A stretch of DNA of 64,000 bases from Halorubrum halophilum. GTDB lineage: Archaea; Halobacteriota; Halobacteria; Halobacteriales; Haloferacaceae. The translations under genes were made by a program, and so were the position numbers. The notes beneath the pieces were generated by a model, which was not told the DNA's origin, ran no database searches, and saw nothing but the letters and a program-made list of their open reading frames with translations. Shown one piece after another: positions 1-64,000 of this stretch (positions are counted from its first letter, which is position 1; every line of letters starts with the position of its first letter). Where the stretch lies: contig NZ_BBJP01000059.1 in assembly GCF_000739595.1 (NCBI RefSeq), forward strand, positions 1 through 64,000, given 5' to 3'.

Positions 1-1
1 C

Positions 2-1000
2 CCCCCGCCGCTGATCGAGGAGAACGAGGCGCTGCTCCGCGAGGAGGCCGGGCTCGACGACGACGCGGGCGAGCCGTTCAAGTCGGAGTTCAACCGCGAG
101 GTCGGCAAGCGGTTCGGCCGGCTCACGGAGACGGAGGTGTCCTTCGACCGGCCGGACGTGCAGTTCACGATCGATCTGGCCGACGACGAGGTCGACGCGA
201 AGGTGAACTCCACGTTCGTGTACGGTCGGTACCGGAAGCTGGAGCGCGACATCCCCCAGACCGAGTGGCCCTGCCGCGAGTGCAAGGGCTCCGGCCGACA
301 GGGCGCGGACCCCTGCGATCACTGCGGCGGCTCCGGGTACCTCTACGACGACAGCGTCGAGGAGTACACCGCGCCCGTCGTCGAGGACGTGATGGACGGC
401 ACGGAGGCGACGTTCCACGGCGCGGGCCGCGAGGACGTGGACGCCCTGATGCTCGGCACCGGGCGCCCGTTCGTGATCGAGGTCGAGGAGCCGCGACGCC
501 GCCGGGTCGACACCGACCGCCTCCAGAGCGACATCAACGCCTTCGCCGACGGCGCCGTGGAGGTCGAGGGGCTCCGGCTCGCGACCTACGACATGGTGGA
601 GCGCGTGAAGGAACACGACGCGGCGAAGCGCTACCGCGCCGAGGTCGCCTTCGACGCCGACGTGGACGCCGACGCGCTCGCGGCCGCGATCGAGGAGCTG
701 AAGGGGGCGACCGTCGAGCAGTACACCCCGAACCGCGTCGACCACCGGCGCGCGAGTATCACCCGCGAGCGCGACGTGTACGAAGCGACCGCCGAACTCG
801 ACGACCCGCGGCACGCGACCGTCGAGATCCGCGGCGCCGGTGGACTCTACATCAAGGAGCTGATCTCCGGCGACGAGGGGCGGACGGAGCCGAGCCTCGC
901 CGGGCTGCTCGGCGTCGGCGCCGAGGTCACCGCCCTCGACGTGGTGGCCGTGGAGGGCGAGGACGAGCCGTTCGAGCGCGAAGATTTCTTCCGCGACTGA
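2..1000 (+). CDS. pus10: tRNA pseudouridine(54/55) synthase Pus10 (5' end outside the window)
   Basis: Makes pseudouridine in the T-arm of tRNA (position 55, and 54 in many archaea). The reading frame is open from base 2, so the true start lies upstream; the GTG at 137 is internal because homologous sequence continues before it. A two-CxxC zinc motif (CRECKGSG...CDHCGGSG, bases about 273-337) precedes the Pus10 catalytic block at about 418-483, which reads GREDVDALMLGTGRPF and contains the catalytic aspartate region. The C-terminal part (VRGAGGLYIKELI-like, near 830-865) matches the pseudouridine synthase core. What remains (about 332 residues) covers the catalytic half of a protein usually of 400-450 residues. 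Assignment is firm; only the N-terminus is missing. Confidence 0.95.
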   Translation, partial: PPPLIEENEALLREEAGLDDDAGEPFKSEFNREVGKRFGRLTETEVSFDRPDVQFTIDLADDEVDAKVNSTFVYGRYRKLERDIPQTEWPCRECKGSGRQGADPCDHCGGSGYLYDDSVEEYTAPVVEDVMDGTEATFHGAGREDVDALMLGTGRPFVIEVEEPRRRRVDTDRLQSDINAFADGAVEVEGLRLATYDMVERVKEHDAAKRYRAEVAFDADVDADALAAAIEELKGATVEQYTPNRVDHRRASITRERDVYEATAELDDPRHATVEIRGAGGLYIKELISGDEGRTEPSLAGLLGVGAEVTALDVVAVEGEDEPFEREDFFRD

Positions 1001-1030
1001 CTGTCTCGCGCTCGGGACCAACGGGATTTA

Positions 1031-1046
1031 TCAGACGCACGTCTGA
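1031..1046. promoter_or_regulatory. Inverted repeat between TATA box and start of the stress-protein gene
   Basis: TCAGACG-CA-CGTCTGA is a perfect 7-bp inverted repeat with a 2-nt spacer. A TATA-like TTTATC at 1027-1032 sits about 27 nt before the ATG at 1056, as expected for a leaderless promoter. The palindrome therefore overlaps the end of the TATA box and occupies the TATA-to-start interval, where a bound protein would block initiation. The operator role is inferred; the symmetry is seen directly. Confidence 0.5.
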
Positions 1047-1055
1047 CGATAGGGT

Positions 1056-1769
1056 ATGAACGGGAGCGACGCCGACGGTGGAGGCGGGAGCGGCGGAGCG
1101 GCGGACCCGGGAATCGACGGAACGGCCAATTCGAGAGACGTGAGCGCCGAAACCGCGGGAGTCGACGCCACGGTCGGCGAGCCGATCGTCGAGTCGGCCG
1201 TGGAAGAGGCGCTCGCGGCGGCGCCGACCGCGGCGGACGCGACGCTCGAAGGGGCCGACCGCGCTGCGCGTCCGGACCGCGTCTCCTCGGTCCTCGTCGC
1301 CGTCGGCCCCGGTCCGCACTCGGGGGCGACCGTCGACGCGGCGCGGGAGATCGCGGAGGCGACCGACGCGTGGCTCGAACTGTTCCACGTCGTCCCCACG
1401 GACGACGCGCTCGCGGACGGGTCGGCGGCGACGGACGGAACCGGCGCTGAGGGCGGCACAGGCGGATCCGAGTCCGGAGCCGACGCGAGCGCCGACTACG
1501 CCGCGACCGGCGAGCGACTCCTCGACGCCGCCCGCGACCGCCTCGGCGGGTTCGATCGGGCCGACCGCTGGCTGGTCGAAGACCGGTCGGCTGCGGGCGC
1601 GATCGTCGAGCAGTCGCCGTACTACGACCTCGTCGTCGTCGGCGCTCCCACCACTGGAACCGTCGGGCGCTTCGTGTTCGGCTCCACCACCGACACCGTG
1701 GTCGACGACGCCGAGGTCCCCGTGGTGGTCGTCGAGGCGGACGGAGACGCCGCGCTCGACGCCGCGTAG
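1056..1769 (+). CDS. UspA-family universal stress protein with long acidic N-terminus
   Basis: The C-terminal two thirds fold like a universal stress protein: a VSSVLVAVGPG first strand near residue 70, a long acidic linker, then LVVVGAPTTGTVGRFVFGSTTDTVVDDAEVPVVVVE, which resembles the G-x2-G-x9-G(S/T) nucleotide-binding signature near the end. The first 65 residues are low-complexity Gly/Asp/Ala and may be disordered. A second acidic Gly/Ser insertion (residues about 125-148) lengthens the usual 140-residue domain. The ATG at 1056 is chosen because a TATA-like box lies 27 nt upstream. The gene stands alone between pus10 and an Lrp regulator and has a palindromic candidate operator. The ligand or stress sensed is unknown. 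Confidence 0.75.
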   Translation: MNGSDADGGGGSGGAADPGIDGTANSRDVSAETAGVDATVGEPIVESAVEEALAAAPTAADATLEGADRAARPDRVSSVLVAVGPGPHSGATVDAAREIAEATDAWLELFHVVPTDDALADGSAATDGTGAEGGTGGSESGADASADYAATGERLLDAARDRLGGFDRADRWLVEDRSAAGAIVEQSPYYDLVVVGAPTTGTVGRFVFGSTTDTVVDDAEVPVVVVEADGDAALDAA

Positions 1770-1893
1770 ATCGCGGTTCTCTCACGACGGCTACGGATCC
1801 CGAACTCCCGAGGAAGCGTGCCGTCCGATCGACGTTCTCAGCAGTCACAACCGATATACAAGCATAAAGTGGCTATACCACGGAGCCCCCGGT

Positions 1894-2367
1894 ATGGCCG
1901 ACGAAGCGATCGACGACGTGGACAGGGCGATCCTGTACGCGTTACAGGAGGACGCTCGAAACACCTCGTCCGGGGACATCGCGGAGCGAACCGGCACGTC
2001 GGACAGCACCGTCCGCAAGCGCATCCAGCGCCTCGAGTCCGACGGGATCATCAAGGGGTACAGCGCCGAAGTCGATTACCAGCAGTCGGGGTACCCCCTC
2101 CGAATGTTACTCTACTGCACCGCCTCGATACCTGAACGCGGCGAGTTGCTCCCGGAGATCCTCGAGATCGACGGCGTCATCTCGGTCCAAGAGCTGGTCA
2201 CCGGCGAACAGAATCTCCTCGTGACGGTGGTCGGCGAGTCGGACAACGACATCACGCCCGTCGCACAGGAGCTCCTCGACATGGGGCTCACCGTCGCCGA
2301 CGAGGTCCTCGTCCGGAGCCACGAGACGACGCCGTTCGGCGAGTTCGACGCCGAGACCGACTCGTAG
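1894..2367 (+). CDS. Lrp/AsnC-family transcriptional regulator
   Basis: A 157-residue protein with the classic two-part Lrp layout. An N-terminal winged helix-turn-helix (IDDVDRAILYALQEDARNTS, then IAERTGTSDSTVRKRIQRLESDGIIKGY, residues about 5-52) is followed by a C-terminal RAM/AsnC ligand-binding domain (about 65-145). It is transcribed in the same direction as, and 208 bp upstream of, the dabB-dabA pair, so it may control bicarbonate uptake; that link is contextual only. The start at 1894 is the first Met before the HTH. The upstream stretch has TATA-like ATAAAG about 27 nt away. The ligand is not predictable from sequence. Confidence 0.9.
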   Translation: MADEAIDDVDRAILYALQEDARNTSSGDIAERTGTSDSTVRKRIQRLESDGIIKGYSAEVDYQQSGYPLRMLLYCTASIPERGELLPEILEIDGVISVQELVTGEQNLLVTVVGESDNDITPVAQELLDMGLTVADEVLVRSHETTPFGEFDAETDS

Positions 2368-2431
2368 GCGACTCCTTCGACGCCGATCGACGTTTCTCGT
2401 CCGCCGATCGCCACCACCGACAGCTAATTAT

Positions 2432-2486
2432 AATGTTCTTTAACGACATTCTTACGAACGATTTGTGAAGACAAGTAGATTTAATA
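2432..2486 (+). promoter_or_regulatory. Probable promoter/operator region of dabB-dabA
   Basis: This AT-rich island stands out from the GC-rich background. It holds an inverted repeat AATGT (2432-2436) / ACATT (2446-2450) and a TATA-like TTTAATA (2480-2486). Initiation about 25 nt downstream would leave a 5' leader of roughly 65 nt before the ATG at 2575, unlike most genes here, which look leaderless. Binding by the adjacent Lrp protein is a guess. Confidence 0.45.
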
Positions 2487-2574
2487 GGCAATCTGTTCAC
2501 TGAAGCGATAGAGACGACCGGTATCGGTTCGCCGACTCGCGTCGGCCGCCGAGAGCGGTCGAACGGACTGAACG

Positions 2575-4068
2575 ATGGCAGGACGCACCTCGAAACCGAC
2601 GGTCGGAGCGCTCCCGGACACGGCGGCGGAGTCGTCGCTCGTGCCCGTCGCACTCACGTGGCTCGCGTGGTCGCTGTTCGCCGCGAGCGTCGTGGCGCTC
2701 TTCGCCCGACTCCGATTCGGTTTCGCCCCGGAGATCACCGGTCTGGTCGCCGTCGACGGACTGACCGTCCTGCTGTGGGTGGTCGTCGCCTTCTTCGGCG
2801 GCATCGTCCACAGCTACTCGCGCCGCTACATGGCGGGAAGCGCCCACGAGACGAAATTTTTCCTCGCCGTGTTCGGCTTCGTGACAGTCGTGATGACCCT
2901 CGTCGCGGCCGACCACCTCGCCCTGTTCGGGCTCCTGTGGCTGGCGATGGGGCTCGTGATGGCGGAGCTAATCGGCGTCGTCGACGGGTGGGAGCAGGCG
3001 CGGGCGGCCGCGTCGGTCGCCCGGCGCTACTTCCTCGCGAGCAGCGCGCTCCTCGGCGTCGCGCTGGCGGCGCTCTGGCGGGCGACCGGCGCGACGACGG
3101 TCTCCGGTATCGCCGCGAACGCCGACGCCCTCGGGGGTCCCGCGTGGCTCGTCGCCGCCGTCGCGCTCGTGCTCGCGGCGATGATCCAGTCCGCGCTCGT
3201 CCCGTTCCACGGCTGGCTGCTCTCCTCGATGACCGCTCCCACCCCGGCGTCGGCGCTGATGCACGCTGGGTTCGTCAACGCGGGCGGCGTCCTCCTGCTC
3301 CGCTTCGCGCCCGTCGTCACCGTCGACGGCGGCCTCATGCTCGCGATCGTCGCGGTCGGCGCGACCAGCGCGCTGCTCGGGAAGCTTCTCAAGGCCACTC
3401 GCCCGGACGTGAAGAGCAAGCTGGCTTGCTCGACGGTGGGACAGATGGGATTCATGATCATGCAGGCCGGGCTCGGCTTCTTCGGAGCCGCGATCACACA
3501 CCTGGTTCTGCACGGGTTCTACAAGGCCTACCACTTCCTCGGCGCGGGCGGGGAGGTCGAACGGAAGAGCCCGGGGAAGGCGACGAGCCACGCGACGGGC
3601 GTCGTCGACGTCGCCGTGACGCTGGCGACCGGACTGGCGGGCGGCGCGACCTTCGTCCTGCTGACGGGGAAGGGAGCGAGCGCCGACACCGGGCTCCTGC
3701 TCGCCCTGTTCGTGACGTTCACCACCCTTCACGCGGCGCGCGGCGCGGTCCGGAACGCGTCGCTTCCGGCGTCGATTCGTTACGGCGCGGTTCCCCTCGT
3801 GTTCCTTCCGGCCATCGCCCTGTACGCGCTCGTCTACAGGGGGATATCGGCCCTTCTGACCGAGGTTCCGGCCGTCACGGCGCCGACCGAGCTGAGCGCG
3901 CTCCACGTCCTCGTGGCCGCCGCCTTCCTCGCGACGTACGTCGCGATAGACACGGGAGTCCACGAGCGCAGCCGGCGGCTCTACGTCGCGCTCCTGAACG
4001 CGGGACAGCCGTCACCCGACACCCTGCTGACGAACGCGGAGGAGTACGATGACGGAGGAGTCCAATGA
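2575..4068 (+). CDS. dabB: DabB: NuoL-like membrane subunit of an inorganic-carbon transporter
   Basis: A 497-residue polytopic membrane protein of the proton-conducting NuoL/MrpA family. Family hallmarks are visible: VPFHGWLLSSMTAPTPASALMHAGF near residues 210-235, the KSKLACSTVGQMGFM block near 280-295, and LHGFYKAYHFLGAG near 310-325. It overlaps the DUF2309 gene by ATGA, with GGAGGAG directly before that start, so the two are translationally coupled. Outside complex I, a NuoL-like protein paired with DUF2309 defines DAB systems. In these, cation flux through DabB is thought to drive one-way CO2 hydration/bicarbonate accumulation by DabA. No other complex I genes are nearby, which argues against a respiratory role. 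Confidence 0.88.
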   Translation: MAGRTSKPTVGALPDTAAESSLVPVALTWLAWSLFAASVVALFARLRFGFAPEITGLVAVDGLTVLLWVVVAFFGGIVHSYSRRYMAGSAHETKFFLAVFGFVTVVMTLVAADHLALFGLLWLAMGLVMAELIGVVDGWEQARAAASVARRYFLASSALLGVALAALWRATGATTVSGIAANADALGGPAWLVAAVALVLAAMIQSALVPFHGWLLSSMTAPTPASALMHAGFVNAGGVLLLRFAPVVTVDGGLMLAIVAVGATSALLGKLLKATRPDVKSKLACSTVGQMGFMIMQAGLGFFGAAITHLVLHGFYKAYHFLGAGGEVERKSPGKATSHATGVVDVAVTLATGLAGGATFVLLTGKGASADTGLLLALFVTFTTLHAARGAVRNASLPASIRYGAVPLVFLPAIALYALVYRGISALLTEVPAVTAPTELSALHVLVAAAFLATYVAIDTGVHERSRRLYVALLNAGQPSPDTLLTNAEEYDDGGVQ

Positions 4069-6542
4069 GCTCGAAATCCACCACCGAAGACGCGACCATC
4101 GAAGAGAGCATCGACAGCGCGGCGAAGACGGTCGGCTCGGTCTGGCCGATCCACTCGTTCGTGACCGCCAACCCCCTCTCGGGGTTCGAGGACGTGCCGT
4201 TCGGCGAGGCGGTGACGCAGGCGGCCGACCTGCTGGGCGGCCGCGGCTACCCGACCCGCGAGACGTTCCGCGCGGCGCTCGACGACGGCCGGATCGATCG
4301 CGAGACGCTCGACTCGGAACTCGCCGACCGCGGCTACGAGGCCGATCCGGAGACGCTTCTCGACCGCCTGCACACCGATACCGAGTCGGAGGAGCGGGAT
4401 GACGGGGGCGACACCGACGCCGAACGAGTCGATCACGTGCTGACGAAGTGGCTGTCGGCCTTCCTCGACGAGGGCCACGCCAAGTGGTCGATGCCGAACC
4501 GCGACGAGGGGTTCTACGCCGCCTTCCGCGGGGTGGCCGCATACGACGGCGAGGTCCCCGACGGGGTCGCCAAGTCGCTTCCCGAAACCGCGACCGAGGC
4601 CATCGAGGCCGCCGTGGAGCCGTATCCGGAGAGTCAGTGGGTGCCCGTCTTCGAGGAGCAGTTGGCCGCGCTTCCGGGGTGGACCGGCCTCATCAAACAG
4701 CGCGCCGACGACGAGGGACCGTGGCAGTCGGCCCACCCGATCACGCTGGCGGAGTACCTCGCGGTCCGCCTCGCGCTCTGCGACGGGTTCGGCGTCGAGA
4801 TCGAGCCGTCGATCGGCCCGGGTACCGCCGATATCGACCCGGCCGACGAGATCGCCGAAGCGTTCCTGAGCGCGTGGGAGGCGAGCTACCGGTCCGCGGT
4901 CGTCGACCGCGTCGCCGCCGAGAGCCGGTCGCTGGCCGATGAGCGGTCCTCGGCCGAGGGCGGATCGTCGGACCGCCCCGACGCGCAGCTGGTCTTCTGT
5001 ATCGACACCCGCTCCGAGGTGATCCGTCGTCACATCGAGGCCACCGGCGACTACGACACCCACGGCTACGCCGGCTTCTTCGGGATCCCGATGGAGTACC
5101 GCGGGTACGACGCGGAGGCTCCGGTCGACGCCTGTCCGCCAATCGTCGACGCGCAGCACCGCGTCAGCGAGGTCCCGACTGACGGGGAGACGCGGGAACG
5201 TCACGACCGGTGGTCGGGCGTCCGCGAGGCCGCGGGCGAGGTCGTCAAGACGCTGAAGACGAACCCGGCGAGCGCCTTCGGCTTCGTCGAGAACGCCGGG
5301 AGCGGCTACGGGCTGGCGCTCGCCGCGCGCACGCTGGTTCCCGGCCGCGTTCGCGACCTGCTGGGCGTCGCCGACGACGCGGTGCCCGACGAGCGCGAGT
5401 TCTGTGACCAGATCGTCGGGCACCAGCACACCCACGCCGACGGGCTGCCGGTGGGGATGACCCGCGAGGAGCAGGTCGAGTACGCCGCGACCGCCTTCGA
5501 GCTGATGGGGTGGACGGAGTTCGCTCGCCTCGTCGTCTTCACCGGCCACGCCAGCGAGACCGCGAACAACCCCTACGACTCTAGCCTCGACTGCGGCGCG
5601 TGCGCCGGCAGCCCCGGAGGGCCGAACGCCCGCGTCCTGGCCGAGATCTGCGCCGACCCCGACGTGCGGGCGGCGCTGCGCGACCGCGGCTTCGAGATCC
5701 CCGAGGACACCGTCTTCCTCGCCGGCGAGCACAACACGACGACCGACGAGATCGAGATCTACGGGGACGCCCCCGAGAGCCACGCGGACGACCTCGAACG
5801 GCTGCGCGCCGACCTCGTCACCGCCCGCGAGAACGCGACCGCCGAGCGCGTCGAGTCGATGGGCGGCGACCCGTCGGGGAGCGTCGAGGACGCCGAGCGC
5901 CGCGCGTCCGACTGGGCCGAGACGCGCCCCGAGTGGGGGCTGGCCGGAAACGCCGGCTTCGTCGTCGGCCCCCGCGAACTGACGAGCGACCTCGACCTCG
6001 ACAGCCGCGCGTTCCTCCACTCGTACGACTGGTCGACCGACCCCGACGGCGACGCGCTCGAAGCGATCCTCGCGGGACCGATGGTCGTCACCCAGTGGAT
6101 CAACGCCCAGTACTACTTCTCGACCGTCGACAACGCGGTCTACGGCAGCGGGTCGAAGGTGACCCAGAACCCCGTCGGCAACGTCGGCGTCTACCAGGGC
6201 AACGGCGGCGACCTGATGACCGGACTCCCGCTCCAGTCGCTGATGGCCGATGCCGACGAGCCGTACCACCAGCCGCTCCGCCTCTCGACGGTGGTCCACG
6301 CGCCGGTCGAGCGCGTCACCGACGCCTTGGCCGACCACGAGGAGGTCACCCGGCTGCTGGACAACGACTGGCTCTCGCTGACGGTCGTCGACCCGACGCA
6401 GGACCACCGCGCGTTCGAGTACGAGCGCGACATGGAGTGGCGGCCGCTCTCCGAGTCGACGGCGACCGAGCCGTCCGCAACCGAGCCGGAGGCGCCGACC
6501 GCTCCCGAGCGCGAGCCCGCACCCGCGGCCGCTGACGACTGA
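4065..6542 (+). CDS. dabA: DabA: DUF2309 zinc-dependent carbonic-anhydrase-like subunit of the DAB inorganic-carbon pump
   Basis: An 825-residue protein with the beta-carbonic-anhydrase-like zinc site of DabA. FCIDTRSEVIRRHIE supplies Cys312 and Asp314. FTGHASETANNPYDSSLDCGACAGSPGGPNAR supplies His495 and Cys510, with the same 15-residue H-to-C spacing as characterised DabA proteins. QHTHADGLPVGMTREEQ (about 454-470) is also typical. No membrane span is obvious, so it should sit on the inner face attached to DabB. The start at 4065 overlaps the dabB stop by 4 nt. An Ala/Pro/Glu-rich tail ends the protein. The host shows no autotrophy genes in this window, so the imported bicarbonate probably feeds anaplerotic or biosynthetic carboxylases. 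Confidence 0.92.
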   Translation: MSSKSTTEDATIEESIDSAAKTVGSVWPIHSFVTANPLSGFEDVPFGEAVTQAADLLGGRGYPTRETFRAALDDGRIDRETLDSELADRGYEADPETLLDRLHTDTESEERDDGGDTDAERVDHVLTKWLSAFLDEGHAKWSMPNRDEGFYAAFRGVAAYDGEVPDGVAKSLPETATEAIEAAVEPYPESQWVPVFEEQLAALPGWTGLIKQRADDEGPWQSAHPITLAEYLAVRLALCDGFGVEIEPSIGPGTADIDPADEIAEAFLSAWEASYRSAVVDRVAAESRSLADERSSAEGGSSDRPDAQLVFCIDTRSEVIRRHIEATGDYDTHGYAGFFGIPMEYRGYDAEAPVDACPPIVDAQHRVSEVPTDGETRERHDRWSGVREAAGEVVKTLKTNPASAFGFVENAGSGYGLALAARTLVPGRVRDLLGVADDAVPDEREFCDQIVGHQHTHADGLPVGMTREEQVEYAATAFELMGWTEFARLVVFTGHASETANNPYDSSLDCGACAGSPGGPNARVLAEICADPDVRAALRDRGFEIPEDTVFLAGEHNTTTDEIEIYGDAPESHADDLERLRADLVTARENATAERVESMGGDPSGSVEDAERRASDWAETRPEWGLAGNAGFVVGPRELTSDLDLDSRAFLHSYDWSTDPDGDALEAILAGPMVVTQWINAQYYFSTVDNAVYGSGSKVTQNPVGNVGVYQGNGGDLMTGLPLQSLMADADEPYHQPLRLSTVVHAPVERVTDALADHEEVTRLLDNDWLSLTVVDPTQDHRAFEYERDMEWRPLSESTATEPSATEPEAPTAPEREPAPAAADD

Positions 6543-6555
6543 GTCAGTCCCGCGG

Positions 6556-6592
6556 TTTCCCTTCCTCTTCACTTCCCTTCCTCTCCCCGCCT
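6556..6592 (+). terminator. Pyrimidine-rich tract after dabA
   Basis: An almost unbroken C/T run lies directly after the dabA stop and before the trp promoter. Archaeal terminators are U-rich rather than hairpin-dependent, so this may end dabBA transcription. No stem is obvious. Confidence 0.3.
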
Positions 6593-6628
6593 CGCCGTGT
6601 GCTATCAGTTCGCAGTCTGGCGACAGCG

Positions 6629-6683
6629 TTATACCGATGTACATACTTGTACATCACAACGCGAAACACTACATCGGTGTACA
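6629..6683 (+). promoter_or_regulatory. trp operon promoter with three TGTACA boxes
   Basis: TGTACA occurs at 6638-6643, 6648-6653 and 6678-6683. The first two form a perfect 8-bp inverted repeat, GATGTACA-TACT-TGTACATC (6636-6655). The third lies inside the palindrome GTGTACAC (6677-6684), directly before the ATG at 6686. Offsets of 10 and 30 bp place all three on about the same helix face. A TATA-like TTATAC at 6629-6634 would start transcription near 6658, so boxes 1 and 2 cover the initiation region. The TRP box of the Methanothermobacter repressor TrpY has the same TGTACA core, as I recall it. Repression by tryptophan is inferred. Confidence 0.65.
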
Positions 6684-6685
6684 CA

Positions 6686-7741
6686 ATGAATATCAACGAC
6701 ACGGTCGAGCGCGTGACGGACGGGGCGGACCTGACGGTCGACGAGGCGCGCGAGGCCGCGCGGCTCGTCTTCGAGGAGGCGACCGAGGCGCAGATCGGCG
6801 CGCTGCTCGCCGCGCTCCGCGCGAAGGGGGAGACGGAGGCGGAGATCGCGGGGTTCGCGCAGGGGATGCGCGACGCCGCCCGGACGATCGAGCCCGACCG
6901 CCAGCCCCTCGTCGACACCTGCGGGACCGGCGGCGACGACTACGACACGATCAACGTCTCGACGACGGCCGCGATCGTCGCGGCGGGCGCGGGCGTGCCG
7001 ATCGCCAAGCACGGCAACTACTCGGTGTCCTCCTCCTCCGGGAGCGCCGACGTGCTGGAGGTCGCGGGCGCCGACGTGGAGGCCGAGCCGCCGGCGGTCG
7101 AGGCGGCGATCGAACGGGACGGGATCGGGTTCATGCTCGCGCCTGTCTTCCACCCGGCGATGAAGGCCGTCATCGGCCCGCGCAAAGAGCTCGGGATGCG
7201 GACGATCTTCAACGTGCTCGGCCCGCTCACCAACCCCGCCGGCGCCGACGCGCAGGTGCTCGGCGTGTACGACCCGGAGCTGGTCCCCCTCATCGCGCGG
7301 TCGCTCGCGCACATGCCCGTCGAGCACGCCCTCGTGGTCCACGGCGCGGGGATGGACGAGATCGGGATCCACGAGGAAACGGTCGCCGCCGAGGTCGACG
7401 GCGACGAGGTGCGGGAGTTCACGATCGCGCCCGAGGACCTGGGCCTCGACCGCGCCCCGATCGAAGCCGTCGCGGGCGGGACGCCCGAGGAGAACGCGGC
7501 CGACCTGCGGGGGATCGTCGACGGCTCCGTGACGGGCCCCAAACGCGACCTGATCCTGGCGAACGCGGGCGCCGCGATCTACGTCGCCGGCGAGGCCGAC
7601 ACGCTCGCGGCGGGCGTCGAGCGCGCGGCCGAGGCGATCGACTCCGGCGCGGCCGCGGCGAAGTTCGCGGCGCTGTGCGGGGACGGCGAAACGGTCGAGG
7701 GAGACGTGGAGACGACCGCCGCCCCGGAGGACGACGACTGA
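6686..7741 (+). CDS. trpD: Anthranilate phosphoribosyltransferase
   Basis: Second step of tryptophan synthesis: joins anthranilate and PRPP to give phosphoribosyl-anthranilate. The 351-residue protein carries the PRPP-binding DTCGTGGDDYDTINVST (about residues 76-92) and the KHGNYSVSSSSGSADVLE loop (about 107-124), both diagnostic of TrpD. The ATG at 6686 is chosen over the upstream in-frame ATG at 6599 because the family begins here and the promoter elements lie in between. Its stop overlaps the trpF start (TGATG), beginning a four-gene overlapping operon. The acidic C-terminal tail is typical of haloarchaea. Confidence 0.96.
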   Translation: MNINDTVERVTDGADLTVDEAREAARLVFEEATEAQIGALLAALRAKGETEAEIAGFAQGMRDAARTIEPDRQPLVDTCGTGGDDYDTINVSTTAAIVAAGAGVPIAKHGNYSVSSSSGSADVLEVAGADVEAEPPAVEAAIERDGIGFMLAPVFHPAMKAVIGPRKELGMRTIFNVLGPLTNPAGADAQVLGVYDPELVPLIARSLAHMPVEHALVVHGAGMDEIGIHEETVAAEVDGDEVREFTIAPEDLGLDRAPIEAVAGGTPEENAADLRGIVDGSVTGPKRDLILANAGAAIYVAGEADTLAAGVERAAEAIDSGAAAAKFAALCGDGETVEGDVETTAAPEDDD

Positions 7742-8385
7742 TGGCCCGGGTGAAGATCTGCGGGCTGACCCGGGGCGCCGACCTCCGGGCCGCGGTCGAC
7801 GCTGGTGCCGACGCGGTGGGCGTCATCTCCGAGGTCCCGGTCGACTCCCCCCGCGAGGTCGACCCGGCGACGGCGGCGGAGCTGTTCGCGGACGTGCCGC
7901 CGTTCGTCACCGCGACGCTCGTCACCATGCCCGACTCCGCCGAGCGCGCGGTCGAGCTCCTGCGGACGGTCACCCCGGACGCCGTCCAGCTCCACGGCGA
8001 GTGGACCCCCGACGAGATCCGGTACATCCGCGCGGAGACGGAGCGGAAGGTCCTGCTCGCGGTCGACGCCGACGACCCGGCGCGTGCCGAGGAGTTCGAT
8101 CGGGTCGCCGACGCGCTCGTGATCGACTCGACCGACGACTCCGGCGCCGGCGGCACCGGCGAGACTCACGACTGGGAGCGGGCCGGCGACCTCGCCGACC
8201 GACTCACCTCGCCGGTGGTTCTCGCCGGCGGCCTCACGGCCGACAACGTCGACGAGGCGGTCCGGGCCGCCGACCCCTTCGCGGTCGACGTGGCCTCCGG
8301 CGTCGAACTCACCGACGGACGCAAGGACCACAACGCGGTGGCCCGCTTCGTGGCGAACGCGGGCCGGGAGATGGAGCTCGCATGA
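7741..8385 (+). CDS. trpF: Phosphoribosylanthranilate isomerase
   Basis: Third step of tryptophan synthesis: Amadori rearrangement of phosphoribosyl-anthranilate to CdRP. The 214-residue beta/alpha-barrel starts VKICGLTR, with the catalytic Cys in the first strand. It has VQLHGEWTPDEIRYIR in the middle, a strand with the second catalytic Asp (ALVIDSTDD), and phosphate-binding VVLAGGLTADNVDEAV and FAVDVASGVE loops near the end. The start shares one base with the trpD stop, and its own stop overlaps the trpE start by ATGA. Confidence 0.95.
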   Translation: MARVKICGLTRGADLRAAVDAGADAVGVISEVPVDSPREVDPATAAELFADVPPFVTATLVTMPDSAERAVELLRTVTPDAVQLHGEWTPDEIRYIRAETERKVLLAVDADDPARAEEFDRVADALVIDSTDDSGAGGTGETHDWERAGDLADRLTSPVVLAGGLTADNVDEAVRAADPFAVDVASGVELTDGRKDHNAVARFVANAGREMELA

Positions 8386-10058
8386 CCGATCCGGAAACCT
8401 CGCTCGACCGCTCGAAGGCCGAGTTCGTCGACCTCGCGGCCGACGCCGAGAAGCCGGTCGTGGTCCGCGCGTCCGCGTCGCTCGACGCCGACGTGACCCC
8501 GCTCGCGGCGTACGCGACGCTGGTCGGCGAGGGGCCGTACGGGTTCCTCTTGGAGTCCGGCGAGAAGGTCGCCTCCAGCGACCCCGACGGCGCGTTCACC
8601 GCCGACGGCGACGCCGACAAACATGCCCGGTACTCGTTCGTCGGCTACGACCCCGAAGCGATCGTCTCGGTCCACCCCGACCGGACCGACGTGACCCGAT
8701 TGGGTCCGGCGGCGGAATTCGTGGGGGAGGGCGCGAGTTCGGAGTCCGATCTGGGACCCGACGCCATCGACCGGATCCGCGCAGCCTTTCCGGACGTGAG
8801 CCTGCGCGGCTTCCCGGACACCGACCGGCAGATACTCTCCGGCGGCTTCGTCGGATTCCTCGCCTACGAGGCGGTTTACGACCTCTGGCTGGAGGAGGTC
8901 GGCGTTGACCGCCCCGAGACCGAGTTCCCCGACGCCGAGTTCGCGTTAACGACCCGCACTGTCGTCTTCGACGACAAGGAGGGGACCGTCGAACTCGTCT
9001 TCACCCCCGTCGTCGGCGTCGACGACGACCCCGCGGCCGTCTACGACGACCTCGTCGCCGAGGCGGAGCGCGTGGGAGAGGAGCTTCGCGAGGCCGCGCC
9101 GTCGGAGCCGGACGGGATCCGCGTGGACGACGAGTCCGCCGACCCCCGCGAGGCGTACGAGGAGGCGGTGCGGACCGCCAAGCAACGCGTCCTCGACGGC
9201 GACATTTATCAGGGCGTGATCTCGCGGAGCCGCGAGCTCCGGGGCGAGGTCGACTCGCTGGGGCTGTACGCGGCGCTGCGCGAGGTGAACCCCTCGCCGT
9301 ACATGTACGTCTTGCGCCACGACGACCGGAGTATCGTCGGCGCGAGCCCGGAGACGCTGGTGTCGGTGCAGGGCGACCGGATCGTCTCGAACCCGATCGC
9401 CGGCACCTGTCCCCGCGGGACGAGCCCGGTCGAGGACCGCCGGCTCGCCGGCGAGATGCTCGCGGACGGGAAGGAGCGCGCCGAGCACACGATGTTAGTC
9501 GACCTCGCGCGCAACGACGTGCGGCGCGTCTCGGAGGCGGGCTCCGTCCGCGTCGAGGAGTTCATGAACGTGCTGAAGTACAGCCACGTCCAGCACATCG
9601 AGTCGACCGTGACGGGGACGCTGGCGGCCGACGCCGACGCCTTCGACGCGACGCGCGCGACGTTCCCTGCCGGCACGCTCACGGGCGCTCCGAAGGTGCG
9701 CGCGATGGAGATCATCGAGGAGTTGGAGACGACCCCGCGGGAGGCGTACGGCGGCGGCGTCGGCTACTACGCGTGGACCGGCGACGCCGACTTCGCCATC
9801 GTGATCCGGACCGCGACGCTCGACGAGTCGCCGCCGGGTGCGAGCGGTCCGGACGAGACCGCGGTCACGGTCCGGGCGGGCGCCGGGCTCGTCGCCGACT
9901 CCGACCCGGCCGCCGAGTACGAGGAGACCGAGCAGAAGATGGACGGCGTGTTGACCGCGATCGATCGGATCCGAGAGGGCGGAGACGCCGGTGAGGACGA
10001 CTTCGTCTCCGACGCCGCGGACGACCCCCTCCCCGCCGGCACGGAGGTCGACGAATGA
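8382..10058 (+). CDS. trpE: Anthranilate synthase component I
   Basis: First step of tryptophan synthesis: converts chorismate to anthranilate using ammonia from TrpG. The 558-residue protein has the N-terminal feedback motif FLLESGEK (about residue 55-62), where tryptophan binds in characterised enzymes, and the C-terminal chorismate-binding domain. That domain shows GDIYQGVISR (about 273), NPIAGTCPRGTSP (about 337), a LVDLARND block (about 371), and FPAGTLTGAPKVRAMEII (about 428). Presence of the LLES element suggests feedback inhibition in addition to transcriptional control. It overlaps trpF and trpG by ATGA at both ends. Confidence 0.96.
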   Translation: MTDPETSLDRSKAEFVDLAADAEKPVVVRASASLDADVTPLAAYATLVGEGPYGFLLESGEKVASSDPDGAFTADGDADKHARYSFVGYDPEAIVSVHPDRTDVTRLGPAAEFVGEGASSESDLGPDAIDRIRAAFPDVSLRGFPDTDRQILSGGFVGFLAYEAVYDLWLEEVGVDRPETEFPDAEFALTTRTVVFDDKEGTVELVFTPVVGVDDDPAAVYDDLVAEAERVGEELREAAPSEPDGIRVDDESADPREAYEEAVRTAKQRVLDGDIYQGVISRSRELRGEVDSLGLYAALREVNPSPYMYVLRHDDRSIVGASPETLVSVQGDRIVSNPIAGTCPRGTSPVEDRRLAGEMLADGKERAEHTMLVDLARNDVRRVSEAGSVRVEEFMNVLKYSHVQHIESTVTGTLAADADAFDATRATFPAGTLTGAPKVRAMEIIEELETTPREAYGGGVGYYAWTGDADFAIVIRTATLDESPPGASGPDETAVTVRAGAGLVADSDPAAEYEETEQKMDGVLTAIDRIREGGDAGEDDFVSDAADDPLPAGTEVDE

Positions 10059-10654
10059 ACGTCGTCGTCGTCGACAACTTCGACTCGTTCACCTACAACC
10101 TCGTCGAGTACGTCTCCGACCAGCCGCTCGATGGAGAAGAGGGGCCGATCGACGTCGAGGTGTTCAAGAACACCGCGTCGCTGGCGGCGATCCGCGACGC
10201 CGACCCGGACGCGATCCTCATCAGCCCCGGCCCCGGCCACCCGAAGAACGAGCGCGACGTGGGCGTGACGATGGACGTGTTGCGCGACCTCTCCCCGGAG
10301 GTCCCGACGCTCGGCGTCTGTCTCGGCCTCGAAGCCGCCGTCTATGAGTACGGGGGCGCGGTCGGCCACGCGCCCGAGCCGATCCACGGCAAGGCGTTCC
10401 CCGTCGACCACGACGGCGAGGGCGTGTTCGCCGGGCTCGATCAGGGGTTCCGCGCCGGCCGCTACCACTCGCTGGCCGCCACCGAGGTCCCCGACGCCTT
10501 CGAGGTGACCGCGACCACGGACCACGAGGGCGAGGAGATCGTGATGGGGATCCGCGGCCGCGAGCACCCGATCGAGGCGGTGCAGTTCCACCCGGAGAGC
10601 GTGTTGACTGCGTCCGGCCACGACCTGATCCGGAACTTCCTCACGTCTGTGTAA
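10055..10654 (+). CDS. trpG: Anthranilate synthase component II (glutamine amidotransferase)
   Basis: Releases ammonia from glutamine for TrpE. This 199-residue class I amidotransferase has NFDSFTYNLVEY at the start, the oxyanion strand LISPGPGHPKN, the nucleophile Cys in LGVCLGLEA (about residue 89) and the His-Glu pair in VQFHPESVLT (about 178-180). The order trpD-F-E-G is complete for steps 1-3. trpC and trpBA are not in this window and must lie elsewhere. It is the last gene of the operon and is followed by tandem repeats and T-rich sequence. Confidence 0.96.
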   Translation: MNVVVVDNFDSFTYNLVEYVSDQPLDGEEGPIDVEVFKNTASLAAIRDADPDAILISPGPGHPKNERDVGVTMDVLRDLSPEVPTLGVCLGLEAAVYEYGGAVGHAPEPIHGKAFPVDHDGEGVFAGLDQGFRAGRYHSLAATEVPDAFEVTATTDHEGEEIVMGIRGREHPIEAVQFHPESVLTASGHDLIRNFLTSV

Positions 10655-10656
10655 CC

Positions 10657-10692
10657 GGCTCTGTTGGCTCTGTTGGCTCTGTTGGCTCTGTT
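10657..10692 (+). repeat. Four perfect tandem copies of a 9-bp unit
   Basis: GGCTCTGTT is repeated four times without mismatch, beginning 3 bp after the trpG stop. The last copy runs into GAAATCCCC. Copy number is likely to vary between strains by slippage. It is non-coding. Confidence 0.9.
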
Positions 10693-10697
10693 GAAAT

Positions 10698-10720
10698 CCC
10701 CTTTTCAAACGTATTTTTGT
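10698..10720 (+). terminator. T-rich terminator candidate of the trp operon
   Basis: Two T runs (10702-10705 and 10714-10718) follow a C run, as expected of archaeal intrinsic termination. They lie about 45-65 nt after trpG. No supporting hairpin is needed or seen. Confidence 0.4.
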
Positions 10721-10743
10721 CCGAAACGGTTGTTCGCTACAAA

Positions 10744-11204
10744 CTGCTTCTTGATCGATGACGGGAGTAAATATTGCAGATCGTCGGTGACAAGAGCGTA
10801 TTTAAATGGTTGTGAGCAAGGGCGACGGTTACTTATAAAGAGATGCGCGGTGGCGCGCCCCGGTGAGCGGCCCGAAGGGTCGCGAACCGACGGTGCGAGG
10901 GAGTCGGTCGCCCGGAGCAACGCGGAGGGCGACCGACGAGGCTGGGGAGGCGTGAGGTGCCGTGCAGTTGCGGGCGGGTGGGATTCAAAGGGGCAGCCGG
11001 CGAGGCGGACGCAGGCGACGTAAGCACCGCAACGAGGAGCGGTAGCGACCGAGTGAGGAGCGCAGCGAGCGTGCGTCCGCCTCGCCGGCTGGGGCTTTGG
11101 CGGTGTTCACCGCAGAGTCCTCGATCGTTTATAAACAGCCGACAGTAACACCACTCGATCGCTGATAAACCACCACACTCGCGTCGTGCTATACTCACTC
11201 CCGC
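10744..11204 (+). repeat. Dispersed structured element, copy A (full length)
   Basis: This fills most of the 655-bp gene-free gap between trpG and moaB. It has homology to copy B from CTGCTTCTTGATCGAT (10744) to CTCCCGC (11204). The ends are inverted repeats: CGGGAGTAAATATTGCA (10762-10778) against the complement of 11187-11203, 14 of 17 matching. Inside each end are two TATA-like boxes: TATTTAAA (10799) and CTTATAAA (10832) on the left, TTTATAAA (11128) and TGATAAAC (11163) on the right. Short open frames inside are not conserved among copies. The layout suggests a small non-autonomous mobile element; no transposase is present. Confidence 0.75.
10847..11107 (+). ncRNA. Candidate structured RNA, core of copy A
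   Basis: Three helices can be drawn by eye. Stem 1 pairs 10867-10873 with 10877-10883 (7 bp, loop GAA, one G-U). Stem 2 pairs 10904-10913 with 10927-10936 (10 bp). A long closing stem pairs 10995-11013 with 11072-11090 (19 bp, perfect). Conserved unpaired blocks include GTGCGAGGGAGTC, GACGAGGCTGGGGAGG, a GGGAYTCAAAGGGGCAGCC block and GGCTGGGGCTTTGG. Transcription is inferred from the TATA-like boxes upstream. Confidence 0.45.
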
Positions 11205-11309
11205 TATCAATCGCTGCTCTGTCTGGATCGACCGCAACGAGGGCAACACGAATCACCGAGTAACAGACCATTTAAAAGAGACACCGGAGGATCCGCAGCT
11301 ACGTGGGCC

Positions 11310-11972
11310 TCACTCCGATGCTCCGTCCGTCGAGTTCTCGGTCTCGTCACCCCGTTCCGGCTCCTCCCCGCCGCCGCTGTCTTCCGCCTTCACCTCGGTG
11401 ACGGTCTCGTCGACGCCCCGTCCGGCGAGTCCGACAAGGTGGCCGATTTCGGGGAGGATGATCTCGTCGACGCCGAGCCGGACCGCGTTCTCGGAGCCGG
11501 GCAGACAGAAGACCGGCGTGGCGGCGACGACCCCCGCGATCGCCCGCGAGCCGATCGTGCGCGTCCCGATCTCTTCGTAGGAGAGGCGCCGGAACAGCTC
11601 GCCGAACCCGGGGAGCGTCTTGGCGAACAGGCCGTTGACGGCTTCCGGAGTCACGTCGTCGGGCGTCACCCCGGTTCCGCCGGTGGTCACGACCGCGTCG
11701 GTGTCCTTCCGGCGCGCGAGCCGGTCGACGGTCCCCTGCACGCTGTCGTACTCGTCGGGGACCAGCTCTCTTACAGCGACCTCGTGGCCGGCCTCTTCGA
11801 ACGCCGAGACGACGTACTCGCCGGAGGGATCGTCGTTCATCGACCGCGAGGAGGACACCGTCACGACCGCGACCGCGACGGAGTCGGCGTCGTGGTGGTG
11901 ATGGTCGTGATCTTCGCCGTGACTGTGGTCGTGCGCGTCGGCCTCTTCTCCGTGGTCGTGCGCGTCGCTCAT
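11310..11972 (-). CDS. moaB: MoaB/MogA-family molybdenum cofactor protein with His-rich N-terminus
   Basis: Adenylylates molybdopterin or acts nearby in molybdenum cofactor synthesis. The MoaB/MogA fold is shown by VAVVTVSSSRSMNDDPSGEYV, the signature VVTTGGTGVTPDDVTPEAV (near residues 94-112) and a PVFCLPGSENAVRLGV block. The first 30 residues are an unusual His/Asp-rich stretch with more than a dozen histidines, probably metal-binding. A long acidic tail follows the domain. The start at 11972 has TATA-like TTTTCA about 27 nt upstream on the minus strand, with an inverted repeat between. It converges with repeat copy A. Confidence 0.88.
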   Translation of the reverse strand: MSDAHDHGEEADAHDHSHGEDHDHHHHDADSVAVAVVTVSSSRSMNDDPSGEYVVSAFEEAGHEVAVRELVPDEYDSVQGTVDRLARRKDTDAVVTTGGTGVTPDDVTPEAVNGLFAKTLPGFGELFRRLSYEEIGTRTIGSRAIAGVVAATPVFCLPGSENAVRLGVDEIILPEIGHLVGLAGRGVDETVTEVKAEDSGGGEEPERGDETENSTDGASE

Positions 11973-11985
11973 GAGACCACGTCTC
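11973..11985. promoter_or_regulatory. Inverted repeat directly before the moaB start
   Basis: GAGAC-CAC-GTCTC lies between the TATA-like element and the ATG of moaB. Its AGAC...GTCT core resembles the palindrome before the stress-protein gene at 1031-1046. Function as an operator is inferred only. Confidence 0.35.
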
Positions 11986-12045
11986 TCGGCGACGGTGAAA
12001 ACACCTCTCCGACGCGGCGGTCTGTCCGCGGCCGGCGGTCCCTAC

Positions 12046-12462
12046 TCAGGGCCAGTCGTCGCGCGAGGTATCCTGCGGGGCTTCTTCGGCCGGCTCGTCC
12101 GTCGCGAGCGTCCAGCCCGCGGCCTCAGCCGCGTCCTCGACGTGGAGGAACTCCCAGTCGGTCGCCTCGGCGAGCGCCTCGTCCTCCTCGTCGACGCCGA
12201 CGAACACGTGTCGATCCGTGTCGAACTGCTGAGCGATGTTCTCCAAGCTCTCCTCGACGCCGCGCGGCCCCGAGAAGAAGTCCTGGCGCACGCGGTGCTT
12301 GCGGGTGAAGTTCGTGACGACGTAGGTCGGCTTCTCGCTGACGACGCCGACGTACTCCGTCCACTGTCGGGCGTTGTTGAACACGGCGTTGGGGTCCGCG
12401 AGGGCCTTCAACGCCTCCAGCTCGAACGCCAGCGTCATATCGGTAGATCCGCCACTGTCCAT
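12046..12462 (-). CDS. Conserved haloarchaeal protein of unknown function
   Basis: A soluble, acidic 138-residue protein. Its middle (LALADPNAVFNNARQWTEYVGVVSEKPTYVVTNF) looks like a conserved haloarchaeal domain that I associate, without certainty, with DUF7124. A small alpha/beta fold is suggested by alternating hydrophobic strands such as HVFVGV and EFLHVED. There is no signal peptide, membrane span or metal motif. It lies between moaB and a 71-residue gene on the same strand, each with its own spacing, so co-transcription is unclear. No function is proposed. Confidence 0.8.
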   Translation of the reverse strand: MDSGGSTDMTLAFELEALKALADPNAVFNNARQWTEYVGVVSEKPTYVVTNFTRKHRVRQDFFSGPRGVEESLENIAQQFDTDRHVFVGVDEEDEALAEATDWEFLHVEDAAEAAGWTLATDEPAEEAPQDTSRDDWP

Positions 12463-12512
12463 GGATCGGTGTTCTCGCGGCGGACGAAAACAACTTCGCT
12501 TCCGCGACCGCT

Positions 12513-12728
12513 TCAGCGCGCGCGGACCTCGTAGTAATCGGTGAACTTCACCACGTCGCCGTCGTCGAGGTCGTCGGCCTCCGGCGCCGTCTGCGGTCGC
12601 CCCGCGAGCTCGCGGACGGTCACCTGCGTCTCCTCATCGAGTTCGTCGTAGTGGCGGACCCGCGCGTCGGACGGGACTACTCCGGTACGTCGGAGCCGCA
12701 TGCTCTTGTTCGTCTCTCGTAGTGACAT
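12513..12728 (-). CDS. Small conserved haloarchaeal protein
   Basis: A 71-residue acidic protein (DELDEETQVTVRELAGRPQT, then DDLDDGDVVKFTDYYEVRAR) with no recognised domain. The start at 12728 is supported by TATA-like TTTATGA at 12752-12758 on the minus strand, centred 27 nt upstream, which fits a leaderless message and excludes the internal ATG. The 59 bp before it are AT-rich. The neighbour upstream is a sensor kinase on the same strand. Function is unknown. Confidence 0.7.
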   Translation of the reverse strand: MSLRETNKSMRLRRTGVVPSDARVRHYDELDEETQVTVRELAGRPQTAPEADDLDDGDVVKFTDYYEVRAR

Positions 12729-12787
12729 ATGCTACCATACATCATTATCGATCATAAATGTTGTGGCGGCCGTCCGCCGAACGAGAA

Positions 12788-15022
12788 CTACCGGACCGCA
12801 CGCGGCAGCGTGAGCGTCACGACGGTTCCGCGGGGCTCGGCGTCGCGGGCGGTCGCCGACCCGCCCGACTGCTGGACCACCCAGTACACGAGCCACAGGC
12901 CGAGGCCGCTCCCGTGATACAACGCCTCCACGGCCTGTCCGGTCTCCAGTACGTCCCGGTTCATGTCGGTCAGTCCGGGGCCGTCGTCCGCGATCCGAAC
13001 CTCGATCGCGTCCGTTTTCGACTCCACCGTGACCTCGACCATCGGTCGCTCCCGGTCGTGGTGTTCGACCGCGTTCCGGATCAGCTCATCGAGCGCGCGG
13101 TCGATCCACGTCGTCGCCGAGGCAATGGCCTCGCGGTCGTCCGGCGTCGAGACCGATAGCTCCGCCGCCGGGAACTCCGTCTTGGCGACCGATCTGAGCT
13201 GTTCGACGACTCGGCCGACGTCGATCGGTTCGCGTTCGGGGGCGTCGCCGAGGATCTCGGTGATGTGGTGGGACTTCTCGCTCGTCGAGAGGAGCGCGTT
13301 GGCACGGGAGACGATGTCCGAGGCGGCCTCGGAGCGATCCGCGGAGGCGTCGACGCCGGGACCCGTCTCCTCCGGGCCGAGTTCCGCGATCTGTTCCGCG
13401 CGACCCCGGATCACCGTCAGCGCGTTCCGGAGATTGTGCTGGAGCACCCGGTCGACGACCCGGAGCTGTCGCGCGCGGCTCTCACTGTCGGTCACGTCTC
13501 GCAAGACGCCGACGACGCCGGCGAACCCGCCGTCGCTCTCGACGGGGTTCACGAGGGGGTAGTATCGAACGTCGAGCGTCCGCTTCCCCCGGTCCGCGTG
13601 GACCCGCGTCGTTCGGTACTCGACGCTCCGACCGTCGAGGGTGCGGTCGACGTGGCCTCGAACGTCGTCGTACTGCCCGTCGTCCACGACATCCTCGAGG
13701 GTGAGTTCGGAGACGTCGTCGCCGGTGCCGATCCCGTGGTACGCCCGGTACTGCCGGTTCGCGAAGAGAAACCGTCCCTCGCGGTCAACGGCCGCGATGA
13801 GATCGGTGGCGCCGTCGACCGCGCGCTCGTACCGTTCCAGCTCCGCCTCGCGCGCCTTGATCTCGGTGACGTCGCGGCAGACCGCGAACGTCCCTCGCAG
13901 CTCGCCGTCGCCGTCGTAGTAGGGGTACCGCTGCGCGCTGAACGTCGCCTCGCGATCGCTCTGTGAGAAATCCGGAGAGACTTCGTACCCGACGGCCGCC
14001 TCCGTTTCGAGCACCGACTGGCGGTGCTCTTCGATCTCGGCGGCCGTCTCGTGGTCCATGAACGCAAACTCGTCGCTCCCGTACAGCGCTTCCGGACGCA
14101 TCCCGGTGAACTCGCTGACCGCGTCGTTGAGTAGTTCGATCTCGCCGTCGAGATTCTGCAGCAGGACCGGATCGTCGATCTGCTCGACGATGTCGCGGTA
14201 CTGCTTCAGCCGCCCCATCGCCGCCTTCCGTTCGCTGATGTCGATCTGTATCGCGATGAACCGCGAAACCTCTCCCTGTTCGTCCGTCACGGGGGCGATC
14301 GTCTGATGGGCGTGATAGTGGCTCCCGTCTTTCCGCTGATCGACGATCTCCTCCTCCCACACGTCGCCGGCCATGAGCGTCGCCCACAGCGACTCGTAGT
14401 ACTCGTCCGACATCTCACCGGACTTGAGTATCGCCGGAGTCTCGCCGATCGCGTCGCTGGGCTCGTATCCGGTGTGATCGGTGAACGCGGGGTTGACGTA
14501 CTGAATCGTCCCGCTCGTGTCGGTCACGTAGACGGCGTGGCCCGCGTGTTCGACGAGGTTGCGGAAGGGGTTCCGCTCGCGGCCGCCGACCGCCTCGGTG
14601 TCGTCACGGAACACGCCGGTGTACACGGGTCCGGCCGTCGACGCGTCGGCGGCGCGTGCGTGCTCGTGGAACCGCACCGAGAACGTCGTCGATCCCCCGT
14701 CCGCGCGGGACACCGGAAATACGACGCTGCTGGCGTCTTCGAGGTCATCGAGGGCCTCGAACCGTCCGCGGAGCCGCCGCACCCGCTCCTCGGACGCGTC
14801 GGCGGCGATCAGGGACGCGAGGCGACGACCGCGGAGGTCGTCGGGGGCGTACCCGAGAACCGACTCGGTCGCCGGGTTCGCGTGAACGATCCGTCCTTGG
14901 TCGTCGATCGAGAGTATCGGATCTGAACACCCCTCGACGAACGATCGGAAGAATCCGTCTTCCGGTGTCGGCTGGCTATCCCTGGAGGATCCACGAGACA
15001 TCTGAGAGAAGGGAGGAGACAC
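12788..15022 (-). CDS. Cytoplasmic multi-PAS sensor histidine kinase
   Basis: A 744-residue signalling kinase without membrane spans. Four PAS/PAC units can be placed at about residues 25-145, 150-268, 272-390 and 395-515. PAS2 ends in a clear PAC block (KDGSHYHAHQTIAPVTDEQGEVSRFIAIQIDISERK). The phospho-acceptor His529 is in VLQHNLRNALTVIRGRA. The ATP-binding domain has the N box ELIRNAVEHHD, G1 IADDGPGL and G2 GSGLGLWLV. No response regulator or receiver domain is adjacent, as is usual for haloarchaeal orphan kinases. It starts 57 bp after an FAD oxidoreductase on the same strand, so redox sensing through a PAS cofactor is possible but unproven. Confidence 0.92.
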   Translation of the reverse strand: MSPPFSQMSRGSSRDSQPTPEDGFFRSFVEGCSDPILSIDDQGRIVHANPATESVLGYAPDDLRGRRLASLIAADASEERVRRLRGRFEALDDLEDASSVVFPVSRADGGSTTFSVRFHEHARAADASTAGPVYTGVFRDDTEAVGGRERNPFRNLVEHAGHAVYVTDTSGTIQYVNPAFTDHTGYEPSDAIGETPAILKSGEMSDEYYESLWATLMAGDVWEEEIVDQRKDGSHYHAHQTIAPVTDEQGEVSRFIAIQIDISERKAAMGRLKQYRDIVEQIDDPVLLQNLDGEIELLNDAVSEFTGMRPEALYGSDEFAFMDHETAAEIEEHRQSVLETEAAVGYEVSPDFSQSDREATFSAQRYPYYDGDGELRGTFAVCRDVTEIKAREAELERYERAVDGATDLIAAVDREGRFLFANRQYRAYHGIGTGDDVSELTLEDVVDDGQYDDVRGHVDRTLDGRSVEYRTTRVHADRGKRTLDVRYYPLVNPVESDGGFAGVVGVLRDVTDSESRARQLRVVDRVLQHNLRNALTVIRGRAEQIAELGPEETGPGVDASADRSEAASDIVSRANALLSTSEKSHHITEILGDAPEREPIDVGRVVEQLRSVAKTEFPAAELSVSTPDDREAIASATTWIDRALDELIRNAVEHHDRERPMVEVTVESKTDAIEVRIADDGPGLTDMNRDVLETGQAVEALYHGSGLGLWLVYWVVQQSGGSATARDAEPRGTVVTLTLPRAVR

Positions 15023-15079
15023 AGCCGGGAAAGGCTGCTGGACGACCGGCGATGCCGGCTCGCGACGCCGCGACCGCCG

Positions 15080-16318
15080 TTACTGCTCGGTCATCGCCGT
15101 GAGGTCGTCGACGGCGAAGCCGGGCTCCATGAGGAGCTGCTTCTGATCGCTCACGTCGCGGCCCTCGCGCATCAGCTGTTTGAACGCCGACTGCGGCGAG
15201 AGGTCGCCGATGAGCACGCCGCCGACGACCTTGCCATTTTTAAGGGCGACGCGACGCCACTCGCCCTCGGCCGTGGTGGCCTCGACCGAGTCGTCGCCGA
15301 GCGTCGGGTGACCGAACGAGAGGAACGGGAAGTCGAAGTGGGTAATCGAGTACGAGGAGACCCACTCGAACTCCTCGCTGCCGTACTCGAGCATGTTCCG
15401 GGCGGCGATGGTCCCCTGCTCCTTCGCCGAGCCCCACGAGCCGTTCTTCGCCTGCTCGCCCAAGATCAGGTCGTTGAACGTGGTGATGTCGCCCGCGGCG
15501 TACACGTTGTCGACGTTGGTTCGCATGAACTCGTCGACGACGATGCCGTCCTCGGTCTTTAGCGGCGTGTCCTCGACGAGCTCGGTGTTGAAGTCTAGCC
15601 CGATGGCGACGCCGGCGAAGTCGCACTCGTAGCGCTCGCCGTTCGGGTCGACCGCGGCCTCGACGTGGCCGTCGTCGTCGACCTCGAAGTGGTCGACCCC
15701 GGAATCGAAGACGGGCTCGACGCCGCGCTCGCGCATCGCGTCGTGCATGATCTCTGCACCCTCCTCGGAGAGTGCGTAACGCCACCAGCAGTCGCCGCGC
15801 ATCAGGTACTTCGCCTCGACATCCTGCGCGCCGCAGATAGCCGCGAAGTCGATGCCGAGGAGGCCGGCACCGACGATGACTGCCTGTTCGGCGTCTTCGA
15901 CGCTCTCCTTGATGTTGCGAGCGTCTTGGAACGTCCAGAAGTGGTGAATGCCGTCAGCGTCGGCGTTGCCGACCGGAAGCTGCTGGGGGGTGCCGCCGAC
16001 CGCGAGGAGGAGGGAGTCGTACTCGAACGTCTCGCCCTCGTGGGTGTGGACCGCGTCGTTCTCGATGTCGATGTCGACGACGACCGTGTTGAGCCGGAGA
16101 TCGACGTCGTGGTCGTCGTACCACGATTCCTGATGGATTGAGATCGGGGCCTCGGGGAGCTTCCCCTTCGCGTACTCCTTGATCAGGATCCGGTTGTAGA
16201 GGGACTCCCCCTCGTCGGTGAGAACCGTGATCTCGGCGTCGGGCGCTTCCTCGCGGAGCGTCTCGGCCGCGGACGCGCCCGCGATACCATCACCGATGAT
16301 CACGTACGAATCGCTCAT
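15080..16318 (-). CDS. FAD-dependent pyridine-nucleotide oxidoreductase (NirB/rubredoxin-reductase type)
   Basis: A 412-residue two-dinucleotide-fold flavoprotein. The N-terminal FAD motif is YVIIGDGIAGASAAETLREE (residues 4-23). The NAD(P)-binding motif AVIVGAGLLGIDFAA is near residue 145. The second FAD contact is DNVYAAGDITTF near 290, and a C-terminal region follows. The start at 16318 is chosen because the FAD motif begins at once and TATA-like TTAACC lies about 27 nt upstream on the minus strand. It resembles the oxidoreductase part of nitrite reductase or rubredoxin/ferredoxin reductases; the electron partner is not identifiable here. Confidence 0.85.
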   Translation of the reverse strand: MSDSYVIIGDGIAGASAAETLREEAPDAEITVLTDEGESLYNRILIKEYAKGKLPEAPISIHQESWYDDHDVDLRLNTVVVDIDIENDAVHTHEGETFEYDSLLLAVGGTPQQLPVGNADADGIHHFWTFQDARNIKESVEDAEQAVIVGAGLLGIDFAAICGAQDVEAKYLMRGDCWWRYALSEEGAEIMHDAMRERGVEPVFDSGVDHFEVDDDGHVEAAVDPNGERYECDFAGVAIGLDFNTELVEDTPLKTEDGIVVDEFMRTNVDNVYAAGDITTFNDLILGEQAKNGSWGSAKEQGTIAARNMLEYGSEEFEWVSSYSITHFDFPFLSFGHPTLGDDSVEATTAEGEWRRVALKNGKVVGGVLIGDLSPQSAFKQLMREGRDVSDQKQLLMEPGFAVDDLTAMTEQ

Positions 16319-16471
16319 ACGCGGGCGTTCGGATTCATGGTTAATGTGGGTTGTCATCCGCGTCCGAGACCGTGCGAATCCCACGCAAAGCCGGCTCGAC
16401 GGGGTGATCGACGGCCACTCGACACGGTCGGGACGCCACACATTCAAGAGCGTCCCGGCCCAACCACAGGT

Positions 16472-17068
16472 ATGAAGATCCGGCAGAACATCCGTCACTG
16501 GGCCGCCAAGAAGGCGTTGACGACGCCGGTCGTCGGCGACGTGGCGAACGACAAGCTCGTCGACCTCCACACGAGCATCTTCCTCAACAAGGCCGACGAG
16601 GACCGTCGCGAGGAGCGCCGGGACCACCTCGACAGCTTCTTCGACGCGACGATGGACACCTACGTCGCCGCCCTAGAGGCCGGCTTCCCGGAGGCCGAGG
16701 CCCGCGAGATCACCCACGTGCAGGCCAACTTCGACTTCTTCAACCACGGCTGGACGGAGATGATGGAGATCCCGGGCGACGAACTGGAGCCGCACTACCG
16801 GCGCTACGAGTCCTTCTTCGGCGACCACGGGATCACGATCGACGACCCGCTCGGCGAGTTCCGGCCTGCAGAGGGCGTCGTCGACGCCCCCGAGACCCCC
16901 GAGAAGCTGGAGACGGCGGAGTACGAGAACGCGCTGGCCGGCTTCGCCGACGACGTGTACGTCGAGACCGACGACGGGGAGACGGTCGTCGGCGGCGACC
17001 GCGAGGAGCCGGACGAGGTCGACCCGTCCGCCGCGCCGGGGCTCGACGAGGACGAGGCGAGCGCCTGA
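16472..17068 (+). CDS. Conserved haloarchaeal protein (DUF6149-like)
   Basis: A 198-residue soluble protein whose first 130 residues (MKIRQNIRHWAAKKALTTP...HVQANFDFFNHGWTEMMEIP) match what I remember as DUF6149, a helical family largely confined to haloarchaea. The C-terminal 60 residues are acidic and low-complexity. The ATG at 16472 begins the conserved sequence. It is divergent from the flavoprotein gene with a 153-bp gap. There is no enzyme motif, so no function is assigned. Confidence 0.8.
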   Translation: MKIRQNIRHWAAKKALTTPVVGDVANDKLVDLHTSIFLNKADEDRREERRDHLDSFFDATMDTYVAALEAGFPEAEAREITHVQANFDFFNHGWTEMMEIPGDELEPHYRRYESFFGDHGITIDDPLGEFRPAEGVVDAPETPEKLETAEYENALAGFADDVYVETDDGETVVGGDREEPDEVDPSAAPGLDEDEASA

Positions 17069-17129
17069 CCGGGGATCCGCGGCGCGCCGAGGGGCTCACG
17101 TTTATGAGTCGGCAGCGTGACCGGCCGAC

Positions 17130-18170
17130 ATGAACCGCGGGCAATCGTTTCTCCTCCTCCTCATCGGTGCGGTCGCGCTCCTGACGCTCTTCGTCATCAG
17201 CCCCTTCATCGAGTACGTCATCGCCTCCGCGATCCTCGCGTACGTCCTCTACCCGTTTCACGTGCGTCTCTCGCGTCGGCTCCGGCTGGCGCTCGCCGAC
17301 CGGGTTCGCGAATCGGTGTCGCGCCGGCTGGGGAACATGCTGTCCGCGCTCCTCTTGATCCTCTCGTCGATCGTCGCCGTCATCCTGCCGCTCGCGTACA
17401 TCTCGTGGGTGTTCGTCCGCGACCTCTCGGAGATCGCGCGGGGGAACACCGACGTCGACGTCGCGGCCATCGAGGCGGAGATCGCGGCGCTCACCGGCGA
17501 GCAGGTCGAGGTCGGTGAGGTGCTGGCGACGGCCGGACAGGTGCTCGCCAACACGCTGTTCGGCGGCGTCGGCGGGATCGTCACCACCGCGATCCGCGCG
17601 TCGGTCGGGCTCTCGCTGGCGCTGTTCTTAGTCTACTACACGCTGCTCGACGGGCCGGCGTTCGTGCGGTGGATCCGCCAGACGAGCCCGCTCCCGTCGA
17701 ACGTCACGGCGGACCTCGTCGACCGCGTCGACGCGATGACCCGTGGGGTCGTGATCGGCCACATCGTCGTGGCGCTGCTGCAGGCGCTGGTCGCCGGCGT
17801 CGGGCTCTGGGCCGCCGGGATCCCCAACGTCGTCTTCTGGACCTTCGTGATGGCGGTGTTGGCGCTGGTACCGTTGGTTGGAGCGTTCTTCGTCTGGGGA
17901 CCGGCGGCGGCGTACCTCGTCGCGGTCGATCAGGTGACCGCGGGGGTGTTGCTCGCGCTGTACGGCGTGTTCGTCATCGCGATGGTGGACAACTACGCGC
18001 GACCGATGATCATCGACCAGCAGGCCCACCTGAACCCGGCCGTGATCCTGCTCGGGGTGTTCGGCGGGATCTACTCCGTCGGGTTCACCGGACTGTTCGT
18101 CGGCCCGATCGTCATCGGCGTGCTCGCGGCCACGCTGGAGACGTTCCGAGAGGATTACGACGTGATCTAG
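17130..18170 (+). CDS. AI-2E/PerM-family membrane transporter
   Basis: A 346-residue integral membrane protein with about eight hydrophobic spans in the AI-2E exporter-like family. There are paired spans at the N-terminus, a polar extracytoplasmic region around residues 95-145, then closely spaced C-terminal helices, including the typical GLWAAGIPNVVFWTFVMAVLALVPLVGAFFVWGP and NYARPMIIDQQAHLNPAVILLGVFGG blocks. Substrates of archaeal members are unknown; some relatives move ions such as Na+. The start at 17130 has TATA-like TTTATGA at about -27. Confidence 0.88.
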   Translation: MNRGQSFLLLLIGAVALLTLFVISPFIEYVIASAILAYVLYPFHVRLSRRLRLALADRVRESVSRRLGNMLSALLLILSSIVAVILPLAYISWVFVRDLSEIARGNTDVDVAAIEAEIAALTGEQVEVGEVLATAGQVLANTLFGGVGGIVTTAIRASVGLSLALFLVYYTLLDGPAFVRWIRQTSPLPSNVTADLVDRVDAMTRGVVIGHIVVALLQALVAGVGLWAAGIPNVVFWTFVMAVLALVPLVGAFFVWGPAAAYLVAVDQVTAGVLLALYGVFVIAMVDNYARPMIIDQQAHLNPAVILLGVFGGIYSVGFTGLFVGPIVIGVLAATLETFREDYDVI

Positions 18171-18183
18171 GCGCGGGTCGTAC

Positions 18184-18239
18184 GTGACTGAGCGACGCGC
18201 GGAGGTCGTGACCGAGAGACGTGCGGAGGTCGTTTTAAA
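18184..18239 (+). promoter_or_regulatory. Tandem 24-bp direct repeat plus TATA box before tspO
   Basis: Two adjacent copies, GTGACTGAGCGACGCGCGGAGGTC-like (18184-18207 and 18208-18231), differ at only a few positions. They end directly at TTTTAAA (18233-18239), about 28 nt before the tspO ATG. Two sites just upstream of a TATA box suit an activator; that role is inferred. Confidence 0.45.
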
Positions 18240-18263
18240 CCGCTCGCGCGCGTATCTCGGCTC

Positions 18264-18797
18264 ATGTCCACCTCCGCCGGCGCGCCCCTTCCGGACCGGC
18301 GCGACGCCCTGCTCGTCGTCGCCGCCGCAGTCGCGGTCAACCTGATCGGCGCGATCGGGGTTCCCTTCACCGCCACCGAGAGCGCGTGGTTCGCCGGGCT
18401 CGACCTGCCCGCCTACTACCCGCCGAGCTGGGCGTTCGGCGTCGTGTGGCCGGTCCTGTACGCGCTGATCGGCGCCGCGGCCGCGCTCGTCTACCTCGGC
18501 GGTCGCGAGGGGGAGGGGCGCGCCGGCGGAGCGGCGCGGCTCGCCCGCGACGCCCGGATCGCGCTCGTCCTGTTCGGCGTCCAGCTCGTCGTCAACGTCG
18601 CGTGGTCGCCCGTCTTCTGGGGGCTCGAACGCCCCGATCTCGGGCTCGTCGTCCTCGGGCTCCTGCTCCCGCTCGTGGTCGCGACGATCGCCGCGTTCGA
18701 CCGGGTCGACCGGCGGGCAGCCCTCCTGCTCGTCCCGTACCTCGCGTGGAACTGCTTCGCGACCGCGCTCAACTACGGGATCTGGGCGCTGAACTGA
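18264..18797 (+). CDS. tspO: TspO/MBR-family membrane protein
   Basis: A 177-residue protein with five predicted helices and the TspO signatures: YYPPSWAFGVVWPVLYALIGAA (helix 2), LVVNVAWSPVFWGLERPDLGL (helix 3-4) and VPYLAWNCFATALNYGIWALN at the C-terminus. TspO proteins bind porphyrins and related compounds and help in tetrapyrrole or oxidative stress responses in other organisms. In haloarchaea a link to carotenoid or retinal metabolism has been suspected but not shown here. The leaderless start at 18264 is supported by TTTTAAA upstream. Confidence 0.93.
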   Translation: MSTSAGAPLPDRRDALLVVAAAVAVNLIGAIGVPFTATESAWFAGLDLPAYYPPSWAFGVVWPVLYALIGAAAALVYLGGREGEGRAGGAARLARDARIALVLFGVQLVVNVAWSPVFWGLERPDLGLVVLGLLLPLVVATIAAFDRVDRRAALLLVPYLAWNCFATALNYGIWALN

Positions 18798-18857
18798 CGG
18801 ACCGGTTACTCTCCGCGGTCCCCGCTTTCTCTCCCCTCCCCGCTCTCTCCGCGGCCC

Positions 18858-19466
18858 TCACTCTCTTTCCTCCCCGAGCCGCGACGCGGTGAACTCCCGT
18901 TCCACCGGGTCGAGGTCGCGGTCGCCGTCGCGGAAGGCGCGCAGGCCCGCGCGGTACCGCTCGTCCCCGATATCGCTCCCCGCCGCCGGCTCGGTCGCCG
19001 GGCGTTCAAGCACTAGCTCGGCGATCCCAGTCTGCTCGCCCGTGTACGCGAAGCCGCATTTCGAGAGCGCAGCGTAGGCGAACGGGTTGTTGACCGCGAT
19101 CTTCACCCGGTCGTACCCGTCGGCCGCGAGCAGCGAGACGGTCCGATCGACGAGTTGCGGACCGAGCCCCTCCCCGCGGCGCGCGACGTGAACGGTGACG
19201 TACCGGAGCCGACAGCAGTCGGGGTCGGTCCGGTCGGGCGAGAAGGAGACCGCGGCCACCACGTCGTCGTCGAACTCGCTCGCCTCGACGGTCGGCGGGA
19301 GGGGCTCGTCCGGCTCCCACTCCGGCACCGCCGGCGAGCCGTCCGGGGTCCGCAAGGCCGCCTTGCCCGGCCCGCCGACGACGAACTTGCCGGCGTAGGC
19401 GAACGCCCGGTAGTCGAGCCGCAGCGTCGCCCCCGAGCCCGGGCCGCCGAGGAACGCGTACTCCAT
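18858..19466 (-). CDS. GNAT-family N-acetyltransferase
   Basis: A 202-residue protein with a GNAT core: strand beta4 LRYVTVHVARRGEGLGPQLVDRTVSLLA contains the acetyl-CoA pyrophosphate loop (R-x-x-G-x-G/L), followed by VKIAVNNPFAYAALSKCGFAYTGE. An N-terminal beta-rich extension (residues 1-60) and an acidic C-terminal region flank the domain. The start at 19466 (MEYAFLGG) matches the domain onset; a longer open frame upstream has no homology. It converges with tspO across a C/T-rich spacer. The acceptor substrate is unknown. Confidence 0.8.
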   Translation of the reverse strand: MEYAFLGGPGSGATLRLDYRAFAYAGKFVVGGPGKAALRTPDGSPAVPEWEPDEPLPPTVEASEFDDDVVAAVSFSPDRTDPDCCRLRYVTVHVARRGEGLGPQLVDRTVSLLAADGYDRVKIAVNNPFAYAALSKCGFAYTGEQTGIAELVLERPATEPAAGSDIGDERYRAGLRAFRDGDRDLDPVEREFTASRLGEERE

Positions 19467-19550
19467 GGCGGACGGTACGGCCCGCCCGAATAAATGAACG
19501 GGGGTCGGCGCGCGACCGGTTTTTAAGTTCCGTCGCCGCCGATCGCCCCC

Positions 19551-20126
19551 ATGTACGGCCTCGGCGACGTTCGCTTCTTCGACCGGATCGCCCCGCTGTA
19601 CGACCGCGTCATGCCCCCGGCCGACGGCGAGGCGCTGGCCGCGGGACTCGCTCACGCGACGCGTCCGATCGACCGACTGATCGACGTGGGCGGTGGCTCC
19701 GGGCGCGCCGCGGCCGCGCTGACCGGTCCCGACATCACCGTCGTCGACGCCTCCCTCGGAATGTTGACGCGCGCTCGGAACCACCGCGGGCTCTCGGGCG
19801 TCGCCGGGGACGCGGGACGGCTCCCGTTCCGCGACGAGTCGGTCGACGCCGCGACGGTCGTCGACGCGTTCCACCACCTCCCGGACCAGGCGGCCGCGAT
19901 CGGGGAGGCCGCGCGCGTGCTCGCTCCCGGCGGCGCGCTCGTGATCCGGGAGTTCGACCCGACGCACCCGCTCGGCAGAGCGCTCGTCGCGAGCGAGCAC
20001 GCGATCGGAATGGAGTCGCGGTTCCGTTCGCCCGCCGACCTCGTCGCCGAACTCGCCGATGCCGGGTTCGACCCGCGGATCGTCGACCGCGGGTTCGCCT
20101 ACACGGTCGCCGGCGTGCGGGAGTGA
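19551..20126 (+). CDS. Class I SAM-dependent methyltransferase
   Basis: A 191-residue Rossmann-fold methyltransferase with motif I LIDVGGGSGRAA (about residues 42-53), the acidic strand end DITVVDASLGML, motif II GDAGRLPFRDESVDAATVVDAFHHL and post-motif VLAPGGALVIREFDP. This is the UbiE/MenG-like subgroup, though the true substrate could be any small molecule. The C-terminus (GFDPRIVDRGFAYTVAGVRE) is short. TTTTTAA about 27 nt upstream supports the start. No partner pathway gene lies nearby. Confidence 0.87.
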   Translation: MYGLGDVRFFDRIAPLYDRVMPPADGEALAAGLAHATRPIDRLIDVGGGSGRAAAALTGPDITVVDASLGMLTRARNHRGLSGVAGDAGRLPFRDESVDAATVVDAFHHLPDQAAAIGEAARVLAPGGALVIREFDPTHPLGRALVASEHAIGMESRFRSPADLVAELADAGFDPRIVDRGFAYTVAGVRE

Positions 20127-20256
20127 GAGTCGGTTCCGATCCGGCCTCGCAAATCTGTCCGGTGACGGGGACGCCGACGCGACCCTCGTCGGAGCCGACG
20201 GTAACACGAGCCTCGACTGACAGGGTTATCGGGGCTCCGCCGCAACCCGCGATCGA

Positions 20257-21264
20257 ATGGACGACAGATCCACGCGGACCTCCAGACGATCGGTGTTGGC
20301 CTCGGCAGGCGCGGCGCTCGCGGCGACGGCCGGCTGTCTCGGGTCGACCGACAGCGGCGGCGACGAGCCGGCGGCGTACACGACGCCCGCGGCCGCCGAG
20401 TTCGACGGCGTCGTCGACAGCCAGTGGCTCGAATCGAACCTCGACGACGTGCACCTGCTCGACGCGCGCGACGAGGAGGCGTTCGGCGAGAGCCGGATCC
20501 CCGGCGCGTACCACTTCCCGGACTCCGAGATGCTGGACAGCTACGCCGAGGAGACCGAAGACGGGTTCGAGGTCTCCCCCGAGGCGATCGCGTGGACGCT
20601 CTCGGAGGCGGGGATCGAGCGCGGCGACGACGTGGTGGTGTACGGCGCGGAGGCGAACCTCTGGGAGACGTACGCGATATACACGCTCAACGCCCTCGGC
20701 CACGAGGGGCAGGTGAGCCTGCTCGACGGCGGGTTCACGGTCTGGGACGCCGCCGGCGGCGAGACCGTCTCGGAGGCGCCCGAGGCGCAGGAGGCCACCT
20801 ACGAGCCCGAACTGGACACCGGCGTGGTGGCGACGCGGGAGTTCGTCGCCGAGAACGTCGACGAGGGCGGCGCCGCAATTCCGATCCTCGACATGCGCTC
20901 GCCCGCGGAGTACCGGGGCGAAGACCAGCGCGGCGACCTCGACCGGTTCGGCCACGTCACCGGCGCGACCAACCTCAACTTCGTCCAGAGCATCGACGAC
21001 GAGGCCGGGCGGCTCCGGACTCCCGAGGAGTTAGAGACGCTGTGGATCGACGACGCCGGCCTCTCGCCCGACGAGACGGCGGTCGCCTACTGCCAGACCG
21101 CGATCCGCGCGTCGGTCGGCTGGTTCGTCCTCGATCAGTTCGGCTTCGAGGACGTGCGCAACTACGAGGGGAGCTGGGCCGACTGGGGCACGCTCTCTGA
21201 GGACGAGGGGTACTACTACACCACCGGCGAGGACACCGGAACGATCGTCGACACGTTCGCGTAA
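20257..21264 (+). CDS. Tat-exported lipoprotein with two rhodanese domains (only the second looks active)
   Basis: A 335-residue sulfurtransferase-like protein. A twin-arginine signal (SRRSVLASAG, Arg10-Arg11) leads to a lipobox with Cys27 (TAGCLG), so it should be lipid-anchored outside the membrane. Rhodanese domain 1 (about 50-160) has VVVYGAEANLWE where the catalytic Cys loop should be and lacks Cys. Domain 2 (about 185-325) has AVAYCQTAIRASVGWF with a likely catalytic Cys. Two-domain rhodaneses usually work this way, with an inactive first half. The substrate may be thiosulfate or mercaptopyruvate. Confidence 0.92.
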   Translation: MDDRSTRTSRRSVLASAGAALAATAGCLGSTDSGGDEPAAYTTPAAAEFDGVVDSQWLESNLDDVHLLDARDEEAFGESRIPGAYHFPDSEMLDSYAEETEDGFEVSPEAIAWTLSEAGIERGDDVVVYGAEANLWETYAIYTLNALGHEGQVSLLDGGFTVWDAAGGETVSEAPEAQEATYEPELDTGVVATREFVAENVDEGGAAIPILDMRSPAEYRGEDQRGDLDRFGHVTGATNLNFVQSIDDEAGRLRTPEELETLWIDDAGLSPDETAVAYCQTAIRASVGWFVLDQFGFEDVRNYEGSWADWGTLSEDEGYYYTTGEDTGTIVDTFA

Positions 21265-21389
21265 GGCGGGGTCGTCGGCGGTGTTTGTGCCTATTTGTTA
21301 GCCGGAGGTGGACTGAAATGGCCGTTCGCTGAAGATTGCTTCGTGACTAATAACTGTGATTTAATATGTTCGGACGAAACGGGGTCACC

Positions 21390-21752
21390 ATGCCCTCCCT
21401 GAAGCGCGGTTATATCGTTGCGGCGTTGGTGCTGATTGGCGTCTGTGGACTCGCGTATTCGATAGTCATGGCCCGAGTCCTAATCGGAGCGGGATTCCTG
21501 CTTTCAGCGCTCGTCGTCGCGGTGCTGGTGTACTACGGCGACGCCGAACGCCACACGCTCACCCGCGCTACGATCGCTGTCACAGTTGTCTACGGCGTCT
21601 TCACAGTCCAACTGCTGCCGGCTGTCGTCGCCGCCTGTGTCGTCTACCTCTCCGCGTGGCTCACCGGACCTGACAGTCCGTTCGACGCACCCGACACGGA
21701 GATATTCCCGGTTAGACAGACGACTACTGAGAAGTCGGAAGACGCTGACTGA
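21390..21752 (+). CDS. Small membrane protein of unknown function
   Basis: A 120-residue protein with about four hydrophobic segments (GYIVAALVLIGVCGLAYSIVMARVLIGAGFLLSALVVAVLVYY, then two more around residues 65-95) and a polar C-terminal tail. The ATG at 21390 is preferred over the one at 21366 because GATTTAAT sits about 27 nt before it. Codon use is less GC-biased than in neighbours, and the flanks are AT-richer, hinting at a different history. No family is recognised. Confidence 0.7.
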   Translation: MPSLKRGYIVAALVLIGVCGLAYSIVMARVLIGAGFLLSALVVAVLVYYGDAERHTLTRATIAVTVVYGVFTVQLLPAVVAACVVYLSAWLTGPDSPFDAPDTEIFPVRQTTTEKSEDAD

Positions 21753-21864
21753 CTGCCCGGATAACTTGTTCAGATCGGTCCACTATCGTTCTGTACTGAC
21801 CGAAACCAGACCGATTGAATCACCGCCCAACGTTCCCTCAAAAAGGTCCGCTCAGACCTCCGCG

Positions 21865-23271
21865 TCAGTCGTGCGAGTGACTGTGCGCGCCGTGATCGTG
21901 GGCGGCGCCGTCGCCCTCGTCGTCGTGGGTATGGTCCTGCTCGCCCGAGTCCGTCTCGCCGAGCACCTCCGCACCCTCCCCGTCGATCATATCCATATTC
22001 TTGAGGTTATCCCGCTCTTCGAAGTCCTCGACGGCCTCCATCACGTCCTCCTGCGTGATCGTCATCCGGTCCTCCGTGAGCGCGCCGAGGACGGCCTCGC
22101 GGAGCACCATCCGGAGGTCCGATCCCGTGAGCCCGCTCGTCCGGTCGGCGACCTCGTCGGGGTCGAAGTCGGCGATCTTCATCTCGCGGGTGACGACCCG
22201 GAGGATGTCCGCGCGCATGTCGCGGTCGGGCTTGGGGAAGTTGACGATCTCGTCGAAGCGGCGCCACGCGGCCGCGTCGAGCTGGTCCGGGTGGTTGGTC
22301 GCGCCGATGAGGAGGACCTCGTCGCGCACGAGCGACACCTCGTCGATCGACTTGAGGAGGGTGTTGACCGCGCGCTTTAACGCGGCGTGCTCGTCGGAGC
22401 GCCGCGTCTTCGCCACCGAGTCGAACTCGTCGATGAAGAGGATACACGGCGAGAGCCGCTTGGCGACCTCGAAGGTCTTCTCGACGTTCTTGGCTGTCTC
22501 GCCGAGGTACTGGCTGGTGATCATCGACATCTTCACCTCGACGAGGGGGATGCCGAGCTCGTGGGCGAGCGCTCGCGAGACGGTCGTCTTGCCGGTCCCC
22601 GGCGGACCCACGAACAGGAGCTTCCCGATCTCGCGGAGCCCGATGCTCGCGAGGTACTCGCGGTGCTCGATGGCCTTGACGATCTTCTGTATCTCGCCCT
22701 CCTGGTCGCCCGTGAGCACGAGGTCGGCGAGCGTCGTCTCGATCTCCTCGGGGGCCTGCACGTTGACGAGGTCGAGCATCTCGCCGTCCTCGTCCTCGTC
22801 GAAGTACTCCTCCAGCAGGGCGTCGATCCAGACGCGGTCTGCCTGGATCGGCCGGACGCTGTCGCGCGCGTCCTCGTGAGTCACGGGCGCGTCGAGGTCC
22901 TCCGCGAGCTCGAGCGCGGCGACGATCGTCGGGTTCTCGGCGATCCGATCGTCGGTGGCGTGGTCGCGGTACCACTCCAGCGCCATCGCCGGCTGGGTCA
23001 GCGAGATCTCGCCGGAGAACTCCGTCCGTTGGGTGAAGAGCAGGTCGGAGACGGCGTCCCACGGGTGGTCGACACCCGTCGCGGTGCGGGTCGTCTCGCT
23101 CGTCGCCTTGAGCGGCCGCTCGACGCCGCCCGGTGCGTCGTCGGCGGCGTCGTCGGACCAGAACACCTGCCGGAAGCGCGGCGGCAGGTCGTTCTCGTCG
23201 AGGTCGCGGTTCTCGGTGTAGAGGTGCGTCGTCAACACGAACTCGACGACGTCGAGCGCCGGGTCACTCAT
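21865..23271 (-). CDS. AAA-family ATPase with His-rich C-terminal tail
   Basis: A 468-residue protein. An alpha-helical N-terminal domain (1-185) precedes one AAA module: Walker A GPPGTGKT (222-229), Walker B ILFIDEFD (277-284), sensor 1 LLIGATNH and an arginine-finger-like RRFDE. The C-terminal lid (SGLTGSDLRMVLREAV) is also typical of proteasome/FtsH/spastin-like AAA proteins. The last 25 residues hold many His and Asp, suggesting metal binding. No zinc-protease motif follows, so it is probably a chaperone or remodelling ATPase rather than FtsH. The start fits GGTTAAGC at -27 on the minus strand. Confidence 0.88.
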   Translation of the reverse strand: MSDPALDVVEFVLTTHLYTENRDLDENDLPPRFRQVFWSDDAADDAPGGVERPLKATSETTRTATGVDHPWDAVSDLLFTQRTEFSGEISLTQPAMALEWYRDHATDDRIAENPTIVAALELAEDLDAPVTHEDARDSVRPIQADRVWIDALLEEYFDEDEDGEMLDLVNVQAPEEIETTLADLVLTGDQEGEIQKIVKAIEHREYLASIGLREIGKLLFVGPPGTGKTTVSRALAHELGIPLVEVKMSMITSQYLGETAKNVEKTFEVAKRLSPCILFIDEFDSVAKTRRSDEHAALKRAVNTLLKSIDEVSLVRDEVLLIGATNHPDQLDAAAWRRFDEIVNFPKPDRDMRADILRVVTREMKIADFDPDEVADRTSGLTGSDLRMVLREAVLGALTEDRMTITQEDVMEAVEDFEERDNLKNMDMIDGEGAEVLGETDSGEQDHTHDDEGDGAAHDHGAHSHSHD

Positions 23272-23430
23272 CCGCGCGACGTAGCCGCGGGACGCGGTTA
23301 AGCGCGTCGGACCGCGGCCGCGAACGGCGGCGGAGGGACGCCGCAGGGGGATGCGACCCGCCGATTCACCTGCCGATCGCGCGGACGCCGTATCGAACGC
23401 TTATTAGCCCTGGTGATCGACCTACTTGGC

Positions 23431-24027
23431 ATGAGCTCCGAGGACGCGGCCGCGGCCGGCGGTTCCGCCGGTCAGGCCGACCCCGACGCGGACCACGAGA
23501 ACGCGCTGCAGGACGTGATCGCCGTCGACCCCGACGACGTCGAGCAGGGGACGGTGAACCGGCTCGATGCCCACACCGGCGACGGGATCCGCCACCGGGC
23601 GTTCACCTGCCTCGTGTACGACACCGACGACCGGATCCTGCTGGCCCAGCGCGCGCCCAACAAGCGGCTCTGGGACGCCCACTGGGACGGGACGGTCGCC
23701 TCTCACCCGGTCGAGGGACAGTCGCAGGAGGACGCGACCGAACAGCGCCTGGAGGAGGAGCTGGGGATCACCCCGGACCAGTACGCGGACCTCCGGGTGA
23801 CGGACAAGTTCGAGTACAAGCGCTACTACCCCAACGAGGGCGTCGAGTGGGAGGTCTGCTCGGTGCTGAAGGTGACCCTCGACGACGCCTCGCTCGATCC
23901 CGACGAGGACGAAATCGGCGGGATGCTGTGGGTCGACTACGAGCACCTCCACGAGAACCCGTCCCTGTACCGGCAGCTCCGTCTGTGTCCGTGGTTCGAG
24001 ATCGCGATGCGACGCGACTTTTCCTGA
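23431..24027 (+). CDS. idi: Type I isopentenyl-diphosphate delta-isomerase homologue (Nudix) lacking the usual catalytic Cys
   Basis: Interconverts IPP and DMAPP for isoprenoid lipids and carotenoids if active. The 198-residue Nudix protein aligns well with E. coli IDI. HRAFTCLVYD provides metal ligand His55, and RAPNKRLWDAHWDGTVASHP matches the region of Cys67. SQEDATEQRLEEELGI is the Nudix helix, and VEWEVCSV supplies Glu139 and Glu141. However, the position of the catalytic Cys (NSVCGHP in E. coli) is Ala90 here (GTVASHP). The start at 23431 has CTTATTAG about 27 nt upstream; the GTG at 23413 is too close to it. Confidence 0.85.
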   Translation: MSSEDAAAAGGSAGQADPDADHENALQDVIAVDPDDVEQGTVNRLDAHTGDGIRHRAFTCLVYDTDDRILLAQRAPNKRLWDAHWDGTVASHPVEGQSQEDATEQRLEEELGITPDQYADLRVTDKFEYKRYYPNEGVEWEVCSVLKVTLDDASLDPDEDEIGGMLWVDYEHLHENPSLYRQLRLCPWFEIAMRRDFS

Positions 24028-24121
24028 ACGGCCCCCGAGCGGCGGACCGTTCGTTTCCGAGAGCGCGACCGGAGCGACCGAAGCGGCGACTTGAAGGCGC
24101 GCGGGCGACTCAGTTCGAGAC

Positions 24122-24877
24122 ATGACTGTCGTCGCCGTGCTTGCGAAGCCGCCCCGCGAGGGGCTCGTCGCGACCGGGATCGCGGAGTCGACGCCGCTTT
24201 CGACCGCTGAGGCCGCCGACTTGTACGAGGCGCTGTTCCGCGACGCCGTCCTCGCGGTCGACCGCTCCGGCGGCGAGCTCCTCGTGAACTTCCCCGTGGA
24301 CGACGACCTCCCCGCCGAGCACCGCACCGACACGAGCCCCGAGGCCGAGCTGCGCACGCTCGTCGCCGACACCCTCGGCGGCACCGAGGAGGTCCGATTC
24401 GAGCGACAGGTTGGGTCGTCGTTCGGCGCGCGCGCCGGCAACACCGTCACCCACCTGCTCCGCGAGGAGAACGCCGACTCCGTCGCTATCGTCACCCCGC
24501 AGGCGCCGCTGCTCTCGCGGACCGTCATCGACTCGGCCGCGATGAAGCTCCGAACGAACGAGGTCGTCCTCGGTCCCTCCACCCGCGGGCGCATCTACTT
24601 CGCCGGCTTCACCGCGCCGATCGATTTCGACGGGGCGTTCGAGGCCCCGAGCCTCCCGACGCTGGCGGCCCGCGGCGCGGATGCCGACCTCGACGTGGAG
24701 TTCCTGGCGTCGTCCCCCTCGATGGTCGACGGCGACGACCTGCTCGACGCCGTCCCCGTCCTCCGCGCCCGGTTCGCCGCCGAGCGCGTCGTCCCCGACT
24801 ACACCGCCGCGTTCGTCCACGAACACGGGCTGGACGTGGTCGTCGAGGACGGAGACGCGCGGGTCATCCGCGACTGA
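24122..24877 (+). CDS. DUF2064-like nucleotidyl/glycosyl-transferase-fold protein
   Basis: A 251-residue protein beginning TVVAVLAKPPREGLVAT, with a later SVAIVTPQAPLLSRTVIDSAAMKLRTNEVVLGPSTRGRIYFAGF block. This is the pattern of the DUF2064/TIGR04282 group and its CofC-like relatives, which share a nucleotide-diphospho-sugar transferase fold. The expected DxD metal pair is not convincing: TPQAP occupies that place, so transferase activity is uncertain. The neighbour upstream is idi, and a small DUF5812-like gene follows 92 bp later. Confidence 0.7.
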   Translation: MTVVAVLAKPPREGLVATGIAESTPLSTAEAADLYEALFRDAVLAVDRSGGELLVNFPVDDDLPAEHRTDTSPEAELRTLVADTLGGTEEVRFERQVGSSFGARAGNTVTHLLREENADSVAIVTPQAPLLSRTVIDSAAMKLRTNEVVLGPSTRGRIYFAGFTAPIDFDGAFEAPSLPTLAARGADADLDVEFLASSPSMVDGDDLLDAVPVLRARFAAERVVPDYTAAFVHEHGLDVVVEDGDARVIRD

Positions 24878-24969
24878 CACGCCGACCCGGCGTTCGAGAC
24901 GAACGCGGCTCGAAACCCCGAGCAGCGCGGCTCGAAACCCGGAAAAGGCTCGGCCGCCTACGACTGGTA

Positions 24970-25440
24970 ATGACCGACGAAAAGGAGAGCACGTTCCTCG
25001 TCACGCACGTCGAGAGCGACTCCGCGGTGCTGAAAGACGTCCACGACGGACAGGTGCACACGCTGAGCTCGAACCCCGGGCTCGCGGTCGACGACGCCGT
25101 GGAGGCGACCGTCGCCCCTGACCCGCCGATGGAGGTCACGTATCAGGTCGTCGAGGTCGCCGAGCGCCGGTCCCTCTCGATCGAGGAGAGCGACGAGCCC
25201 CCGACCGTCCACGAGCGCGAGCTCGCGGCCGAGACGGAGACCGGCGAACTCGCCCGCGAGGAACGCGCTGGCGTCGGCGAGATCCACGTGTTAACGCCGC
25301 CGGAGGAGGACACCGCGGACGCGGTCGCGGACGTGATCGACGACCGCGAGGCGACGCTCTCGCGGGCGGCCCGGCTCGGCGTGAACCGCGTCGAGGTCCG
25401 GTCGGAACCGGGCGTGGTCAGCGTGCGGTACATGCCCTGA
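24970..25440 (+). CDS. Conserved haloarchaeal protein (DUF5812-like)
   Basis: A 156-residue acidic soluble protein. The N-terminal half is beta-rich with an OB- or S1-like feel (TFLVTHVESDSAVLKDVHDGQVHTLSSNPGLAVDDAVEATV). The C-terminal half is helical, followed by strand VNRVEVRSEPGVVSVRYMP. I link it to DUF5812 from memory. It lies before secF with a 118-bp gap; no operon link is clear. No function is proposed. Confidence 0.75.
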   Translation: MTDEKESTFLVTHVESDSAVLKDVHDGQVHTLSSNPGLAVDDAVEATVAPDPPMEVTYQVVEVAERRSLSIEESDEPPTVHERELAAETETGELAREERAGVGEIHVLTPPEEDTADAVADVIDDREATLSRAARLGVNRVEVRSEPGVVSVRYMP

Positions 25441-25558
25441 GCGCGGTACTGGAACCGAGCCAGCGGACTGGCCCAGAGAGGGGTGACCCGCAGACGAGCG
25501 GGACGGACCCGCAGGTGAGTAAGAAGGCTTATTCACGCCCGCGCAGGAAGCGGTATTT

Positions 25559-26440
25559 ATGATAGCGACCGAGGTACCGGAGGTCAACTACACCGAGTAC
25601 TCGAACCGGCAGCTCGTGGCGATCCCGCTCGCGGTCCTCGTTCTCGCCCTCGCGATCATCGGCGGGTGGTACCTGGTCACGGGTGCGCCGGCGAATCTCG
25701 GGTTGGAGTTCACGGGCGGCGTGGAGCTCCGGATCGCCGACGACGGCGACGACGTAGAACAGCAGATCGAGACCGCGTTCGACCGGCAGCCCGACTCGGT
25801 CCGGTCGATCCCCGCCGACGACGTGTACGTGGTGACGTTCCGGGCGGCCGACGAGGACCCGGAGGGCTTGGCCAACGACCTGTCTGCGCAGGCCGATGAG
25901 GCCGGACTGTCCACGAACGCAATCGATCAGGTGTCCCCCAGCTTCGCGTCCGACACGGCCCGGACCGCGATCTTCGGCGTCGCGCTCGCGTTCCTCGGGA
26001 TGAGCGTGCTCGTGTTCGCGCTGTTCCGGACGTTCGTCCCGTCGATCGCGGTCGTCGCGTCGGCGTTCTCCGACCTGGTGGTCCCCGTCGCGGTGATGAA
26101 CCTCCTCGGGATCCAGATGACGCTCGGAACGATCGCGGCGCTCCTGATGATCATCGGCTACAGCGTCGACTCCGACATCCTGTTGAACAACTCCGTGCTG
26201 CGCCGGACCGGCGAGTTCTACGAGTCGGTGCACCGCGCGATGCGGACCGGTGTCACGATGACGCTCACGTCGATGGCGGCGATGATCGTCATGGCGATCG
26301 TCGCGTCGCTGTTCGGTGTCGATCTCCTCCGTAACATCGGAATCATCCTCTCCGTCGGGCTCTGTGCCGACCTGATGAACACGTATCTGCTGAACGTCTC
26401 GCTGCTTCGCTGGTACAAGTTCGAGGGGGTGAAACGCTGA
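25559..26440 (+). CDS. secF: Protein-export membrane protein SecF
   Basis: SecF works with SecD to aid protein translocation through SecYE. The 293-residue protein has the SecF plan: one N-terminal span (residues about 18-40), a small extracytoplasmic domain starting LGLEFTGGVELRI, then five clustered spans containing GYSVDSDILLNNSVLRRTGEF and LMNTYLLNVSLLRWY. A leaderless start is supported by CTTATTCA about 27 nt upstream. Its stop overlaps the secD start (TGATG). The order F-D is the reverse of bacterial secDF and normal for haloarchaea. Confidence 0.96.
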   Translation: MIATEVPEVNYTEYSNRQLVAIPLAVLVLALAIIGGWYLVTGAPANLGLEFTGGVELRIADDGDDVEQQIETAFDRQPDSVRSIPADDVYVVTFRAADEDPEGLANDLSAQADEAGLSTNAIDQVSPSFASDTARTAIFGVALAFLGMSVLVFALFRTFVPSIAVVASAFSDLVVPVAVMNLLGIQMTLGTIAALLMIIGYSVDSDILLNNSVLRRTGEFYESVHRAMRTGVTMTLTSMAAMIVMAIVASLFGVDLLRNIGIILSVGLCADLMNTYLLNVSLLRWYKFEGVKR

Positions 26441-28029
26441 TGCTCGAACCCGTCAAGAACAACTGGCGGATCCTGCTCTTAGTCGTCGTCGTGATCGGCG
26501 CGACGGTGGCGCTTTTCGCGCCGCAGTTCGGTCCACAGACGGCTCCCGGCGAGAACGCTTCCGAGGCCCAACAGGGGGTCACGAACCTCCAGTACGGTCT
26601 CGATCTGGCGGGCGGGACGCGAGTCCGCGCGCCGCTGCTCGGCTACACCGCGACCGAGGTGGACTTCGACGGCGACCAACCGGACGACGTCGCTCGCGCC
26701 GTCGCGGACGAACTCGACGGCGTCTCGGCCCGGGACGTCGGGGCCGTCGCCGAGGAGAACGCGGTCGAGGTCACCGACGCGTCGGTCTCCGAATCGGAGT
26801 TCCGCGCAGCGATGGACGCCTCCGGATACGCCTACGAGGACGTTCGCTCCGGCGTCACACAGGAGACCCGGGACGTCGCGCAGAGCATCATCACGGGCAA
26901 GATCAACGAGGCGGGACTCTCCGGCGGGAGCGTCCAACAGGTCCAGTCGCTCACCGGCGAGTACTTCATCCTCGTCGAAGTGCCCGGCGAGGACCGGAGC
27001 GACGTGATCGAACTCCTCGAGGAACGCGGGACCGTCCAGATCGACATCGCGTACCCGACCGAGAACGGGACCGCGATCCAGGAAGAGGTGCTGATCCAGG
27101 ACCACTTCGAGGACATCGGCACCGCCGCTCAGAGCGATCAGGGGACCGGCGCGTACGTTCCGGTGACTGTCCGGAACACCGCGCCGGAGGGCGAGCAGTC
27201 GCCCGCCCACGGCTTCCAGCAGGCGGTCGCCGACCGCGGGTTCGCCGAGGCGTACAGCTCCAACCAGGACCGGTGCGACTACGGCGAGAACCCGGACGAC
27301 GTGAGCAAGCCGTGCCTCCTGCTCACCGTCGACGGCGAGGTCGTCAACTCCTTCGGGATGGACTCGGACCTCGCGCAGAGCATGGCGAGCGGCTCGTGGG
27401 CCACCGACGGCGGCTTCCGGCTCACGACGAGCGAGTTCAGTCAGGCGCAGACCATCTCCATCAACCTGCGCGCCGGCGCGCTCCCGGCGGAACTCGACAT
27501 CAGCGGGCAGGGGACCTCGCGCTCCATCTCGGCGACGCAAGGGGAGAACTACAAGAACTACTCGCTGGTGACCGGCCTCCTCGCGGTGTTCGCTGTCGCC
27601 GGCATGGTGTTCCTCCGGTACCGCGAGCCCGCCGTGGCGCTGCCGATGATCGTCACGGCGCTCGCCGAGGTGTACGCGCTGCTCGGTATCGCCGCGCTGT
27701 TGAGCTATCCCCTCGAGCTGGCCGTGATCGCCGGCTTCATCGCGGTCGTCGGGACGGGCGTCGACGACCTCGTGATCATCGCCGACGAGGTGATGAGCGA
27801 GGGCGAAGTGAACTCCCGAAAGGTGTTCAACTCCCGGTTCCGCCGCGCCTTCTGGGTGATCGGCGCGGCCGCGGCAACGACGATAATCGCGATGTCGCCG
27901 CTGATGGTGCTGTCGCTCGGCGACCTCTCCGGGTTCGCGATCTTCACCATCCTCGGCGTCCTGATCGGCGTCCTGATCACCCGCCCCGCGTACGGCGACA
28001 TCCTGCGTCGCCTGCTGACGATTCGGTGA
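26440..28029 (+). CDS. secD: Protein-export membrane protein SecD
   Basis: The 529-residue partner of SecF. It has one N-terminal span (about 11-29) followed by NLQYGLDLAGGTRVRAPL, the SecD hallmark. A large outer domain of about 300 residues follows, with an archaeal-length insert. Six C-terminal spans begin LLAVFAVAGMVFLRYREPAVALPMIVTALAE, with GTGVDDLVIIADEVMSEG, the SecD proton-relay region. No ATPase motif is present, as expected: archaeal SecDF is thought to use ion gradients. Translation is coupled to secF by a one-base overlap. Confidence 0.96.
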   Translation: MLEPVKNNWRILLLVVVVIGATVALFAPQFGPQTAPGENASEAQQGVTNLQYGLDLAGGTRVRAPLLGYTATEVDFDGDQPDDVARAVADELDGVSARDVGAVAEENAVEVTDASVSESEFRAAMDASGYAYEDVRSGVTQETRDVAQSIITGKINEAGLSGGSVQQVQSLTGEYFILVEVPGEDRSDVIELLEERGTVQIDIAYPTENGTAIQEEVLIQDHFEDIGTAAQSDQGTGAYVPVTVRNTAPEGEQSPAHGFQQAVADRGFAEAYSSNQDRCDYGENPDDVSKPCLLLTVDGEVVNSFGMDSDLAQSMASGSWATDGGFRLTTSEFSQAQTISINLRAGALPAELDISGQGTSRSISATQGENYKNYSLVTGLLAVFAVAGMVFLRYREPAVALPMIVTALAEVYALLGIAALLSYPLELAVIAGFIAVVGTGVDDLVIIADEVMSEGEVNSRKVFNSRFRRAFWVIGAAAATTIIAMSPLMVLSLGDLSGFAIFTILGVLIGVLITRPAYGDILRRLLTIR

Positions 28030-28216
28030 GGATTCGACGCGGGAACCGAGGCGACTTCCCTCCGCGATCGTCCCACCTCGCGGGACGGGAACGCCGCTCC
28101 GCGCCCCGCGATCGGTTCAAACACGTGACCCACGACCACTCGGACGCGACGAGACCGACGCGCGCCGCCCCGGAGCCGCGGCCGTCACGGTCGAGGAGAC
28201 CCGTGGGGGCTCGGAC

Positions 28217-28969
28217 GTGACCCCGTATCCCGAGATCGTCGCCGTCGCGTTCGTCGCCCAGCTCGCGGTGCTGCCGGGCGAGAAGGTGCAGTTCATGATC
28301 GCCGCGCTGTCGACGCGGTACGATCCGAAAGTCGTGGTCGCCGCCGCGGGCTCGGCGTTCGCCGGCTGGACCGCGGTGGAGATCGCCTTCGGCCAAGCCC
28401 TGCAGTCGGCGTTGCCCGGCGTCGTGCTCGACGCCGTGACCGCGGCGTTGTTCTTCGTCTTCGCGTACCTGCTGTACCGGTCGATGCCGGACCGAGAACC
28501 GGAGCGGAGCGCGTCCGACGACGGCGACAGTGACCCGGGCGCGGCCGAGTCGGAATCGGACCCGGAGCCGAGCGACGCGACCCTCGCAGCGCTGGACTCG
28601 GTGACGCTCCCCGGACCGCTCGACCGCTACGCCGGGTCGTTCGGCGGCTTCCTGCCGATATTCGTGCTCACCGCCACCGGGGAGTTCGGCGACAAGACCC
28701 AGCTCGTGACGATCGGGTTGGCGGTCCAGTACGGTGCGACCTCCGCCATCTGGCTGGGCGAGATGCTGGCGATCATCCCGATCAGCCTCGCGAACGCGTA
28801 CTTCTTCCACACCTTCGCCCACCGGTTCGACATGCGGCGCGCGCACCTCGCGTCCGCGGTGCTGTTCGCCTTCTTCGGTATCGACACCGTACTCTCCATC
28901 GCCACGGGGTTCTCCGTCTGGGAGACGTTCATGGAGGCCGTGACCGCGGCCGCGTCGGGATTGCTCTAG
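28217..28969 (+). CDS. TMEM165/GDT1 (UPF0016) family cation transporter
   Basis: A 250-residue membrane protein with two three-helix repeats joined by a long acidic linker (about 95-125). The second repeat keeps the transport motif E-x-G-D-K-T (LTATGEFGDKTQLVTIGLA, residues about 152-170). In the first repeat the corresponding site reads LAVLPGEKVQF, so the first acidic residue is lost. Family members move Mn2+ or Ca2+ in exchange for protons. The GTG at 28217 is the only start near the first helix. It converges with rnhB 17 bp away. Confidence 0.88.
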   Translation: MTPYPEIVAVAFVAQLAVLPGEKVQFMIAALSTRYDPKVVVAAAGSAFAGWTAVEIAFGQALQSALPGVVLDAVTAALFFVFAYLLYRSMPDREPERSASDDGDSDPGAAESESDPEPSDATLAALDSVTLPGPLDRYAGSFGGFLPIFVLTATGEFGDKTQLVTIGLAVQYGATSAIWLGEMLAIIPISLANAYFFHTFAHRFDMRRAHLASAVLFAFFGIDTVLSIATGFSVWETFMEAVTAAASGLL

Positions 28970-28985
28970 GCCCGCTCGGGTTCCG

Positions 28986-29696
28986 CTAGAACTCGTCTAA
29001 CCCGGACTGCTCGGCGGCCGCCAACACGTCGTCGCAGGTCGCCCACGAGCGCCGCGCGCAGTCGGGCACGTCGCCGTGGTCGTCGACGTATTCCCGGAGG
29101 AACTCCCGCGTCGCCGGATCGCTCGGGTAGCCGCTCCCGATCCCGTCGTAGGCAGGGTAGTCGGCGTCGATTTCGGCCATCCGCGCGTCGCGGGCGACCT
29201 TCGCGACGACGCTCGCGCCCCCGACCATCGGGTCGTCTTCGTCGGCGCCGTGGGAAGCCGACACGTCGACCGCAGGGAGATCGGTGTCGTTAGCGGCGGA
29301 GTCGGGATCGGCGACGAACTCCCCGAGTCGTCGGGCGAACCGCGCCTCGCTGGTGTCGCCCGCGTCGGCGACGACCCGGACCGGTTCGTCGAGGTTGGAG
29401 ACACCGTCGTCGTCGCCGTCGAGCGCAGTCCGGATCGCCCGCGCCTGTCCGCGCACGGTGAGCGTGTTCATGTCCGTGTCCGGACGGTCGATCTCGTCGG
29501 GCTCGACGAACGCGACGCCGACGGCGACGGCGTCGGCCGCTCGCGTCGCGGCGTCGATCGCCTCGCGCCGGTTCGGGGAGAGCCGCTTCGAGTCGTCCGC
29601 GTCGGCCGGGAGGTCCGCCGGGTCGCCGAGCACCGCCGCGGCGACCATCGGTCCGAGCACGGGGCCCTTGCCGGCCTCGTCGACGCCGAGGTACAC
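28986..29696 (-). CDS. rnhB: Ribonuclease HII
   Basis: Removes RNA from RNA/DNA hybrids and misincorporated ribonucleotides. The 236-residue protein begins MYLGVDEAGKGPVLGPMVAAAV with catalytic Asp6-Glu7, continues DDSKRLSPNRRE and has a later VVADAGDTS segment with the next acidic residue. SVVAKVARDARMAEID and GSGYPSDPATREFL match archaeal RNase HII. An acidic insertion near residues 130-150 is typical of halophiles. The start at 29696 has TATTTA about 27 nt upstream on the minus strand. Confidence 0.95.
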   Translation of the reverse strand: MYLGVDEAGKGPVLGPMVAAAVLGDPADLPADADDSKRLSPNRREAIDAATRAADAVAVGVAFVEPDEIDRPDTDMNTLTVRGQARAIRTALDGDDDGVSNLDEPVRVVADAGDTSEARFARRLGEFVADPDSAANDTDLPAVDVSASHGADEDDPMVGGASVVAKVARDARMAEIDADYPAYDGIGSGYPSDPATREFLREYVDDHGDVPDCARRSWATCDDVLAAAEQSGLDEF

Positions 29697-29766
29697 GCGT
29701 CGCTCGTCGGCTCGGACGGGTAAATAGGTTCAGAAAGCGGTCGACGGCGGGCGAACGCGAAGCCGT

Positions 29767-30138
29767 TCAGTCGAGGAGGACCGCGTTGACCTGTCCGGTC
29801 TGGCCGGGGCGGGAGGTGACGCGGGCGCGGCCCGCGGACGTCTCGATGACGGCGCCCTTGGTGATGATGTTCCGGCGGGCGTAGTTGACGTTCGAAGGGT
29901 TGTCGACGACGTTCTCGATGTCGGCCTCGCTGACCTCGTCGCCGTCGGCGACCTGCGCGACGTTCGTCGCGAGCGCGCGGACCTTCTTCTCGGTGCCGCG
30001 GGAGTCGATGTACTGGACCCGCGTCTCGCCGAGGGTCGTCTCGGCGGGTTCGCGGCCGAGCTGGTGGCGCTTCTTGTTCGAGGCGTGCTTGAGTCGGCCG
30101 CCCGTCCGCTTGCGCGTGGAGCGTCCCTGGTCTTTCAT
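29767..30138 (-). CDS. rps8e: Small-subunit ribosomal protein S8e
   Basis: A 123-residue archaeal/eukaryotic-type ribosomal protein. The N-terminus MKDQGRSTRKRTGGRLKHASNKKRHQLGREPAET and the later NYARRNIITKGAVIETSAGRARVTSRPGQTGQVNAVLL are characteristic of S8e. It has no bacterial counterpart. It is the expected length. The promoter reads TTCAAGTATT about 27 nt upstream on the minus strand. It lies 70 bp upstream of rnhB and probably has its own transcript. Confidence 0.97.
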   Translation of the reverse strand: MKDQGRSTRKRTGGRLKHASNKKRHQLGREPAETTLGETRVQYIDSRGTEKKVRALATNVAQVADGDEVSEADIENVVDNPSNVNYARRNIITKGAVIETSAGRARVTSRPGQTGQVNAVLLD

Positions 30139-30259
30139 ACAGCCATGAACACCCAGCGAATACTTGAAGCGTTCGACTCGCCTCGGCGGCTTCGACGCCG
30201 AGACCGGCGGCGTGGCGGGCGGGACGCCCCGTCACGCGCGGCGCGGGTCTCCCGATCGG

Positions 30260-31894
30260 TTACGCGAACCGCCGCTCGAACTCCCGGATCCCCTCGTCGG
30301 TGCCGACGACGACGAGTTCGTCACGCGACTGGATCTGCGTGTCGGGGCCGATATCGGTCACGGTCTCGTCGTCGCGTTCGATGGCGATGACGGTGCAGCC
30401 GGTGGCCTCGCGGACGTTCGCCCGACCGATCGTCTTCCCGGCCAGCCGGGGAACTCGGCTCCTGACGACCTCGATCTGCTGGTTGAGCGAGAGCACGTCC
30501 CGGTCCTCGATGACGGTGGAGGCGGACAGCCGCCCGGTGACGGTCGCGAGCGAGAGCACGTAATCGGCGCCCGCCCGGTGCATCTTCCGGACGCTCGCGG
30601 CCTCCTCGACGCGGGCGAGCACCTGCGTGTTCGGCGCCAGATCCCGGACTACGAGCGTCGTGAACTCCGTCGTCGTGTCGTCCGGCAGCGCGAGCACGAC
30701 CGTCTGCGCCCCCTCGACGCCGGCGGCGCGCAGGGTCTCCGGGTCGGTCGCGTCGCCGACCACGTCGACGCCCTCCCCGTCCTTCCAGTCGACGACCGTG
30801 ACGGGTAGGTCGGCGTCCGCGAGCGCCTCGGCAACGGTCTGTCCGACCTGTCCGTATCCGATCACGACGGTCTCGCCCGCGCCGAACCGGCGCGTGGCGG
30901 AGTTCGTCAGATCGACGAACCGCTCCAGTTGGTCCGTCCGCCCGGAGACCAGCAGGACCGTCCCGGCCGACAGGGTCGCGTCCGGCGGCGGCGCCGCCTC
31001 GAACTCGCCGTTGAACCACGCGCCGATCACGTTGACGCCGACGCGCTCGCCGATATCGCTGTCGGCGAGGGTCGAACCGGCGAGCGAGCTTCCGTGCGGG
31101 ACGGACACCTCCGCGAGTTGGAGGGAGTCGCCGATGGCGACCGCCTCGCCGAGGTCCGTCTGCAGCGCGGTCGTGACCTTCGCGGCGAGGCTCTCGCCGA
31201 GCAGCGACCGCGGCGAGAGCACCTCGTCCGCGCCGGCGAGTCGGTGGTACCGCTCACGGTCGGTGTCCTCCACGACGCTGATGACACGCACGTCCGGCGA
31301 CAGCTCCTTCGCGGCGAGCACGATGCTCGCGTCCACCTGGTCGGAAACGTCGGTCACCAGCGCCCGCGCGTCGGCGAGGTTCGCGGCCGCCAGCCCCGCC
31401 GTCGACTCCGGGTCCGCCCGGATCACCGTCCGTCCCGCTTCGCGGAGCCGTACCGCCCGGTCGGGGTCGGGCTCGACGATCACGTAGGGAATCGCCCTCG
31501 AGTCGAACTCCTCGATGAGCGTCGCCGACCGCGAGGTGTCCGAACAGACGACGACGTGGCCCGACAGGTCATCCTCCAGCGACGTGGGGGCGGTCGTCGC
31601 GAACGCCTCCTCGAGAAGGGGCGTCACCACGACCGGAAGCGCGCCGATCAGGAGCACCATCCCGATCAGGTCCATCACGGCGATGAAAGCGTTCAGCTGC
31701 TGGCTCTCCCACGGTGAGTCCCCGCCGAACCCGGTGGTCGTGAACATCTCGACCGAGAAGCGCAGCGCCTCGATCATGGTGCGCGGGTCGCCCTCGTACA
31801 CCCGCATCCCGTAGCGGTAGACGACCGCGGTGAAGATCAGCACGAAGAGGACGAAGGCGGAGTACCCGGCGACCCGCCGCTTCCACGAGTCCAT
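30260..31894 (-). CDS. Two-span potassium channel with two cytoplasmic RCK (TrkA) modules
   Basis: A 544-residue channel-like protein. TM1 (9-28), a pore loop with filter TTTGFGGD (52-59, against canonical TVGYGD) and TM2 (68-90) are followed by two TrkA-N/TrkA-C modules. The first NAD fold has a degenerate glycine loop (HVVVCSDTSRS, about 113), whereas the second keeps TVVIGYGQVGQTVAEAL (about 335-350). Potassium homeostasis is central to salt-in halophiles. The ATG at 31894 is chosen because TTTTTGTA lies about 27 nt upstream; the ATG at 31918 would overlap that element. It is divergent from a winged-helix regulator. Confidence 0.85.
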   Translation of the reverse strand: MDSWKRRVAGYSAFVLFVLIFTAVVYRYGMRVYEGDPRTMIEALRFSVEMFTTTGFGGDSPWESQQLNAFIAVMDLIGMVLLIGALPVVVTPLLEEAFATTAPTSLEDDLSGHVVVCSDTSRSATLIEEFDSRAIPYVIVEPDPDRAVRLREAGRTVIRADPESTAGLAAANLADARALVTDVSDQVDASIVLAAKELSPDVRVISVVEDTDRERYHRLAGADEVLSPRSLLGESLAAKVTTALQTDLGEAVAIGDSLQLAEVSVPHGSSLAGSTLADSDIGERVGVNVIGAWFNGEFEAAPPPDATLSAGTVLLVSGRTDQLERFVDLTNSATRRFGAGETVVIGYGQVGQTVAEALADADLPVTVVDWKDGEGVDVVGDATDPETLRAAGVEGAQTVVLALPDDTTTEFTTLVVRDLAPNTQVLARVEEAASVRKMHRAGADYVLSLATVTGRLSASTVIEDRDVLSLNQQIEVVRSRVPRLAGKTIGRANVREATGCTVIAIERDDETVTDIGPDTQIQSRDELVVVGTDEGIREFERRFA

Positions 31895-31993
31895 TTTCTC
31901 CGGATACGATATCCGCATACAAAAACGGGACGCGTTCCGCGACGTCCGACCCGAAGTTCGATGGTTTAAGTCCCGGGGGGCGAACGGACACGT

Positions 31994-32389
31994 ATGGTGC
32001 GGGACCCGCCGGGCGAGGAGGATCCGCCGTCGGTCGACGACGTGCTGGACGCGCTCGCAGACGACGACGCGCGGCGGATCGTGTCCGCGCTCTCCGAGCC
32101 GAAGACGGCGAGCGACATCTCGGAGGAGTGCGACATCCCCCTGTCGACGACCTACCGGAAGCTGGAGCTGCTCACCGAGGCGTCCCTGCTGTCGGAGTCG
32201 ACGGACATCCGCCGCGACGGGCAACACACGACCCGCTACTCGGTCTCGTTCGAGACGGTAACCGTCTCGCTCGACGAGGCGGACAGCGAGGAGAACGACC
32301 GCGAGTTCGATATCGAGTTCACGCGCCCGGAGCGCACCCGGGACGAACGGCTGGCCGACCTGTGGTCGGAGCTTCGAGAGGAAACATGA
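31994..32389 (+). CDS. Winged helix-turn-helix regulator (ArsR-like)
   Basis: A 131-residue acidic DNA-binding protein: VDDVLDALADDDARRIVSALSEPKTASDISEECDIPLSTTYRKLELLTEASLL forms the winged HTH (residues 14-66), followed by a beta wing and an acidic tail. TATA-like GGTTTAAG is about 27 nt before the start. It overlaps the next gene by ATGA; an HTH gene followed by a small membrane protein is a common haloarchaeal pair. The divergent potassium channel could be a target, which is speculative. Confidence 0.85.
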   Translation: MVRDPPGEEDPPSVDDVLDALADDDARRIVSALSEPKTASDISEECDIPLSTTYRKLELLTEASLLSESTDIRRDGQHTTRYSVSFETVTVSLDEADSEENDREFDIEFTRPERTRDERLADLWSELREET

Positions 32390-32664
32390 ATACGTACATC
32401 AACCTGTTCGTCATCGTCGCAAAGACCGCCATCCTGGTGCTCGGTGGCAGCATCACCTACTACGCGCTCAGGGCCTACGGTCGGACCGGAAATCCCTCGC
32501 TGCGCGCGCTCGGTATCGGCTTCGGCATCGTCACCGTCGGGGCGCTGATCGGCGGCGTCTCTCACCAGATCATCGGATCGAGTCTCGCCGTCGGGATCGC
32601 GATCAACAGCCTGCTGACGGCGGTCGGCTTCGGCGTCATCGTCTACTCGCTGACGGTGGAGTGA
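32386..32664 (+). CDS. Small three-span membrane protein paired with the HTH gene (DUF7521-like)
   Basis: A 92-residue protein with three hydrophobic helices (about 5-25, 40-62, 68-90): LFVIVAKTAILVLGGSITYYALRAY, ALGIGFGIVTVGALIGGVSHQIIG, and AINSLLTAVGFGVIVYSL. The start overlaps the HTH stop, so they are translated together. I recall such partners being called DUF7521. They may form a membrane sensor that controls the regulator, but nothing in the sequence proves it. Confidence 0.8.
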   Translation: MNTYINLFVIVAKTAILVLGGSITYYALRAYGRTGNPSLRALGIGFGIVTVGALIGGVSHQIIGSSLAVGIAINSLLTAVGFGVIVYSLTVE

Positions 32665-32797
32665 GGCGAGGGGGACGGCCGCGAACTCCCTCCACCCACG
32701 TCTCCCGTCGCTCCCTCGCCGTTCCAGTCGCGCTGTCGACGTTCGACGAACCCCTATTTCGGTAGCCTTTTGCGGCTTTCCGTCCTCGGATCGAGTA

Positions 32798-33499
32798 ATG
32801 AGCGACGCACGCGAGGAGCTCTCCCGCCGGATCGCCGGCGAGATAACGCTCAGCGACGACCCCGGAGCGACCCTCCGGAAGTGGCGGACCGACTTCGACG
32901 TCTCCCAGACGGAGCTGGCCGACCAGCTCGACGTCTCCTCGTCGGTCGTCTCGGACTACGAGAGCGGGCGCCGCGAGAGCCCGGGGATCGGCGTCGTCCG
33001 GCGGACCGTCGACGGGCTCTTGGACATCGACGAGCGGCGCGGCGGCGGGCGGCTCCGCCAGTACGCGCGGGTGCTCTCCGCCGGGTTCGAGAGCGACATC
33101 GTCCACGACCTCCGGGAGTACTCGACGGCGGTCCCCTTGGAGGAGTTCTACGAGGCGATGGACGCGACGGAGATCGTCCGCGGCGAGCAGGACCACGTCA
33201 ACGGCCACACCGTCATCAACTCGATCGAGGCGATCACCCGCCTGTCGAGCGAGGAGTTCTACCGGCTGTACGGTCAGTCGACGAACCGCGCGCTCGTGTT
33301 CACGCGCGTCACGCGCGGCGAGTCGCCGCTGGTCGCGCTGCGGGTCGTGAGCCCGACGCCGAACGCGGTCGTGCTCCACGGGATCGAGGACGGCGACCTG
33401 TGGGACCACGCCGCCGACCTCGCCCGCGTCGACGGGTTCTCGCTGGCGATCTCGAACCGGGACCTCGACGACTGTCTGGCCGACCTGCAGGCGCTGTGA
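32798..33499 (+). CDS. XRE-type helix-turn-helix transcriptional regulator
   Basis: A 233-residue archaeal regulator with a Cro/C1-type HTH at about residues 26-60 (LRKWRTDFDVSQTELADQLDVSSSVVSDYESGRR) and a long C-terminal domain (about 90-230) of unknown ligand. The C-terminal part (FYRLYGQSTNRALVFTRVTRGESPLVALRVVSPTPNAVVLHGI) is conserved among archaeal proteins of this architecture. It stands as a single gene between the HTH pair and a DUF1684 protein. CCTTTTGC about 30 nt upstream may be its TATA box. Confidence 0.87.
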   Translation: MSDAREELSRRIAGEITLSDDPGATLRKWRTDFDVSQTELADQLDVSSSVVSDYESGRRESPGIGVVRRTVDGLLDIDERRGGGRLRQYARVLSAGFESDIVHDLREYSTAVPLEEFYEAMDATEIVRGEQDHVNGHTVINSIEAITRLSSEEFYRLYGQSTNRALVFTRVTRGESPLVALRVVSPTPNAVVLHGIEDGDLWDHAADLARVDGFSLAISNRDLDDCLADLQAL

Positions 33500-33577
33500 G
33501 GTGTCCGCGCGGCTGAGTCGGTCAAGAACGGGCGCCAGACCGCGACCCTGAAACCCCCGGCGGCCCTCCCCCCGGAC

Positions 33578-34123
33578 ATGAGCGACGACTACGCCGAGCG
33601 GCTCCGCGCGAACCGCCGCGAGAAGGACGAGTTCTTCGCCGACCACCCGCAGTCGCCGATCCCGCCCGAGCACCGCGACGAGTTCGACGGGCTCGACTAC
33701 TTCGAGCCGGACCCCGACTACCGAGTCGAGGCGACCGTCACCGTCCACGACGACCCCGAGCCGGTCGAGATGGAGACCACCGCGAGCAATCCGGTGCGCT
33801 ACCTCCGGATCGTCACCTTCGCGTTCGAGATCCGCGGCGAGGAACACACCCTCGCGGGCTACCAGCAAGAGGGCGACGAGGGGGCGATATTCGTTCCCTT
33901 CCGCGACAAGACGACGGGCCAGCAGACGTATCACAACGGGCGGTACATGGAATTGGAACCGGAGGGAGAACTCGCCGACGGCGACGCGGTGACGATCGAT
34001 TTCAACCTCGCGTACAGCCCCTTCTGCGCGTACAGCGAGACGTTCTCCTGTCCGCTCCCGCCCGAGGAGAACTGGCTGGAGATCGTCGTCCCCGCGGGTG
34101 AGAAGACGCCGGACATCGAGTAG
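33578..34123 (+). CDS. DUF1684 domain protein
   Basis: A 181-residue soluble protein with the DUF1684 signature. It begins LRANRREKDEFFADHPQSPIPPEHR, then GLDYFEPDPDYRVEA, VRYLRIVTFAFEI, IFVPFRDKTTGQQTYHNGRYMELEP and a C-terminal FNLAYSPFCAYSETFSCPLPPEENWL with a conserved proline/cysteine-rich motif. The family is widespread in bacteria and archaea, without an established activity. It is followed by a 704-bp gene-free region that carries repeat copy B. Confidence 0.88.
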   Translation: MSDDYAERLRANRREKDEFFADHPQSPIPPEHRDEFDGLDYFEPDPDYRVEATVTVHDDPEPVEMETTASNPVRYLRIVTFAFEIRGEEHTLAGYQQEGDEGAIFVPFRDKTTGQQTYHNGRYMELEPEGELADGDAVTIDFNLAYSPFCAYSETFSCPLPPEENWLEIVVPAGEKTPDIE

Positions 34124-34215
34124 TTGGGAGACCTCAAGTAGACGAGGGTGTCATCGAACTATTCGCAGGGGTTTGATTTCACCTGTTATTAGATGAATCG
34201 GCCGTCAGAATTGAC

Positions 34216-34674
34216 CTGCTTCTTGATCGATTACGGGAGTGAGTATTGCAGATCGGTGGTGGCAATAGCGTATTTAAAAAGGGGTGAGCGAGAGAGCAGT
34301 CGCTTATAAATGAACGAAGCGGTGCGGTGGCGCGCCCCGGCGAGCGGCCCACCGGGCCGCGAGCCGACGGTGCGAGGGAGTCGCTGGCGCCGCCGGCGCC
34401 AGCGACGAGGCTGGGGAGGTGTGAGGTGCTGTGCGAAGCGGTGCGGGGCGGGACTCAAAGGGGCAGCCGCGAGGACGAAGCTCGGCGACGGAAGCACCGC
34501 AGCGAAGGAGCGTCAGCGACTGAGCGAGGAGCGCACCGAGCCGCGCGAGTCGTCGCGGCTGGGGCTTTGGAGATCTTCATCGAGGTGTCGCTAGTCGCTT
34601 ATAAACAGCCGACAGCAACACCACTCGATCGCTTATAAACAACCGATCAACCGAATTGATACACGTACTCCCGC
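34216..34674 (+). repeat. Dispersed structured element, copy B (full length)
   Basis: Homologous to copy A throughout, from CTGCTTCTTGATCGAT to CTCCCGC. The left terminal repeat CGGGAGTGAGTATTGCA (34234-34250) matches the complement of copy A's right end at 16 of 17 positions. Its own right end (ACTCCCG, 34667-34673) is more decayed. TATA-like boxes lie at 34271 (TATTTAAA), 34303 (CTTATAAA), 34598 (CTTATAAA) and 34632 (CTTATAAA). Terminus-to-terminus length is 440 bp, against 442 in copy A. No coding capacity is shared with the other copies. Confidence 0.75.
34324..34577 (+). ncRNA. Candidate structured RNA, core of copy B
   Basis: Stem 1 pairs 34344-34350 with 34354-34360 (7 bp, loop ACC). 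Stem 2 pairs 34381-34391 with 34395-34405 (11 bp, 3-nt loop). The closing stem pairs 34465-34472 with 34553-34560, and an inner GCTCGG/CCGAGC helix extends it. The stem sequences differ from copy A while pairing is kept. Confidence 0.45.
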
Positions 34675-34827
34675 AGTCTATGGCCACTACGTCTGTACTG
34701 AGCGATTCACGGATCGGTCACTGAGGTGTGTAAACCGTTCTATGACACCTCTCAAGTAGACGGGAACCGCTCCGCGCGCCCCGCTCCCCGCGGAAAGCCT
34801 CAAATCCTCCCCCGCCGAAGCCTTCTC

Positions 34828-35340
34828 ATGCGCACCCGGCTCGCGGTCGCCGGCCTCGCCGTCGTCGGCGTCCTCCTGATGGCGAACCCGCTGTACCTCC
34901 CGGTTCCGATCGGGGAGCCCGACCCGGCGTACACCCACAGCGTCCAGCCGGCCGAGAGCGGGTCGCCGGTGGCGGGCGTCGACGCGCCCGAGCAGGGGAA
35001 CGGGACCGCAGACGGCGTCGTCGACTACGCCGACCTCGACCCCGAGGCCCGCGCGGCGTTCGACCGAGCGCTCGACTCGGAGGCCGGCTTCGGCGTCGAG
35101 GATCCGGACGAGCGCGTCGACTCGCTGTCGTACCCGACGGAGCCGACGCCGGGCGACGGGCTCCTCCTTGTCGCGTACGAAGGGGAACGGTACGAGTTCT
35201 GGACCCGAACCGTCGAGCGCGAGCCGGGCGCGGTCGTCGCCCAGCGGATCGCGGTCCAGCCGGTCGCGTTCCTCGCCGGCTTCTTCGCCGTGCTCGCCGC
35301 CGCCGCGCTCGGGTTCCGGGGGCGGATCGACCGGACGTGA
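34828..35340 (+). CDS. Membrane-anchored haloarchaeal protein of unknown function
   Basis: A 170-residue protein. It has an N-terminal hydrophobic segment (LAVAGLAVVGVLLMANPLYLPVPIG, about 4-28) and a C-terminal one (VAFLAGFFAVLAAAALGFRG, about 147-165). An acidic extracytoplasmic domain between them contains VDYADLDPEARAAFDRALDSE, a motif seen in other haloarchaeal membrane proteins. The ATG at 34828 follows a purine-poor spacer; an in-frame upstream ATG at 34726 would run through repeat-adjacent DNA. No function is assigned. Confidence 0.7.
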   Translation: MRTRLAVAGLAVVGVLLMANPLYLPVPIGEPDPAYTHSVQPAESGSPVAGVDAPEQGNGTADGVVDYADLDPEARAAFDRALDSEAGFGVEDPDERVDSLSYPTEPTPGDGLLLVAYEGERYEFWTRTVEREPGAVVAQRIAVQPVAFLAGFFAVLAAAALGFRGRIDRT

Positions 35341-35365
35341 TCGCGAACCGACCGGTCGACTGCCC

Positions 35366-36403
35366 TCACTCCGCCGCGTTCGGCTGTCCCACGGGCTTCG
35401 GCGCGTCGCCGGCCTCGATGGCGCGGCGGGTCGCCTCGTCGATCTCGACGACGTGGCACAGCGGGTTCCCGGGGTAGACGACCGGGTTCTCCAGGAGGCC
35501 GATCAGTAGGCCGGTGAAGGGCGCTTCGACCGCGACCTCGTCCTTCTTAAACGGGTTGGTGATCGTCGCGATCCGCTCGCCCTCGCGGACGAGCGAGCCG
35601 CTCTCGAAGTGGGTGTCGACGATCCCGCCGGAGTCGGCGCGGAGCCACGTCTTCTCCCCTGCGCCGGCGACGATCGTCCGCCAGCCGGGCCAACGCACCG
35701 TGTCGGTGTCGAGCAGGCCGTACTCGGCGAACACGGACCGAACGCCGCCGAGCGCGTCGTCGATGAGCGGCCGCTGGAAGCGGTGGGCCTCGCCCATCTC
35801 GATCGTGATCGTGGGGATGCCGTCGGCGGTCGCCTCGCCGCGGAGGGTGCCGCTCGGCCCGTCGCTGTCGATGATCACCTTCGAGCCGAACGCCATCGCA
35901 AGTCGGTGGACCCCGTCCTCGGTCATGTCGCCGCGGACGTGGAGCATGTTCGTTCGGCCGCGCGTGGAGGTGTGGAAGTCGAGCCCGAAGTCACACGGCG
36001 CGATGAAGTTCGAGTAGATCTGGTTCGCCATCCGCTTCGAGCTTGTCGAGCCGGCCTTCCCGGGGAACGACCGGTTCAGGTCGCGGTCGTAGACGGGGAG
36101 GTAGCGCTGCTGTGCGAGGAAGCCCGGCACGTTGAGCACGGGGAGACAGACAAGGGTGCCCGCGAGCGCCGAGAGGTCCCACTCGTGGGCGACCTCGCGG
36201 ACGACCTCGATGCCGTTGAGTTCGTCGCCGTGGGCGGCCGCCGTGAGGAACGCGGTGGGCCCGTCGCGCTCGCCGTTGACGATCGTCACGGGGATCCGGA
36301 CCGGGTCGCCGAGGTACGTCTCGCTGATGCCGTAGCGGATGTTCTGCGTCTCGCCCGGCGGCACCGCGCCGCCGTTGTACGTGAACACCCGATCGTCGCT
36401 CAT
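35366..36403 (-). CDS. Succinylglutamate desuccinylase/aspartoacylase-family zinc hydrolase (M14-like)
   Basis: A 345-residue zinc-dependent carboxypeptidase-fold enzyme. The metal site is visible as TAAAHGDELNGIEVVRE (HxxE, about residues 58-71) with a second His in DFGLDFHTSTRGR. NRSFPG and a C-terminal biotinyl-like beta domain (SGGIVDTHFESGSLVREGERIATITNPFKKDEVAVEAPFTGLLIG) complete the AstE/AspA-like plan. Such enzymes remove acyl or amino-acid groups from small molecules or peptides. It is divergent from the RimK-protease fusion gene, so the two may add and remove glutamate-type residues. A strong TATA (ATATATATA) lies about 27 nt upstream. Confidence 0.88.
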   Translation of the reverse strand: MSDDRVFTYNGGAVPPGETQNIRYGISETYLGDPVRIPVTIVNGERDGPTAFLTAAAHGDELNGIEVVREVAHEWDLSALAGTLVCLPVLNVPGFLAQQRYLPVYDRDLNRSFPGKAGSTSSKRMANQIYSNFIAPCDFGLDFHTSTRGRTNMLHVRGDMTEDGVHRLAMAFGSKVIIDSDGPSGTLRGEATADGIPTITIEMGEAHRFQRPLIDDALGGVRSVFAEYGLLDTDTVRWPGWRTIVAGAGEKTWLRADSGGIVDTHFESGSLVREGERIATITNPFKKDEVAVEAPFTGLLIGLLENPVVYPGNPLCHVVEIDEATRRAIEAGDAPKPVGQPNAAE

Positions 36404-36426
36404 GCCAGACCGGAGCACGGCGGGGA

Positions 36427-36511
36427 GTATATATATGGCGACCCGCGGATCGCCCGCGTTCGACCCTCCGACCCGCCGGCCGCCGCAGCCACCGATCGGT
36501 CGAACTTTTAC
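36427..36511. promoter_or_regulatory. Divergent promoters of the M14 hydrolase and RimK-fusion genes
   Basis: An ATATATATA run near 36427-36436 serves the minus-strand hydrolase start at 36403. CTTTTA near 36505-36511 serves the plus-strand start at 36534. Both are about 27 nt from their ATG, so both messages look leaderless. The 130-bp shared gap allows joint control. Confidence 0.6.
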
Positions 36512-36533
36512 GCACGGCTGCGCAGGTGTTCCC

Positions 36534-37889
36534 ATGAGTTCGGACCCGGTACGGGTGGGAGTGCTGTCGCTGCACAACAGCAAGGAAACGAAGGCGATCT
36601 GCAACGCTGTCGAGGACCTCGGGCACGAGCCCGTCTGGCTCCGCGAGGAGAACGCGGCCATCAGCGTCGAGGACGGCGAGGTGTCCGTCGAGCCCGCGGT
36701 CGACGTGATCGCGAACCGACTGTTGCTCTCGAACACCGATCAGCCCGCCGAGCTGCTCGGGCTGGCGACGACGTTCGAGCGCATCCGGCCGATGTTGAAC
36801 GAGCCGAATGCCGTGCTCGCGTCGATCCACAAGTTCGCCACGGCCGCGACACTCGCCGACTGGAACATCCGCGTGCCCGACGCGCTGCTCGCGCTGTCGA
36901 ACGACCGGCTCAACGAGGGGCGCGAGCGCTTCGGCGAGGTCGGCGTTTATAAGACCGCGATCGGCACCCACGGCGGCGGGACGTGGAAGGTCGATCTCAC
37001 GGAGCGGGTGAACCCGAAGGTGGGCAACCGGCAGGCGTTCCTCCAGAAGCTCATCGACCGCGACGACGAGGAGCACCGCGACCTGCGCGTCTACATCGTC
37101 GGGGACGAGATCGTGGGCTCGATGTACCGCTACGCGCCGGAGGGCGACTGGCGGACCAACGTCGCGCTCGGCGGCGCGGTCGAGGACGCTACCAACGACA
37201 TGCCCGACGAAGCCGCCGAGACGGCGCTGTACGCGGCCGAGGTGATGGATCTGGACTACGCCGGCGTCGACCTCGTCGAGGGGTACGACGGCTGGTACGT
37301 CCTCGAAGTGAACCCGACGGCCGGATTTAAGGGACTGTTCGAGGCCACCGGCACGAGCCCCGCGCCGCACATCGCGAAGCTCGCGATCGAGACGGTCGGC
37401 GGCGAAGTCGACGACGACGACGTGGAGCACATCTCCGCGACGCTCGACGACTCGCGGCCCTCGTGTGCCCCCGCGCCGAAGCCGAGCCCGACCGAACAGC
37501 CCATGATCGGCTACATCGAAGAGGTCGTCGTCACCGGGACCTCCGGTTCCACGCAGGCGCTCGCGAAGTCGGACACGGGCGCGACCCGGACCAGCATCGA
37601 CACCCAGCTCGCCGCCGAGATCGGCGCCGGCCCGATCAAGAGCATGACGCGCGTGAAGTCGGGGAGCGTGAAGGGCGGGAAGGCCCGGCCCGTCGTCGAC
37701 CTCGTCATCGGTATCGGCGGCAACCAGCACACCGTCACCGCCAGCGTCGAGGACCGCGGCCACATGGAGTACCCGCTCCTCTTGGGCCGCGACATTCTCA
37801 CCGACTATCGGGTCGACGTCCGGAAGCGCGCCGACGTGGAGGAGACCGAGCGCGACGAGGCCGGCGAAATCCTCGAAGAGGAAGAGTAG
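36534..37889 (+). CDS. RimK-type glutamate ligase fused to a retropepsin-like (RimB/DUF785) protease domain
   Basis: A 451-residue two-domain protein. Residues 1-300 form an ATP-grasp ligase of the RimK family: VGVYKTAIGTHGGGTWKV (ATP loop), LQKLIDRDDEEHRDLRVYIVGDEIVGSMYR, and GVDLVEGYDGWYVLEVNPTAGFKGL with the metal-binding Glu and Asn. Residues about 320-445 are a pepsin-like domain with KSDTGATRTSID and LLGRDILTDY, as in RimB. RimK adds glutamates to acceptors such as ribosomal S6 or F420; RimB-like proteases trim them in bacteria. Having both activities in one chain is unusual and suggests coupled addition and removal. The acceptor in this archaeon is unknown. Confidence 0.9.
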   Translation: MSSDPVRVGVLSLHNSKETKAICNAVEDLGHEPVWLREENAAISVEDGEVSVEPAVDVIANRLLLSNTDQPAELLGLATTFERIRPMLNEPNAVLASIHKFATAATLADWNIRVPDALLALSNDRLNEGRERFGEVGVYKTAIGTHGGGTWKVDLTERVNPKVGNRQAFLQKLIDRDDEEHRDLRVYIVGDEIVGSMYRYAPEGDWRTNVALGGAVEDATNDMPDEAAETALYAAEVMDLDYAGVDLVEGYDGWYVLEVNPTAGFKGLFEATGTSPAPHIAKLAIETVGGEVDDDDVEHISATLDDSRPSCAPAPKPSPTEQPMIGYIEEVVVTGTSGSTQALAKSDTGATRTSIDTQLAAEIGAGPIKSMTRVKSGSVKGGKARPVVDLVIGIGGNQHTVTASVEDRGHMEYPLLLGRDILTDYRVDVRKRADVEETERDEAGEILEEEE

Positions 37890-37927
37890 CGCAAAGTCGC
37901 CGCCACCCGCCGAATTGGGGGCGCGAC

Positions 37928-38563
37928 TCAGGTGAACAGGACGATGACGAGCGCCACGAACAGCAGTTCGCCGCCGATCAGCACGGCCGCGAACAGCCAG
38001 TAGCGGTACGTCCAGAGCCACTCTCTCGACCGCGCCCACGCCGACCGCAGACGCGAGGCGTCGCTCCCCGCCTCACCGCTCCTCCTCGCGTTGCCGTCGT
38101 CCGCACCGCCGGAGGTATCGAGCAGGTACGACTCGTCAAGTCGCCATCCGTCGCCCTCGTACGTGGCCGATACGCGGGCGCCGACGATCTCGTCGACGTC
38201 GAGGGGCGAAACTCCGGCCGCCTCGAGGAACGCGAGGAACGCCTCCGACTCCGACAGCGAGCCGTGCCGCGGGGCTGGGAACCGCTCGGTATGAGTCGCG
38301 TCGCCGTGCGGGGTCCGGAACTCCACGACGACTTCGTCGTCCGCCGACCGCACCCCGGTCACGACCAGCTCGCGCTCCACGTCGTTGAGGTACCCCTCTC
38401 GGAGGCGACGCTGCACCTCGTCGTCGACCTCGGCCGCGCCGCCGTCGACAGCCTCACCACCGGCCGACCCGGGAGCGCCGTCGCGCTCGGCGTCGGCGAT
38501 CGTCGACTCCGTCTCGGCCGGAGACGCCGCCTCTCGGCCGCCGCTGGAGGGTCGGTCGGGCAT
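37928..38563 (-). CDS. Haloarchaeal membrane-anchored protein of unknown function
   Basis: A 211-residue protein with a low-complexity acidic N-terminus (about 1-50), a soluble alpha/beta region (LNDVERELVVTGVRSADDEVVVEFRTPHG...WRLDESYLL, about 55-155) and one C-terminal hydrophobic segment (YWLFAAVLIGGELLFVALVIVLF). The start at 38563 is supported by CTTATTG about 27 nt upstream on the minus strand. It is divergent from a Bat-type regulator. No known domain is recognised. Confidence 0.7.
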   Translation of the reverse strand: MPDRPSSGGREAASPAETESTIADAERDGAPGSAGGEAVDGGAAEVDDEVQRRLREGYLNDVERELVVTGVRSADDEVVVEFRTPHGDATHTERFPAPRHGSLSESEAFLAFLEAAGVSPLDVDEIVGARVSATYEGDGWRLDESYLLDTSGGADDGNARRSGEAGSDASRLRSAWARSREWLWTYRYWLFAAVLIGGELLFVALVIVLFT

Positions 38564-38640
38564 CCGGTACCTCCTTGGCGGCGCGGTGCAATAAGCGCGC
38601 TGTCGGAACCCGTTTGAACGCCGGCGACCTCGGGTCACCC

Positions 38641-39390
38641 ATGCGCGAAGTGACGTTGCGAGTGCGCCACCACGGGGGTCCCGAGTCCGAGGTGAGCGCC
38701 CGGCACCCGGAGGTGACGCTCCGCTCGGTCTCCTCGATGACCGGGACGGGCGCCGAGCGAAAGCGGATCGTGGAGCTGCGCGGGCCGACCGCCGAGATCG
38801 AGTCGTTCCTGACCGAGTTCCGCCGCGCCGACCCCGTGGTGTCCGCGGAGCCGATCTCGCCGGTCGCCGGCGGTCACGCGTACGTCGCGCTCACCGTCGA
38901 CACCGGCGGCTGGGACGGGATCAGCGAGCGGCTCGCGGACCTCGGCGTCCACTACCGGATGGGGACGACTATCTCCGGCGGGATCGAACGATGGACGGTG
39001 TATCTCGGAGCCGACGACGATCTCTCGGCGCTGATTCGCTGGATCGAGCGCGGCGGGAACGACGTCGAACTCGCCCGCAACGTCGAGCTCGCTGATCTCG
39101 ATCACCCTCCACGACTTCCCGCCGCGGGCATCCTCGACGGGCTCACCGACAGCCAGCGCGAGGCGCTCGCGACCGCGATCGCGACGGGGTACTACGACCA
39201 CGGCGGCGGGGTCGGCGTCGAGGACGTCGCCGAGGAGCTCGATCTCGGCACGACGACCGTGTGGGAACACCTCTCTCGCGCGGAGTCGACGGTGATGAAC
39301 GCCCTGATCGACCGGTTCGAGGAGTGGGGACTCCCCGAGGGACGCGGGCCGAGACGGGACGGCCGGGATCGGCCTGACGCGCGCCGGTAG
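38641..39390 (+). CDS. Bacterio-opsin-activator (Bat)-type HTH regulator
   Basis: A 249-residue regulator with the HTH-10 (Bat) C-terminus: LTDSQREALATAIATGYYDHGGGVGVEDVAEELDLGTTTVWEHLSRAESTVMNAL (about 163-217). The N-terminal 150 residues form the small alpha/beta domain usual in single-domain haloarchaeal Bat homologues; there is no PAS or GAF sensor. GTTTGAAC about 27 nt upstream suits the start at 38641. Regulated genes cannot be told from sequence; rhodopsin genes are not in the window. Confidence 0.88.
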   Translation: MREVTLRVRHHGGPESEVSARHPEVTLRSVSSMTGTGAERKRIVELRGPTAEIESFLTEFRRADPVVSAEPISPVAGGHAYVALTVDTGGWDGISERLADLGVHYRMGTTISGGIERWTVYLGADDDLSALIRWIERGGNDVELARNVELADLDHPPRLPAAGILDGLTDSQREALATAIATGYYDHGGGVGVEDVAEELDLGTTTVWEHLSRAESTVMNALIDRFEEWGLPEGRGPRRDGRDRPDARR

Positions 39391-39439
39391 CGTCGGATTC
39401 CGAACAATACTTTTGTACTTCCGGATCGGACCAGCGGGT

Positions 39440-39646
39440 ATGAACGAGGGGACGGTGTCGGTGCCGGACGAGCAGTACGAGCGGCTCGCAGCGCTCGCGG
39501 CCGCCCGCGGCGTGACCCCCGAGGCCCAGCTCGCCCGGCTCATCGACGATGCCTACGAGGGCCTCGATGCCGACGACGCCCATGCCGAGAGCCTCCCGCT
39601 CGGGGTGTACGGCGACGACGAGACGGCCGACGACGGCGGAGCGTAA
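39440..39646 (+). CDS. Small acidic protein, possibly ribbon-helix-helix-like
   Basis: A 68-residue protein with TVSVPDEQYERLAALAAARGVTPEAQLARLIDDAYEGL. This resembles a beta strand followed by two helices, as in ribbon-helix-helix or antitoxin-like proteins. No toxin partner is adjacent. TACTTTTG about 27 nt upstream supports the ATG. The ending is acidic and low-complexity. The assignment as a DNA-binding protein is tentative. Confidence 0.6.
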   Translation: MNEGTVSVPDEQYERLAALAAARGVTPEAQLARLIDDAYEGLDADDAHAESLPLGVYGDDETADDGGA

Positions 39647-39651
39647 CCCGC

Positions 39652-39987
39652 TCAGGCCGGGTCTTCTTTCGTCACTTCAACCTCGACGGTGTCGGCGTCG
39701 ACGCCGATTCTGGCGAACTGGGTCCGGACGTGCTCTTTCGCCGCGGTCAGGGCCTGATCGCGGGTGTCGAACCCGCGGGGCATCGGCTCCTCGAAGGCGA
39801 CTCGGATCTCCTCGCCGCCCACGCGCAGGGCGGACCCGCCGCTCTCGACCTCGTAGAAGGAGTCGCACACCCAGACGTACGGGGCGTCTTCGTCGGGCGC
39901 GCCCTTGTAGGCGGGCGGCTCCTCACCGCGCTCGAACACCGTGCCGGTGAGTTCCGTCCCGCCGCCGCTGCCGCGAACGAGTATCAT
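39652..39987 (-). CDS. Conserved haloarchaeal protein of unknown function
   Basis: A 111-residue protein, beginning MILVRGSGGGTELTGTVFERGEEPPAYKGAPDEDAPYVWVCDSFYEVESGG, with a helical C-terminus (FDTRDQALTAAKEHVRTQFARIGVDADTVEVEV). I think a DUF7113-type family covers it, but this is from memory. CTTTTGA lies about 27 nt upstream on the minus strand, and an inverted repeat lies between that and the start. It converges with the small gene at 39440. Function is unknown. Confidence 0.75.
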   Translation of the reverse strand: MILVRGSGGGTELTGTVFERGEEPPAYKGAPDEDAPYVWVCDSFYEVESGGSALRVGGEEIRVAFEEPMPRGFDTRDQALTAAKEHVRTQFARIGVDADTVEVEVTKEDPA

Positions 39988-40009
39988 GTCTCCGATACGG
40001 TCCGGAGAC
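39988..40009. promoter_or_regulatory. Inverted repeat in the promoter of the 111-residue protein gene
   Basis: GTCTCCG (39988-39994) and CGGAGAC (40003-40009) are perfect 7-bp arms with an 8-nt spacer. They lie between the TATA-like CTTTTGA and the start codon at 39987. A repressor site is inferred only from position and symmetry. Confidence 0.4.
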
Positions 40010-40088
40010 TCAAAAGGGGCCCGCGAGCGTGGCCCCGACCGGACGACGAGGGGGAAACGCTTTCGGCGTCGGGGGCGGTGGGTCCGCC

Positions 40089-41981
40089 ATGACGCTGGAG
40101 GACTTCACCGAGTTCGGCGACGACGAGGGCGACGGCGGCGGGGAGGGCGCCAACCCTGCGACCGCCGAGTCCGGCGGTACCGAGGGCGATGGCGGCGACG
40201 CGGCCGATGACGGCGGTGAGACCGACGGCGGCGGCGCGGCCGCGACCGACGACGGCGGCCGCGAGGAAGTCGTTGACGACGAGTTTACCGCGTACGACGT
40301 GGAACCGACCGGCGAGGACACGGGACTCGGTGTCGTTTCCGTCTCGCAGGGGCTCCGCGTGGCCGAGGAGGAGGATGAGACGACGCTGAAGGCGTTCGTC
40401 ACGACCGGGAACCGCGAGGCGGTCCGGCTCGGGAAGTACCTCCTGATCCCGTACCCGGACGGCGAGCGCCTGTTCTGCCGGATCACCGGACTGGAGTACG
40501 CGCAGGAGTTCCGGTCGGACGACGCCACCGAGATCCACGCGCGCCGACAGATGCGCCGCGATGACTTCGCCGAACGCGACTACAAGTTCATGGCCGAGTT
40601 GGATCCGATGTCCGTCGTCTACGGCGAGGGAGAGGACATGAAACGCCGGATGACCGACCGGGTGCCGAAACCAGGGGCGGTCGTCGAGGAGGCCTCCGAC
40701 GACGCCGAGATCAAGACCGGGCTGAAGATTCCCGAAGACGGCGTCTTCCTCGGCCACCTCTCCGTCGGCGGCGAGAAGGTGCGGACGGCGGCGGAGCCGC
40801 CCACCGTCGACTACCGCGTGAAGGACGACTACGCAGACGGCGACCCGCTCGCGTTCCGGCACACCCTCGTCGCCGGCGGGACCGGATCGGGGAAGACCCA
40901 CGCCTCGAAGAACGTCCTCCGACAGTACCTCGACTCGGACCGCACCTACCCGACCGGCGACGGTCGGGAGTCGCGGATGGCGGTCGTCCAGTTCGACCCG
41001 CAGGACGAGTACGCGCAGATGCACGACGACAACCCCGACCTCGACGCCGACTTCGCGCGGCGGCTGGACCGGGAGGGGATCGCCCACGGCGGCCACGACG
41101 ACACCGTCGCCCTCGTGCCGCGGGCCGCGAACGCGACGTACCCGGGCGAGGGGCACCGCGCCGAGCGCGTGGAGTTCACGATCCCCTTCTCGCTCGCGCG
41201 GGACATGCCGTGGCTCGTCGCCGGCTCCGGGCTCAACGAGAATCAGTATCCCGCCCTGCTGACCCTTCTCAACCGCTTCTTCCGTGACTACGGGGACAGC
41301 GGGACCTACAGCCAGTTCCTCTCGTACCTCGACGACCCGGCGCTCAAAGAGGAACTCGACGAGAGCGGTCGGGTCCACGAGGCGACGTTCGACGCCGTCA
41401 AACGACGGGTCCGCGGGGTCCCCGGGGGCATCTTCGATCAGGACGCGAAGCCGATCACGGAGTTGGACCACACCCTCGTCCGGCCGGGCGGGCTCTCCGT
41501 GGTCCCCACCTACCACCTGCCGACCTCCAGACAGAAGGAGATCGTCGTGCTCGCGGTCGCGGGGCTGCTCGTCGACGACAAGCTCTCGAACGACCCCGAC
41601 AGCGACCGGATCGAGGAGACGCCCCTCCTGATCGGGATGGACGAGGCGCACAACTTCCTCGCCGACGCCGACACGGTGCAGGCCCGAAAGGTCGTCCAGA
41701 AGTTCACGGAGGCGGCCAAGCAGGGCCGCAAGGAGCGGCTCGGGCTCTTCCTGATCACGCAGGACCCGCAGGACGTGGCCGAGTCGGTGTTCAAGCAGGT
41801 GAACACCAAGGTCGTCTTGAACCTCGGCGACGAGGACGCGATCAGCAGCGTGAACATCCCCACGAACCTCGCCGGAAAGGTCCCCTACATGGAGAAGGGG
41901 CAGATGGTGGTCTACTCGCCGGACAACTCCGAGCCCGTGGAGCTGATCGGGCTCTCGGAGTGCGTGACGCGGCACGATTGA
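40089..41981 (+). CDS. HerA/FtsK-like P-loop ATPase
   Basis: A 630-residue ATPase. An acidic, Gly-rich N-terminus (1-70) precedes a HAS-barrel-like beta region (LGVVSVSQGLRVAEEEDETTLKAFVTTGNREAVRLGKYLLIPYPDG, about 80-130), then the motor. Walker A is VAGGTGSGKTHASKN (about residue 262-276), Walker B LLIGMDEAHNF (about 514-524), and an FtsK/HerA-type LFLITQDPQDVAESVFKQVNTKVVLNLG follows. HerA normally works with NurA in DNA end resection, but no nurA gene is adjacent. It may serve DNA translocation, chromosome handling or defence. Confidence 0.87.
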   Translation: MTLEDFTEFGDDEGDGGGEGANPATAESGGTEGDGGDAADDGGETDGGGAAATDDGGREEVVDDEFTAYDVEPTGEDTGLGVVSVSQGLRVAEEEDETTLKAFVTTGNREAVRLGKYLLIPYPDGERLFCRITGLEYAQEFRSDDATEIHARRQMRRDDFAERDYKFMAELDPMSVVYGEGEDMKRRMTDRVPKPGAVVEEASDDAEIKTGLKIPEDGVFLGHLSVGGEKVRTAAEPPTVDYRVKDDYADGDPLAFRHTLVAGGTGSGKTHASKNVLRQYLDSDRTYPTGDGRESRMAVVQFDPQDEYAQMHDDNPDLDADFARRLDREGIAHGGHDDTVALVPRAANATYPGEGHRAERVEFTIPFSLARDMPWLVAGSGLNENQYPALLTLLNRFFRDYGDSGTYSQFLSYLDDPALKEELDESGRVHEATFDAVKRRVRGVPGGIFDQDAKPITELDHTLVRPGGLSVVPTYHLPTSRQKEIVVLAVAGLLVDDKLSNDPDSDRIEETPLLIGMDEAHNFLADADTVQARKVVQKFTEAAKQGRKERLGLFLITQDPQDVAESVFKQVNTKVVLNLGDEDAISSVNIPTNLAGKVPYMEKGQMVVYSPDNSEPVELIGLSECVTRHD

Positions 41982-42081
41982 CCGGCGCGGTTCGCGATTC
42001 GGAGCGGGCGCCCCCAAACCGGATTGCCGCCGCGTCGGAGTCGCCGCCGCCCTTTTAATGCAGAGCGAGAGAAGCGCGCAC

Positions 42082-42534
42082 ATGGTCAAACGGATCCTCG
42101 TTGCGGTCGACGGATCGACGGAAGCGGCCGAGGCGCTCCAGTTCGCGGCGTCGGAGTGGCCCGACGCCGAACTGACAGCGCTGCACGTGATCAACCCCGC
42201 CGACTCGGCGACGGGCGCGGAGGGCGGGTTCCCCGGCGCCGCCGACCAGTGGTACGACAGCGCCAAACAGCGCGGCGACCGGATCCTGAGCGAGGCGACT
42301 TCGGCGGTCGACCGCGACGTGGAGACGCGACTGGAGGTCGGGCGGCCGACGGGGACGATCCTCTCCGTGGCGGGCGGCGAGAAGCGGGTCGGCGAGGACG
42401 ACGATCCGGGCGAGCCGTTCGACCACGTCGTGTTAGCGAGTCAGGGCCGGACCGGGATCTCTCGGGTCTTACTCGGGAGCGTCGCCGAGGGCGTGGTGCG
42501 CCGCGCCGAGGTCCCCGTCACCGTCGTTCGGTGA
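42082..42534 (+). CDS. UspA-family universal stress protein
   Basis: A 150-residue single-domain stress protein: MVKRILVAVDGSTEAAEALQFA at the start, and HVVLASQGRTGISRVLLGSVAEGVVRRAEVPVTVVR at the end, with the complete G-x2-G-x9-G-S ATP-binding signature. An acidic insert near 95-105 is halophile-typical. TTTTAA at 42052-42057 is 25-30 nt before 42082, so the leaderless start is MVKRI rather than the ATG at 42058 beside that element. The gene stands alone. Confidence 0.93.
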   Translation: MVKRILVAVDGSTEAAEALQFAASEWPDAELTALHVINPADSATGAEGGFPGAADQWYDSAKQRGDRILSEATSAVDRDVETRLEVGRPTGTILSVAGGEKRVGEDDDPGEPFDHVVLASQGRTGISRVLLGSVAEGVVRRAEVPVTVVR

Positions 42535-42569
42535 GGCGAAGTCGGCGGAATCGGTGACGCGGGCATCGG

Positions 42570-42857
42570 TCACTCCTCTGCACGCTCCGCCTCGATCACC
42601 TCACCGACGACGGTCCACCCTTCCTCGTCGGGACCCGATCGCCCGAGCAGCACGGAGTCGTAGTCGTCTGCGGTGATGAGGCGAAATTCGGCGTCGACGT
42701 CGGCGTCGGTGCGAGTCCCCTCGCCGCGGAACTCGCGCTGGAAGAACTCGGTCGAGGAGAACTCGAAGACGCCGGCCTCCTCGCCGTCGATCGTGAGTCG
42801 AACCGGCCGAGGTTGGATGTTGTGGATGCGCTTGGCGATTGGATTGAGATCTGGCAT
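42570..42857 (-). CDS. Small conserved haloarchaeal protein
   Basis: A 95-residue acidic protein: RIHNIQPRPVRLTIDGEEAGVFEFSSTEFFQREFRGEGTRTDADVDAEFRLITADDYDSVLLGRSG, then WTVVGEVIEAE. The pattern suggests a small beta barrel, perhaps related to transcript-associated OB or SH3 folds, but no family is recognised with confidence. It is convergent with the stress-protein gene. It may be a standalone gene; no function is assigned. Confidence 0.7.
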   Translation of the reverse strand: MPDLNPIAKRIHNIQPRPVRLTIDGEEAGVFEFSSTEFFQREFRGEGTRTDADVDAEFRLITADDYDSVLLGRSGPDEEGWTVVGEVIEAERAEE

Positions 42858-42999
42858 ATGGAAACATCCGTGGGACTCAGCGATAAAAGCGACGTGAGCG
42901 CCGTCCGCATCGGCCGAGCAGCGTCGACAACCGCGTTCTTCCGGCCAAACGACCGTACGAGGTTAAGTCCCCTCGGCGCGTTAATACGTGGGATCATCC

Positions 43000-43722
43000 A
43001 TGTTATCAGAGTCGTTAAACTACCTGCGCGACGGCGAAGACGCCATCGTGACGGTCGCAATCGGCGGCGTACTGCTGCTCACGAGTCCGCTCCTGATCCC
43101 CTCGTTCCTCGTGCTCGGATATCTCACACGCGTCATCCGTCGGACGGCCGACGGTACCGACGAGCCGCCGGTCTTCGAGGCGTGGGGCAACCTCCTCGTC
43201 GAGGGGGTGAAGGCGTTCGCCGTCACGTTCGTCTACTCGCTGCTGCCGCTCGCGGTCCTCGCGGTCGCCGCCGCCTTCGGTATCGGCGCGGCCGTCGTCG
43301 GGTCCGGTGACGGCGCCGGGGGCCTCCTCAGCGGGCTGATCGGCGGACTGCTGGCGCTGGTACTCGTCGTCGTCGCGCTCGCCGTCTCGCTCGTCGGCGT
43401 CTACGTGACGCCGGCCGCGCTGGCCGCGGTCGCCGACTCCGGACGCGTCGGCGACGGGTTCGCGGTCGGGACGCTCTGGGGCGTCGTCACGAAGCGCGCG
43501 TACGCCGTCGGCTGGCTCACCGCCGTTACGGTGGTGTTCGCCGGGGCGTTAGCGATCGGCGTGCTCTCAGTCGTCCCGATTCTCGGCACGATCGCCGGGT
43601 TCTTCGTGCAGTTCTACGCAATCGTCGCCGCAGCCGCCGTCATCGGCTGGACGTGGACCGACGTGCGGCCGGTCACGACCGATACGACTGAGGCCGATCC
43701 CGCTGAACGACCCACAGTGTAG
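43000..43722 (+). CDS. DUF4013 multi-span membrane protein
   Basis: A 240-residue membrane protein with about five hydrophobic regions. It shows the DUF4013 start (SLNYLRDGEDAIVTVAIGGVLLLTSPLLIPSFLVLGYLTRVIRRTADGTDEPPVFEAWGNLLVEGVKAF) and later PAALAAVADSGRVGDGFAVGTLW. The family is common in haloarchaea and methanogens; its role is unknown. The ATG at 43000 fits the family start; a GTG four codons upstream is also possible. GGTTAAG about 35 nt upstream is a weak TATA. Confidence 0.85.
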   Translation: MLSESLNYLRDGEDAIVTVAIGGVLLLTSPLLIPSFLVLGYLTRVIRRTADGTDEPPVFEAWGNLLVEGVKAFAVTFVYSLLPLAVLAVAAAFGIGAAVVGSGDGAGGLLSGLIGGLLALVLVVVALAVSLVGVYVTPAALAAVADSGRVGDGFAVGTLWGVVTKRAYAVGWLTAVTVVFAGALAIGVLSVVPILGTIAGFFVQFYAIVAAAAVIGWTWTDVRPVTTDTTEADPAERPTV

Positions 43723-43779
43723 GCAACCGGTGAGAAACGAACGGGGCGAAAAGGGCTGCGAAACCTGTGTAACGCCGCG

Positions 43780-44256
43780 TTACGCTACAAGGACGTCGTC
43801 GTAGTCGCCGGCGTCGACGCGGTCGTCGAACGTCCGGGCGTCCTCGCCCTCGATGGTGACGCCGAGGGAGGCGCAGGTGCCGCCGACTTCCTTGGCGGCG
43901 TTCTTCACGTCGTACGAGAGCAGGTCGGTCGACTTCTGCTCGGCGACCTTCTTCACCTGTTCGATCGACATGTCCGCGACGAAGTTCTCCTGCGGCTCGC
44001 CGGAGCCGGTTTCGAAGCCGGCCTCGTCTTTGATCAGTTCGGCCGTCGGCGGGACGCCGACCTCGATCGTGAAGGAGCCGTCGTCGTCGTACTCGATGGT
44101 GACGGGCACTTCCATGCCGTCGAACGCGGCGGTCTCCTCGTTGATCTGCGACACGACGTCCTGAACGTCCACCGGCGTCGGTCCGAGCTCGGGACCGAGC
44201 GGCGGGCCGGGGTTGGCCTGCCCGCCGGGGACGAGCGCTTCGATAGTTCCAGCCAT
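43780..44256 (-). CDS. rpl11: Large-subunit ribosomal protein L11
   Basis: A 158-residue L11 with the 23S-binding and GTPase-centre features: VPGGQANPGPPLGPELGPTPVDVQDVVSQINEET at the N-terminus (Pro-rich hinge) and a C-terminal rRNA-binding domain (SIEQVKKVAEQKSTDLLSYDVKNAAKEVGGTCASLGVTIEG). An acidic tail is haloarchaeal. TTAAAAG about 27 nt upstream on the minus strand suits a leaderless start. The L1-L10-L12 genes are not adjacent. Confidence 0.97.
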   Translation of the reverse strand: MAGTIEALVPGGQANPGPPLGPELGPTPVDVQDVVSQINEETAAFDGMEVPVTIEYDDDGSFTIEVGVPPTAELIKDEAGFETGSGEPQENFVADMSIEQVKKVAEQKSTDLLSYDVKNAAKEVGGTCASLGVTIEGEDARTFDDRVDAGDYDDVLVA

Positions 44257-44389
44257 ATCCGTACGAACCCGGCCGCGACTTTTAACGGTTGTTCTTTCGG
44301 GTAGGGGGCGCCAGCGGTTCGCACGCTTTCGATATCGGCCTCGGGGCGACCGTTACTACGTTTGACAGAGTACGTTAGCTGGAAGTCCA

Positions 44390-44800
44390 CTTATAAGCAG
44401 ACCGGGCCGACGATCGATGAAGGCCTCCGAAGCCCCAGCCGGGAGGGCTCGATGGACTCGTTGCGGTCCTCGTCGCTCACTCCGTTCGCTCCTGCGGTCC
44501 TTACTTCGTCCGTCTTCGCCCTCCCGGCTGCCCCTTCGAGTCCCACCCGTACCGCAACTGCACCGCCGGAAGACGGTCGCCTCGCTGCGCTCGGCGCTGC
44601 GACTTCCGTGCTCCCGCTCGCTCCCTTCGGTCGCTCACGGGACCGCAGCCTCACGCCTCCCCAGCCTCGTCGCTGGCGGCGATAGCCGCCAGCGACTCCC
44701 TCGCGCGGGCTGCTCGCGGGCCGGTGGCCCGCTCGCAGGCACACGCCACCGCACCGCCATTTATAAGCGGCCGTCGCAGCGGCTCAGTGCTGTTTAAATA
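44390..44800 (-). repeat. Dispersed structured element, copy C (minus strand)
   Basis: This fills most of the 563-bp gap between nmd3 and rpl11. Reading the minus strand, TATTTAAA (44793-44800) and CTTATAAA (44760-44767) are 25 nt apart, exactly as in copies A and B. The conserved core follows and the element ends at CTTATAAG (44390-44397), 43 nt after GGCTGGGGCTTCGG. The outer inverted repeats of A and B are not recognisable here. Nothing codes for protein. Confidence 0.7.
44427..44752 (-). ncRNA. Candidate structured RNA, core of copy C
   Basis: Stem 1 pairs 44716-44722 with 44726-44732. Stem 2 pairs 44670-44680 with 44685-44695 (11 bp, 4-nt loop). The closing stem pairs 44437-44448 with 44518-44529 (12 bp, perfect). 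An extra module at 44596-44647, absent from copies A and B, is shared with copy D. The core is longer than in the other copies (about 326 nt). Confidence 0.45.
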
Positions 44801-44819
44801 CCGGAACGGCCCTGACGAC

Positions 44820-45926
44820 CTACTCCTCGGGGACGAGGTGGACCTCGCCGCCGTGCTCGAAGGCGAGCACCGAGTCGGCGTCGCCGTCGACGAACTCCGG
44901 GTTCGGAACCGTCTTCGCCTCGTAGGTGACCGGGTCGAGCACTTGGATCGCGTTCTCGTCTTCCACCGTCACCACCGTCGTCTCCGCGGCGTCGTCCCGG
45001 CGGCCGAGCCGCGCCGCGTCCGGGGCCGCCCCCTCCTCGAACTCGGAGATGTACTCCGCGCCCGTGGCGAGGCGGACCCCGCGGAGCCGACCGGAGACGC
45101 TCGTGACGAGCACGGGGCCGTCGCCGTCCTCGGGGTCGATTATCTCGCCCGGGGCGTAGCGCGGGAGCCGGACCGCGAACGTCACCCGGTACACCTCGTT
45201 GCCGTCGCCGTCCTCGGTGACGAGCGTCGGGTACGACTCGAAGCTCCCGCCGAGCGCCTCCGTGATCCGCGTCGCGACGTTCTGCGCGAGCCGGTTCGAC
45301 GAGAGCTTGATGTCCGGCCCGTCGTCGGTCTCTTTGACCTCCGTGATGAACGCCTCGCGGTCGCCGTCGGCCTCCTGGTCGGCGACGTACGTCTCGGCGA
45401 TGTCGAGCGCCTCGGCGCGCTCGGCGGGGGTCAGCTCGCGTTCGTCCGCGCGCACTTGCACGATCCCGGCGTAGTAGCCGCCGGCGATCCGGCCGCAGCG
45501 GTCGCAGGTCCCCCGCGAAATCTTGACCGGGACCGTGACCTCCGCGGAGCGGAGCGTCCCCCGGACGACCCCAGAGAAGCGGCAGTGCATCCGGACGTTG
45601 TTCTCGTCGACCTGCTCGGGCTCGACGCCCCACTCGACCTCTTCGGCGTCGACGTGGACCCCGAGCGCGCCGGCGACCTCGTCGACGGCGACGTCGGTGT
45701 AGTCGCGCGCGCCGACGTCCCGCCACGACTCGCCGCGGCGGACCGCGCCGCAGCCGGAACAGACCAACACCTCGATCCGGTCGGGCGCGTCGACCAGTTC
45801 GAAGTCCTCGAAGTAGCAGTCGTCACACAGCAGCGCGTCCCGCCCTCCGGGGTCGCCGGGAAGCGGCTCGCGCCGCTCCGGGACGGCGTCGCCACACCGG
45901 GGACAGAACTCCCGCGACTCGCTCAT
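44820..45926 (-). CDS. nmd3: Nmd3-family ribosome export/maturation protein (archaeal homologue)
   Basis: A 368-residue homologue of eukaryotic Nmd3, which escorts the large ribosomal subunit. The N-terminal zinc region has four CxxC pairs: CPRCGD, CDDC, CSGCG and CDRCGRIAGG. Then comes RERELTPAERAEALDIAETYV-like helical sequence, and the Nmd3/OB-fold part (VATRITEALGGSFESYPTLV..VYRVTFAVRLPRYAPGEII). The archaeal protein is thought to act in subunit maturation, since there is no nuclear export. TTTAAG about 27 nt upstream on the minus strand supports the start. Confidence 0.94.
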   Translation of the reverse strand: MSESREFCPRCGDAVPERREPLPGDPGGRDALLCDDCYFEDFELVDAPDRIEVLVCSGCGAVRRGESWRDVGARDYTDVAVDEVAGALGVHVDAEEVEWGVEPEQVDENNVRMHCRFSGVVRGTLRSAEVTVPVKISRGTCDRCGRIAGGYYAGIVQVRADERELTPAERAEALDIAETYVADQEADGDREAFITEVKETDDGPDIKLSSNRLAQNVATRITEALGGSFESYPTLVTEDGDGNEVYRVTFAVRLPRYAPGEIIDPEDGDGPVLVTSVSGRLRGVRLATGAEYISEFEEGAAPDAARLGRRDDAAETTVVTVEDENAIQVLDPVTYEAKTVPNPEFVDGDADSVLAFEHGGEVHLVPEE

Positions 45927-46049
45927 TACCGGCGGCTACGCCGAGGAGGCGTTTAAGCGGCGCGGACCGGCCTCGATCGGGGCCGCCGGGGCCGGCCCGG
46001 GGCCCGATCCTCCGAAATCGTTTTTCGCGCGGACCGAGAACGGGTGCGT

Positions 46050-46403
46050 ATGAGCGAGAATCCCGACGACGAACGGCTCGAAGAGCTGCGAGAGAAGAAG
46101 ATGGAAGAACTCCGCGAGCGCAAGCAGGGCGGCGGCGGCGACGCCGAGGCGCAACAGCAGGCGCAGGAGCGCGCCGAGGCCCAACAGGAGGCCGTGCTCA
46201 AGCAGTACCTCACGGACGGCGCGCGTCAGCGGCTCAACGCGGTCGCGATGTCGAAACCGGAGTTCGGCGACAAGGTGAAACAGCAGGTCGCCGCGCTCGC
46301 GCAGAGCGGCCGAGTCCAGGGACAGATCGACGAGGACCAGATGCGCGACCTCCTGAAGGAACTCCAGCCCGACCAGCAGAGCTTCGACATCCAGCGGCGA
46401 TAG
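46050..46403 (+). CDS. PDCD5-family DNA-binding protein
   Basis: A 117-residue archaeal member of the PDCD5/TFAR19 family. A charged helix ([20 protein letters not shown]) leads to a low-complexity Gln/Ala stretch and a helical core ([60 protein letters not shown]). The Gln-rich block is longer than usual. The stop TAG at 46401-46403 abuts the next start ATG at 46404 with no gap, so they form an operon. The exact role of archaeal PDCD5 is unclear. Confidence 0.93.
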
Positions 46404-46997
46404 ATGGAGCTCGCGCTGCTGTACAGCGGGGGGAAAGACTCCTCGCTCGCCGCCCACCTGCTGGACCGGTTCTACGACGTGCGCTGCGTCACCGGCAGCT
46501 TCGGCCTCACGGACGACTGGAGACACGCCGAGCGCGCGGCCGGCGAGCTCGGCTTCCCCTTCGAGCGCGTCGACCTCGACCGCGAGGTCGCCGAGGAAGC
46601 CGCCGAGACGATGATCGACGACGGCTACCCGCGAAACGGGATCCAGCGCGTCCACGAGCACGCCCTGGAGACGATCGCGAGCCGCGAGGTCGACGCGATC
46701 GCCGACGGCACGCGCCGCGACGACCGCGTTCCGACGGTGTCTCGCGCGCAGGCGCAGAGCCTGGAGGACCGCCACGAGATCGACTACATCTCCCCGCTCT
46801 CGGGGTTCGGTCGCCACGCCGTCGACCGGCTCGTCGAGGAGACGTTCGACGTCCAACAGGGACCGAGCGAGGAGGTCCCGAAAGCCGACTACGAGGACGA
46901 ACTCCGGACGCTCATCGCCGACGAACACGGCGAGGAGACCGTCGGTGAGGTGTTCCCGGACCACGACCAGACGTACGTGCACGGCCGAAACGACTGA
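46404..46997 (+). CDS. PP-loop ATP-pyrophosphatase-like protein
   Basis: A 197-residue N-type ATP pyrophosphatase. The PP-loop LYSGGKDSSLAAHLLD (residues 7-22) binds ATP. EVDAIADGTRRDDRVPTV and ISPLSGFGRHAVDRLVEETF follow, as in asparagine-synthase or tRNA-thiolase-like ATPases. The zinc or Cys motifs of TtcA/ThiI are absent, so it is not clearly a tRNA sulfur enzyme. It follows the PDCD5 gene with no spacer, an archaeal neighbourhood near translation genes. I recall DUF7411 for it, with low certainty. Confidence 0.85.
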   Translation: MELALLYSGGKDSSLAAHLLDRFYDVRCVTGSFGLTDDWRHAERAAGELGFPFERVDLDREVAEEAAETMIDDGYPRNGIQRVHEHALETIASREVDAIADGTRRDDRVPTVSRAQAQSLEDRHEIDYISPLSGFGRHAVDRLVEETFDVQQGPSEEVPKADYEDELRTLIADEHGEETVGEVFPDHDQTYVHGRND

Positions 46998-46999
46998 GC

Positions 47000-47249
47000 G
47001 GGCGGGAGGACTTCGAGAACGGTCCCGAGGCGTAGCGCTACCGCCGATCGCTTTCTCTCCGTGTCGATCGATCTACTCCGTTTCTCAAATTCTGTATCTG
47101 GTGTGTCGTGATCGATGATGGGTGAATTTAGGGGTTTGATGCTGTGTTACTCGTTCTCTCTGCCCTTGGGTAGATGTCTCGCAAAACAGCTTATCCATTT
47201 TGATAACTCGATCTGAGGGGTTAAAACCCGGAGCTGATTCCGAACGCGT
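47000..47249 (+). other. Gene-free AT-richer stretch before the binding-protein gene
   Basis: About 250 bp without a plausible gene. It contains a near-palindromic TATA region, GGGTTAAAACCC (47218-47229), 24-29 nt before the GTG at 47250. A faint resemblance to the repeat terminus (TGATCGATGATGGGTGA, 47109-47125) is the only other feature I see. Confidence 0.5.
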
Positions 47250-48509
47250 GTGTGTCGTAACAGACCGATACTGGAACGCAGCCGTCGCGAGCTGCTGGCC
47301 GCGGCGTCGGGCGCCGCCGCGCTCGGGCTCGGCGGCTGTCTCGGATCGAACGCCGAACGCACCGACGATCGCCGCACGCCTCTGTCGGAGCGGACTCTCC
47401 GATACGGCGGCGTGATGGCGCTTTCCGGCGGGTTGGAGTCCGTGGGGACGCCGATCGCCGACGCGGTCGAGCTTCCGGGGAAACAGCTCGACGCCTCGGA
47501 GATCGAGGCCGACGTCGAGTGGCAGATCGAGGACTCGGAGACGACGGCGCGCGGCGGGATCGACGCGATGCGGACGCTCGTCGACGCCGGGTTCCCGGCG
47601 GTCGCCGGACCGCTCGGCTCCGACGTGACCCTGCAGGCGGTCCAGCAGGCCTCCATCCCCGCGGAGGTCGTCAACTGCTCGCCCGCGAGCACGACGCCGA
47701 CGCTCTCGATCCTCAACGACCGCGGGTTCAGCTTCCGGACCGCGCCCGACGACTCGCTGCAGGCCGTCGTCGCCGCGGGGCTCGCCGCCGACGAGCACGG
47801 CGCGTCGTCCGCGGCGACGCTGCACATCGCGGGCGACTACGGCCGGCAGCTCTCCGGCGCCTTCGCCACGTCGTTCGACGGCGAGATACAGCGGCAGGTC
47901 TCCTTCTCCGAGGAGTACGAGGAGCCGCTGGCGACCGCGCTCTCCGGCGAGCCGGACCTGCTCTTCGTGATCGGCTACCCCGAGGACGGGGTCGAGATAT
48001 TCGGCCACTACTACGACGGCTACGCCGGCGACGAGACCGTGTTCACCACCGACGGCATGATGGACCCGTCGCTCCCCGAACAGGTCGGCGAGTCGATGTC
48101 GAACGTCTACGGGACCGCGCCGTCCTCCAACGGTCCCGGCTACGAAGCCTTCGCCGAGCGCTACGAGTCCGAGTACGGGAGCGCCCCGAGCATCTTCACC
48201 GCGAACGGGTACGACGCGGCGGCGGTGCTCCTCCTCGCGAACGCCGCCGCGGGCGAGAACGACGGCGGCGCGATCCGCGAGCAGATGCGGGCCGTCGTCT
48301 CGGAGGGCGGCGCCGAGGTCACGCCGGACACCCTCGCCGAGGGCGTACGCCGCGCCGCCGCCGGCGACCCGGTCGAGTACCGGGGCGCGTCCAGCGAGGT
48401 CGTCTTCGACGAGAACGGCGACGTCACCGGGATCGACTACGAGTACTTCCGGTACGACGCCGACGGGATCAGCGTCATTGAGGAGGTCTCCCCGGAGGTG
48501 GGGGCATGA
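47250..48509 (+). CDS. Tat lipoprotein, Leu/Ile/Val-type substrate-binding protein of a chemosensory pair
   Basis: A 419-residue binding protein. The twin-Arg signal (SRRELLAAASG) ends in a lipobox with Cys30 (GLGGCLGS). The body is a Peripla_BP_6 fold (VMALSGGLESVGTPIADAVEL..AGPLGSDVTLQAVQQASIPAEVVNCSPASTTPTLS..VIGYPEDGVEIFGHYYDGY). The GTG at 47250 is used because TTAAAA at 47221-47226 is 24-29 nt upstream and the Tat signal starts at once. It overlaps the transducer gene by ATGA. No permease or ATPase genes follow, so it reports ligand to the transducer rather than feeding a transporter, as with the Halobacterium BasB/BasT pair. Confidence 0.9.
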   Translation: MCRNRPILERSRRELLAAASGAAALGLGGCLGSNAERTDDRRTPLSERTLRYGGVMALSGGLESVGTPIADAVELPGKQLDASEIEADVEWQIEDSETTARGGIDAMRTLVDAGFPAVAGPLGSDVTLQAVQQASIPAEVVNCSPASTTPTLSILNDRGFSFRTAPDDSLQAVVAAGLAADEHGASSAATLHIAGDYGRQLSGAFATSFDGEIQRQVSFSEEYEEPLATALSGEPDLLFVIGYPEDGVEIFGHYYDGYAGDETVFTTDGMMDPSLPEQVGESMSNVYGTAPSSNGPGYEAFAERYESEYGSAPSIFTANGYDAAAVLLLANAAAGENDGGAIREQMRAVVSEGGAEVTPDTLAEGVRRAAAGDPVEYRGASSEVVFDENGDVTGIDYEYFRYDADGISVIEEVSPEVGA

Positions 48510-50890
48510 GCGGAACCGACTCCCGAGGGAACGACGACGCCCCGACCGATTCCGACGAGTCGGTCGTCAGCCGGGTCGCGAGGCGGGTCACGCCGGGCGT
48601 GATCCGGCGCAACTACCGGGCGAAGTTCGTCATCTCCATCCTCCTCGTCGTGGTCGTCCTCGCGGCGGTTGGCGGCGTGAACTACGCGAGCGCCGAGGCC
48701 ACGGTCGAGCGGGACGCCGAACAGCAGCTCACGTCGACGGTCGACATGCACGCCGACTCGATCAACGAGTGGGCGGTCTCGATGGAGACCCACACGCGAT
48801 CCGTCTCGTCGACGCAGGCGCTCTCGGGCGCGGACGCCGGGACCGCGGAGGGTGAGCTGATCCAGAAACAGGCGCAGCTCCCGGTCGACGTGCGGGCGAT
48901 CCACCTCGTCGACACGGCCGAGGGGAGCGTCGTCACGAGCACGTCGCCCGCGCTCCGCGGCGAGTCGGTCGACGGGGTCGCGGCCCCGTGGACCGACGTG
49001 GAACCGGGCGTTGACCTCACCTCGTCGAACGACGTGTGGAACTCGCCGACCGCCTACGAGTCGAACTCGATGGGCGATCAGGTGATGGCGTTCGCCAGCC
49101 CCGTCGCGGGCGACGAGTCGCGCGTCGTCGTGCTGGTCGGCACGCTGCAGTACCGGGTCGACAACCTCCGGCAGCTCCACGCCGACCAGGAGACGATGAT
49201 CGTCGACGCCGACGGCGAGACGATCCTCTCCGGCGGCGACGGCGCGCTGAACGCCGACGGCGACATCGTCTCCGAGCTCGGCGCGTCCCGCGACGGGACC
49301 GCCTTCGACCGCGGCGACGAGGAGGTGGCGGCATACGCCTCGACCGGCGACAAGGAGTGGGTCGCGGTCACCACCGTCCCGACCGCGCAGGCCTTCGCCG
49401 CGAGCGACGCGGTCGGCACCAGCGTCCTGACGGTGATCGGCGCCGGGCTCCTCTCGCTCGTCGTCGTCGGGCTCGCCCTGAGCCGGCAGACGGTCGGCCC
49501 GCTGCGCGACCTCCGCGACCGCGCGGAGCGCATGGAGGCTGGCGATCTCTCGGTCGATCTGGAGACCAACCGAATCGACGAGATCGGTCGGCTGTACGGG
49601 TCGTTCGGCGCGATGCGGGACTCCCTCAGCACCAAGATCGACGAGGCGGAGACCGCGCAGGCGGCCGCCGAGACCGAGCGCGAGCGGATGGCGGAGCGCA
49701 ACGACCGGCTGCAGTCGACCGCCGACGACTACGGCGAGACGATGCGGGAGGCCGCCGACGGCGACCTCACCACGCGGATGCGGACCGACACCGACGACGA
49801 GGCGATGGCGGCGATCGCCGAGGAGTTCAACGGGATGATCGCGGAGATCGAGCGGACGTACGCCCGCCTCTCGACGTTCGCCGACGAGGTCGCCTTGGCG
49901 TCGGAGCAGGCGACCGCCTCCGCCGAGGAGGTGGCCGAGACGGCGTCGGAGGTCGCCGGCTCGGTCGACGAGATATCGCGGGGCGCCGCCGACCAGAGCG
50001 AGTCGCTGACCGAGGTGAGCGACGAGATGAGCGACCTCTCGGCGACGATCGAGGAGGTCGCCTCGTCGTCCGATCAGGTCGCCGACGCCGCCGCGCGGAC
50101 GGCGGAGGCCGGAAAGCGCGGACAGGAGGCCGCCAAGGACGCGATCGACGAGATGGAGACGACCGAAGAGACCGTCGAGGAGGCGGTCGCTGCGATCCAC
50201 GCGCTCGACGACGAGGTGAGCGAGGTGGACCAGCTGATAGACCGGATCTCGGAGATTGCGGAGCAGACGAACATCCTCGCGCTGAACGCCAACATCGAGG
50301 CCGCCCGCTCCGACGGCGAGGCCGGCAAGGGGTTCGAGGTGGTCGCAGAGGAGATCAAGGCGCTGTCGGACGAGGTGAAAGACGCCGCGGAGACCGCGGA
50401 GTCCCGGATCGACGCGATCCGCGGCCGGATGGACCAGTCGACGGCCGAGGTCGAGACGACGAGCGAGCAGATCGACGACGCCGCGGAGCGCGTCGAGGCG
50501 GCCGTCGACGACCTCGAACACATCGCCGACCTCGCCGACGAGACCAACAACGGAGTCCAAGAGATCTCCGACGTAACGGAGGAGCAGGCCGCCTCCACCG
50601 AGGAGGTCGTCTCCATGGCCGACGAGGTGGCGACGATCAGCGAGGAGACCGCCTCCGAGGCGGACAACGTCGCCGCGGCCGCCGAGGAGCAGACGACCTC
50701 GCTCACGGAGGTCTCGGAGTCCGTCTCGTCGCTCTCCGAGCGCGCCGCCCGGCTCTCGGAGACGCTCGACCGGTTCGAGACGGACGCAGAGGTGGTACCG
50801 GCGGACGGCGAGGAAGGCACCCTCGAGGGCTCCGCGCCCGACCCCGGAGCCGCCGACCCCACCCCGACGGGCGAAGCGAATTCGGACTGA
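48506..50890 (+). CDS. Methyl-accepting chemotaxis transducer (BasT-like)
   Basis: A 794-residue membrane transducer. TM1 is at 41-59, an extracytoplasmic dCache-like domain spans about 60-300, and TM2 is at 304-326. A HAMP domain (328-380) and probably a second (about 400-455) follow, then a long coiled-coil signalling domain with the tip EIAEQTNILALNANIEAARSDGEAGKGFEVVAEEIKAL (583-620). The ATGA overlap with the binding lipoprotein gene shows they act together: ligand-loaded lipoprotein presumably docks on the outer domain and alters CheA activity. The inferred stimulus is an amino acid or similar; che genes are elsewhere. Confidence 0.94.
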   Translation: MSGTDSRGNDDAPTDSDESVVSRVARRVTPGVIRRNYRAKFVISILLVVVVLAAVGGVNYASAEATVERDAEQQLTSTVDMHADSINEWAVSMETHTRSVSSTQALSGADAGTAEGELIQKQAQLPVDVRAIHLVDTAEGSVVTSTSPALRGESVDGVAAPWTDVEPGVDLTSSNDVWNSPTAYESNSMGDQVMAFASPVAGDESRVVVLVGTLQYRVDNLRQLHADQETMIVDADGETILSGGDGALNADGDIVSELGASRDGTAFDRGDEEVAAYASTGDKEWVAVTTVPTAQAFAASDAVGTSVLTVIGAGLLSLVVVGLALSRQTVGPLRDLRDRAERMEAGDLSVDLETNRIDEIGRLYGSFGAMRDSLSTKIDEAETAQAAAETERERMAERNDRLQSTADDYGETMREAADGDLTTRMRTDTDDEAMAAIAEEFNGMIAEIERTYARLSTFADEVALASEQATASAEEVAETASEVAGSVDEISRGAADQSESLTEVSDEMSDLSATIEEVASSSDQVADAAARTAEAGKRGQEAAKDAIDEMETTEETVEEAVAAIHALDDEVSEVDQLIDRISEIAEQTNILALNANIEAARSDGEAGKGFEVVAEEIKALSDEVKDAAETAESRIDAIRGRMDQSTAEVETTSEQIDDAAERVEAAVDDLEHIADLADETNNGVQEISDVTEEQAASTEEVVSMADEVATISEETASEADNVAAAAEEQTTSLTEVSESVSSLSERAARLSETLDRFETDAEVVPADGEEGTLEGSAPDPGAADPTPTGEANSD

Positions 50891-50989
50891 CGGCGCGGAG
50901 ACCCGACCGTCACGGCCCGGGGACTCGTCCGCCACGGCGGTCGCCCCCGAAAGGATGCTTTCAAGCGGGCGCTCGCCGAACCGACGCCC

Positions 50990-52312
50990 ATGTACGACGG
51001 CCTCAAGGGATTCCGCGACTTCTACCCCGGCGAGCAGTCCGCCCGCCGCGAGGTGACGGACGCGATCGAGGACGCCGCGAGCCGGTACGGCTTCCGCGAG
51101 ATCGCCACGCCCGCCTTGGAGCGGACGGAGATGTACGTCGACAAGTCCGGCGAGGAGATCGTCGAGGAGCTGTACGCCTTCGACGACAAGGGCGGCCGCG
51201 GCGTCTCGATGACGCCGGAGCTGACGCCGACCGTCGCCCGGATGGTCGTCGCGAAGGGACAGGAGCTCTCGAAGCCGATCAAGTGGGTGTCCACTCGCCC
51301 GTTCTGGCGCTACGAGCAGGTCCAGCAGGGCCGCTTCCGCGAGTTCTACCAGACGAACATCGACGTGTTCGGCTCGTCGGCGCCGGAGGCCGACGCCGAG
51401 GTGCTCGCGGTCGCCGCCGACGCCTTGACCGATCTCGGGCTCACCGGCGACGACTTCGAGTTCCGCGTCTCGCACCGCGACATCCTCGGCGGCCTCGTCC
51501 GGGCGCTCGCGGACGACCCCGACGCGGTTGACGCCGAGGCCGCGATCCGCGCGGTCGACAAGCGCGCGAAGGTCGACGACGGCGAGTACCTCGGGCTCCT
51601 CTCGGACGCCGGGCTCGACCGCGCGACCGCCCGCGAGTTCGACGACCTCATCTCGGGCGTCGACGCCCCCGAGGACCTCGACGCGGTCGCGGAAGCCGGC
51701 GGCGAAGATGTTGAAGCGGCGGTCGAGAACCTCCGGAACGTGCTCGCCGCGGCCGACGACTTCGGCGCGGGCGAGTTCTGCGAGGTGTCGCTGACGACCG
51801 CCCGCGGGCTGGACTACTACACCGGCGTCGTCTTCGAGTGCTTCGACTCCACCGGCGAGGTGTCCCGCTCCGTCTTCGGCGGCGGGCGCTACGACGACCT
51901 CATCGAGAGCTTCGGCGGCCAGCCCACCCCCGCGGTGGGCGTCGCGCCCGGCCACGCCACGCTCAAGCTCCTCTGTCAGCGCGCCGGCGTCTGGCCCGAC
52001 GAGGCGCTCTCGACCGACTACTACGTCCTCTCGGTGGGCGACACGCGCGGCGAGGCGGCCGCGCTCGCCCGCGACCTCCGCGCGCTCGGCGACGACGTGG
52101 TCGTCGAGCAGGACGTCTCCGACCGCTCGTTCGGCGCCCAGCTCGGCTACGCCGACTCGATCAACGCCGAGACGATGGTCGTCGTCGGCGAGCGCGACTT
52201 AGAGAACGGCGAGTACACCGTGAAGGACATGGCGAGCGGCGACGAGACGACCGTGCCGGTCGAGGAGTTCCCACCCGACGAGGGGCTGCCGACGTACGAG
52301 GACTACGAGTAA
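50990..52312 (+). CDS. hisS: Histidyl-tRNA synthetase
   Basis: Charges tRNA-His. The 440-residue class II synthetase starts GLKGFRDFYPGEQSARREV. It has motif 2 (WRYEQVQQGRFREFYQTNIDVFG), the histidine-specific loop with ARGLDYYTGVVFEC, GGRYDDLIESFGG, and an anticodon-binding C-terminus. The motif-3 region reads PAVGVAPGHATLKL, where most enzymes have a Gly-x-Glu-Arg segment, so the usual Arg is not obvious; this appears to be a haloarchaeal variant. CTTTCAAG about 30 nt upstream may be the TATA box. Confidence 0.95.
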   Translation: MYDGLKGFRDFYPGEQSARREVTDAIEDAASRYGFREIATPALERTEMYVDKSGEEIVEELYAFDDKGGRGVSMTPELTPTVARMVVAKGQELSKPIKWVSTRPFWRYEQVQQGRFREFYQTNIDVFGSSAPEADAEVLAVAADALTDLGLTGDDFEFRVSHRDILGGLVRALADDPDAVDAEAAIRAVDKRAKVDDGEYLGLLSDAGLDRATAREFDDLISGVDAPEDLDAVAEAGGEDVEAAVENLRNVLAAADDFGAGEFCEVSLTTARGLDYYTGVVFECFDSTGEVSRSVFGGGRYDDLIESFGGQPTPAVGVAPGHATLKLLCQRAGVWPDEALSTDYYVLSVGDTRGEAAALARDLRALGDDVVVEQDVSDRSFGAQLGYADSINAETMVVVGERDLENGEYTVKDMASGDETTVPVEEFPPDEGLPTYEDYE

Positions 52313-52388
52313 CGATTCGGGTCACGTCCGCTCTCGCGTCGGCCGCATCCTCGACCATTTTTAAGCGTGCACCGGGACGGTGGGGACG

Positions 52389-53465
52389 ATGATCCCGCTC
52401 GCGACAGCGATGCCCCCGACCGAGATCGCCTTCCGCGTGGCGGCCGGCGTCGCCCTCATCCTGATCAACGCGTACTTCGTGGCGATCGAGTTCGGGTTGA
52501 CGCGGCTGCGGCAGTACCCCGAATCGGAGATGGACACGCCCGGACTGCGGCGCGCCTGGGAGATGACCGACGACTTGGAGTTCTACCTGACGACCTGTCA
52601 GGTGTGGATCTCCGGGACCTCTATCGCGCTCGGTATCGTCGCCGAGCCGGGGCTCGCCGCGCTCTTCGCGCCGCTCTTCGAGAACACGGCGCTCGCGTCC
52701 GCCGGCGCCGGCTCGCTACTCGGCTTTTTCATCATCAACATGGTCCACCTGACCCACGGCGAGCAGACGCCGACATACCTCGGCGTCGAGCGCTCGAAGC
52801 AGGTCGCGGAGTACGGCTCCCGGCCGCTGTACTGGTTCGCGTGGCTCATCTCGCCGCTGATCAAGGTCGGCGACTGGGTCGCGAAGGCCACGCTCGGGCT
52901 CTTCGGCGTCGAGATGACCGGCTCGTGGACCGAGGCGGAAGAGGAGGTGCTGGAGACGCGCGCGCAGCTCCGCAACCGCCTCGGCTCGATGATGGAGGAG
53001 GTCGAGCTCCCGGAGGAGCGCCGCGAGGAGGTCCTCAACGCGCTCGACGTCGACGAACTCGACGTGCGGGAGGTGCTGACGCCGGCCGACGAAATCGTCT
53101 CGCTGTCGACGACCGCCTCCGCCGAGGAGAACCTCGACCGGATCCGCGACACCCCGCACAGCCGCTTCCCGCTCGTTGGCGACGACCTGCGCGACTTCGA
53201 GGGAATCGTGTACGCCCCCTCAATCGTGAGCCGCTACGACGAGCTCCGGAACGGCGACCTGACGTTCGCGGACGTCGCCGCGCCGCCGATGACGATCTCG
53301 GCGGACGCGAGCGTCAGCAACGCGTTCGACCAGTTCCAGGCGGAGTCACAGGAGCTCGCCCTGGTGATCGAGGACGGCGAGGTCGTCGGGCTGATCACCG
53401 CGACCGACGCGATGGAGTCGGTGATGGGGCAGCTTGAGGACCCGCTGGACGCCGGCGATTTATAA
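52389..53465 (+). CDS. CNNM/DUF21-type membrane protein with CBS domains
   Basis: A 358-residue protein. Four hydrophobic segments make a CNNM/DUF21 core (residues about 8-165), followed by a linker helix and two CBS modules (VREVLTPADEIVSLSTTASAEENLDRIRDTPHSRFPLV; TISADASVSNAFDQFQAESQELALVIEDGEVVGLITATDAMESVMG). Relatives handle Mg2+ or other cations, sensed through CBS-bound nucleotides. The ATG at 52389 is preferred over the GTG at 52380 because TTTTTAA is 25-31 nt before it. The stop codon TAA lies inside the TATA-like box that begins repeat copy D. Confidence 0.9.
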   Translation: MIPLATAMPPTEIAFRVAAGVALILINAYFVAIEFGLTRLRQYPESEMDTPGLRRAWEMTDDLEFYLTTCQVWISGTSIALGIVAEPGLAALFAPLFENTALASAGAGSLLGFFIINMVHLTHGEQTPTYLGVERSKQVAEYGSRPLYWFAWLISPLIKVGDWVAKATLGLFGVEMTGSWTEAEEEVLETRAQLRNRLGSMMEEVELPEERREEVLNALDVDELDVREVLTPADEIVSLSTTASAEENLDRIRDTPHSRFPLVGDDLRDFEGIVYAPSIVSRYDELRNGDLTFADVAAPPMTISADASVSNAFDQFQAESQELALVIEDGEVVGLITATDAMESVMGQLEDPLDAGDL

Positions 53466-53770
53466 AGAACGACGCGGTGGCGCGCGCCTCCGAGCGGGCC
53501 ACCGGCCCGCGAGGAGCGCGTGCGAGGGAGTCAGTCGCCGGAGCGAAGCGACGGCGGCTGACGAGGCTGGGGAGGCGTGAGGTGCGGTCCCGTGAGCGAC
53601 CGGAGGGAGCGAACGGGAGCACGGGAGTCGCAGCCCGCACAGCGAACGAAGTGAGCGAGCAGGAACGACGTTCGGAGGACCTCGCAGCTGGGGCTTTGGA
53701 GGTTTTCACCGTCGATCAACAGTAACCGACCACGTACAGCCGAGCGGCTGGGGCTTTAGGAGTATTCTCG
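53459..53770 (+). repeat. Dispersed structured element, copy D (degenerate), with a second truncated end
   Basis: It occupies the 321-bp gap after the CNNM gene, whose TAA stop is part of its TTTATAAA box (53459-53466). Stems 1 and 2 are intact, but the GGGACTCAAAGGGGCAGCC block and the left arm of the closing stem are missing. A second copy of the 3' motif, GCGGCTGGGGCTTTAGG (from 53744), follows about 50 bp after the first, as if a second element had been deleted down to its end. Confidence 0.7.
53474..53702 (+). ncRNA. Candidate structured RNA, core of copy D
   Basis: Stem 1 pairs 53494-53500 with 53504-53510 (7 bp, loop ACC). Stem 2 pairs 53531-53540 with 53552-53561 (10 bp, one G-U). 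The module at 53584-53634 is nearly identical to 44596-44647 in copy C and can itself fold (TCCCGTG with CACGGGA). The closing stem is lost, so this copy may be inactive. Confidence 0.35.
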
Positions 53771-53786
53771 TCAGTGGCAGCGACGA

Positions 53787-54515
53787 TCACAGCGACTGCG
53801 CGAGCAATACGACGTAGATGACGGCGTTGTAGACGCCGTGAGCCAGCCCGGGGACTAACACGTTCCCCGTGCGATCGTAGAGGACGCCGAGCACCGCGCC
53901 GAGCACGACGACGACGGCGACGTAGGCCCACCGCTGGCCCGGTGTCCCGGAGACGGAGGGAAGGTGGACCAACCCGAACATGAGGCTCGCGAGCAGGATC
54001 GCCGGGGCGGCGTCGAACGCCTGCCGAAGCCCGCCCTGCACGGCGCCGCGGAACAGCGCCTCCTCGACCGGCCCGACCACGAGGAGCGAGACGGCGATCA
54101 TGGTGAGGTAGTAGGTCACCGGGTCCCCCGCGGGGACGACCGCTTGGTTCTGTCCGGTCGTGAGCCCGACCTCACCCAACACGAACAGGGCGCCGTACTG
54201 GAACGCGAACAGGACGAGCCCCCCGCCGAGGACGAGCCCGGCCTCGCGGAGCGTCGGCCGCGAGACGCCGACGAGAGCCCACTGATCGGTGATCGCGAGG
54301 TAGCCGACGACTGCGGCGAGGAACCCGACGAACTGCAGCAGGGTCCGGAGCACCTGCAGCCCGGTCGTCCCCTCGCCGACGAGTCCCAGCGAGACGGCGA
54401 ACTGCGCGACGGGACCCGTCACCGCGCTGGCGACGAGGAGGGCGAAGACGACCGCGAACGCGGCGCTGGCGACGCGGAGGATCCGGTTCACCGGCTCGGG
54501 AGGCGTTTCGCTCAT
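53787..54515 (-). CDS. CPBP-family intramembrane glutamic endopeptidase
   Basis: A 242-residue polytopic membrane protease of the CPBP (Abi/CaaX) family. The three family motifs are present: VEEALFRGAVQGGL (EExxxR, about 150-163), FGLVHLPS (FxxxH, about 180) and a C-terminal HGVYNAV (HxxxN, about 225-231). The metal-free glutamate mechanism is accepted for this family. Substrates are unknown; relatives process prenylated or bacteriocin-type peptides. GATAAACC about 27 nt upstream on the minus strand supports the start. It faces copy D convergently. Confidence 0.92.
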   Translation of the reverse strand: MSETPPEPVNRILRVASAAFAVVFALLVASAVTGPVAQFAVSLGLVGEGTTGLQVLRTLLQFVGFLAAVVGYLAITDQWALVGVSRPTLREAGLVLGGGLVLFAFQYGALFVLGEVGLTTGQNQAVVPAGDPVTYYLTMIAVSLLVVGPVEEALFRGAVQGGLRQAFDAAPAILLASLMFGLVHLPSVSGTPGQRWAYVAVVVVLGAVLGVLYDRTGNVLVPGLAHGVYNAVIYVVLLAQSL

Positions 54516-54620
54516 CGACGGCGATACGACTCGGGGCGGTTTATCGCCACCGGAAGAGGAACGGGATCGGGGGGCGGTGCCGATGCCCGTCCCGCACCGC
54601 GGCCCCGCGACCGCCCCGCC

Positions 54621-55913
54621 TCAGGCGCCGTCGATCCGAAGTTCGCGCTTGTCGGCCACGGCGTCGGCCTCCGGGAAGTTGCCGCCGCCGAGCAGCCCGC
54701 GCGCCGCCTTCTTCCCCCACTCGACCGCGGGCTGCGTGAACGTCGAGACGCTCGCAAGCTCGCCGTACAGCACGCAGGCGGCCTCCATCGCGTACAGCAG
54801 CTCGCCGAGGCCCCGCTCGTCGACGCGGTCGACCTCGACGCGCACGTTGGGGACGCCGGCGGCCGCGAGGCTCGCCTCCGTCGCCTCGAACTCGGCGTCC
54901 AGTAGGTCGCCGAGCGACGAGCCGCCGAGGTACGCCAGCCCGTCGAGGTCGGTCTCGGGAATCGCCGTCTCGGCGCGCTCGGTCGGCCGGATCAGCGAGA
55001 CGAGCTTGTCCGGCGGGCCGGCGCGGTACAGCTGGAGCTGGGAGTGCTGGTCGGTCGCGCCGAGCGCGCGCGCCGGCGTCTGCCCGAGCCCGTCCTTCCC
55101 GAGGCTCTCGGCCCACAGCTGGGCGAACCACTCCGCGAACGTCTCCAGCGACTCCGCGTACGGCATCACGGCGTTGGTGAGCGCGCCGCGCTCCGCGAGC
55201 GCGTACGTCGCCGCGCCGTAGGCGTACGCGGGCGACTCGAACAGCGACCCGGACAGGTCCTCCATCCCGTCGCGGCCGCCCGCGAGGATCGCCTCGATGT
55301 CGTGGCCCTGTAAGGCCGGCACCGCGAGGCCGACCGTCGAGAGCACCGAAAACCGACCGGGTACCCCGTCGGGCACGTCGAGCGCGGGGAGGTCGTGGGC
55401 GTCGGCGAGCGCGCGGAGGTTCCCCTCCTCGCCGGTCGTCACGAGGGTGCGCTCGGTCCAGTCGACGCCCGCGTCCTCCATCGCCTCGCGGACGACGAGG
55501 AAGTTGGCGAGCGTCTCCGCGGTCGTCCCGGACTTCGAGACGACGTTGACGACGGTGTCGTCGAGTGGAAGGCGATCGAGCAGCGATCCGACCGCGTCCG
55601 GGTCGACGTTGTCGAGGAAGTACGCGTCCACGTCGCTTTCGAGGGCGTTCGAGAGCGTCGCCGCGCCGAGCGCGCTCCCGCCGATCCCGACCGTCAGCAC
55701 CGCCTCGGGGCGGTCGAAGCGATCGGTCGCTGCGCGGATCGCGTCCGGGTCCGCCGTCTCCGGGAGATTTAGCGCGGCGTAGCCGAACTCGTCGTCGGCC
55801 ATACCGCTCGCGATGCGATCGTGTGCGTCCGCGACCCGCGAATCGAGTCGGTCCAAGGTCTCCTCCGTGAGTCCCGGTGTCGTGTCTAGGGCGTTACCGA
55901 GGTCGACGTGCAT
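54621..55913 (-). CDS. pgi: Glucose-6-phosphate isomerase
   Basis: Interconverts glucose-6-phosphate and fructose-6-phosphate. The 430-residue protein has the sugar-isomerase phosphate loops: VLTVGIGGSALGAATLSNAL (about 72-91) and VVNVVSKSGTTAETLANFL (about 122-140). It also has the PGI signatures SVLSTVGLAVPALQG and SLGKDGLGQTPARALGATDQHSQLQLYRAGPPDK, with the catalytic Glu/His region. CTTAAG about 25 nt upstream on the minus strand is the TATA box. It is an isolated gene. Haloarchaeal PGI serves gluconeogenesis and glycogen-type metabolism rather than classical glycolysis. Confidence 0.95.
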   Translation of the reverse strand: MHVDLGNALDTTPGLTEETLDRLDSRVADAHDRIASGMADDEFGYAALNLPETADPDAIRAATDRFDRPEAVLTVGIGGSALGAATLSNALESDVDAYFLDNVDPDAVGSLLDRLPLDDTVVNVVSKSGTTAETLANFLVVREAMEDAGVDWTERTLVTTGEEGNLRALADAHDLPALDVPDGVPGRFSVLSTVGLAVPALQGHDIEAILAGGRDGMEDLSGSLFESPAYAYGAATYALAERGALTNAVMPYAESLETFAEWFAQLWAESLGKDGLGQTPARALGATDQHSQLQLYRAGPPDKLVSLIRPTERAETAIPETDLDGLAYLGGSSLGDLLDAEFEATEASLAAAGVPNVRVEVDRVDERGLGELLYAMEAACVLYGELASVSTFTQPAVEWGKKAARGLLGGGNFPEADAVADKRELRIDGA

Positions 55914-55986
55914 ACCGGACGTGGGTGCGACCGGGACTTAAGAATGGGTCTCGTACCGCGGCGCCGCCGACCGGACCGCTCCCGCC

Positions 55987-56898
55987 TCACCGCGGCGGAC
56001 GCGGGGGCTGCAGGTCGCGCTGGAACTCGTCGAACCGGTCGAGGTCCTCTGGTAATTCGTACTCGATCTCGCGCTCGTCCTGTCGGTCGGGGAGCCGGCC
56101 GTCCTCCAGCTCGTCGGCGGCCTCCTCCCATCCCGGCTTCACGCGAACGCTCCGCGCGGGCGAGCCGACGACGACGTGGTGATCGGGCACGTCGCCCTGC
56201 ACGACCGAGCGCGCGCCGACGACGCTGTTCTCACCGATCCGGCAGCCGGCCCGGACCATGGCGTCGTAGGTGACGCGGGCGTCGTCCTCGACGATCGTGT
56301 GGAAGTTCCGGACCTCGGTCTGGTCGACGAGGTCGTGGTCGTGGCTGTAGAGGTGAACGCCGTCGGAGACCGACGCGCGGTCGCCGATCGTCAGCTTCCC
56401 GCGGTCGTCGAGGTGCACGTCGTCGTGGATCACGACGTTGTCGCCGATCTCGATGTTGTGGCCGTAGGTGACGGAGATACCCTTGAAAAAGCGGCAGCCG
56501 TCGCCGCACTCGGCGAAGAGGTGGTTCCCGAGCATCTGGCGGAACCGGAGCGCGAACTCGACGTTGTCGGCCATCGGCGTGGCGTCGAACTGGCGCCAGA
56601 GCCACTGGAGGTACTTCGACTGTTGGAACCGGTCCTCGTCCTTCTCGGCGTAGTACTCCGACTCCAGCGTGGCGTTACAGGGGTCGTACCCCTGCAGGCG
56701 CACGCGTTCGGCTCTGGACACCGACTCGCCGTCCTGCCACGCCTCCCACCGCTCGCGGTCGCCGTGGAGATCGATGAGCGTGTCTCGGACGACCTCACAG
56801 GTGTCCTCCGCCGAGGAGAGGCGCTCGTCCACCTCGTCGATGAACCCTCGGACCCCGGCCTCCGCACCGTCGGGCAGGGAGACGTGTCGCTTTGTCAT
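55987..56898 (-). CDS. Hexapeptide-repeat acyltransferase (left-handed beta helix)
   Basis: A 303-residue protein. Its middle holds hexapeptide repeats that form a left-handed beta helix: ISVTYGHNIEIGDNVVIHDDVHLDDRGKLTIGDRASVSDGVHLYSHDHDLV, then AGCRIGENSVVGARSVVQGDVPDHHVVVGSPARSVRVKPG, as in maltose/galactoside O-acetyltransferases. A helical N-terminal domain (1-115) precedes it, and an acidic tail follows. The start at 56898 (MTKRHVSLPDGAE) matches the domain; longer upstream frames lack homology. It is divergent from formamidase with a 298-bp gap. Acceptor unknown. Confidence 0.85.
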   Translation of the reverse strand: MTKRHVSLPDGAEAGVRGFIDEVDERLSSAEDTCEVVRDTLIDLHGDRERWEAWQDGESVSRAERVRLQGYDPCNATLESEYYAEKDEDRFQQSKYLQWLWRQFDATPMADNVEFALRFRQMLGNHLFAECGDGCRFFKGISVTYGHNIEIGDNVVIHDDVHLDDRGKLTIGDRASVSDGVHLYSHDHDLVDQTEVRNFHTIVEDDARVTYDAMVRAGCRIGENSVVGARSVVQGDVPDHHVVVGSPARSVRVKPGWEEAADELEDGRLPDRQDEREIEYELPEDLDRFDEFQRDLQPPRPPR

Positions 56899-57142
56899 CG
56901 TCGCACCTTCGTCGCCATCACTCAAAGGGATTCGGTTGTGCGAAGGCGGTGATCCGCGATCGCGGCCGCGGGCTTCCGCCCCGCCTCTCCGCGAGTGCTC
57001 CGACGGCCGCCGGTCGCGTCGCGCGCGGCCGACGCTCGCCGCCTCCGAAAACGGTACTCGTCCAATTATTGAGGAAAATACGCGTGAGTCACGAATCGTT
57101 TGCGCGAAAGAACGGTCTGACATCCGGACTATTCAGTATTCT

Positions 57143-57180
57143 TATTGTTGTACCAATATTTTTGTAACTATTAGTTGTAC
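57143..57180 (+). promoter_or_regulatory. AT-rich formamidase promoter with repeated GTTGTAC
   Basis: GTTGTAC occurs at 57147-57153 and 57174-57180, 27 bp apart. TATTG (57143-57147) and CAATA (57154-57158) form an inverted repeat around the first copy. A TATA-like AATATTTTT lies between. This AT-rich block contrasts with the surroundings, and control by nitrogen supply is possible. The rest of the 298-bp gap (56899-57142) shows nothing else I can name. Confidence 0.45.
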
Positions 57181-57196
57181 TGACACGCGGTACCAT

Positions 57197-58468
57197 ATGC
57201 CAGAAGTGAAATTCGAGGTAGACGTCGACAGCCCGCCGGACGAGCAGCCGACGGCCAAACCGTTCAATCGGTGGCATCCCGACATTCCGCCCGTCGTGGA
57301 GGCGGAGCCGGGAGAGACGATCCGGCTCGAAGCGCTGGACTGGACGGGGGGACAGATCTCGGACAACGACGATCCGAACGAAGTCAGGGACGTGGACCTC
57401 ACGCAGGTGCATTACCTCGCCGGTCCGGTCCGCGTCGAGGGGGCGGAGCCCGGCGACCTGTTGAAAGTCGAGTTCCACGACATGGGGCCGCTGAACGACC
57501 GCTCCGAGTTCGGCTTCACCGGAACGTTCTCCCAGCAGAACGGCGGCGGCTTCCTCACCGACCACTTCCCGGACGCCGCGAAGTCGATCTGGGAGATCGA
57601 CGGGTACACCGTCTCGTCCCGACACGTTCCGGACGTCCGGTACGAGGGGAAGATCCACCCCGGGCTCGCGGGCTGTGCGCCGAGCCAGGAGCTCTTGGAG
57701 GAGTGGAACGAGCGGGAGCAGGAGCTGATCGACAGACACGAGGCGGACCCGAGTTCGATACCGAACCACCCGACCGGGGAGGCGGAGCCGGCCGTCGCGA
57801 ACCCGCCGACCACGGAAGGCGCACAGATGGGCGAGATGGATCCGGAGGAGGCGGAGGAGGCCGCCAAAGAGGCGGCGAGGACGGTTCCGCCGCGCGAACA
57901 CGGCGGGAACCACGACATCAAGGACCTCTCCATCGGCTCGACGGTGTACTTCCCCGTCTACGTCGAGGGGGCGAACTTCGCGCTCGGCGACTTCCACGCC
58001 TCGCAGGGCGACGGCGAGATCACGTTCTGCGGCGCGATCGAGATGGCGGGCTACGCGGACGTGGAGTTCGACCTGGTCAAGAACGGCATGGAGGAGCACG
58101 GCGTCGACCACCCGATCTTCGAGCCCGGCCACCGCGGCCCCAACTTCGAGGACTACATCACGTTCTGCGGCTACTCCGTGACGGAGGACGGCGAGCAGCG
58201 CTACATCGACTCGCACACCGCCTACCGCCGGGCGTGTCTGCAGGCGATCGACTACCTCAAGAAGTTCGGCTATACGGGCCAACAGGCGCTCCACATCCTC
58301 GGGACGGTCCCCGCCGAGGGGCGACAGAGCGGCGTCGTCGACGTCCCGAACGCGTGCTCGACGCTGGCGGTCCCGAAGGGCGTCTTCGAGTTCGATATCT
58401 CGCCCGGAAACCTGGACAACCGCGCGGATCGCGGCGACCTCGTCGTCACCGACGACCCGCTCGGGTGA
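57197..58468 (+). CDS. fmdA: Formamidase/acetamidase
   Basis: Hydrolyses formamide or short amides to ammonia and a carboxylate. The 423-residue protein has the FmdA/AmdA plan, with KPFNRWHPDIPPVVEAEPGETIRLEALDWTGGQ at the start, AGPVRVEGAEPGDLLKVEF, HPGLAGCAPS, VYVEGANFALGDFHASQGDGEITFCGAIEMAG and a C-terminal SVTEDGEQRYIDSHTAYRRACLQAIDYL. The ATG at 57197 begins the conserved sequence. An ammonia-releasing enzyme suits nitrogen scavenging. The next gene, a chaperonin-like protein, starts 78 bp later on the same strand without a clear promoter. Confidence 0.94.
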   Translation: MPEVKFEVDVDSPPDEQPTAKPFNRWHPDIPPVVEAEPGETIRLEALDWTGGQISDNDDPNEVRDVDLTQVHYLAGPVRVEGAEPGDLLKVEFHDMGPLNDRSEFGFTGTFSQQNGGGFLTDHFPDAAKSIWEIDGYTVSSRHVPDVRYEGKIHPGLAGCAPSQELLEEWNEREQELIDRHEADPSSIPNHPTGEAEPAVANPPTTEGAQMGEMDPEEAEEAAKEAARTVPPREHGGNHDIKDLSIGSTVYFPVYVEGANFALGDFHASQGDGEITFCGAIEMAGYADVEFDLVKNGMEEHGVDHPIFEPGHRGPNFEDYITFCGYSVTEDGEQRYIDSHTAYRRACLQAIDYLKKFGYTGQQALHILGTVPAEGRQSGVVDVPNACSTLAVPKGVFEFDISPGNLDNRADRGDLVVTDDPLG

Positions 58469-58546
58469 GCGGTCCGGCCGACCGGCTCTCGTCGGGACCG
58501 ACTCCGAGAGGCGCGCCGCGCTGCGATCGACGCGACACGATACCAC

Positions 58547-60226
58547 ATGGCATTCACGACCGAAACGACGGGGGAATCGAGTACCGAAGAACGAGCCGAT
58601 GATCCGCTCGGACCTGGGATGGCGATCGCGGCGACGCTCCGGGGGACGCTCGGCCCGAACGGGCTGGACAAGATGGTGATCGACCGGAGCGGAAGCGTCG
58701 TCGTGACGAACACCGGCGCGACCGTCCTCGACGGACTGGAGATCGACGCCCCGATCGGTCGCGTGATCCGGGACGCGATTCAGGCGCACGCGCGACACGT
58801 CGGCGACGGGACCACCACGACTGCGCTGCTCGTCGGCGAGCTCCTCGACGCGGCCGACGAACTGGCCGAGCGGGGGCTCCACCCGACCTCGATCGTCGAC
58901 GGGTACGCCCGCGCGATGTCGCACGCCCGCGACGCGCTCGACGAACTCAGCGTCCCGGTCGATCCGAACGACGAGCGGCTCCGAGAGGTCGCGTCGACGG
59001 CGGTCACCGGGCGCTGGGACGAGGCGTCGGCCCGCCGGTTCGCCGATATCACCGTCGACGCGCTCCGCGCGGTCGACTTCGACGCCCCCCGGCTCACGAT
59101 TCACGCGTACCCCGGCGGCGAGCTGGCCGACTCCGAGCGGGTGAACGGGATCCTCGTCAACCTCGACGGGTCGTCGACGACGATCGACGGGTTCGGGACC
59201 GACGACCGCCGGGCGCTCGCCGATCCGACGGTCGCGCTCGTCGACGGCGAGTTGACCCCTTCTACCACCGAGGCGTCGGGGACGGTGACGGTCCGGAGCC
59301 CCGACGAACTCGCCGCCGTCAGAGAGCACGAACGGGCCGCTAGCGACGGGCTGGTCCGATCGGTCGCGGACCGCGGCGTCGACGTGCTCGCGTGTCAGAA
59401 GTCGATCGACGACGCGGTGAAGACCGAGCTCGCGCGTGCCGGTGTACTCCCGATCGAGCGGACCAGACGCGACGAGTTCGACGCGATCGCTCGGGCCACG
59501 GACGCGACCGCGGTGACCGCGGTCGACGACCTCGATCGGGAGGCACTCGGGACGGTCGAAAGGGTCCGCCGCCGGTCGGTCGGCGGCGGCGCCGTGATCG
59601 AGCTCTCGGGACTGCCGGGCGAGTCGCACGAGTCGCTGCTCCTGCGCGGCGGGACGCCGCACGTCGCCGAGGAGACGAAGCGGATCGTCGAGGACTGCCT
59701 CGCGGTCGCGCGCCACGCCGCCAGCGGCGGCGGCGTCGTTCCGGGCGGCGGCGCCGGTATGACGGCCGTCTCTCGCGCCGTCGCCGACCGCGCGCCGGGA
59801 GTCGACGACCGGTCGGCGCTCGCCCTCGAGGCGTTCGCCGACGCGGTGACGGTGATCCCGCGAACCCTCGCGAGGAACGCCGGCGCGGACCCGATCGACG
59901 CGCTGGTCGCGCTCCGCAACCGCCACCGCGACGGGGAGACGACGGCCGGCGTCGCGCGCTCCGGCGCGGTCCGCGACATGTTCGACGCGGGCGTGGTCGA
60001 GCCGGTCGCGGTCCCCGCGCGGTGTCTCGAGGCCGCGGTCCGGACCGCGGGGCTCGTGTTGCGCGTCGACGAGACGCTGGACGCGAAGCCGATCGAAGGG
60101 ACCGGGGTCGACGGCGACGGACACCGCGGCCGCGATCACGCCGCGGCAGACGGCCGACCCCGCGAGACCGAGGACGAAGGCGGGGGCGGCCACGACGGCG
60201 GCTATCCGTGGGCGCTGAGCCACTGA
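58547..60226 (+). CDS. Divergent group II chaperonin (thermosome/Cct) paralogue
   Basis: A 559-residue thermosome-like protein. It keeps LGPNGLDKMVIDRSG (canonical LGPKGMDKMLVDS), the nucleotide loop VGDGTTTT (86-92) and VPGGGAGMTAVSRAV (about 401). But the usual TNDGATIL reads TNTGATVL, so the Asp equivalent to GroEL Asp52 is Thr56. The conserved Glu after GGGA is also lost. The tail is Gly/Asp/His-rich, without the GGM repeats of standard haloarchaeal thermosomes. It probably belongs to the diverged third-subunit class and may act as a non-catalytic partner or specialised chaperone. Co-transcription with formamidase is likely. Confidence 0.85.
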   Translation: MAFTTETTGESSTEERADDPLGPGMAIAATLRGTLGPNGLDKMVIDRSGSVVVTNTGATVLDGLEIDAPIGRVIRDAIQAHARHVGDGTTTTALLVGELLDAADELAERGLHPTSIVDGYARAMSHARDALDELSVPVDPNDERLREVASTAVTGRWDEASARRFADITVDALRAVDFDAPRLTIHAYPGGELADSERVNGILVNLDGSSTTIDGFGTDDRRALADPTVALVDGELTPSTTEASGTVTVRSPDELAAVREHERAASDGLVRSVADRGVDVLACQKSIDDAVKTELARAGVLPIERTRRDEFDAIARATDATAVTAVDDLDREALGTVERVRRRSVGGGAVIELSGLPGESHESLLLRGGTPHVAEETKRIVEDCLAVARHAASGGGVVPGGGAGMTAVSRAVADRAPGVDDRSALALEAFADAVTVIPRTLARNAGADPIDALVALRNRHRDGETTAGVARSGAVRDMFDAGVVEPVAVPARCLEAAVRTAGLVLRVDETLDAKPIEGTGVDGDGHRGRDHAAADGRPRETEDEGGGGHDGGYPWALSH

Positions 60227-60328
60227 CCGGGTCGTTCCGCCCTCGCGGTGTGCTTATAAATCCGCTCCGCGGTCCCGCCGCGTGAGGGAGACCGCACCCG
60301 CTAAGTGTCCCGATCCCGAAGAGCGGGT

Positions 60329-61402
60329 ATGCAGCACCGCGAACTCGGGAACTCCGGCGTCGAGGTCTCTGAGATCGGTTTCGGCGCGTGGGTCGTCGGC
60401 ACCGACTGGTGGGGCGACCGCTCGGACGAACAGGCGGTCGGCATGGTCGAGGACGCGCTCGACGCGGGCGTCACCTACGTCGACACCGGCGACGTGTACG
60501 GCCACGGCGACAGCGAAGAGATCGTCGGCGAGGCGATCGCCGGCCGGCGCGACGAGGTGACGCTCGCGACGAAGATCGGCTACGACTTCTACAACAACCC
60601 GCAGGCCGGCCACGGCGAGCTCCCGAAGGAGCTCGACCGCGAGTACCTCGAGACCGCGTTCGAGCGCTCGCTCGACCGGCTCGACACCGACCACGTCGAC
60701 CTGCTCCAGCTCCACAACGCGAACGTCGACGACGTCACGCCCGAGGTCCGCGACCTCCTCGCCGAGTGGAAGGAGTCGGGGCGGGTCCGCGCGCTCGGCT
60801 GGGCGCTCGGCCCGTCGATCGGCTGGCTCGCCGAGGGCGACGCCGCGATCGAGTACGAGGAGTTCGACGCGGTCCAGACCGTCTTCAACCTGTTCGAGCA
60901 GCAGCCCGGCCGCCACTTCGTGGACGCCATCCGCGAGAGCGACTCGGACACCTCGGTGATCGCCCGCGTGCCGCACTCCTCCGGGCTGCTCAACGAGCAG
61001 GTGACCCCCGACACCGTCCTCGAGGACGGCGACCACCGCTCGCACCGCCCGAAGGAGTGGTACGAGACCGGCTGGGAGAAGGTGGAGGCGATCCGGTTCC
61101 TCGAAGACCCGGACCACGCTGAGGGGACCCGCACGATGGCGCAGGCCGCGATCCGCTGGCTGCTCGCGCACGACGAGGTCGCCTCCGTGACGCCCACCTT
61201 CCGCGACGGCGACGATATCGCCGAGTGGAGCGCGGCGAGCGACGTGCCGCCCCTCTCCGACGCCGAGTACGACCGCGTCGAAGAGCTGTACGCGCGCAAC
61301 TTCGAGGTCGACCGCGACGACGGGATGGACGTTCTTCGGACTTCCGTCGACGGCGAGGACATCGAGGCCGCCGGCCTCGACAAGCGCGCCGCGTCGTACT
61401 GA
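60329..61402 (+). CDS. Aldo/keto reductase
   Basis: A 357-residue NADP(H)-dependent oxidoreductase. The catalytic tetrad is visible: Asp in VTYVDTGDVYGHG, Tyr in DVY, Lys in LATKIGYD and His in VDLLQLHNA. The C-terminus carries the cofactor-binding MAQAAIRWLLAHDEVASVTPTFRDGDDI. It begins RELGNSGVEVSEIGFGAWVVG, typical of bacterial-type AKRs. The ATG at 60329 matches the family start; CGCTAAGTG about 27 nt upstream may be a TATA box. Substrate unknown. Confidence 0.92.
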   Translation: MQHRELGNSGVEVSEIGFGAWVVGTDWWGDRSDEQAVGMVEDALDAGVTYVDTGDVYGHGDSEEIVGEAIAGRRDEVTLATKIGYDFYNNPQAGHGELPKELDREYLETAFERSLDRLDTDHVDLLQLHNANVDDVTPEVRDLLAEWKESGRVRALGWALGPSIGWLAEGDAAIEYEEFDAVQTVFNLFEQQPGRHFVDAIRESDSDTSVIARVPHSSGLLNEQVTPDTVLEDGDHRSHRPKEWYETGWEKVEAIRFLEDPDHAEGTRTMAQAAIRWLLAHDEVASVTPTFRDGDDIAEWSAASDVPPLSDAEYDRVEELYARNFEVDRDDGMDVLRTSVDGEDIEAAGLDKRAASY

Positions 61403-61733
61403 ACTGTCGACCCGCCCGTTTCTCGTCGAGATCGCAGGACTGCGGCGGCTCGTCGAGTTTTCAGACCACTTTCACCACGACCCGTCACGCGCCACCGTCT
61501 CACGTTGCATGGTACCGTGTCGATCGATATCGTCCGCGCCGCACGAGTCAGACCAACCGCGAACGCCGTGGCTCGCGGTCTCGAAGTGGTGGCTCGGTGG
61601 AAAACCCTCGTCACAAGGGGCTCAGTGGGGGTAACACGTCGTCATGGCCACCGTCTGCAGCGTGGCCGTCGTCGGGTATAAACCTCCCGCGATGGACCGA
61701 CCGAAGCCCCGGGACGGCTCACGAGGTCGAGGG
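61403..61733 (+). other. Gene-free gap between aldo/keto reductase and LLM oxidoreductase genes
   Basis: 331 bp between convergent genes. I see no gene, tRNA, repeat copy or clear terminator. Short open frames here have no recognisable sequence and run into shadows of the neighbouring genes. A TATA-like GGGTATAAAC (about 61675-61684) points into the minus-strand gene's 3' end and seems meaningless. Confidence 0.6.
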
Positions 61734-62675
61734 TCAAAGCGCCCCGCTCACCTCCTCCGCGAACGTCTCAATCGCCGCCTCGGGGTCGTCGCCGCGCAGG
61801 CCGACGATGACGTGGTCGACCCCGAACTCGTCGAGTCGCCGGAAGTACTCCCGGAACCACTCGGCGCCGGCGCGGTAGCCGAGGTGGAGGTGTTCGGGCT
61901 CGGCGCTTGGGTCGTCGGCGAACTCGACGCCGACCGCGATGGAAAACGGCTTCTCGCCCGCCAGCTCGCGCCACTCCGCGACGTAGCTCCGGAGCGTCTC
62001 GTCCGGGAGGTGGTAGAACAGCCAGCCGTCTCCGTGCTCCGCGATCCACTCGGTCGACTGCCGGGCGTTGCCCGTCGGCAACACCGGAATCGTCTCCGTC
62101 GTCGGCTTCGGGAGTACGTCGAGGTCACCGCCGAGTTCGCCCCACTCGCCGCCGATCTCGGGGAATTCCTCGCGCCAACACGCGCGCATCGCCGCGATCC
62201 GGTCGCGGACCATCGCTCCCCGCCGCTCGGGGTCGACGCCGAACGCCGCGTACTCGGGGTCGCGGTCGCCGGAGGCGACCCCCAACACGACCCGGCCGCC
62301 GGAGAGCCGGTCGACCGTCGCGGCGGATTTCGCGAGGTGGATCGGGTGCCGGAGCGGGAGGACGACGCTCGACGTGCCGAGCGCGACCTCATCGGTGCGG
62401 GCGGCGACGTGCGAGAGCAGCGCCCACGGGTCGAACGCGCCGCCGGCGTCGCCGAACTTCGGCCAGTAGGTCGGCACGTCCCGCGCCCAGAGTCCGTCGA
62501 AGCCGAGGGACTCGGCGCGCTCCGCGAGCCGGACCTCCTCGTTCGGGTCCGGCGTGCCGCGCCGCTCGCCCGTCAGCGGGAACCCGAGCCCGAACGTGAG
62601 CCCGTCGCCGCCGAACAGGTGCCGGAAGCCGGCGTTAGCGTGGTCGGAACGCTCCCGCGCGTCGTGGTCGGTCAT
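61734..62675 (-). CDS. LLM-class flavin-dependent oxidoreductase
   Basis: A 313-residue luciferase-like monooxygenase. GLGFPLTGERRGTPDPNEEVRLAERAESLGFDGLWARDVP, VALGTSSVVLPLRHPIHLAKSAATVDRLSGGRVVLGVASGDRDPEYAAFG and PVLPTGNARQSTEWIAEHGDGWLFY are typical of the family (TIGR03571-like group). The cofactor may be F420 or FMN; both exist in haloarchaea. Its start overlaps the stop of the upstream MFS gene by ATGA, so they form an operon with the transporter first. Substrate unknown. Confidence 0.9.
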   Translation of the reverse strand: MTDHDARERSDHANAGFRHLFGGDGLTFGLGFPLTGERRGTPDPNEEVRLAERAESLGFDGLWARDVPTYWPKFGDAGGAFDPWALLSHVAARTDEVALGTSSVVLPLRHPIHLAKSAATVDRLSGGRVVLGVASGDRDPEYAAFGVDPERRGAMVRDRIAAMRACWREEFPEIGGEWGELGGDLDVLPKPTTETIPVLPTGNARQSTEWIAEHGDGWLFYHLPDETLRSYVAEWRELAGEKPFSIAVGVEFADDPSAEPEHLHLGYRAGAEWFREYFRRLDEFGVDHVIVGLRGDDPEAAIETFAEEVSGAL

Positions 62676-63994
62676 CGTCCCGTCTCCTCGCTGGCACCGT
62701 ATCGCCGCTCCGATCGCCGCTCCGACCGTCGCGCGAGCGCGGCGACGATCCCCGCCCCGACGACGACGGTCCCGCCGGCCGCGGCGAAGGTGATCGAATA
62801 TCCGAACGACGCGAGCCATCCCCCGATGATCCCGCCGAGTCCGCCGCCGATCGCCACGAGGGCGCCGTACGCACCGAGCGCCTCGCCCCGTATCGCGGGC
62901 GGCGCGAGCCGGGTGACGAGCGCCGCCGCCGTCACCGCGATGGCGGCCCACGTCACCCCGATCACCGCGAACACGGCGCCGGTCGCGCCCAGCGCGAGGA
63001 GGGTCCCGCCGCCGGCGACGCCGACGACCGCGACCGTCGGCAGCGCGACACCCCGTCCGAGCAGTGCGCCGGCGTGCACCTCGTACGCGCCGTACGCCTC
63101 GGCGAGGCGACCGGCGCGACCGTAGAAGGCGGCGGCCGCGGCGTTCAGCGCGAAGTACAGCGCGAACGTCTCGCTCGACCCGAAGCCGATACCAGCGAGG
63201 TACGCGGGGAGCGGCGCGAAGAAGACGCCGAACCCGGTGAACACGACGAGCACGGCCGCGAAGTACGTCGCCAGGGTCGGCGAGAAACGGTCGATGAGCA
63301 CTCGAGGATGGAGCCCCCGCGGGTCGAACCGCGCGAGGGTGAACGGGAAGGCGGCGCCCCGGACGTTGAACCGCGCCGCCTCGCGGACGCGGCGACGGAG
63401 CCGCGCGGGGCTCGGTTCCGATTCCGTCCCGGCGTCCGGCGGGAGGGCTCGCGCGGCCAGCACGAGGCCGGCGGCGGCGCTCGCGGCACACACGAACAGG
63501 AACGCGCGCTGGGCGGTGATCGCTTCGTACCGCAGCGACACGCCGGCGGTGACGACGAACCCGAGGCCGAGGCCGGCCGCCCAGCCGATCCCCTGGTACT
63601 CGTTGAGACGGGCGATGACCGCCGTCCATCGGTCCTCGGGCTCGCCGGCGACGGCGAGCAGGGTGAGCACCGGCCCCGCGGCCGCGAACCCGAGCCACAG
63701 CGCCGCGTTGGCGACGATGACGAGCGGCACGCTCTCGACGGTCGGGATGACGGCCGTCGTGACCGCGGCGACGACGAGCGCCCCGAGGACGAACGGCCGG
63801 CGCCTTCCGGTCTTGTCCGCCAAGCTGCCGAAGACGAGGGCGCCCGGAACGCCGACGAACGACGCCGTCGCGAAGAGCACGCCGAGGACGGCCGCGCCGC
63901 CGCCCAGTTCGACGACGTACAGGGGAACGACGAGCGATGCGCCGCCGAACGCCACGGCCGCGAGACCCCACGCGAACAGCCAGCTTCTGCCCAT
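62672..63994 (-). CDS. Major facilitator superfamily transporter
   Basis: A 440-residue protein with about 12 hydrophobic helices. The MFS motif A after helix 2 reads GALVFGSLADKTGRRRPFVLGAL (about 54-76). A long polar loop between helices 6 and 7 (about 190-250) is typical. C-terminal helices include GAYGALVAIGGGLGGIIGGWLASFGYSITFAAAGG. The ATG at 63994 lies 6 bases from the window edge, so a longer start upstream cannot be excluded. It is translationally coupled to the LLM oxidoreductase; the pair could import and oxidise, or export, one compound. Confidence 0.9.
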   Translation of the reverse strand: MGRSWLFAWGLAAVAFGGASLVVPLYVVELGGGAAVLGVLFATASFVGVPGALVFGSLADKTGRRRPFVLGALVVAAVTTAVIPTVESVPLVIVANAALWLGFAAAGPVLTLLAVAGEPEDRWTAVIARLNEYQGIGWAAGLGLGFVVTAGVSLRYEAITAQRAFLFVCAASAAAGLVLAARALPPDAGTESEPSPARLRRRVREAARFNVRGAAFPFTLARFDPRGLHPRVLIDRFSPTLATYFAAVLVVFTGFGVFFAPLPAYLAGIGFGSSETFALYFALNAAAAAFYGRAGRLAEAYGAYEVHAGALLGRGVALPTVAVVGVAGGGTLLALGATGAVFAVIGVTWAAIAVTAAALVTRLAPPAIRGEALGAYGALVAIGGGLGGIIGGWLASFGYSITFAAAGGTVVVGAGIVAALARRSERRSERRYGASEETGR

Positions 63995-64000
63995 GGCGTG

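Follow-up and report, generated by a model that had tools for sequence, protein, structure and literature searches.

The trpDFEG operon of Halorubrum halophilum is preceded by three copies of the hexamer TGTACA, which raises the question of whether these boxes form an operator and, if so, which protein reads it. TGTACA is the TRP-box consensus in M. thermautotrophicus. In that organism TrpY binds TRP boxes and represses trp in the presence of tryptophan (PMC6737238). Only one TrpY protein has been reported with a demonstrated trp operator, and in the same 2019 study a function could not be assigned to the branches containing the haloarchaeal and Archaeoglobus homologues (PMC6737238). A preliminary description of the window, by which we mean the whole 64,000-nucleotide stretch of DNA analysed here, had placed the boxes at 6638, 6648 and 6678, with start-to-start spacings of 10 and 30 bp, and proposed a related or convergent repressor. 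The sequence bears out these positions and spacings (Table 1).

Boxes 1 and 2 lie between a TATA-like element and the predicted transcription start, which we place about 25 bp 3' of the TATA from TATA spacing. Together they make up the inverted repeat GATGTACA-TACT-TGTACATC. It had been called a perfect palindrome, which holds for the perfectly inverted 8-bp arms but not for the 4-bp centre. The trpD start codon follows directly 3' of the box region. On the other side of the promoter, positions 1894-6542 hold an Lrp/AsnC-type regulator gene, then a gene for a proton-antiporter-type membrane protein, then one for DabA (PF10070, 872 bits). The last two products are likely an inorganic carbon uptake pair, encoded directly upstream of the trp operon.

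Table 1. Promoter elements, boxes and genes of the trpDFEG locus; column numbers refer to the alignment of 80 trpD leaders.
Feature	Position	Strand	Basis or remark
TATA-like TTATA	6629-6633	+	Same distance 5' of box 1 in trpD leaders; CTTAAG/CTTATA in relatives; putative promoter function
Inverted repeat GATGTACA-N4-TGTACATC, boxes 1 and 2	6636-6655	+	Sequence
Box 1, slot 0, TGTACA	6638-6643	+	Columns 10-14: T76 G77 T56/A15 A78 C74 of 80
Box 2, slot +10, TGTACA	6648-6653	+	Columns 20-25: T73 G77 T67 A61 C77 A80 of 80
Predicted transcription start, purine about 25 bp after TATA	6656-6658	+	Predicted from TATA spacing
Slot +20, strongly degenerate, AACGCG (relatives AAGACG/AACACG)	6658-6663	+	Column 34 C 80/80, keeps 10-bp register
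Box 3, slot +30, ACTACA here, consensus CGTACA(TYGG)	6668-6673	+	Columns 42-45: T69 A66 C80 A79 of 80
GGTG, Shine-Dalgarno-like, conserved, overlaps slot +40	6676-6679	+	Columns 48-51
Slot +40, TGTACA only in this genome; relatives mostly TGNCCA/TGNNNA	6678-6683	+	Leader alignment
trpD, first gene of the putatively controlled operon	6686-7741	+	TIGR01245, 410.8 bits
trpF	7741-8385	+	214-aa reading frame; assigned from sequence and operon position
trpE	8382-10058	+	TIGR01820, 581.4 bits
trpG	10055-10654	+	NF041322, 353.2 bits

TGTACA occurs 452 times in the 3.68 Mb of this genome, compared with 251 occurrences of the backwards control. At the average rate, which AT-rich promoters would raise, one would expect the whole genome to hold about 0.06 pairs with a spacing of exactly 10 bp and about 0.005 triplets contained in 46 bp; the conservation described below is a stronger argument than these chance figures. 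Besides the pair at trp, the genome holds a single close TGTACA pair. That pair, TGTACACAATTGTCGTGTACA (L002 1501-1521, contig C76), is spaced 15 bp and was set aside as out of phase; it occupies the divergent promoter between genes for an M20-type amidohydrolase and a hydroxyacid dehydrogenase, and is possibly another regulator's site. Searching the genome for GATGTACA-N4-TGTACATC returned four sites with at most three mismatches (none for the reversed control), and the trp site was the sole perfect match. The site with two mismatches, near tRNA-Thr, and the two with three, which fall within a coding frame or at its end, looked like chance.

We compared the trpD leaders of 50 genomes of the same family with 30 from eight other families of Halobacteria. 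One shared element aligned in 77 of the 80 leaders and spanned nine Halobacteria families, with the consensus order CTTAAG, GATGTAC-N4-TTGTACATT, AAGACGAA, a CGTACATTGGTG block and ATG. Under column permutation, the column frequency vectors repeated at lags of 10 (p=0.01), 20 (p=0.0005) and 30 (p=0.0005), and repetition at lags 9, 11, 19, 21, 29 and 31 was at or below expectation; because the leaders come from related genomes and are not independent samples, the p values apply to the consensus and not to separate events. Recognisable boxes occupy slots 0, +10 and +30, while slot +20 keeps the AC register only. The preliminary description had suggested searching haloarchaeal genomes for boxes before trp genes, and had held that a lack of conservation in relatives would refute its idea. 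The shared element answers the search, and boxes 1 and 2 are retained. The box at 6678 is in phase (slot +40), but its TGTACA is not conserved in relatives and is peculiar to the species. It is a degenerate copy, ACTACA(TCGG), at 6668 and 20 bp past box 2, that is conserved as the third box. That these boxes belong to a conserved operator, arrayed in the interval separating the TATA box from the trpD start codon, is near certain.

The same arrangement marks a second haloarchaeal operon. In this genome trpCBA resides on a separate contig from the trpD operon, and the trpC promoter consensus from 31 genomes, GCAAGCCTTATGWACAGATACGTACATTAGTGTACA, places three boxes 10 bp apart shortly 5' of the start codon. 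The trpC leaders repeat at lags of 10 and 20 (p<0.0005). Across 40 Haloferacaceae genomes, the pattern ATGWAC-N6-GTRCAT matched 47 distinct sites, 24 at trpD, 14 at trpC and nine elsewhere, the last mostly inside genes; the reversed pattern gave five matches. With 38 of the 47 sites at trpD or trpC, the strict form of the site is therefore, in these haloarchaea, largely confined to the two trp operons. These results bear on whether the conservation could reflect core promoter and translation signals (TATA/BRE, initiator, Shine-Dalgarno) instead of a repressor site. TTATA and GGTG are indeed conserved, and they correspond to a promoter signal and a Shine-Dalgarno-like one. A Shine-Dalgarno remnant is a possible reading of GGTG, as methanogen trpD leaders carry GGTGAT at the matching position. 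However, the TGTACA core repeats at 10, 20 and 30 bp and is common to trpD, trpC and methanogen trp genes, and the boxes are not general to promoters, as the few pattern sites elsewhere attest. We consider an explanation by core signals scarcely credible.

Elsewhere in the phylum, other families likewise have phased boxes directly 5' of trpD (e.g. TATACACCAATGTACATACATATACA, 18/18), and such boxes precede trpE or trpC where those genes head the operon. Further phased sites were found at trpB, at the TrpB-like trpB2 (NF009057), at the ADH synthase gene aroA' (TIGR01949), at TrpP-like transporters (one passing PF17099, the others judged by sequence resemblance), and at genes for an energy-coupling-factor (ECF) ATPase and PaaK-like ligases. 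By our own reading, about 31 of 49 distinct phased-triplet sites have a link to tryptophan or aromatic compounds; the others are unclassified or chance-like. Single sites carry less weight in AT-rich Methanosarcinaceae-type genomes, where the reversed control was not negligible. The sites predict a methanogen tryptophan regulon comprising trpB2, TrpP-like uptake and aroA'. TrpY of M. thermautotrophicus also controls trpB2, a likeness to the trpB2 target in methanogens of this phylum. Taken together, the conservation, the phasing on one helix face, the trpCBA boxes and the methanogen trpB2, TrpP and aro targets argue for a tryptophan operator, and they lend support to the earlier proposal of a related or convergent repressor at a TGTACA core.

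A candidate for that repressor is present. The genome encodes a 166-aa TrpY-family protein that passes NF053754 (TrpY_fam) with 229.6 bits against a cut-off of 180, and a TrpY-related repressor is favoured over a convergent one because of this gene; a Methanocella homologue scores 215.4 bits against the same cut-off. Pfam returned an ACT match of 31.1 bits and no HTH match in the protein. The N-terminal helix-turn-helix is predicted from the family name and from a model of the Methanocella homologue (pLDDT 86, pTM 0.51), which has helices at 44-51 and 55-67 and a C-terminal beta-alpha-beta ACT region; PDB matches of the model were ACT domains. The preliminary description had recommended looking for such an HTH-ACT protein and had correctly reported the operon to have no trpY-like neighbour; the gene maps to a different contig (C74), next to radA and 5' of it. 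Of 296 genomes from the phylum, 289 have a match to the family, in single copy, a near-universality that would also fit another role. None of the 130 loci examined had trp genes near the TrpY-family gene, and adjacency was dropped as direct support. In haloarchaea the region 5' of the gene showed no phased boxes. In the limited literature searched, we found no study of TrpY in haloarchaea.

Both the location and the promoter of the gene depart from the characterised locus. The M. thermautotrophicus gene is autoregulated through boxes at its own promoter, in a divergent, adjacent trpY-trp layout with shared boxes, whereas the haloarchaeal gene lies away from trp and has no boxes at its own promoter, which counts against TrpY. 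The T. kodakarensis homologue, moreover, does not regulate trp (PMC6737238). A different DNA-binding protein might use the boxes and the unlinked, not box-controlled TrpY-family protein have some other role, as TkTrpY does. We think this rather improbable, given that the combined targets (trp operons, trpB2, a TrpP-like transporter and aroA') fit a tryptophan regulator and that the sole lineage without the TrpY-family gene also lacks the boxes.

In that lineage (family f18) the gene was absent from both genomes sampled, and the trp leaders showed no phased boxes (p ~0.4), whereas 17 of 19 other trp leaders tested gave phased-box p values of at most 0.012; the leaders were mostly those at hand, making this a consistency check and not an unbiased survey. 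Three cases fit less neatly. Most genomes of family f13 have the gene, yet the one trp leader examined (G081) has no boxes; G068 has boxes at 0, 20 and 30, which the strict triplet score missed; and G256 (f28) has boxes but no TrpY-family gene was found in its contaminated and incomplete assembly. Two f18 trp leaders (L371, L372), from genomes without the TrpY-family gene, repeat TATGTCA/TGACA words before trpE, perhaps as a replacement regulator's site. In two f28 trpD leaders (L373, L374) the boxes read TGTATA/TGAACA-N4-TGTTCA with the 10-bp spacing kept, a possible shift of the recognised core.

The main rival accepts a tryptophan or aromatic amino acid operator and assigns it to an Lrp/AsnC-family protein such as LrpA2. 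Such proteins resemble the TrpY family in combining an HTH with an ACT-like (RAM) domain and in an amino acid signal, and Lrp proteins also bind phased sites, at least in some members, which counts in favour of LrpA2. An Lrp/AsnC-type gene also lies 4.3 kb upstream in the window (1894-2367). In H. salinarum, LrpA2 responds to aromatic amino acids, was induced 14.9-fold without them and has been proposed as a regulator (PMC4162585). However, the core is TrpY's, and phased trp boxes extend through a phylum in which the TrpY family is single-copy and near-universal. The Lrp gene in the window falls below every curated Lrp cut-off and adjoins DabA/DabB-type genes, and no Lrp gene was found downstream of any of the four box-pair sites of the genome (at most three mismatches). 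In addition, the TrpY-family model, compared over its full length, matched Lrp proteins poorly in structure (TM ~0.25-0.31, rmsd ~10 A). Overall, we judge an Lrp/AsnC binder unlikely.

A further aromatic regulator, Tar (TK0271) of T. kodakarensis, shares a palindromic site and targets at trp and other aromatic amino acid operons. Its site, however, reads TGGACA-N8-TGTCCA and lies 5' of BRE/TATA, and Tar acts as an activator (PMC6737238); the boxes here are TGTACA-N4-TGTACA, phased at 10 bp and downstream of the TATA.

We therefore return to TrpY. The boxes are probably the operator of a haloarchaeal tryptophan regulon, with a TrpY-family, tryptophan-responsive repressor as the putative binder, and a TrpY-family protein is a likely occupant of the operator. 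As with M. thermautotrophicus TrpY, TGTACA-type boxes overlap the trp promoter and a TrpY-family regulator is encoded; the differences are the two separate operons controlled in haloarchaea and, relative to known systems, a regulator gene that is unlinked and apparently not autoregulated. The haloarchaeal boxes form a strict 10-bp array. By analogy, and from published expression data, we infer that repression would occur with tryptophan: trpCBA and trpD1FE1G1 of H. salinarum are co-induced when aromatic amino acids are lacking (PMC4162585), which is consistent with tryptophan repression. A shared operator offers an explanation for this co-regulation, and a conserved operator with a named candidate gene makes the haloarchaeal TrpY branch testable in Haloferax volcanii.

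In the mechanism we propose, the TrpY-family protein, through its N-terminal helix-turn-helix, would bind TGTACA boxes one helical turn apart, and several subunits would line one DNA face, beginning just 3' of the TATA box and extending over the transcription start. Plentiful tryptophan would bind the C-terminal ACT domain and strengthen or extend the array, which would block RNA polymerase or TBP/TFB at trpDFEG; the matching array would do so at trpCBA. The strict 10-bp register over up to five slots would imply that subunits coat one DNA face cooperatively, side by side, over the start site. Opinion is evenly balanced on the broader proposal that the ancestor of the phylum already had a phased-array TrpY regulon, which has survived in haloarchaea but has shrunk there to two operons and lacks autoregulation, and that cooperative coating takes the place of single-palindrome occupancy.

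Several further loci merit separate mention. Four in methanogens encode TrpP-like small membrane proteins with phased boxes (L249, L267, L270, L284), and in G085 an ECF ATPase gene (L272) is also boxed, which suggests an ECF-type tryptophan uptake system. In Methanocella-type genomes, phased boxes precede a phenylacetate-CoA ligase (PaaK-like) gene (L250, L251), suggesting that aryl-acid salvage there is under tryptophan control. Finally, a phased TGTACA triplet lies 5' of a lactate-permease-family transporter gene in G068 (L271).
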